IMG/VR virus record: IMGVR_UViG_3300021977_000039
Location: 1-23,313 of that record
DNA from: a virus
Length of the DNA: 23,313 nt
Reading direction: 5' to 3' (one strand)
Shown: one piece after another, positions 1 through 23,313 of the stretch
Layout of the letters: each line of letters begins with the position of its first letter
How positions within the stretch are numbered: the first letter of the stretch is position 1
The notes under the pieces: model-generated
What the model was told of the DNA's origin: nothing
The model's input: only the letters and a program-made list of their open reading frames with translations
The model's database searches: none
Position numbers and translations under genes: made by a program

Positions 1-1
1 A

Positions 2-391
2 ACGAAAGTAGCAGATACGCTTTCACAAGAATTTATTGATTTGGATTTCGATTTGGAAGCAAGTGAACTGCCTGTATCCGTTATGAATAACAACACAATT
101 GATATTGAAAATGATAGTTACATGGAGTTATGCGCATCATGGGCGAAAAAACAGCATGACACATGGATGAAGGAACGCCAGGACGATGGGTGGACTTACG
201 GCACGACAATAAATTTTGAAAATAAGACACACCCCTTGCTTAGAACATGGGATCAATTGCCTGAAAAATTTAAAAAAATAGACACCGATCAACCACAAAT
301 GATTTTGGATTTACTTTCAAATCAAGGTTATTCAATTGTCCGAAAAGATGAACTCGATAAGTTGATTAATATGGTAAAAAATATATTTTAG
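2..391 (+). CDS. RyR-domain protein, 5' end cut by the window edge
   Basis: The reading frame is open from base 2 to a TAA at 389-391, so the gene almost certainly begins upstream; a TTG at 41 has no convincing ribosome site and is probably internal. The middle carries the signature of the RyR domain (ryanodine-receptor repeat family): a tryptophan-rich stretch KKQHDTWMKERQDDGWTYG, then KTHPLLRTWDQLPEKFK, and then GYSIVR near the C-terminus. Stand-alone RyR domains occur in many phages and bacteria. They have been proposed to bind a nucleotide-like ligand, but no enzymatic activity is established. It is followed by an AT-rich intergenic region with promoter-like elements, so it seems to end a transcription unit. 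The domain call is fairly sure; the role in the phage is unknown. Confidence 0.75.
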   Translation, partial: TKVADTLSQEFIDLDFDLEASELPVSVMNNNTIDIENDSYMELCASWAKKQHDTWMKERQDDGWTYGTTINFENKTHPLLRTWDQLPEKFKKIDTDQPQMILDLLSNQGYSIVRKDELDKLINMVKNIF

Positions 392-413
392 TTATACTAT
401 AGTGTAAAACATA

Positions 414-427
414 TTTATTTTATAATA
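414..427 (+). promoter_or_regulatory. putative promoter core (TATAAT) upstream of the beta-propeller gene
   Basis: A perfect TATAAT lies at 421-426 inside TTTATTTTATAATA. The same 14 bases occur on the minus strand at 10005-10018, just upstream of the gene starting at 9982. No good -35 hexamer is visible at 16-18 bp. A near-palindrome, TTATACTATAGTGTAA, sits just upstream at 392-407. The repeat of the 14-mer ahead of two unrelated genes is the main argument for a promoter. Confidence 0.4.
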
Positions 428-479
428 GAAAATATGGATAAATATTGTATCATAGTTAACTAATAGGAGTATATATACT

Positions 480-1694
480 ATGGGTCTTTTATTTTCGGGG
501 AAACTGGTTGGCGGTATCAAAACACGAACGGTAAAACTATCAGCGTGGCTTCGTTCGTTAACACAAATTGAATATACGGGCGATGCAATAACCGGGGAGT
601 TGTTCGGATATGGCTCGGCCATTTCTGGAAACGGATTGGTTACCGCAATAGGTGGTAAACAAAATCTGGCATTAACACAAGCGTATGGATCGGTTACCAT
701 TTATGATGTATCTGGTGCGACATCAAACATTATTGGTGAATTTGATAATCCACAATTGGAGGCATCAAGTGATTTTGGTAAATCAGTCGCATTAAATTCA
801 GATGGCACAGTATGTGTGGTTGGTGCAAGCCGTCTTGATATTCATGGATCAAACGCTGGTGGGGCATTCGTTTATGAATATAACGGTTCATCATGGTCGT
901 CGCCGGTTGAACTTGTTTCACCCACATATCATAATTATGATGGGTTTGGTAGACTGGTTGAAATTTCGGCAGATGGAACCCTTATTGCGGTGAAGTCATC
1001 ACGAGAAGCTATTGGCGAATATACCATAGAACTGTATTCAAAATCGGGTGGAACATGGTCATATGTGACGACCTTAGACCCTGTTGAAAATGATTCTGAA
1101 TTTAGTTTTGATCCTCTAACTATGAGTAAAGACGGATCAACTATTGCAATTGGTGATTTTGAATATTCGGTGAGTTCACTAAGTAAGGTTGGAAAAGTAT
1201 ACGTATATCATAACAATGGAACATCCTGGGAGCAACAAACTGTTACATTACCCGCATTAATGTCTGGTATCAGATTTGGTTATGACCTTGCTCTTAACAG
1301 TGATGGCTCAAAATTATTTGTTAGTCAACCATATGCAAATTCTCAAAAAGGGGAAATTCATGAAATGACATTTAGTGGTGGGTCGTGGAATAGCATTAAT
1401 AAGTTCTCCGCAAATACCGAAACCACATCACTTAGACTTGGAAGTTGTGTGTCATGTGATGATGCCGGAACAACGGTATTCGCTGGTAATGTGAATGGTG
1501 ATACTTCGGTAATTATATTCAAAAAATCAGGATCAACATGGGAACAGATTAGAAAAATTGATAATCCGTTACCTGGTAATTATCGAGTTATTACTAAATG
1601 TTTATCATCTTACGACGGTTTAACATTGTCCACTACTTGGATTGCTGCGGTTTCACTTAGTGGAAGCGCATTTGTATATCGAGTAACTGATTAA
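480..1694 (+). CDS. Seven-bladed FG-GAP-like beta-propeller protein, possibly virion-associated
   Basis: 404 residues. After a roughly 40-residue N-terminal part, the chain breaks into seven similar units of about 45-55 residues. Each has the pattern F-G-x-x-(A/V)-x-(S/N)-x-D-G followed by a hydrophobic strand, then G-x-V-x-V-Y and often S-W. Unit starts are near FGYGSAIS, FGKSVALNSDG, FGRLVEISADG, FDPLTMSKDG, FGYDLALNSDG, LGSCVSCDDAG and ITKCLSSYDG. This is typical of FG-GAP/integrin-like or WD-like propellers. No signal peptide is visible. TAGGAG at 463-468 is the ribosome site for the ATG. Phage propellers of this kind are often structural or adhesive, but no tail gene is adjacent, so that role is inferred. 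A strong terminator follows directly. The fold call is fairly sure and the function is not. Confidence 0.75.
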   Translation: MGLLFSGKLVGGIKTRTVKLSAWLRSLTQIEYTGDAITGELFGYGSAISGNGLVTAIGGKQNLALTQAYGSVTIYDVSGATSNIIGEFDNPQLEASSDFGKSVALNSDGTVCVVGASRLDIHGSNAGGAFVYEYNGSSWSSPVELVSPTYHNYDGFGRLVEISADGTLIAVKSSREAIGEYTIELYSKSGGTWSYVTTLDPVENDSEFSFDPLTMSKDGSTIAIGDFEYSVSSLSKVGKVYVYHNNGTSWEQQTVTLPALMSGIRFGYDLALNSDGSKLFVSQPYANSQKGEIHEMTFSGGSWNSINKFSANTETTSLRLGSCVSCDDAGTTVFAGNVNGDTSVIIFKKSGSTWEQIRKIDNPLPGNYRVITKCLSSYDGLTLSTTWIAAVSLSGSAFVYRVTD

Positions 1695-1701
1695 CAATTA
1701 T

Positions 1702-1730
1702 AAATGCCGGGGTAAAATTCCCCGGCATTT
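1702..1730. terminator. Bidirectional hairpin terminator between convergent genes
   Basis: A perfect 11-bp stem (AAATGCCGGGG with its complement) closes a 7-base loop, followed by TCTTT on the + strand. It separates the + strand propeller gene from the minus-strand gene ending at 1734 and can serve both. Confidence 0.85.
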
Positions 1731-1733
1731 TCT

Positions 1734-2627
1734 TTAGGTAGAATGGAATGTCCCAACGGAATGTTCCATGATTTCTTCAAAACAACGAGAAAATACTATC
1801 GGCATTTTTGCCCATAATTTGTGTGCTGTTTTTCTTTTGTTTACATCTTTGGTCATGACATTTTCATCAAAAATTTCAGGTAATGGTCTTAACGTTACTT
1901 TGCCTTGTAATAACCATTGAACAAATGTTTCGACATACCATTCATAACCATTAACAAGTCTTTTATTTCTGGCAGAACGCATTGTTCCGAGTTCATGGCC
2001 CATCTCTTTCGAATATATTTCAAACATAAATTCATCAATATCATTATTGAAGTATTCACTGTCTTCTGATTCCCAGGCAACGTCATATGCTAATACAATT
2101 ATTCGTTTAATATACTGTTTCATTACATAAATTAATGATGAAAAAAACGTTTTATGATTATTGTTATCCGGTAACAATAGTGCATGTCCGATACGATGTG
2201 CAAGAATCCAAGATGATTTAATGGATACTTTTGCTTCATCTGATAAATTATTTGCTAAAATGATGTTAATTCTGGATGTATAATCATTCTTTTTAAACCA
2301 ATTCTTCATTTCCGGGGTAATATTTTTGTGATTTACATCCATTGCAAAATTTGACATCCATATATCATAGTTAGGTCGTTCATCCTGATAAACATAGATG
2401 TTGAATGGATATTTTGTGCCAGCAAATGTTGTTACATGATTTTCCCATGATGCAGGGTCCATTATTGCGTTAATGTCAGATTTATGCCAATGGTGAAAAT
2501 TTTTGAAATCATTATATTGGTCGCGATTTGATTTATACGTATTTTTCATTTTTTTCTGATTATCTTCAAAATCGTCGTCAACTTTATATGACATAATTGG
2601 CGATTCAAATAAATGATGTAGTAACAT
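1734..2627 (-). CDS. Degenerate zincin-like protein with an N-terminal capsid-targeting-like peptide
   Basis: 297 residues, start ATG at 2627 with AAGGAA seven bases upstream. Residues 143-149 read AHRIGHA, matching the HExxH zincin helix except that Arg replaces the catalytic Glu. About 85 residues later comes YVETFVQWLL (Glu233), resembling the third-ligand glutamate helix of zincins. The N-terminus is MLLHHLFES. L-F-E before Ser fits the L/I-x-E cleavage rule of T4-type prohead proteases and looks like the short capsid-targeting sequence of T4 internal head proteins. No signal peptide or membrane span is clear. I recognise no named family. It may be an inactive metallopeptidase fold packaged in the head; both ideas are inference from motifs. 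Confidence 0.65.
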   Translation of the reverse strand: MLLHHLFESPIMSYKVDDDFEDNQKKMKNTYKSNRDQYNDFKNFHHWHKSDINAIMDPASWENHVTTFAGTKYPFNIYVYQDERPNYDIWMSNFAMDVNHKNITPEMKNWFKKNDYTSRINIILANNLSDEAKVSIKSSWILAHRIGHALLLPDNNNHKTFFSSLIYVMKQYIKRIIVLAYDVAWESEDSEYFNNDIDEFMFEIYSKEMGHELGTMRSARNKRLVNGYEWYVETFVQWLLQGKVTLRPLPEIFDENVMTKDVNKRKTAHKLWAKMPIVFSRCFEEIMEHSVGTFHST

Positions 2628-2664
2628 ATTTTTTTCCTTGCACTTTGTATTATTTATGATAAAG

Positions 2665-2677
2665 TATAGTTGCTATA
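2665..2677. promoter_or_regulatory. Inverted repeat between divergent genes, possible operator/promoter
   Basis: TATAG-TTG-CTATA is a perfect 5-bp inverted repeat in the 64-bp gap between the divergent genes starting at 2627 (minus) and 2692 (plus). It contains -10-like hexamers on both strands: TATAGT on + and TATACT on minus. On the minus strand TTGTTT lies 16 bp upstream of TATACT. A shared divergent promoter or operator is plausible, but -35 matches are weak. Confidence 0.35.
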
Positions 2678-2691
2678 ACTAGGAAAACAAT

Positions 2692-3027
2692 ATGATCACA
2701 TTAACAAAAAATGCACAGAATAGATTGGCCGATTTGCTTGCGACTAATAGCAAATATGCATTGCGCTTTGGCGTTATATCAGGTGGATGTTCTGGTTTCA
2801 GTTATGATATGCAGCTTATTGATGAAAATCAAGTTGAGTCAGACGACGAAGTTATAACATTCTCCAACCCAAATGTTATCGTAGTCATGAACGAAATCAT
2901 GCCATTTTATTTGGCTGGAACCGAGATTGATTGGATTGAAAACATGATGGGATCGTCGTTCCAGTTTAATAATCCGAATGAAGCGTCGAATTGTGGTTGT
3001 GGGAGTTCTTTTTCTCACGCTGGGTAA
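2692..3027 (+). CDS. HesB/IscA-type iron-sulfur cluster carrier
   Basis: 111 residues, the usual length of A-type carriers (IscA, SufA, ErpA, HesB). It starts ITLTKNAQNRL and has the signature GGCSGFSY with Cys33, then a C-terminal CGCG with Cys101 and Cys103. These are the three cysteines that bind Fe or an Fe-S cluster. The family hands [2Fe-2S] or [4Fe-4S] clusters from a scaffold to apo-enzymes in the cytoplasm. Start ATG is preceded by AGGAAA. The downstream gene at 3056 follows after 28 bases and probably shares the transcript. No other Isc/Suf gene is in view, so it presumably works with host machinery or a phage Fe-S enzyme outside the window. Family assignment is very secure. Confidence 0.93.
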   Translation: MITLTKNAQNRLADLLATNSKYALRFGVISGGCSGFSYDMQLIDENQVESDDEVITFSNPNVIVVMNEIMPFYLAGTEIDWIENMMGSSFQFNNPNEASNCGCGSSFSHAG

Positions 3028-3055
3028 AAGTTTAACCTTTTGAAAGGACGACATT

Positions 3056-3340
3056 ATGAACACCACCCAACTGAAAAATATCATTAGTTTTTTGGCTGAA
3101 AATGGCATCGATGCGACGGAAAATGCCGCCGGGAATGATTTTGTATTCACGTCGGTAAAAAACAGCATAATGTCGCCGGACCGGTTCAACTCGTTGAGGG
3201 TGAAGATCAGCAAACGTGGTTTTTTCATTTTGCTGTCCGGCATTACAGTCAAAACCGAAGCACAGTTCCGGGCACTGACCAATGAAATTGCCACGGCACA
3301 AGCCTTTGTTAAAAAGGCAAATGAAATCATCCAAGAATAA
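3056..3340 (+). CDS. Small hypothetical protein
   Basis: 94 residues, ATG preceded by AAAGGACGA, the same ribosome-site string seen before the minus-strand gene at 10889. The chain looks like a compact alpha/beta domain: a helix (QLKNIISFLAENGI), strands around DFVFTSV and RGFFILLSG, then a long C-terminal helix ending VKKANEIIQE. It has no cysteines and no recognisable motif. It lies between the Fe-S carrier and a terminator, so it is likely the last gene of that short unit. I do not recognise it. The coding call rests on the ribosome site, position and absence of a competing frame. Confidence 0.7.
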   Translation: MNTTQLKNIISFLAENGIDATENAAGNDFVFTSVKNSIMSPDRFNSLRVKISKRGFFILLSGITVKTEAQFRALTNEIATAQAFVKKANEIIQE

Positions 3341-3358
3341 AAATGTTGGCAAACAATA

Positions 3359-3395
3359 AAAAACACGATACATAATTCAATGTGTCGTGTTTTTT
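3359..3395 (+). terminator. Strong intrinsic terminator
   Basis: A stem of about 14 bp (AAAAACACGATACA with TGTGTCGTGTTTTT, one wobble) has an 8-base loop and runs into six T residues. It ends the HesB/3056 unit. The antiporter gene at 3413 starts just beyond it, with GAGGGTG as its ribosome site. Confidence 0.88.
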
Positions 3396-3412
3396 AATTT
3401 GAGGGTGTTCAA

Positions 3413-4660
3413 ATGGATGTGTTAGACACACTGACCATTTTGTTGTTTGCGGTTGTGTTGATTGGATGGATCAACGAGAAATTTCTGAAAATCCAAGATG
3501 AAATTGGCTTGTTACTGGTCGCGCTGGTGGCATCAGTTCTGCTAACCTCGGCGGATCAGGTCATTCCGTCATTTTCAATTTCTGCCGAAATCCGTGAATT
3601 TATGGGCGGAATTGATTTCTACGCAGTCGTTATGGTGTGGATGTTGCCATTCCTGTTGTTCGGGGACGCATTGCATACCGATGTTGGGCCAATGATGGCA
3701 CGAAAAGCAGCGATTGCGGTTCTGGCAATTGTCGGAACGGTCGCGACCACAATGATTATCGGAACATCCATGTATTTCATTTTGAATTATATGGGTGTGC
3801 AAATTCCATATCTTGTGTCGCTGGTGTTTGGGGCAATTGTGTCACCCACTGATCCAATTGCGGTTATCGCGATTCTGAAAAAGCACGCGGTCCCAAAGAC
3901 ATTGGAAGCGAAAGTGGCCGGGGAAAGCCTTTTTAATGATGGGGTGGGGATTGTTGTTTTTGCCGTGTTAACCCAGGTGGCGTTTGGCACTGATACCCAC
4001 ATCAATATAACCCACATTGCTGAAATGTTTGCAGTTGAGGCGATTGGGGGTGTTATACTTGGTCTTGCAATTGGATATGCGGCCTATCGTTGGACCGCAA
4101 CAACTGATCGGCATACGTGGGAAGTGATGCTAACCGTGGTTACTGTATTTGCCATTACATCGCTGTCACGGGTGCTGGGTGTTAGTGGGGCGTTGGGGTG
4201 TGTCATTGCTGGGTTGTTTACCGGCAATCATGGTCAAAAACACGGCATGGTAGAAAATACCCGTGAATACCTGCATAAATTTTGGCAGGTAATCCATAAC
4301 GGATTAATTGGCGTCTTATTCTTACTGATTGGTGTCGAAGTTTTTGCGATCAGTCATGATGTAACTGCAATTATTGCAACCGGTTTGGCAATTATGGTGT
4401 CCCTCATTGCCCGGTTTATTGTGGTCGCCGATGTGATTGCAGTATTGTCATGGATTACATCAACTGAATACACCACCGGTGCAGTTAAAATTTTGACTTG
4501 GGGTGGGGTTCACGGCGGTATTTCTATTGCCCTGGCTTTGGCTATACCAGATTCGCCATTTAAAGACTTGTTATTAACCATGACCTACGGCGTTGTGATC
4601 TTTTCAATCGTCGTCCAAGGGTTGACGATGAACCAGGTCATTAAACACGCAATGAAGTAA
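3413..4660 (+). CDS. NhaP-type (CPA1) Na+/H+ antiporter
   Basis: 415 residues, strongly hydrophobic throughout, about twelve predicted membrane spans, so an inner-membrane protein. CPA1 landmarks are in order: GAIVSPTDPIAV (unwound helix region), ESLFNDGVGIVVF with the ion-binding Asn-Asp pair, and near the C-terminus TWGGVHGGISIALALA. The last motif normally reads W-x-G-L-R-G; here His takes the place of the conserved Arg. The family exchanges cytoplasmic Na+ (or K+/Li+) for H+. No long cytoplasmic C-terminal tail is present. By eye the gene is clearly richer in G+C than its neighbours, which suggests acquisition from a cellular genome. It is bounded by terminators on both sides, so it is an isolated accessory unit. 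Full length and intact motifs argue that it is functional. Confidence 0.93.
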   Translation: MDVLDTLTILLFAVVLIGWINEKFLKIQDEIGLLLVALVASVLLTSADQVIPSFSISAEIREFMGGIDFYAVVMVWMLPFLLFGDALHTDVGPMMARKAAIAVLAIVGTVATTMIIGTSMYFILNYMGVQIPYLVSLVFGAIVSPTDPIAVIAILKKHAVPKTLEAKVAGESLFNDGVGIVVFAVLTQVAFGTDTHINITHIAEMFAVEAIGGVILGLAIGYAAYRWTATTDRHTWEVMLTVVTVFAITSLSRVLGVSGALGCVIAGLFTGNHGQKHGMVENTREYLHKFWQVIHNGLIGVLFLLIGVEVFAISHDVTAIIATGLAIMVSLIARFIVVADVIAVLSWITSTEYTTGAVKILTWGGVHGGISIALALAIPDSPFKDLLLTMTYGVVIFSIVVQGLTMNQVIKHAMK

Positions 4661-4684
4661 AATTGGGAATGAAGTAAAATTGGG
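4651..4684 (+). repeat. Perfect 17-bp tandem duplication over the antiporter stop codon
   Basis: AATGAAGTAAAATTGGG occurs twice in direct succession (4651-4667 and 4668-4684). The first copy contains the last two sense codons and the TAA stop; the second is the start of the intergenic region. It looks like a recent slippage or repair event and leaves the protein unchanged. Confidence 0.9.
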
Positions 4685-4686
4685 AT

Positions 4687-4721
4687 CGTAAACACCAATA
4701 TTTAAAATTTTGGTGTTTACG
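4687..4721 (+). terminator. Hairpin after the antiporter gene
   Basis: A perfect 12-bp stem (CGTAAACACCAA with its complement) closes an 11-base AT-only loop. It is not followed by a clean T-run (AATTTGC), so termination may be partial. Its right arm contains TTTACG, the putative -35 of the next promoter. Confidence 0.7.
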
Positions 4722-4744
4722 AATTTGCTATTGTTTGTTATAGT
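4716..4744 (+). promoter_or_regulatory. Putative sigma70-like promoter for the zinc-finger gene
   Basis: TTTACG (4716-4721), 17-bp spacer, TATAGT (4739-4744). The -35 lies inside the right arm of the preceding hairpin. The start codon follows 33 bases after the -10. Confidence 0.55.
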
Positions 4745-4777
4745 ATAGAAATACATTTCTGATTGGGTTTCGAAATT

Positions 4778-5236
4778 ATGAAAAAGTTTGATATTACATT
4801 TGATGTAGACCTTGAACGTGGTCGGATATGCTGCCCGCTTTGTGGTGCTAGGCTTACCGCTGGAAACCCAGATGTTCGGGTCACTTCTGCATGGGCGCAT
4901 TATTTCGGGAAAAAACACAAACGGGATCATCCGGTATCCGAAAATCATCCAGATTATGTAGAATATCAAAATGCGGTTGATCTTGCCATTCGCCAAGCAA
5001 AAAATCGCAAAAAGAAAATGTATCGAGAAGAAAAAGAAAACGAGAAACGTGTCGAGCAAGAGCGGATTGATAAAGAACAACGGATCAAAGACGCTACCAT
5101 CACGCTATCTGGGCCGTTTGTTAAAAGCATCGTGGAGCATTTGGAACACCTGATTCATATGGCAGAATATGATGGTCCCGATCAGGATGATGCACGGGAA
5201 GTCATGACAAAACTCGAAACCATGTTAGACATTTAA
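4778..5236 (+). CDS. C2H2 zinc-finger and coiled-coil protein of unknown role
   Basis: 152 residues from the ATG at 4778; an in-frame TTG at 4763 is possible but less likely. Near the N-terminus is a candidate zinc site: Cys19-x2-Cys22 in CCPLCG, then His41 and His47 in WAHYFGKKH, with a long linker of 18 residues. Residues about 65-105 are a highly charged helix rich in Lys, Glu and Arg, probably coiled coil. The last 45 residues form an amphipathic acidic helix (VKSIVEHLEHLIHMAEY). A DNA- or RNA-binding adaptor is plausible, but no family name is recognised. It has its own promoter-like sequence and a strong terminator, so it is a single-gene unit. Confidence 0.7.
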   Translation: MKKFDITFDVDLERGRICCPLCGARLTAGNPDVRVTSAWAHYFGKKHKRDHPVSENHPDYVEYQNAVDLAIRQAKNRKKKMYREEKENEKRVEQERIDKEQRIKDATITLSGPFVKSIVEHLEHLIHMAEYDGPDQDDAREVMTKLETMLDI

Positions 5237-5237
5237 C

Positions 5238-5270
5238 AAAAAGGCCATCCGATTTCGGGTGGCCTTTTTT
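5238..5270 (+). terminator. Strong intrinsic terminator
   Basis: AAAAAGGCCATCCG pairs with CGGGTGGCCTTTTT (14 bp, one G-T wobble) around a 4-base loop and ends in six T residues. The 93-bp stretch from here to 5363 holds no gene; a weak TATATT-like -10 sits near 5301 but no good -35. Confidence 0.9.
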
Positions 5271-5363
5271 GTGCGATTAAAATTTTGGTTAACCATAATT
5301 ATATTGTGTTTCCGGTTTCATATATGGCAATATGCCCGTTCAAATAATTTAAGGTAATGATAC

Positions 5364-5687
5364 ATGAGCGATGATATTATCCATAAAATTGTTGACGCAA
5401 ACCCAACACGGGATGCCAGCCAACTTGACAGACGACTTATGAAGCTGACCGAGGAATTGGGCGAAGTATTCGAAGCATACCTGGGTGTTACAAGCGACAA
5501 AAATTACAAAGAAAAAACATGGCATGATGTGCGCGAAGAATTGGTTGATGTGGTTCTTGTTGCGGTGGATTGTCTTTATACCCCGTTACCCATCGATGAT
5601 GACCACGAAAAAATTCATGCCGAAGTGGTAAGCGTCCTTGACGCCAAAATCAATAAATGGAAACGTCTTTATCGGGGAAACGAATGA
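5364..5687 (+). CDS. MazG-like nucleotide pyrophosphohydrolase
   Basis: 107 residues, a single all-alpha domain. The MazG metal-binding pattern is present: KLTEELGEVFEAY (Glu30, Glu31, Glu34) and 25 residues later REELVDVV (Glu59, Asp62), i.e. EExxE followed by ExxD. The family hydrolyses (d)NTPs to monophosphate and pyrophosphate. In phages, members have been linked to clearing damaged or deaminated dNTPs and to altering the (p)ppGpp or nucleotide balance. The ATG has AAGG upstream. The stop overlaps the ligase start as ATGA, so the two are translationally coupled; the enzyme may clean the nucleotide pool for replication. Family call is good; substrate unknown. Confidence 0.82.
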   Translation: MSDDIIHKIVDANPTRDASQLDRRLMKLTEELGEVFEAYLGVTSDKNYKEKTWHDVREELVDVVLVAVDCLYTPLPIDDDHEKIHAEVVSVLDAKINKWKRLYRGNE

Positions 5688-7048
5688 ACACTTTAGAACT
5701 TATTTCAGCCCTTCGTAATACCGGGGGCAGAACCGATAAAGAACAGTTGTTAATGAACGCATTTACTGCGGGCAATCGTGAGTTTTTTGAAGGTTTTAAA
5801 ATGGCATATGATCCCACAGTCACTTATGGGGTCAAAAAAATTGCATTAATTGACGAAATTGATTCTGAAATCGGTATGGATGATACGGATAATCTTAGTT
5901 TTTCCGATTTCAAGAAACTCGCCAACGCATTGGAAACACGAGAACTTACCGGGAACAATGCAAAAAAAGCGATAAATGAAGCCGCTGAACAATGTAATAT
6001 TGACAAATGGAACAATTTTTATCGTAGAATTTTATTGAAAAATTTTGCTATCGGTTGTGATGTCAAAACAATCAATAAAATTTTATTGAAACTTGCTCCG
6101 ATTTATGACGATGCCCATAATTATATCGTTACGGTATTCTCGTTGCAGTTGGCAATGGATGGAATAAAATACCCAAAGAAAATGTCTGGCATTAAATTGT
6201 TAGATGTTAAAATGGATGGTGTTAGATTATTATCCATCCTGGACAAAGAAAAGAAAATCGTTACACAATTCACCAGAAATGGAAAAATTAACACCAATTT
6301 TCCACACTTGCGCGAAAGTTTGGAAAAATTGATTCCATTGATTCCGGCGTCTATTGTTCTGGATGGTGAAGTTGTAGATAACTCGTTCAATGAATTAATG
6401 ACGCAGCTTAACCGAAAAACCGATGTTGATACCAGTGCAACCAAACTTGCGCTGTTTGACATTATCCCGCTAAATCGATTTTCGGAAGGTGAATGTAAAA
6501 CGCCACTTAAAAACCGGCATGATGTCTTGGTTGATATGATCCCGATGTTTCAGGAACATTGTGGGGAAAGTGTGCAGGTATTACCAAAAGTGTTAGTCAA
6601 TCTTGATACAGAGGAAGGAAAAGCCGCATTTGCTGAATTTAACAAACGAGCGTTGATTAACGGGTTTGAGGGTGTCATGGCAAAGGATGCCAATTCGCCA
6701 TATCGAACGAAAAAAACACCGGATTGGCTAAAGATTAAGCCCTTTATTGAAGTCACCCTTAAAGTGATGGATGTTGAACCTGGAAATGCAGACGGAAAAT
6801 ATTTTGGCACAACCGGTGCATTGGTTTGTGCCGGTGAGGATGACGGTATTTATATCAAAACGAATGTATCAACCGGTTTATCTGATGCTTTGCGTGATGA
6901 AATTTTTGCAGATAAAAATAAGTTTATCGGGATGATGGTTGAAGTTAAAGCGGATGCTATTTCTAAAAATTCGGTAACTGGCGAATTTTCATTGCGTTTC
7001 CCCAGGTTTAAAGGATGGCGCGGAACCAAAAAAGGCGAAAAAATTTAA
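5684..7048 (+). CDS. ATP-dependent DNA ligase
   Basis: 454 residues from the ATG at 5684, chosen because it overlaps the previous TGA as ATGA and has CGGGGA upstream; an ATG at 5657 would overlap the upstream gene by 31 bases. Nucleotidyltransferase motifs are all visible: motif I DVKMDGVR with the AMP-accepting Lys176, TRNGK, motif III LDGEV (226-230), motif IIIa ALFDIIP, motif IV EGVMAK (329-334), motif V WLKIKP (348-353), and a C-terminal OB-fold ending with LRFPRFKGWR like motif VI. An N-terminal helical DNA-binding part of about 160 residues precedes the catalytic core, as in T4 gp30 (487 residues). It seals nicks during replication and repair. The KptA gene follows after six bases, making one operon. 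Confidence 0.95.
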   Translation: MNTLELISALRNTGGRTDKEQLLMNAFTAGNREFFEGFKMAYDPTVTYGVKKIALIDEIDSEIGMDDTDNLSFSDFKKLANALETRELTGNNAKKAINEAAEQCNIDKWNNFYRRILLKNFAIGCDVKTINKILLKLAPIYDDAHNYIVTVFSLQLAMDGIKYPKKMSGIKLLDVKMDGVRLLSILDKEKKIVTQFTRNGKINTNFPHLRESLEKLIPLIPASIVLDGEVVDNSFNELMTQLNRKTDVDTSATKLALFDIIPLNRFSEGECKTPLKNRHDVLVDMIPMFQEHCGESVQVLPKVLVNLDTEEGKAAFAEFNKRALINGFEGVMAKDANSPYRTKKTPDWLKIKPFIEVTLKVMDVEPGNADGKYFGTTGALVCAGEDDGIYIKTNVSTGLSDALRDEIFADKNKFIGMMVEVKADAISKNSVTGEFSLRFPRFKGWRGTKKGEKI

Positions 7049-7054
7049 AAACAA

Positions 7055-7618
7055 ATGGAAAACCATGTTTCATTAAGCAGGGTGTTGGCATACTACCTGC
7101 GCCATAAACCAAATGAACTAAACCTGGAACTGAATACTGGTGGTTGGGTTGATGTGAATGCCCTTATTTCGGGAATGAAGAAATGCGGGCATTCAATCAA
7201 CAAAACCATATTGTTTGAAATTGTGAACACCGATAACAAAAATCGATATTCGTTAAACAGGGAACGAACTTTAATTCGAGCAAATCAGGGTCATAGTGTT
7301 CCGGTTAATATGAATTTTGTGCCCCAATGTCCACCAGATTTTCTTTATCACGGAACATCCTCGCGATTTATTGATAAAATCATGAAGGATGGTTTACAAC
7401 GAATGACACGTAACTATGTTCATTTGTCGGCTGATATTGATACAGCACGCGCCGTTGGCACGCGACACGGTGGTAATTTGGTGATCATAACAATCGATAC
7501 CAAACAATATAAAAAAATTGATTGGTATATTAGTGAAAACGGCGTATGGTTAGTCAAATATTTACCTCCAACCGGATTCACGCTCAATTTTGTTTCGGAT
7601 ACCAGGTGGGCAGAATAA
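7055..7618 (+). CDS. kptA: RNA 2'-phosphotransferase (KptA/Tpt1)
   Basis: 187 residues, very close to the usual length for bacterial KptA. Family motifs appear in order: LSRVLAYYLRHKP (Arg16-His17), GGWVDV, IRANQGHSVPV (Arg75, His80), FLYHGTSSRFIDKIMKDGL, and YVHLSADIDTA. Tpt1 enzymes remove an internal RNA 2'-phosphate by transferring it to NAD+, giving ADP-ribose 1''-2''-cyclic phosphate; some members also ADP-ribosylate nucleic-acid 5'-phosphate ends. The gene starts six bases after the ligase stop with only a weak ribosome site, so expression probably depends on coupling. The neighbouring ligase and MazG-like enzyme suggest a nucleic-acid repair setting. No RNA ligase that would leave 2'-phosphates is in the window, so the physiological target is open. 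Confidence 0.95.
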   Translation: MENHVSLSRVLAYYLRHKPNELNLELNTGGWVDVNALISGMKKCGHSINKTILFEIVNTDNKNRYSLNRERTLIRANQGHSVPVNMNFVPQCPPDFLYHGTSSRFIDKIMKDGLQRMTRNYVHLSADIDTARAVGTRHGGNLVIITIDTKQYKKIDWYISENGVWLVKYLPPTGFTLNFVSDTRWAE

Positions 7619-7647
7619 CGACAAAACCTTTTGACGCTGGTATTGAT

Positions 7648-7974
7648 ATGAATGAAAAAGATTGGAAACCATCGTTGCGATCAATAGCAGATATTTATTC
7701 TGCAAATCATGCCGTAATTGGTGATAGTTCTACAAATATATTACCGAGTTGGTTCGATTGTGATGGGTGGACTAAAATTAATTACGGCAACATCGGAGAC
7801 TTATCGGGCGAAACAGTTACAATTCCACATATAGAACATCGTAATATTATAGTAATAACAAGTGAACAAAAGCGTATTATATTTTACGATCATATTTTGG
7901 TTCGCGGTTGTGGCGATGTTTGTAAGGGAGAAGATGATGGCAGTAGTTCCGGTGAAGGACTTGGGGCGAACTGA
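7648..7974 (+). CDS. Hypothetical protein, beta-rich
   Basis: 108 residues from the ATG at 7648; an earlier in-frame ATG lies inside kptA and would overlap it by 73 bases, so it is not preferred. The ribosome site is weak. The protein has alternating hydrophobic strands (ETVTIPHIE, RNIIVITSE, KRIIFYDHILV) and a Gly/Ser/Asp-rich C-terminal tail with two cysteines (GCGDVCKGEDDGSSSGEG). The segment GNIGDLSGETVTIP resembles GNFGDETGITITVP in the next gene, suggesting they could be diverged duplicates. No known family recognised. It lies in the ligase-kptA operon. Confidence 0.55.
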   Translation: MNEKDWKPSLRSIADIYSANHAVIGDSSTNILPSWFDCDGWTKINYGNIGDLSGETVTIPHIEHRNIIVITSEQKRIIFYDHILVRGCGDVCKGEDDGSSSGEGLGAN

Positions 7975-7983
7975 TAACATATT

Positions 7984-8316
7984 ATGACAACAATAGCCTG
8001 TAAATATAGTAAAATATCAGATGATATTGGTGGAATGTCGATTGATGGCATAATATATCGGGATGCCCATATTCCAAAGAAAGTAATTGTTTTTGGAAAC
8101 TTTGGTGATGAAACCGGTATAACAATAACTGTCCCATGGTATGGTGAAACCTCGAACTCATTGCCCTGTGCCATTGTATATGACACAAACGTAAACGTCG
8201 ATGATATTATTAGTATTACGTTTGATCAAATCAACGATTTGGACTTATATTGGGGGGAAGGTAGTGTATTGACTAGTGGTAATACTGATGGAACCACGTT
8301 GTCTTGTATCGTATAA
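7984..8316 (+). CDS. Hypothetical protein, beta-rich, possible paralogue of its upstream neighbour
   Basis: 110 residues, ATG ten bases after the preceding stop, same strand and probably the same transcript. The sequence is almost all predicted strand and loop: KKVIVFGNFGDETGITITVP, then CAIVYDTNVNVDDIISITFD. It has no transmembrane span or catalytic motif. The GNFGD-x(2)-G-x-T-(I/V)-T-(I/V)-P block is shared with the previous protein. No clear Shine-Dalgarno sequence is placed well, so coupling is likely. Function unknown. Confidence 0.6.
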   Translation: MTTIACKYSKISDDIGGMSIDGIIYRDAHIPKKVIVFGNFGDETGITITVPWYGETSNSLPCAIVYDTNVNVDDIISITFDQINDLDLYWGEGSVLTSGNTDGTTLSCIV

Positions 8317-8359
8317 CACACTAGTTTGTTGAACTTTTTTAATATTGAGGCAGTTACCT

Positions 8360-8764
8360 ATGATCTTATTTCCAGTTTTATTTTTGATTTTATCGATCAA
8401 GCACTTTCTTGTTGATTTCATGTGGCAACCAGAATTTGAATGGAGAAACAAGGGAACACTTTTTCACTGGGGCGGAATTCGTCATTCACTCAAACATGCC
8501 TATGTAACGTGTGTTATTCTATTATTTTGGGACACACTAGTTACCTGGTCATATCCCGAGGCTCGTATTGAATTATTAACAATTTTTTGGGTTTCTTGTT
8601 TTGAGTTTGTTTCTCATTATATCATTGATTACGCAAAGATGAATATTTCACAATATAAAGGATGGAAATGTAACACCCACCCTGAATTTTGGTATTTGAC
8701 AGGACTTGACCAACTCCTACACACCATTTGTTATATTGTGATAGGAACTATTTGTTTAGGATAA
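8360..8764 (+). CDS. DUF3307-type membrane protein
   Basis: 134 residues from the ATG at 8360; the in-frame TTG at 8345 lies in the ribosome site TTGAGGC and is rejected. Hydrophobic helices alternate with conserved polar residues typical of DUF3307: H15-x3-D19 in KHFLVDFMWQP, His42/His46 in RHSLKHAY, His86-x3-Asp90 in SHYIIDYAK and DQLLHT near the C-terminus. These His/Asp residues within or beside membrane helices suggest a metal site. The family is found in bacteria and phages and has no established function. It is the last gene of the unit that begins with the MazG-like gene and ends at the terminator at 8772. Confidence 0.8.
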   Translation: MILFPVLFLILSIKHFLVDFMWQPEFEWRNKGTLFHWGGIRHSLKHAYVTCVILLFWDTLVTWSYPEARIELLTIFWVSCFEFVSHYIIDYAKMNISQYKGWKCNTHPEFWYLTGLDQLLHTICYIVIGTICLG

Positions 8765-8771
8765 AGGAAAA

Positions 8772-8789
8772 GCCCGGATTTTACCGGGC
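8772..8789. terminator. Bidirectional terminator between convergent genes
   Basis: GCCCGG pairs with CCGGGC around a 6-base loop. On + it is followed by GTTTCTT and on minus by TTTTCCTTT, so it can end both the DUF3307 gene and the minus-strand gene at 8795. Confidence 0.8.
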
Positions 8790-8794
8790 GTTTC

Positions 8795-9982
8795 TTATTG
8801 TATCCAGTTTGGTTGAATGGTTCCCCGAAATATCACGATGCCGGTTTGATCCAAACTATCTTTCCAATCATGATTTTTGTTATTACGCATATAATCGTAT
8901 GTCGGTTCGAGTTGGTCGGTTTCTGCTGCTGGTATATGGACTTCCAGGACAACTGGACGAAGCGTTTCATCAAATGAAAAAATATAATCCAATTCGTCCT
9001 GTGTGTAATTTTTGTATTCACCCAACTGTTCGAGATAATACTCTCGTTGTTTAATTAACATAGACATATCTTTTCCGGGGTGTTCGTCAATTAGTTTATT
9101 CACCCGGTTAAGGGTATCCATAAAACCTTTTAAATTCATCAATTTTTTGGCCCTGACTTTTGGACCAAACGATACCTGTGTGATCTTCGTTGCCTTCTTA
9201 GCGGTTGACAAGGCATCTTCCTGGCGGGAAAACATTGCCAGGTCTATTGAACGGGGAGATATTTTCATTAATCCAGCATTAAAATTAGATACACCGCAAT
9301 ATAATGTAATATCAGAGTTAACCTCGGTTCTTTCCATTAAATCAGTTTCAGTTGATAGAAATTTTGCAGGAATATCACCATGAACGATGATGGTATATTG
9401 ATCAGATTCAATATTATCGCCATAATACTCGTTATATTGGATTAAATGTGCCAGATCGTATCGTAACTTCTGTTCAAATACGTCGGGTTCCATGCTAACT
9501 GGTGGAGTATATCCAGCATTTTTCATTGCAACGGTATCTATTTCAATGATAACTGATCCATACATATAAATGCTTTCCGGCTCGGTGCTGGTAAATATGC
9601 CATCAACGAATTGATTAATTGCACGACGGGTTTTTTGAATTTGTTGTAATCCGGTTATCATTATATTTTTGGCATTTTTTTCGGATGTAGCATGGTATAA
9701 AATTTCTGGTGCATTCCAAAACGCATTTGACGCTTCGATTTCGGAATCTGGAAATAACGAAGTTAGGTCGGCATCATATAACCAGGCTGATTTTGGTTCA
9801 CACGTGACATAAAGATCATCACCAGACCATTCAATCACAAAATTATCAGTGATGAAAATATCATCGCCCTTATATCCGGGTAAACTTAATTTTGTCGCTC
9901 CGTATTGCTGTAGTATGTTGGCAATATCGTCTTTTGTTTCAATGTCATAAAGTTCATCTTGTATCGTATCGTCATTTTGCAT
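8795..9982 (-). CDS. ADP-ribosyltransferase-like protein, possibly with two ART-type domains
   Basis: 395 residues. Residues 94-112 read ILYHATSEKNAKNIMITGL, the hallmark first strand and helix of KptA/DarT/ART-like folds (LYHxTS...Il..GL). GIFTSTEPES follows at 129-138 and VHGDIPAKFL at 200-209, placed like the later motifs of the fold. A second similar run begins at 225: DITLYCGVSNFNAGLMKIS, then FSRQEDALSTA, hinting at a second, diverged ART unit. The C-terminal 70 residues end with GIVIFRGTIQPNWI. N-terminal residues 1-90 form a separate acidic region. If active it would use NAD+ to modify protein or nucleic acid. No catalytic Glu motif of the R-S-E type is obvious. It is alone on this strand. 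The fold is probable; activity and second domain are tentative. Confidence 0.6.
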   Translation of the reverse strand: MQNDDTIQDELYDIETKDDIANILQQYGATKLSLPGYKGDDIFITDNFVIEWSGDDLYVTCEPKSAWLYDADLTSLFPDSEIEASNAFWNAPEILYHATSEKNAKNIMITGLQQIQKTRRAINQFVDGIFTSTEPESIYMYGSVIIEIDTVAMKNAGYTPPVSMEPDVFEQKLRYDLAHLIQYNEYYGDNIESDQYTIIVHGDIPAKFLSTETDLMERTEVNSDITLYCGVSNFNAGLMKISPRSIDLAMFSRQEDALSTAKKATKITQVSFGPKVRAKKLMNLKGFMDTLNRVNKLIDEHPGKDMSMLIKQREYYLEQLGEYKNYTQDELDYIFSFDETLRPVVLEVHIPAAETDQLEPTYDYMRNNKNHDWKDSLDQTGIVIFRGTIQPNWIQ

Positions 9983-10004
9983 TTTTAATGTTCCGTATAG
10001 TAGG

Positions 10005-10018
10005 TATTATAAAATAAA
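10005..10018 (-). promoter_or_regulatory. Putative promoter core for the ART-like gene
   Basis: On the minus strand TTTATTTTATAATA contains TATAAT about 25 bases upstream of the ATG at 9982. The same 14-mer lies at 414-427 on the + strand before another gene. The rest of 10019-10160 holds no gene that I can support. Confidence 0.4.
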
Positions 10019-10160
10019 CACAGTGCCCTTTTTTTCGCCCGCCTGATATGGTTTAACAAAAAACAGCTATGGTGTGTCATTAAATACGTAGACGCGCTGT
10101 AAAGCCGGTTAAACGTGGTTTATGGCAATGGTGTTATGGCAACAAAAATTAAAAATATTA

Positions 10161-10190
10161 TTGACTTATTTATCTTGGGGTAGGTATAAA
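10161..10190 (+). promoter_or_regulatory. Sigma70-like promoter for the small signal-peptide ORF
   Basis: TTGACT (10161-10166), 18-bp spacer, TATAAA (10185-10190): 5 of 6 matches in each box. The likely start of transcription near 10197 lies in AGTCGTTGGTAAT, a 13-mer that recurs at 20353-20365. Confidence 0.65.
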
Positions 10191-10228
10191 AGTCGTTGGT
10201 AATATTTGATACAGGAAAGGTTTTATTA

Positions 10229-10327
10229 GTGCGGGCATTGGTGTTGGTTATTAGTTTTGTATTTGTGCTACTTATGTGTTCGACATATGCGAGCATGACG
10301 GTCGTTAATTCATACAATATTGAATAA
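10229..10327 (+). CDS. 32-residue signal-peptide or lipoprotein-like micro-ORF
   Basis: GTG start with AGGAAAGG eight bases upstream, one of the best ribosome sites in the window. The product is 32 residues: a short positive N-end (MR), about 14 hydrophobic residues (ALVLVISFVFVLLM), then Cys17 in a lipobox-like LLMC, and a short tail (STYASMTVVNSYNIE). It fits an exported or membrane-anchored peptide, perhaps a lipoprotein of the entericidin/lysis-protein size class. It has its own promoter and terminator, a complete one-gene cassette. No family can be assigned at this length. The alternative is a non-coding leader transcript, but promoter, ribosome site, hydrophobic pattern and terminator together favour coding. 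Confidence 0.6.
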   Translation: MRALVLVISFVFVLLMCSTYASMTVVNSYNIE

Positions 10328-10330
10328 TAA

Positions 10331-10359
10331 AAAGGGCGGGATTAAATTTCCCGCCCTTT
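10331..10359. terminator. Bidirectional terminator between convergent units
   Basis: A perfect 11-bp stem (AAAGGGCGGGA with its complement) closes a 7-base loop. T-runs lie on both sides: TTTTACTTTT on + and TTTTTATTATT on minus. It ends both the micro-ORF transcript and the HD hydrolase transcript. Confidence 0.9.
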
Positions 10360-10385
10360 TACTTTTCGCTTTCGGCATCCATGAT

Positions 10386-10889
10386 TTATGCGACCTTCCA
10401 TTCCCCGCTAACCACCTTGGTCAGAACGTCCATCGCATGTTCGTAACGATGGGTGAGGGTTTCCTTACAGTCGGTAATGTTTACGGTAATGTCTGCGATC
10501 TTGACTTTGATTGCATCAATATCGCGAATTTTCGCCATTTCCAGAATCCAGTCTTGATAGGTTCCGGCATCCTTGTCACGGGTGAGTTGTTTAACCATGC
10601 GAAGAACCGATGCGTTGAACCGGGTTTCAATTTCTGTTTCGCTTACGTCAGTATCTTCCAATACGTCGTGAAGGATGGCAGCAATTTTCATGTCGGTGGT
10701 GGCATCGTTCGGCAGGGCCAACATTACTGCCACTGGGTGAACAATATACGGAAGACCACCATATTGTTGGTCCCCATGAGCCACCGATGCAAACCGGATG
10801 GCATCGATAATCGTCTGCGATTCGGTATGGGTGCCCTTGATGATTTCGTTAAGGAGAACAATGGCCTTAGCTACATGTTTGTTGGTCAT
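10386..10889 (-). CDS. Stand-alone RelA/SpoT-type HD hydrolase (small alarmone hydrolase-like)
   Basis: 167 residues, about the length of MESH1-type small alarmone hydrolases, with no synthetase or regulatory domain. The HD signature is complete: FASVAHGDQQYGGLPYIVHP (His38, His51), AAILHDVLEDTD (His74-Asp75, Glu78-Asp79), and VKIADITVNITD (Asp134, Asn137) matching the LKLADxxxN motif of SpoT and MESH1. The LTRDKD segment also fits the family. Such enzymes remove the 3'-pyrophosphate of (p)ppGpp; MESH1 also acts on NADPH. AAAGGACGA precedes the ATG. It is a single minus-strand gene ended by a bidirectional terminator. The likely role is lowering host alarmone, or a related 3'-pyrophosphate nucleotide, during infection; substrate is inferred from motifs. 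Confidence 0.88.
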   Translation of the reverse strand: MTNKHVAKAIVLLNEIIKGTHTESQTIIDAIRFASVAHGDQQYGGLPYIVHPVAVMLALPNDATTDMKIAAILHDVLEDTDVSETEIETRFNASVLRMVKQLTRDKDAGTYQDWILEMAKIRDIDAIKVKIADITVNITDCKETLTHRYEHAMDVLTKVVSGEWKVA

Positions 10890-11046
10890 TTTTCGTCCTT
10901 TCAGTTGGGGTTATTAATATATATTACCGGGTGAATAATATTTGTAAACCATTATTTCTACTATGATAAACATTATATTTAAAATTATTGTTCATATGCT
11001 TATTTAAGGTATTGAAAAAAAACAATATTTATGGTGAACGAAAATA

Positions 11047-11076
11047 TTGACGCAGCATATCGAGTTCCCGTATTGT
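11047..11076 (+). promoter_or_regulatory. Putative sigma70-like promoter for the DsbA-like gene
   Basis: TTGACG (11047-11052), 18-bp spacer, TATTGT (11071-11076), with the start codon about 57 bases beyond. It lies inside what would be the N-terminal extension of the downstream frame, which supports the later start at 11133. The remaining 10890-11046 is AT-rich and shows no gene. Confidence 0.45.
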
Positions 11077-11132
11077 TCTTTCACAGCAACGAAGCTGCAT
11101 GTAAAAAGTTCACATTACAAGGATATTCCCTC

Positions 11133-11387
11133 ATGTTTGATACCATTAATGCCGATACCCGTTCCCGACTTAAGACCTACATGGAAGCCGCGTTACGTAT
11201 CCGCCAGGACATCGCTGATTTGCAAGAAGGTCTGAAAGAATCAACGAAATCGATGGCAGAAGAAATTGGGACCAAGCCTTCGGTTCTGAACAATGCGGTC
11301 CGTATTGAATTTAAAGCACTTCGTGATGAAGTGCGAGTAATCAATGACGAAATTGACGAAATTTTAGAATTGGCCGGACGCAGCTAA
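11133..11387 (+). CDS. dsbA: Probable DsbA-like double-stranded DNA-binding protein (T4 type)
   Basis: 84 residues from the ATG at 11133, preceded by AAGGA; the frame stays open to 11031 but that part has no ribosome site and holds a promoter-like sequence. The protein is fully helical and charged: a long first helix (SRLKTYMEAALRIRQDIADL), a central KPSVLNNAVRIEF resembling a DNA-recognition turn, and an acidic last helix (EVRVINDEIDEILELAG). Length and layout agree with T4 DsbA (89 residues), which binds late-promoter regions and stimulates late transcription. Similarity is by pattern, not a strict motif. A small helical structural or nucleoid protein is the alternative. A terminator follows directly. 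Confidence 0.6.
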   Translation: MFDTINADTRSRLKTYMEAALRIRQDIADLQEGLKESTKSMAEEIGTKPSVLNNAVRIEFKALRDEVRVINDEIDEILELAGRS

Positions 11388-11406
11388 TCAATCTAATATT
11401 TAGATA

Positions 11407-11440
11407 GGAGGCGGGTAATTAGGTCCGCCTCCATATTTTT
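11407..11440 (+). terminator. Strong intrinsic terminator
   Basis: GGAGGCGG pairs with CCGCCTCC (8 bp) around a 10-base loop, followed by ATATTTTTT. It closes the DsbA-like gene's unit. Confidence 0.88.
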
Positions 11441-11453
11441 TCGGATCAAAAAT

Positions 11454-11762
11454 ATGAATGAAACAAAATTAATTCATTATAAAGCATTATCAAGAAAACA
11501 ATTTGATCTCCTATCATACCCAATGCGTGAAAATATTTTGCGTAATCGCATAAAAATCAAGAAAACATGTAGTTTGTATGATGGATACCAAATGTTGATT
11601 GGTATTGAAGATATTTATAACCCAACCGGGTTGTATATTATGTTTGAGGAAACTATCGAATGTTTAAATAACACATTTTACGTAGAATTTGGATTTGAAA
11701 ACTACGAAGACCTGGTTATGTTCCAACTATGTTTTGATAATTACGAAAATAATAATATCTAA
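11454..11762 (+). CDS. Hypothetical protein upstream of the DNA polymerase
   Basis: 102 residues, ATG 14 bases after the terminator T-run with only CGGA as a weak ribosome site. N-terminal half is basic (RKQFDLLSYPMRENILRNRIKIKK); the C-terminal half is acidic and aromatic (FEETIECLNN, VEFGFENYEDLVMFQLCFDNYENN). It looks like a small alpha/beta domain. It has no motif I recognise. Its position directly before the polymerase gene, 33 bases apart on the same strand, suggests co-transcription with replication genes. Confidence 0.6.
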   Translation: MNETKLIHYKALSRKQFDLLSYPMRENILRNRIKIKKTCSLYDGYQMLIGIEDIYNPTGLYIMFEETIECLNNTFYVEFGFENYEDLVMFQLCFDNYENNNI

Positions 11763-11795
11763 ATAACTTGCTGTTTTAATGCAAGGGAGATTTTT

Positions 11796-14759
11796 TTGAG
11801 TTATATTGATGCATTTTATGATCGCCGTGAAGACACTATTTCGGTTGTTGAGCGGGTTAATGGAGAACGAATATACCGCACGTTCCCAGTTAATCATGTG
11901 TTATATTATTCGCATCCATCAGGTAGTCATCGATCAATTTTCAATGATCCTTGCAAAAAGTTTGTTACACAAACAGCATACAAATTCAAAAACGCATTAC
12001 ATAAATTTGAGGCAGAAGGTCGCACCATTTTTGAAAGCGACATTAATCCTGTTTTCCGATCATTATCAGAAAATTATCATGGGGTAGAAGCCCCGGAACT
12101 TAATATCGGTCTTTTCGATATTGAGGTGGATTTTTCGCCTGAATTTGGGTTTGCCCCAACTGATGACCCATTTAATGCTGTTACTGCAATTACATTGTGG
12201 CACAGTAAATGGCAAAAATTAACCACCCTTGTATTATGCCCGCCGACATATTCAGTCCATGATGCGCAGAAAATCGTTGATAAATTCGACAATACTATTC
12301 TGTTTACTGATGAAGCCGATTTATTAACGGTATTCCTGGACTTGATTGAAGATATTGATGTTCTTTCCGGTTGGAACTCGGAAGGATACGATATTCCATA
12401 TCTGGTCAATCGTATGCGCCGAATCATGGGCGAAGAAATCTTATCTAATTTCTGTTTGTGGGGAAAACAGCCACTACGTCGTGAATACATAAAATTCAAC
12501 CGCGAACACGTAACCTATGACTTGGTTGGACGTATTCATCTTGATTATTTGTTGTTATATCAAAAACATGTAACACAACAGTTGCACTCATATCGACTCG
12601 ATTATGTTGGTGAAATTGAAGTTAACGAAAATAAGATTCCGTATGAAGGGACATTAGACGATCTTTATAAAAAAGATTTTGAGAAATTTATTGCATATAA
12701 CAGACAGGACGTTGACCTGCTGGTCAAGATTGATCAGAAATTAAAATACATTGAACTGTCAAATCAGGTTGCACATGCCAATTGTGTATTGCTTAAAACA
12801 ACCATGGGATCAGTTGCCCTGGTTGAACAGGCAATCATTAACGAAATGCATGAAGTGGGCGTTGTTGTGCCCAATCGCCCGAAACGTGACGCATACGATC
12901 CGACACTTGATGCCGGAGATGATGATGCAGAACGAAAATCGGTCGCGGGTGCTTATGTTATCAAACCAAAAGTTGGCCTACATAAAGAAATTGGCGCAGT
13001 TGACCTTAACTCCCTGTATCCATCCACGATCCGGGCATTAAACCTATCGCCAGAAACAATCATCGGCCAAATCCGTCCGACATATACTGATGCGTATCTG
13101 GCTGAAAGAATGATGCCGGTTGGCAAGAAAAAAGGCATGTCCGGTGCAGAAGCCTGGGATGGCTTATTCGGAACGCTCGAATATAAGTATATGATGGAAC
13201 GCAACGATAAGGAATTGATCGTTGATTTCGATGATGGCACTACTGCGACATTTTCCGGGGAGGAACTGTGGGATTACATTTTCAATCCCGCAAACCACGT
13301 TTGTATAAGTGCGAACGGAACCATATTCAGAACCGATATTGAGGGAATGATTCCCGCGCTGTTGGCGAAATGGTATTCCCAACGTAAAGAAATGCAGCGG
13401 AAAAAAGATACTTTTAAGTCAATTATGTTTGGCGTAAAGGTATCAGAAGACATTATCAAACAAGTTGCAGAATTTTCGGGTGATGTTGATGAAGTAAACC
13501 CAGCTATATCCTTGGGGGATATGGTAAAAAACTGCGATATTTCAGGTATTGTTGCGTATATTCGTGAATTTGGTCTTGAAATGCGTGATGGTCTTGTCAA
13601 GGCATATGATAATGCCAGGGCCAAAGTAATTTCGGAATTGTTCCATTATTGGGATCAACGCCAGCAAGCTAGAAAAATTTTGCTTAACAGTCTTTATGGT
13701 GCATTGCTTAACGAAGGATTACGTTTTTATGATAAACGGTTGGGTCAGTCGGTTACCCTGACTGGTCGTTGCATCACTAAACATATGGGATCATCTATCA
13801 ACGAAACGATTACGGGAAAATACGACAACGCCGGTGACGCAATTATTTATGGCGATACTGACTCTATTTACTTTTCTGCATATCACGTGCTGAAAGATGA
13901 TCCACGGTTCGTTAAGTTTGAATGGTCTCGTGAAAATATTATTGATCTCTATGACAATATTGGGGAAGAAGTTAATAAAACATTCCCCAAATTTATGGAT
14001 GATAATTTCAATACTGGATTGGAACGCGGTGCAATCATCGCGGCAGGTCGTGAAATTGTCGCATCGATGGGATTGTTTATTAAGAAAAAGAAATATGCAT
14101 GTTTGGTTTATGACGATGAAGGGAAACGGGTAGATGTGGATGGTAAACCCGGAAAATTGAAAGCAATGGGGCTTGATCTTAAACGGGCAGATACACCAAA
14201 ATTTATGCAGAAATTTCTTGAACGTATCCTTTTGGGATTGTTGACGGAAGTAAATCAAGAAGAAATGTATAAGTGGGTTCGCCAATTCCGCATTGATTTT
14301 AAGGCCCGTCCAGGATGGGAAAAAGGGTCACCCAAAGCTGTTAAAGCATTGGACGATTATACGGAACGTCATAACGAAGCTATTAATTATGGGTTGTATG
14401 GACCTCGTAAAAAAGGTCAAGAAAAGGGAAAAATTAATATGCCAGGACATGTTCGGGCCGCAATGAATTGGAATAATTTATGTGAATCCAACGCGGATCG
14501 GTATTCTATGCGTATTTCGGATGGATTCAAAACTATCGTATGTAAGTTGAAACCGAATGTTATGGGTATCAAATCAATAGCGTATCCGATTGATGAACCA
14601 CATATTCCAAAATGGTTCAAAGAACTACCATTTGATCATGCATTGATGGAAGATACAATTATTGATAAAAAGCTCGATAACTTAGTCGGTGTTTTGCCTG
14701 AATGGGATTTGAGCAAAACCAGAAATTATGCGGGTGATGAATACTTTGTTTTTGGATGA
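11796..14759 (+). CDS. 43: Family B DNA polymerase, T4 gp43-like
   Basis: 987 residues; T4 gp43 has 898. The TTG start is chosen because AAGGGAGA lies five bases upstream and no ATG fits. Proofreading motifs: Exo I FDIEVD (Asp108, Glu110), Exo II LSGWNSEGYDIPYLVNR near residue 190, Exo III YNRQDVDLL near 300. Polymerase motifs: A, DLNSLYPS near 403; B, KILLNSLYGAL near 628; C, YGDTDS near 685 with the metal-binding aspartates; and KKKKYA near 760. The C-terminus DEYFVFG resembles the T4 tail LDFLFG that binds the sliding clamp. It is the replicative polymerase with 3'-5' exonuclease. The clamp gene follows 67 bases downstream. Extra length lies mainly between motifs A and B. Assignment is secure. 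Confidence 0.97.
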   Translation: MSYIDAFYDRREDTISVVERVNGERIYRTFPVNHVLYYSHPSGSHRSIFNDPCKKFVTQTAYKFKNALHKFEAEGRTIFESDINPVFRSLSENYHGVEAPELNIGLFDIEVDFSPEFGFAPTDDPFNAVTAITLWHSKWQKLTTLVLCPPTYSVHDAQKIVDKFDNTILFTDEADLLTVFLDLIEDIDVLSGWNSEGYDIPYLVNRMRRIMGEEILSNFCLWGKQPLRREYIKFNREHVTYDLVGRIHLDYLLLYQKHVTQQLHSYRLDYVGEIEVNENKIPYEGTLDDLYKKDFEKFIAYNRQDVDLLVKIDQKLKYIELSNQVAHANCVLLKTTMGSVALVEQAIINEMHEVGVVVPNRPKRDAYDPTLDAGDDDAERKSVAGAYVIKPKVGLHKEIGAVDLNSLYPSTIRALNLSPETIIGQIRPTYTDAYLAERMMPVGKKKGMSGAEAWDGLFGTLEYKYMMERNDKELIVDFDDGTTATFSGEELWDYIFNPANHVCISANGTIFRTDIEGMIPALLAKWYSQRKEMQRKKDTFKSIMFGVKVSEDIIKQVAEFSGDVDEVNPAISLGDMVKNCDISGIVAYIREFGLEMRDGLVKAYDNARAKVISELFHYWDQRQQARKILLNSLYGALLNEGLRFYDKRLGQSVTLTGRCITKHMGSSINETITGKYDNAGDAIIYGDTDSIYFSAYHVLKDDPRFVKFEWSRENIIDLYDNIGEEVNKTFPKFMDDNFNTGLERGAIIAAGREIVASMGLFIKKKKYACLVYDDEGKRVDVDGKPGKLKAMGLDLKRADTPKFMQKFLERILLGLLTEVNQEEMYKWVRQFRIDFKARPGWEKGSPKAVKALDDYTERHNEAINYGLYGPRKKGQEKGKINMPGHVRAAMNWNNLCESNADRYSMRISDGFKTIVCKLKPNVMGIKSIAYPIDEPHIPKWFKELPFDHALMEDTIIDKKLDNLVGVLPEWDLSKTRNYAGDEYFVFG

Positions 14760-14826
14760 CAAAAATATTGAGATTTCGTCTGGGTATACAGTAATATTAT
14801 GATCTACTAACTATAGGAAATTCGTT

Positions 14827-15558
14827 ATGCGTGATATGTTGCGTGATTTGACCAAATATATCGATATTGGTGGTAAACTTGAAAATGTTCGTATTGTGGG
14901 AACCGCATCAGAAACGGTATTCAGTGGCAATATTGAACGAATGATGTTCGTTAACGCCAAACTTATCAAACCGGAAAATGATTTGATCGGTGAGTGCGGT
15001 ATGCGCAATATCAAGGTTCTGACCGGGCTATTAGCATTTCCCGCCTACAATTGTGATGAATCAACGTTTTCCGTGCGCCGCCGTGTTATGGGTGGAACTG
15101 AACGGCCCGAAGCGTTTGAATTTAGAGTTTCAAAAAATATCGGTGCTGATTTTCGCCTTGGGGGTCCAGATGTAACCGAACCGGTTACTATCGGAAATAT
15201 CCCATGGGATATTGTCGTAACACCGGAAAAGAAAAGTTTGGCCGATTTTAGCCGCTTGGCTAGTCTATTTTCGGGTGTTGATCCTAATTTCTCAACCCAA
15301 ATTGTTGACGGACGCCTCGTGTTTAATCTTGGTGAAGATAATGCATCAACTCAAAAAGCCAGTATGGTATTCGTTGATAATGTCGAAGGAAATATATCGG
15401 TATCACATACATGGTCAATCGATTTGTTTTTAACGATGACAAAACTGTTTAATGCACACCCGGTTGAATTGAAAATTAGCAGAGTTGGCATTATGTCGGT
15501 CGAAATCACAACAGATTATGCTACGTATGCTTATTATTTGCGTGCAATTAATAATTAA
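14827..15558 (+). CDS. 45: DNA polymerase sliding clamp, T4 gp45-like
   Basis: 243 residues (T4 gp45: 228), starting with ATAGGAAA upstream of the ATG. The pattern of short strands and two structurally repeated halves fits a phage clamp: N-terminal helix and NVRIVGTASETVFSGNI, ECGMRNIKVLTGLLAF (the helix corresponding to DLNGFLGILSLV in T4), the interdomain segment ending IPWDIVVTP, a second helix SLADFSRLASLFSG, and a last strand TTDYATYAYYLRAI corresponding to HANYVVALEAD. The trimeric ring tethers the polymerase to DNA and in T4 also activates late transcription. Position directly after the polymerase supports the call, as does the polymerase C-terminal clamp-binding-like tail. No clamp-loader gene is in the window. 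Confidence 0.87.
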   Translation: MRDMLRDLTKYIDIGGKLENVRIVGTASETVFSGNIERMMFVNAKLIKPENDLIGECGMRNIKVLTGLLAFPAYNCDESTFSVRRRVMGGTERPEAFEFRVSKNIGADFRLGGPDVTEPVTIGNIPWDIVVTPEKKSLADFSRLASLFSGVDPNFSTQIVDGRLVFNLGEDNASTQKASMVFVDNVEGNISVSHTWSIDLFLTMTKLFNAHPVELKISRVGIMSVEITTDYATYAYYLRAINN

Positions 15559-15597
15559 CGTTATGTATGCTGTATTTATTATTTCGTGAGAAAGTAA

Positions 15598-16134
15598 ATG
15601 AAACATCTATTCTTTTCGACGACAAAAGCTAATCATTTTGATGGATCAGTAACGGTTGAATACAATCCTGATGTGGTATCTATGCCAACATATTTTCATA
15701 ATACATACGACGCAGAGGATAAAGTTTTATTTGAAATATTTTCGCAATGTGATGTGAAATCCCAGTATCGGGATGAAACCATGACTGATCTACATACTTA
15801 TTTGCATAATTTATTGTGTAACCATATTCCATCACGAATGTTTGGAAATGCGTTTATATTGATGAACCCGGCACAATCTGATCTTATTCCAATGAACCAT
15901 AATAAACCAGAAACCGTTAGACACTGGACCAATTATCAAAAAGCATCAATTATTTGTAACAAAAATTTAGTGATTGCAACGTCACAAATGATTGCAAAAG
16001 ATTTTATTGTCATTGGTAACAGCCAGGCAGTAACGTTTACTGATCATAATGATTTCATTGGTGTGGTCATGCTCGATAAAGAAAAACATGGTAAATCATT
16101 CACTGATTTAATAAAAATTGTTCATTTAGTATAA
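15598..16134 (+). CDS. Hypothetical protein in the replication block
   Basis: 178 residues, ATG 40 bases after the clamp gene, weak purine-rich ribosome site (GAGAAAG). The protein appears globular alpha/beta, with histidines spread through it and strands such as NLVIATSQM, DFIVIGNSQAVTF and DFIGVVMLD near the C-terminus. It has no signal peptide, membrane span or recognised catalytic motif. It is on the same strand as the clamp and the next gene and has no terminator on either side, so it is probably co-transcribed with them. Function unknown. Confidence 0.65.
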   Translation: MKHLFFSTTKANHFDGSVTVEYNPDVVSMPTYFHNTYDAEDKVLFEIFSQCDVKSQYRDETMTDLHTYLHNLLCNHIPSRMFGNAFILMNPAQSDLIPMNHNKPETVRHWTNYQKASIICNKNLVIATSQMIAKDFIVIGNSQAVTFTDHNDFIGVVMLDKEKHGKSFTDLIKIVHLV

Positions 16135-16180
16135 ATTAAAGATAAATAACTATGATTTTAACTGTAAGGTATTAATTGAT

Positions 16181-16981
16181 ATGCGAGTAAAACGTTATAT
16201 TCCGTTCTCATGGTTGCCTGCATCCTGGGGGTTGCACGGAAAAGTTCGGAGAGAGGCAGAAGCAGCATATTATTTTACTGGATATGATTTAGACAAGGCC
16301 CTTATTGATATAGAATTCGATGACAATGAGTGTGTTGAAAAGCAGATCAAACTCATTACTGCGAAAATCAAACATGGGGTGTGTTCAAAATATGTCGGAC
16401 TAAGTGAGATTAATTCATTGAATAATGATGAATATAATCAGCTTAATCTTGATCATGAATTTGGTATTATTGATGATAAAACACATCAATTAAAACTTGT
16501 TGATTACACACACCGGGCAGAAGATCGAGAAATCGCCAAACTTGATATTATGCACAAGTTCGGTGATATTAGCGAAAAAGACTATTTGATGAAACAAGTT
16601 GAATTGTCTAATGCGTCTTCGGTCGAAAAAGACATTTCCTATCTCAAAATTCGCAATTCCTTCGGCGAAATTACAGATACCGAAATGGAAAAGGGAATAG
16701 CAACATTAAAAAATGAACCATGGGTTGATGTTGTTCATTCTGGCTTTGACAAATCAAAAGGCATAAACGGCTTTCAGTTCGAAATGGACTGGAATGCACA
16801 ATGGATTGAAACCCTTCGGGCTAGTGGTTACGAAGCAAGTTCTGATCAGGATGTAATGGATATGTGGTTTACTGATGTTTGCAATAGTGTTAACATGGAT
16901 GTTCCCATAGATGCATACCCTGATAACATACCGTTTAATCTTCGAGGTAGCACTCGATACGGTGGGTCGGAATTTTCATAA
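16181..16981 (+). CDS. Phage protein with SHOCT-like helical repeats
   Basis: 266 residues, ATG preceded by AAGGT. The N-terminus (PFSWLPASWGLHGKVRREAEAAYY) is followed by a helical middle. There, short units of about 33 residues recur: HEFGIIDDKTHQLKL (FG at 94), HKFGDISEKDYLMKQ (127) and NSFGEITDTEMEKGI (161), with a fainter unit near 65. The pattern, hydrophobic-x3-F-G-x-I-(S/T/D)-(D/E)-x-x-(Y/M)-x-x-x, is that of SHOCT-like short helical repeats, which mediate oligomerisation. A C-terminal domain (FQFEMDWNAQWIETLRASGY, then DVMDMWFTDVCNSV) follows. Similar architectures are familiar from phage hypothetical proteins, but I know no assigned function. A terminator follows within 30 bases. 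Confidence 0.7.
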   Translation: MRVKRYIPFSWLPASWGLHGKVRREAEAAYYFTGYDLDKALIDIEFDDNECVEKQIKLITAKIKHGVCSKYVGLSEINSLNNDEYNQLNLDHEFGIIDDKTHQLKLVDYTHRAEDREIAKLDIMHKFGDISEKDYLMKQVELSNASSVEKDISYLKIRNSFGEITDTEMEKGIATLKNEPWVDVVHSGFDKSKGINGFQFEMDWNAQWIETLRASGYEASSDQDVMDMWFTDVCNSVNMDVPIDAYPDNIPFNLRGSTRYGGSEFS

Positions 16982-17006
16982 CCACAAAGTCAAACAATAG
17001 TTTTTG

Positions 17007-17046
17007 AAAAAGGGTCAGCATAAAAAATGTGCTTGACCTTTTTTTT
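17007..17046 (+). terminator. Intrinsic terminator after the repeat protein
   Basis: AAAAAGG-GTCA-GCA pairs with TGC-TGAC-CTTTTT with one bulged base on each side, then a run of eight T (17039-17046). The right arm holds TTGACC, a possible -35 of the next promoter. Confidence 0.75.
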
Positions 17047-17061
17047 ATTTCTGGGTAATTA
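17033..17061 (+). promoter_or_regulatory. Possible promoter overlapping the terminator
   Basis: TTGACC (17033-17038), 17-bp T-rich spacer, TAATTA (17056-17061). The -35 is good and the -10 is poor (2 of 6). It is listed because TTGAC, T-run, then TGGG and TA-x(2)-TTA matches the layout of the promoters at 20400 and 21378. Confidence 0.35.
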
Positions 17062-17126
17062 ACGGTCCATGAAAACTGACCATGTTTCGCTATGTTGCGG
17101 AGCATTTAACAAAAGGATACAAAAAA

Positions 17127-17333
17127 ATGGTCGAAGAATCACGTTTTATCGTTGTTGATGTTGACATCATGCGTCAAATTGATGACGTTCTTGGTGGGGC
17201 TGGGGAAACGCCAGTTGTTCACTACGACAACATGATCGCAAAGGGGGAGAACCCGGTTATTCTGTATGATAACCTAATGCGTCGTCATGTCGTTACAACG
17301 GTGGATGTCACCACAAACGAGCCGGTGGCATAA
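17127..17333 (+). CDS. Small hypothetical acidic protein
   Basis: 68 residues from the ATG at 17127, preceded by AAAAGGA; the frame is open back to 17082 but lacks a ribosome site there. A strand/helix start (RFIVVDVDIMRQIDDVL) is followed by two similar short units, ETPVVHYDNMIAKG and ENPVILYDNLMRRH, which share the pattern P-V-(V/I)-x-Y-D-N-(M/L). This looks like a small internal duplication. No family recognised. It stands alone between two hairpins and is followed 22 bases later by a 12-bp stem-loop. Confidence 0.65.
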   Translation: MVEESRFIVVDVDIMRQIDDVLGGAGETPVVHYDNMIAKGENPVILYDNLMRRHVVTTVDVTTNEPVA

Positions 17334-17355
17334 AACCGTGTCACATCCCGAATAA

Positions 17356-17389
17356 ACAGGCGGTAAGGGTAACGTTTCTTACCGCCTGT
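17356..17389 (+). terminator. Hairpin, probable terminator
   Basis: A perfect 12-bp stem (ACAGGCGGTAAG with its complement) has a 10-base loop. The tail AGGATATTTTG is only moderately T-rich, so termination may be incomplete. Confidence 0.7.
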
Positions 17390-17414
17390 AGGATATTTTG
17401 ATCACACAATAATA

Positions 17415-17444
17415 TTGACTTTCGCGCCGCTCATAACTTAAAAT
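17415..17444 (+). promoter_or_regulatory. Sigma70-like promoter for the 5' nuclease gene
   Basis: TTGACT (17415-17420), 18-bp spacer, TAAAAT (17439-17444): 5 of 6 matches in each box. Same -35 hexamer and spacing as the promoter at 10161. The start codon is 36 bases downstream of the -10. Confidence 0.65.
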
Positions 17445-17479
17445 TACCGCTGTTTCAAAAATAAAATGCGGTCAAAAAA

Positions 17480-18601
17480 ATGCGTTATGCCATTGTCGAT
17501 ATTGCGAATTTGTTCAATCGTGCCAGACATGTAACCAGTGGTGACATTTACAGTCGTGCTGGGATGTCTCTTACCATCATGTTTCGCAGTCTTAACCGAC
17601 TGTATAAAGATTTTAATGCTGACCACATTGTGTTCGCATGTGAAGGTAAGTCCTGGCGGAATGCAGTTTACCCAGAGTATAAAGCAGCACGACGGGTTGC
17701 CAAAATGGCAAAATCGTTGAAAGAAAAAGAAGAAGATGATTTCTTCTTTGAAATTCTGGACGATTTTATCGCATTCGTTTCTGAAAAAACACGTTGCACT
17801 GTCCTACAATGTGATGGTGTGGAAGGTGATGATTTTATTGCCAGATGGTGCCAATTGCACCCGGATGATGAACATATCATTTTGTCCGGGGATTCTGATT
17901 TCGTTCAATTGATTTCCGAAAAAGTAAGTATATATGATGGCGTTGGTGAACGTCATATTAAACATAATGGTGTTTTTGATACCAATGGTAACGAATTGGT
18001 TTTTACCGTTGATGGTAGTAGCGGAAAAGTAAAAGTTTCCGGGACCATTGCGGATGTCAAAAAAAAGCACGATAAAGCTGAAAAAGAAAAGAAAAAGAAA
18101 AACCCTGAATACGAAATTAAACCATTTTCGTTCACGATTGAACCTAACTGGTGGGAAAAGGCTCTATTTTTTAAATGCATTCGTGGTGATTCTGGGGATG
18201 GTATCTTTTCGGCCTGTCCTGGTGCCCGAACAAAAGGATCAAAAAATAAAATCGGGATTAATGAAGCATGGGAAGACAGGGGCGGGAAAGGGTTCAAATG
18301 GAATAACTTCATGTTGCAACGTTGGCAAAAACTGGTTGGACATGATGCCGACGGGAACCCGATTACCAAGGAGGTAAAGGTTCTGAATGAATATGAAATA
18401 AATCGCAAACTGATCGATCTGTCTATGCAACCAGATGACATCAAAGTGAAAATGGATCAGGTGATAATTGATGCCGTTCAAAAAGAACCTGTGGCTATGG
18501 TGGGATTGAACTTCATGCAGTTTTGTGGCAAGCACGATTTACCCGCGATCAGTAAAGAATCAACCTATCATGCCGCATATTTGAATAAAGGTTATAAATG
18601 A
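17480..18601 (+). CDS. rnh: 5'-3' exonuclease / RNase H, T4 Rnh-like FEN family
   Basis: 373 residues (T4 RNase H: 305). PIN/FEN motifs are in order: VDIANLFNR with Asp7, FACEGKSWRNAVYPEYKAAR (51-70), GVEGDDFIA (Glu115, Asp117, Asp118), ILSGDSDFVQL (Asp138, Asp140), and the helix-3-turn-helix region CIRGDSGDGI (Asp237, Asp240). In the second motif the usual Asp is Glu55. A lysine-rich charged insert lies at about 185-212 between the nuclease core and the H3TH part, explaining the extra length. The enzyme would remove RNA primers and flaps during lagging-strand synthesis, before the ligase. The stop overlaps the next ATG as ATGA. Confidence 0.92.
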   Translation: MRYAIVDIANLFNRARHVTSGDIYSRAGMSLTIMFRSLNRLYKDFNADHIVFACEGKSWRNAVYPEYKAARRVAKMAKSLKEKEEDDFFFEILDDFIAFVSEKTRCTVLQCDGVEGDDFIARWCQLHPDDEHIILSGDSDFVQLISEKVSIYDGVGERHIKHNGVFDTNGNELVFTVDGSSGKVKVSGTIADVKKKHDKAEKEKKKKNPEYEIKPFSFTIEPNWWEKALFFKCIRGDSGDGIFSACPGARTKGSKNKIGINEAWEDRGGKGFKWNNFMLQRWQKLVGHDADGNPITKEVKVLNEYEINRKLIDLSMQPDDIKVKMDQVIIDAVQKEPVAMVGLNFMQFCGKHDLPAISKESTYHAAYLNKGYK

Positions 18602-18801
18602 ATACCATAGATTCAACCGTCGTTTCCGATTTCACCAAACGGGTTCGTCTGGCAACAGCCAAAGGATCACGAGAAATCCGCATGCCAATCGACGAAGCAG
18701 TTGATATTACAGCAATATTGGCGCATCTTATGGCACAAATAATCGAAAAGGAACAAAAAACAACCCAGGATATGGCTTCCATTAGTGGTGGATCATTTTA
18801 G
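18598..18801 (+). CDS. Small hypothetical protein coupled to the nuclease gene
   Basis: 67 residues, start in an ATGA overlap with the nuclease gene, so translation is probably coupled. A central amphipathic stretch (SREIRMPIDEAVDITAILAHLMAQIIEKEQ) reads as a strand followed by a long helix. That motif shape, I-x-(M/L)-P-x-x-E-A followed by a helix, is frequent in small phage proteins of unknown role. The C-terminus is Gly/Ser-rich. Function unknown. Its TAG stop shares one base with the GTG of the following gene. Confidence 0.7.
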   Translation: MNTIDSTVVSDFTKRVRLATAKGSREIRMPIDEAVDITAILAHLMAQIIEKEQKTTQDMASISGGSF

Positions 18802-19502
18802 TGTCGCTGTTTTTTGATCCAGCATCAATTACTAAACTAAAACCAATGTTTTTGCCCGCCCCATATAAGTATGAGTCGAGATACCATTATATGGGGCAAT
18901 ATAATGTGATGCGTGATTATGGTTTTGGTAATGAATGGTGCGGACCCGAACCTATCTTTTATGATTCTATCGCATCATTACATGATGATATGGAATATTT
19001 CTATGTAGATAAGGGTGGTATTAAACAAACAGCAAACCAAATTGCAACTACAATGTTTTATGGTGCAATTAGCAATGAAGGACAAGTAATATTCAGTCAA
19101 TTTCAACATGATTTTAAATATAGTAATGACCGAACGACGTTTTGTGACGGTGGACATAATTGGTTTCGATCTAATCGAACAAATATGTGTTTGGTGTTCA
19201 TTCGAAAGGGTGAAATAATAATCAGTGATCAGTCAGTGATGTCAAACTGGTTTGAAATAGAATGGCCTGATTATATATCGATATTTGACGCCACTGATCT
19301 ACATCCTATTGAATGTGTTGGTGATATATCATCATTCAAAACGATGCATCAATATATCTATAACATTCTCGGCCCTGATGTAATATCAGATAGCACATCC
19401 GACTGGATGCTGATTGATAACAAATATGCTAATGTTAATAGTAATAACATGCGGCTGTTTTTCAAAACAGTTTATGCTTATGAAAAAGTATTGTTAGGAT
19501 AG
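18801..19502 (+). CDS. Hypothetical protein
   Basis: 233 residues, GTG start sharing one base with the previous TAG, with GGTGGA eight bases upstream. The protein is rich in aromatic residues and Asp/Asn and looks globular, with strands such as CLVFIRKGEIIISDQSV and no membrane segment. There is a Cys/His-containing stretch (TTFCDGGHNWFRSN), too sparse to call a metal site. It lies in a run of three closely packed genes after the nuclease. I do not recognise it. The next gene starts eight bases after its stop, with its ribosome site inside this gene's end. Confidence 0.65.
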   Translation: MSLFFDPASITKLKPMFLPAPYKYESRYHYMGQYNVMRDYGFGNEWCGPEPIFYDSIASLHDDMEYFYVDKGGIKQTANQIATTMFYGAISNEGQVIFSQFQHDFKYSNDRTTFCDGGHNWFRSNRTNMCLVFIRKGEIIISDQSVMSNWFEIEWPDYISIFDATDLHPIECVGDISSFKTMHQYIYNILGPDVISDSTSDWMLIDNKYANVNSNNMRLFFKTVYAYEKVLLG

Positions 19503-19509
19503 TGATTTT

Positions 19510-19953
19510 ATGCGAGATAGTAGTTGGAAAAATTTAAAAAAACGGGCAAATAATGAAAAGAAACTGAAACGAGCAGTAAAAATAATACGTAGGAATGACG
19601 GAGAATGTCACGATCACTTCGGGTATTATGAACATTGCTATGCATATAGATACAGAAATATTAAGCTAACAAAATATCATTCTATTGATATGGTTATAAC
19701 GGATGAATTAACATACGAATACGGTATGTATATCGAGACAAAAAAAAGATATAATGATTTGGCAAGTGCGTGGAATTGGCGGTATCATTATCGGTATAAA
19801 GGTTATGGAAACGTTATGAACCGTTGGAACAGAAAAAATATCAGTCATTTATATGATCTGTATAATGAGATTATTGTAAATAACATTCAATTGCCAACAT
19901 CCAAATATCGCCGTAACAAATATCGGGCGTCAAAAGCATATAGTTGGTGGTAA
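19510..19953 (+). CDS. Small very basic, tyrosine-rich hypothetical protein
   Basis: 147 residues with a strongly positive charge and unusually many Tyr, Arg, Lys and Asn (for example HYRYKGYGNVMNRWNRKN and a C-terminal SKYRRNKYRASKAYSWW). TAGGAT at the end of the preceding gene is the likely ribosome site. Composition suggests nucleic-acid binding or packaging with a polyanion, but there is no motif to prove it. A CHDHFGYYEHC stretch at about 33-43 carries two Cys and three His and could bind a metal. Function unknown; confidence concerns coding only. Confidence 0.65.
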   Translation: MRDSSWKNLKKRANNEKKLKRAVKIIRRNDGECHDHFGYYEHCYAYRYRNIKLTKYHSIDMVITDELTYEYGMYIETKKRYNDLASAWNWRYHYRYKGYGNVMNRWNRKNISHLYDLYNEIIVNNIQLPTSKYRRNKYRASKAYSWW

Positions 19954-20023
19954 ATATCATAGATAATGAATGAAATGATGTCGTCCGATAGATTGGTTAA
20001 TTATAAATTAAGGATTGAAACGA

Positions 20024-20290
20024 ATGAAAATTGAAATATATTCAAAGTATAATTGTCCGTTTTGCACGAAAGCAAAACAATACCTGGGTGAACGTAATCT
20101 GGACTTTACCGAAATTGTAATTGATAATCCAGATGACCGAAATGCGTTATATGATAAACTTGGATTGGAAGGATCATACCGAACCGTGCCACAAATTTTC
20201 GTAGATGGTGATCGAATTGGTGGATATACCCAGCTTGTTGAAAGCGGCATCGTCGAAGTGGGAAATATTGATTTTTCCGATGATTTTTAA
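20024..20290 (+). CDS. Glutaredoxin
   Basis: 88 residues from the ATG at 20024 with AAGGA about ten bases upstream; an in-frame TTG at 20015 is rejected. Thioredoxin-fold glutaredoxin with active site CPFC (Cys11, Cys14) after KIEIYSKYN, the cis-proline motif TVP (54-56) and the GGYTQL motif that contacts glutathione. It is a dithiol (CPxC) type, able to reduce disulfides such as those of ribonucleotide reductase; T4 also carries a phage thioredoxin/glutaredoxin for its reductase. No reductase gene is in view. No clear terminator follows before the LRR-like cassettes. Confidence 0.93.
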   Translation: MKIEIYSKYNCPFCTKAKQYLGERNLDFTEIVIDNPDDRNALYDKLGLEGSYRTVPQIFVDGDRIGGYTQLVESGIVEVGNIDFSDDF

Positions 20291-20352
20291 ACACTAATAA
20301 ATTAAACAAAACATACCGAATTAGTTTGGATGTAACCTTGTCGGTTTTATAC

Positions 20353-20365
20353 AGTCGTTGGTAAT
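20353..20365 (+). repeat. 13-mer shared with the leader of the micro-ORF at 10191-10203
   Basis: AGTCGTTGGTAAT occurs here and at 10191-10203. In both places it follows directly after a -10-like hexamer (TATAAA at 10185; TATACA at 20348). Here a weak TTGGAT lies 16 bp further upstream. It may mark the initially transcribed part of a phage promoter class, or a regulator site. Confidence 0.4.
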
Positions 20366-20399
20366 GATATAAAATATACAAATATATTTTAAAAAATGT

Positions 20400-20428
20400 T
20401 TGACGTTTTTTTAATTGTGGTGTATATT
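20400..20428 (+). promoter_or_regulatory. Promoter of the first LRR-like gene
   Basis: TTGACG (20400-20405), 17-bp spacer with a T-run, TATATT (20423-20428). About 39 bases further comes the ATG, with TGGAG as ribosome site. The same element precedes the second copy at 21378. Confidence 0.65.
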
Positions 20429-20466
20429 ACTTCAATAATCAAACGCATTATTTTGGAGATAATATC

Positions 20467-21345
20467 ATGACCAATACATCACGCGAAACGATTGAAATCA
20501 ATGGCATCGATATGCCGGTGGATGATTTTATGTATTCGGACCATTTGGTGGTCAATCATGATTTGAATATTATGGTTGGTAGTGAAATTTATCGGTTACC
20601 TGATAACTTGCAGGTGAATGGTCAATTGCATATCAATTCCGACAATATTAGTTATCTACCAGAAAACCTGGTAGTAAACGGATCACTTATGATTGTTGCG
20701 ACAAACATCACGCGTTTTCCCGAAACGATGGTCGTTTCTGGTATAATATCGCTGTGCAAAACAAAAATTGATTATATTCCTGCACAAAAAGACCGGGTGT
20801 ATATTATGTGTTTGGAAAATACGGTTCCGGTCAAATTGGCAGACAATATGACGTGTGGCATTGTTATTTTTATAAACACTAAAGTAGAAGAATTGCCATC
20901 AGGGTTATCAGCTTTATCGTTGACGCTCGAAGCAGCAAACGGTTACCCATTCACCGATATGTTGTGCTTGCCGAACGACTTAAGTGTGAACCGGTTAAGT
21001 GTTTGTTCATCATTAGAGGCACAACCTATCCCGCGCAAGATAAAAAAGATCGAGTTTACCGATATTCATTATCGGGATGATTTGTATCATGATCCATTTG
21101 TCAAAATTAACTATACTTTCGGTTTCGAATCATCGGATACCTTGGTTATCAACGGCACCCCGGTTTCGTATGATAACCTGAAAAAGATGACAATGGATGA
21201 TGTTATCACGTTATTGCTTGGTGAAACCGGGAAGAACCATATGTTGAATTGGCAGAAAAAATACAAATATCAAACCGAAACATTTTGGAAAAAATGGCGG
21301 GATGAAATTATCCGTCATGGCGAAACAATTGCAGAAAATGCGTAA
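20467..21345 (+). CDS. LRR-like repeat protein, paralogue 1 of 3
   Basis: 292 residues. After a conserved N-terminal segment (ETIEINGIDMPVDDFM...LVVNHDLNI) come about seven units of roughly 20-23 residues of the type LP-x-NL-x-V-x-G-x-L-x-I-x-x-x-x-I-x-x-(L/F)P, e.g. YLPENLVVNGSLMIVATNIT and RFPETMVVSGIISLCKTKI. This is the LPxxL leucine-rich/beta-solenoid style also seen in IpaH-type and many phage repeat proteins. It suggests a curved protein-binding surface. A C-terminal segment (TFWKKWRDEIIRHGETIAENA) is conserved in all three paralogues. No signal peptide, E3-ligase catalytic Cys domain or membrane span is seen. ATG has TGGAG upstream. Function unknown; binding of a host protein is inferred from the fold. 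Confidence 0.75.
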   Translation: MTNTSRETIEINGIDMPVDDFMYSDHLVVNHDLNIMVGSEIYRLPDNLQVNGQLHINSDNISYLPENLVVNGSLMIVATNITRFPETMVVSGIISLCKTKIDYIPAQKDRVYIMCLENTVPVKLADNMTCGIVIFINTKVEELPSGLSALSLTLEAANGYPFTDMLCLPNDLSVNRLSVCSSLEAQPIPRKIKKIEFTDIHYRDDLYHDPFVKINYTFGFESSDTLVINGTPVSYDNLKKMTMDDVITLLLGETGKNHMLNWQKKYKYQTETFWKKWRDEIIRHGETIAENA

Positions 21346-21356
21346 GTAACAAAAAG

Positions 21357-21389
21357 CGTCAATTATTTATATAATGATTGACGTTTTTT
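21357..21389 (+). terminator. Terminator of paralogue 1, embedded in the next promoter
   Basis: CGTCAATTATT pairs with AATGATTGACG (11 bp with one wobble) around a 5-base loop, followed by six T; flanking A-run and T-run extend the stem. The last bases of the right arm form TTGACG, the -35 of the following promoter. Confidence 0.85.
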
Positions 21390-21405
21390 AATTGTGGGGT
21401 ATATT
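21378..21405 (+). promoter_or_regulatory. Promoter of the second LRR-like gene, sharing bases with the terminator
   Basis: TTGACG (21378-21383), 16-bp spacer that contains the terminator T-run, TATATT (21400-21405). It is the duplicate of 20400-20428 with one base less in the spacer. Confidence 0.65.
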
Positions 21406-21443
21406 ACTTCAATAACCAACCGCATTATTTTGGAGATAATATC

Positions 21444-22316
21444 ATGACCAATTCATCACGCGAAACGATTGAAATCAATGGCGTCGATATGCCTGTGGAT
21501 GATTTTATGAATTCGGACCATTTGGTGGTCAATCATAATTTGGAAATTGACGAAAAGTATGAAATTTACCAATTACCTACTAATTTACAGGTAAATGGCT
21601 TGTTGGAAATCAACACAAACCATATTAATTATCTACCAGAAAATCTGGTAGTAGACGGATCACTTGCGATTATTGGAACAAACATCACGCGTTTGCCCGA
21701 AACGATGGCGATTGCCAAACATTTAATGCTGGCTAGAACAAAAATTAATTATATTCCTGCACAAAAAAGCCGAGTGGGTATTACTTGTATGGAAAATACA
21801 GTTCCGGTCAAATTGGCAGACAATATGATGTGTGATAGTGTCTATTTAGTAGATACCAAAGTTAACGAATTGCCTTTGGGACTTTTTGCATCACGGTTGT
21901 CGATAATTCCAACGGGGTCCATCGGTCATGCTTTGGTCAATAATACGTTGTGCTTGCCTAATGATTTAAACGTTTTGTGCTTGCATATTTGTTCATCATT
22001 AGAGGCACAACCTATCCCGCGCAATGTAAAAACAATCAAGTTTGTTGATTATCATAATGATGGCTTGGTAGTCATCATTACATATGACCTCGTTTTTAAA
22101 TCATCGGATACCTTGGTTATCAACGGCACATCGGTTTCGTATGATGATCTGAAAGAGATGACATCGGATGATGCTGGCGCGTTATTGCTTGGTGAGACCG
22201 GGCGGCATGATCCGTTGGATTGGTTGAACAATTACAAATATAATGCAAAAACATTCTGGGAAAAATGGCGGGATGAAATTATCCGTCATGGCGAAACAAT
22301 TGCAGAAAATGCGTAA
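21444..22316 (+). CDS. LRR-like repeat protein, paralogue 2 of 3
   Basis: 290 residues from the ATG at 21444, the position equivalent to the start of paralogue 1, with TGGAG upstream; the frame is open 66 bases further back but only through the duplicated leader. N-terminus (ETIEINGVDMPVDDFMNSD) and C-terminus (KWRDEIIRHGETIAENA) nearly match paralogue 1, whereas the central repeats (e.g. YLPENLVVDGSLAIIGTNIT and RLPETMAIAKHLMLARTKI) have changed in the exposed positions between the structural Leu/Ile/Pro. That is what would be expected if the repeat surface is under selection for binding a variable partner. No terminator lies between it and the third gene, so both are probably on one transcript. 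Function unknown. Confidence 0.75.
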   Translation: MTNSSRETIEINGVDMPVDDFMNSDHLVVNHNLEIDEKYEIYQLPTNLQVNGLLEINTNHINYLPENLVVDGSLAIIGTNITRLPETMAIAKHLMLARTKINYIPAQKSRVGITCMENTVPVKLADNMMCDSVYLVDTKVNELPLGLFASRLSIIPTGSIGHALVNNTLCLPNDLNVLCLHICSSLEAQPIPRNVKTIKFVDYHNDGLVVIITYDLVFKSSDTLVINGTSVSYDDLKEMTSDDAGALLLGETGRHDPLDWLNNYKYNAKTFWEKWRDEIIRHGETIAENA

Positions 22317-22349
22317 GTAACAAAAAAACCTATTTTTGGGTGATATAGC

Positions 22350-23246
22350 ATGACCAATTCATCAAACAAAACTATTCAAATCAACGGCGTCGATATACCG
22401 GTGGATGATTTTATGACAAAATCAAATCAGATTGTTCGACACAATCTTGATTTGAGTAAACACGACATCGATAAGTTGCCTGATGATCTTACCATTTTGG
22501 GTAGTGCGTGTATTACAGGAAATAAAATCAACCGGCTACCGGATGGGCTTGTCGTTCATCGCGAATTATCTATCATTGGGACAAATATTACTCAACTACC
22601 TGATACCCTGGTTGTTGGTAATGGTATTTGTCTCACTGACACCAAAATCATTAATATCCCAGAAAAAGTTGTTTTACGTGATGATGGGCATGAAAAGATT
22701 TTCGACTTTGTTGTTGTTGATAGCAATAAGGTTCCATTTACGCTGCCCGATAATTTGTCAACAATGACACTTAAAATTTTAAATACCAAAATGGACAAAT
22801 TGCCTAGCAATTTGTCCACATACCAAGTTGATATATCGTTGGGCGAAACTGATATTATCTTTGCACCGGATATGGTTTCGTCGGAATTGATAGTTAGTGC
22901 CGACTTAAAATATCAGGCTATTCCGGTTGGGGTTGTTGGAAATAAAATTAATCGTTTGATATTTGTAAAACATTATATACCGGATGATGCGATTTTTCAT
23001 CATTCCAACGATGTCATCAACTATTTGTTTGTGTTTGAATCAAACACACATATACGCATCAAGGAGACCCAGGTCTCATATGATAAGTTGAAAAATATGC
23101 GAGCGAAAAAAGTTGCAAAAATTATTGTTGGACAATTAGGTAATTATTGTTCAACCGAACGCAAAAAAGAATACCTGGCCGACGCCAAACAATTCTGGAA
23201 AAAATGGCGGAACGAAATTATTCGGCATGGCGAGGAAATACGTTAA
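22350..23246 (+). CDS. LRR-like repeat protein, paralogue 3 of 3
   Basis: 298 residues, ATG 33 bases after paralogue 2, with only GGGTGA as a modest ribosome site and no promoter, unlike the other two. It is the most diverged copy but keeps the whole plan: KTIQINGVDIPVDDFM at the N-terminus, repeats such as KLPDDLTILGSACITGNKIN, RLPDGLVVHRELSIIGTNIT and QLPDTLVVGNGICLTDTKI, and the C-terminal FWKKWRNEIIRHGEEI. The repeat consensus LPD-x-L-x-V-x-x-x-L-x-I-x-x-T-x-I is clearest here. It probably represents the older member of the family, co-transcribed with paralogue 2. Function unknown. Confidence 0.75.
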   Translation: MTNSSNKTIQINGVDIPVDDFMTKSNQIVRHNLDLSKHDIDKLPDDLTILGSACITGNKINRLPDGLVVHRELSIIGTNITQLPDTLVVGNGICLTDTKIINIPEKVVLRDDGHEKIFDFVVVDSNKVPFTLPDNLSTMTLKILNTKMDKLPSNLSTYQVDISLGETDIIFAPDMVSSELIVSADLKYQAIPVGVVGNKINRLIFVKHYIPDDAIFHHSNDVINYLFVFESNTHIRIKETQVSYDKLKNMRAKKVAKIIVGQLGNYCSTERKKEYLADAKQFWKKWRNEIIRHGEEIR

Positions 23247-23313
23247 GACAAGTGAAATCATGATCCATATATCATGGGGGTTAACCAAATAATGAACGTG
23301 TAATCATGAAATA
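23247..23313. other. Window tail, no supported gene
   Basis: The last 67 bases carry a 6-bp inverted repeat (CATGAT at 23259-23264 and ATCATG at 23271-23276) without a T-run, so it is not a clear terminator. An ATG at 23306 could open a further gene beyond the edge but has no visible ribosome site. Confidence 0.4.

Follow-up and report, generated by a model that had tools for sequence, protein, structure and literature searches.

Three tandem leucine-rich repeat genes of a jumbo phage share conserved ends and differ mainly on their outward face

Why would a phage carry, side by side, three genes whose ends agree and whose centres do not? The question is raised by positions 20400 to 23246 of the window, by which we mean the whole stretch of 23,313 bp that was analysed, itself part of an IMG/VR contig of 457,165 bp to which it is 99.996% identical (one mismatch in 23,313). 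Three consecutive open reading frames lie there on the plus strand, each start having an RBS-like sequence: copy 1 (P0001, 292 aa) at 20467..21345, copy 2 (P0002, 290 aa) at 21444..22316 and, after a short intergene, copy 3 (P0003, 298 aa) at 22350..23246. Copy 2 is 66% identical to copy 1 and copy 3 40-41% identical, and their similarity to copy 1 (E = 1.7e-116 and 1.9e-53, respectively) places paralogy far above chance. All three proteins start with M-T-N-x-S, share the N-terminal segment I-x-I-N-G-[IV]-D-[MI]-P-V-D-D-F-M, continue with LPxxL repeats of about 20 residues each and carry the C-terminal motif FW[KE]KWR[DN]EIIRHGE. These positions, similarities and common ends confirm the original prediction, made from the letters alone, of three neighbouring genes with one architecture. 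Its further statement that copies 1 and 2 are nearly identical in leader and at both termini was also correct: over their first 31 residues the two proteins differ at three sites and over their last 21 at one, and both genes have the leader TTGACG-N16/17-TATATT...GGAGATAATATCATG. Ahead of copy 1 (20400..20466, plus strand), TTGACG-17-TATATT occupies 20400-20428 and is followed by the GGAGATAATATC RBS region; in the duplicated leader of copy 2 (21378..21443, plus strand) the spacing is 16 (21378-21405) and the RBS region is identical. From its match to the consensus, this element is a putative sigma70-like promoter; it is absent upstream of copy 3.

An AlphaFold2 model computed from the three-sequence alignment (mean pLDDT 86.8) predicts an N-terminal hairpin cap followed by a parallel-strand leucine-rich repeat (LRR) solenoid with strands at repeat positions 10-14. 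The tandem repeats follow the consensus LPxxLxVxGxLxLxxTxIxx, about 20 residues, which is that of the 20-residue bacterial LRR type. Each copy has three regular repeats and several irregular ones; in copy 1 the regular repeats, three of 20 residues (residues 44-103), are encoded at 20596..20775 on the plus strand, with positions 10-14 forming the concave strands. The C terminus, about 70 aa, is modelled as a hairpin plus helices. In copy 1 this cap (21130..21342, plus strand) comprises a hairpin at residues 225-234 and helices at 235-251 and 260-291, the second of which is 32 residues long and bears FWKKWRDEIIRHGE. The proteins contain no strongly hydrophobic segment of the kind expected for a signal peptide or membrane helix.

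No family in Pfam, NCBIfam or PADLOC matches the trio, the curated Pfam LRR models included; a Pfam LRR match is a sequence-model criterion and not the defining structural one, and the PADLOC library holds defence systems, most phage inhibitors falling outside its coverage. A PHROGs search with the trio returned no significant match. Profiles reached further: the three-copy profile matched the solved LRR protein 8z5u (E = 5e-17), and the solenoid profile matched other phage LRR proteins, which occur in arrays, with 99% probability (E = 5e-20). With Foldseek, the trio model found weak matches in the PDB (best E = 0.2), and its top three matches among the viral models of BFVD were LRR proteins of Podoviridae sp. 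ctz6O13. These three entries (A0A8S5TKI2, A0A8S5TKP0 and A0A8S5TLH1) are labelled SspH2 or E3 ubiquitin ligase, names that were probably carried over automatically on the strength of the LRR part alone. We ruled out an SspH2-like E3-ligase identity for the trio itself: a NEL domain is absent, with no Pfam or NCBIfam match and a C terminus made of the hairpin and helices.

The ends of the trio are peculiar to it. We ran strict and loose patterns for the C-terminal motif against IMG/VR, a check suggested by the original prediction, and found it as an LRR tail only in the trio's phage; a match in the loci L020 and L021 falls in an unrelated 904-aa protein. The caps occur nowhere else in the sequences searched, and no other gene of the 457-kb contig has the C-terminal domain. 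Searching genome contigs with copy 3 gave no match, and searching them with the repeat profile gave four loci.

Divergence among the copies is concentrated on one side of the solenoid. Between copies 1 and 2, 17 of 21 outward residues of the concave strands are changed, against 5 of 14 inward strand residues and 41 of the 130 remaining solenoid residues (outward versus remainder, Fisher p = 2e-5); a short irregular repeat (residues ~104-119) was excluded because its register is ambiguous. The other pairs show the same trend, with 21/21 outward residues changed between copies 1 and 3 and 19/21 between copies 2 and 3. The predicted divergence of the repeat surface is thus supported, and the broader scheme of duplication with conserved ends and change on that surface was borne out: change is neither evenly spread nor located in the core, and the relatives are not always single-copy structural proteins. 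We put the probability that the trio are soluble LRR binding proteins with a diversified contact face at about 0.5.

The trio has company. A 20-residue repeat like its own is present in about 100 viral contigs, often as tandem arrays. In IMG/VR the repeat pattern picks out 115 stretches; of 79 loci with matches, 28 hold at least two LRR frames, though many loci are short. LRR genes number 34 in G005 (113 kb), 11 in G002 (257 kb), 10 each in G003 and G004, 9 in G012, 6 in G007 and 3 in G011, in records covered whole or partly and with frames cut at 20-kb piece borders counted twice. Tandem copies per genome, which the original prediction had proposed to count, therefore range from 3 to 34 in these records, and the 457-kb contig has exactly three copies of the trio family. 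Starts and ends are conserved among array genes, whose lengths in many cases differ by repeat units. G005 and G007 encode tail sheath, connector and baseplate proteins, so these carriers are tailed phages. Pfam LRR_4 weakly matches 7 of 14 array proteins. Related arrays have PHROG 21719 as a match, and PHROGs annotates the phage LRR family met here as of unknown function. With at least two adjacent LRR genes, conserved caps and a diverged concave face, the trio belongs to this array class. Its caps differ from those of the arrays, so its function may differ too. Outside phages, the trio-type repeat occurs in a single-copy LRR protein of large enterobacterial plasmids, represented by a Citrobacter freundii plasmid (L017, 3797-4549) and about 110 related plasmid records, where the gene overlaps an opposite-strand relE.

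One array, that of the 257-kb phage G002, joins the repeats to a second domain. The domain that precedes its LRRs has R103, S162 and E214-x-E216 as invariant residues, an R-S-ExE motif by which we call it ADP-ribosyltransferase (ART)-like; Pfam and PDB sequence searches gave no confirmation of this assignment, and a fold search gave a single weak ART-fold match (E = 0.32). The G002 LRR model resembles 8z5u (E = 8.5e-6, TM 0.84 by target) and also lies near type III effector LRRs whose structures were determined in complex with their targets. The fusion fits an LRR aiming an enzyme, and the natural reading is that the LRR would direct the enzyme to its target. Together with the selection pattern in relatives described below, this fusion to an effector-like domain is our reason for supposing that the trio, too, binds host proteins.

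The same phage raises the possibility that such proteins travel in the virion and enter the cell along with the DNA, to act on the host immediately, like the internal proteins and Alt of T4. Nine of its 11 array LRRs begin with the tag M-x-x-LLRSLIRxxLLxE, which is also found on unrelated genes there (25 of 358 genes), and similar starts are common to several genes of G007. In T4, N-terminal propeptides about 10 residues long target the internal proteins and Alt, all of which are ejected into the cell; Alt is an ADP-ribosyltransferase that is packaged in the capsid and injected (PMC9026906). Packaging is frequent among phage ADP-ribosyltransferases and has been proposed as a general strategy (PMC9503650). 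Some arrays, as in G002, resemble these proteins in having an N-terminal tag and an ART-like domain, whereas the trio has neither: its N terminus is a strand hairpin in the AlphaFold2 model and not an amphipathic helix, and its neighbours are of replication type. Because the trio does not have the packaging-like tag of other arrays, its injection along with the DNA is less likely, and we regard it as unlikely. In G002 (IMGVR_UViG_3300011113_000805) itself, the many unrelated genes with an N-terminal tag like MRITExRLRxLVRxELLRE include those at 200002-202220, 227340-229575 and 250975-251616, which suggests that the tag may be a genome-wide targeting or packaging signal. That phage also has, at 209603-227270, a second tandem family, comprising at least eight paralogues, each some 160 aa long, which start with YTLIDPVTGxQTTLSExELTRNLQLNCILLQGxEHIGIITHR.

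A second possibility is that the trio proteins are parts of the virion surface or tail that bind variable host receptors. Receptor tracking would likewise drive change on a contact face, and the arrays of G005, G007, G011 and G012 adjoin tail, sheath or connector genes. The surroundings of the trio, however, are of another kind. It is carried by a jumbo phage whose DNA polymerase is of the T4 type, and its neighbours encode a family-B DNA polymerase, an ATP-dependent ligase, an exonuclease, an RNA 2'-phosphotransferase and a thioredoxin-type protein; these are genes of replication and metabolism, with no virion gene among them and no structural gene near the trio in the window. Features of tail fibres or of trimerisation are not recognisable in the trio, and a receptor-binding protein would not usually come in 3 to 34 paralogues per phage. 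The solved LRR relative from Vibrio belongs to the flagellar motor and carries a signal peptide, which is missing from the trio. We therefore hold a receptor-binding role, too, to be improbable. Other genes in this part of the genome encode a sodium/hydrogen exchanger (window 3413-4660; PF00999, E = 3.5e-53), an iron-sulphur cluster biosynthesis protein (2692-3027; PF01521), the RNA 2'-phosphotransferase (7055-7618; phrog_5470) and a larger opposite-strand protein with a weak KptA-like stretch (8795-9982). Immediately downstream of the trio in the 457-kb phage is an NMT1/TAXI-like solute-binding protein (L004, 12893-13894; PF16868).

Could the central divergence be non-adaptive, the copies being recent tandem duplicates under relaxed constraint with ends homogenised by gene conversion? 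Several properties of the trio agree with this. Overall dN/dS between copies 1 and 2 is 0.53. In blocks of 31 codons, their synonymous divergence is as low as 0.06 at the N terminus and reaches saturation elsewhere. Codons that are identical lie in clusters (P = 0.003 in a runs test), a result that is weaker in a synonymous-only version of the test (P = 0.045). This patchiness and clustering suggest recombination between the copies, and the gene conversion at the ends that had been proposed is plausible. The outward codons are high in both pN (0.59) and pS (0.65), so positive selection is not evident in the trio, where dN/dS does not exceed 1. Diversifying selection is evident in the wider array class, of which the original prediction was unaware, and not in the trio itself.

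In that class we compared 191 pairs of near-identical repeats of one gene, each paired once, using a loose register, a pooled synonymous rate and a bootstrap over 51 virus clusters. The retrieval DNA pattern leaves positions 10, 12, 14 and 15 unconstrained. At positions 10/12/14, pN/pS was 2.43 (95% 2.02-2.95), compared with 1.84 at position 15, 0.20 in the core and 0.87 at other exposed positions, as counts uncorrected for multiple hits, from repeats that recombine within a gene and a contig sample that may include prophage or host fragments. The direction was consistent in 45 of the 51 clusters. A first omega-like estimate of about 9 was discarded, the regex having fixed core residues and the synonymous rate having been taken per position; the looser register and pooled rate gave 2.35, which became 2.43 once related contigs were merged. 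Identity within arrays is 10-16% at positions 10/12/14 against 73-94% in the core, with 49-95% in the N-caps and 39-74% in the C-caps. On these codon counts, positive selection on the outward face at positions 10/12/14 is clear for the wider phage class. Selection at the same positions in the arrays, together with three intact frames, a conserved core and surface-concentrated change in the trio, argues against relaxed duplicates, which we think distinctly unlikely. A DGR-type mutator was considered because the hypervariable codons are mostly NNT/NNC, but it is not supported: no reverse transcriptase (RVT_1) was present in seven array-bearing records, the 457-kb contig included, though these records may be incomplete, and variants occur in every repeat and not in one cassette.

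Action of the binders on rival phages, or on proteins of the phage itself as regulators, is very unlikely; the sequence is silent on whose protein is bound and multi-copy sets would also suit competition, but the surroundings of the arrays inspected showed neither a set of partner genes nor an immunity-like pairing.

We thus favour soluble binders with a diversified contact face. In such proteins, the solenoid would present a row of parallel strands, with the contact face made up of their outward residues 10, 12 and 14; the buried leucines and end caps would be retained for folding. Tandem duplication would supply several genes; recombination between copies and point change on the contact face would then give each copy a different specificity, so that one phage could field several binders in the infected cell against protein targets that change. 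We infer that the face binds a partner, each copy its own. The targets are probably host defence or take-over proteins; that the trio's partner is a defence protein, giving it an anti-defence role, is speculative. More broadly, though with the odds somewhat against it, many tailed phages may maintain multi-gene repertoires of LRR binders, a phage equivalent of receptor repertoires, with a concave face under positive selection and in part packaged or ART-fused, that seize rapidly changing host proteins, defence proteins among them, the trio being a small, divergent array.

Known systems resemble the trio in part. The LRR domains of YopM and IpaH/SspH, which lie structurally close to the model of a related phage LRR, have the same 20-residue LP-type repeats, and in these effectors the LRR is the target-recognition part, with which the titles of solved complexes agree. 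The trio differs from them in lacking the NEL ubiquitin-ligase domain and a secretion signal, in being phage-encoded tandem copies and in its repeat consensus. That consensus is shared by 8z5u, an LRR protein of the Vibrio polar flagellar motor whose PDB entry is described as rod-export apparatus, and by a chromosomal relative, L025; these, unlike the trio, are bacterial, have a signal peptide and lack the hairpin caps and C-terminal helix. Vibrio diabolicus has a secreted protein near-identical to 8z5u, and no paper in the open-access literature searched names PDB 8z5u or 8z60. Closer in setting are gp47 of Edwardsiella phage Edno5 and similar prophage LRRs (Pfam DUF5649 match borderline), which are phage-encoded and have the same 20-residue repeats, varying at 10, 12 and 14, but which differ in their N- and C-terminal caps, are single-copy and have near-identical repeats. 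Vertebrate VLRs and plant LRR receptors likewise comprise many LRR proteins with hypervariable outward strand positions; the comparison with phage LRRs is one of analogy only, and we claim no common ancestry or assembly mechanism.

The LRR domain was known already; as far as the open-access literature searched shows, tandem phage arrays with a hypervariable face would be the new part. Within that literature, which covers few subscription papers and no bioRxiv preprints, so that an earlier description may exist, neither tandem phage LRR sets nor a hypervariable face was found described, and phage LRR proteins are mentioned in passing, as in an LRR putative toxin of an aphid-symbiont phage (PMC13137986). 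If the binding reading is true, the arrays would offer lists, ready for use, of variable binders aimed at host proteins under attack; they could then guide a search for new host defence or take-over targets, and specificity might be read from three residues per repeat.
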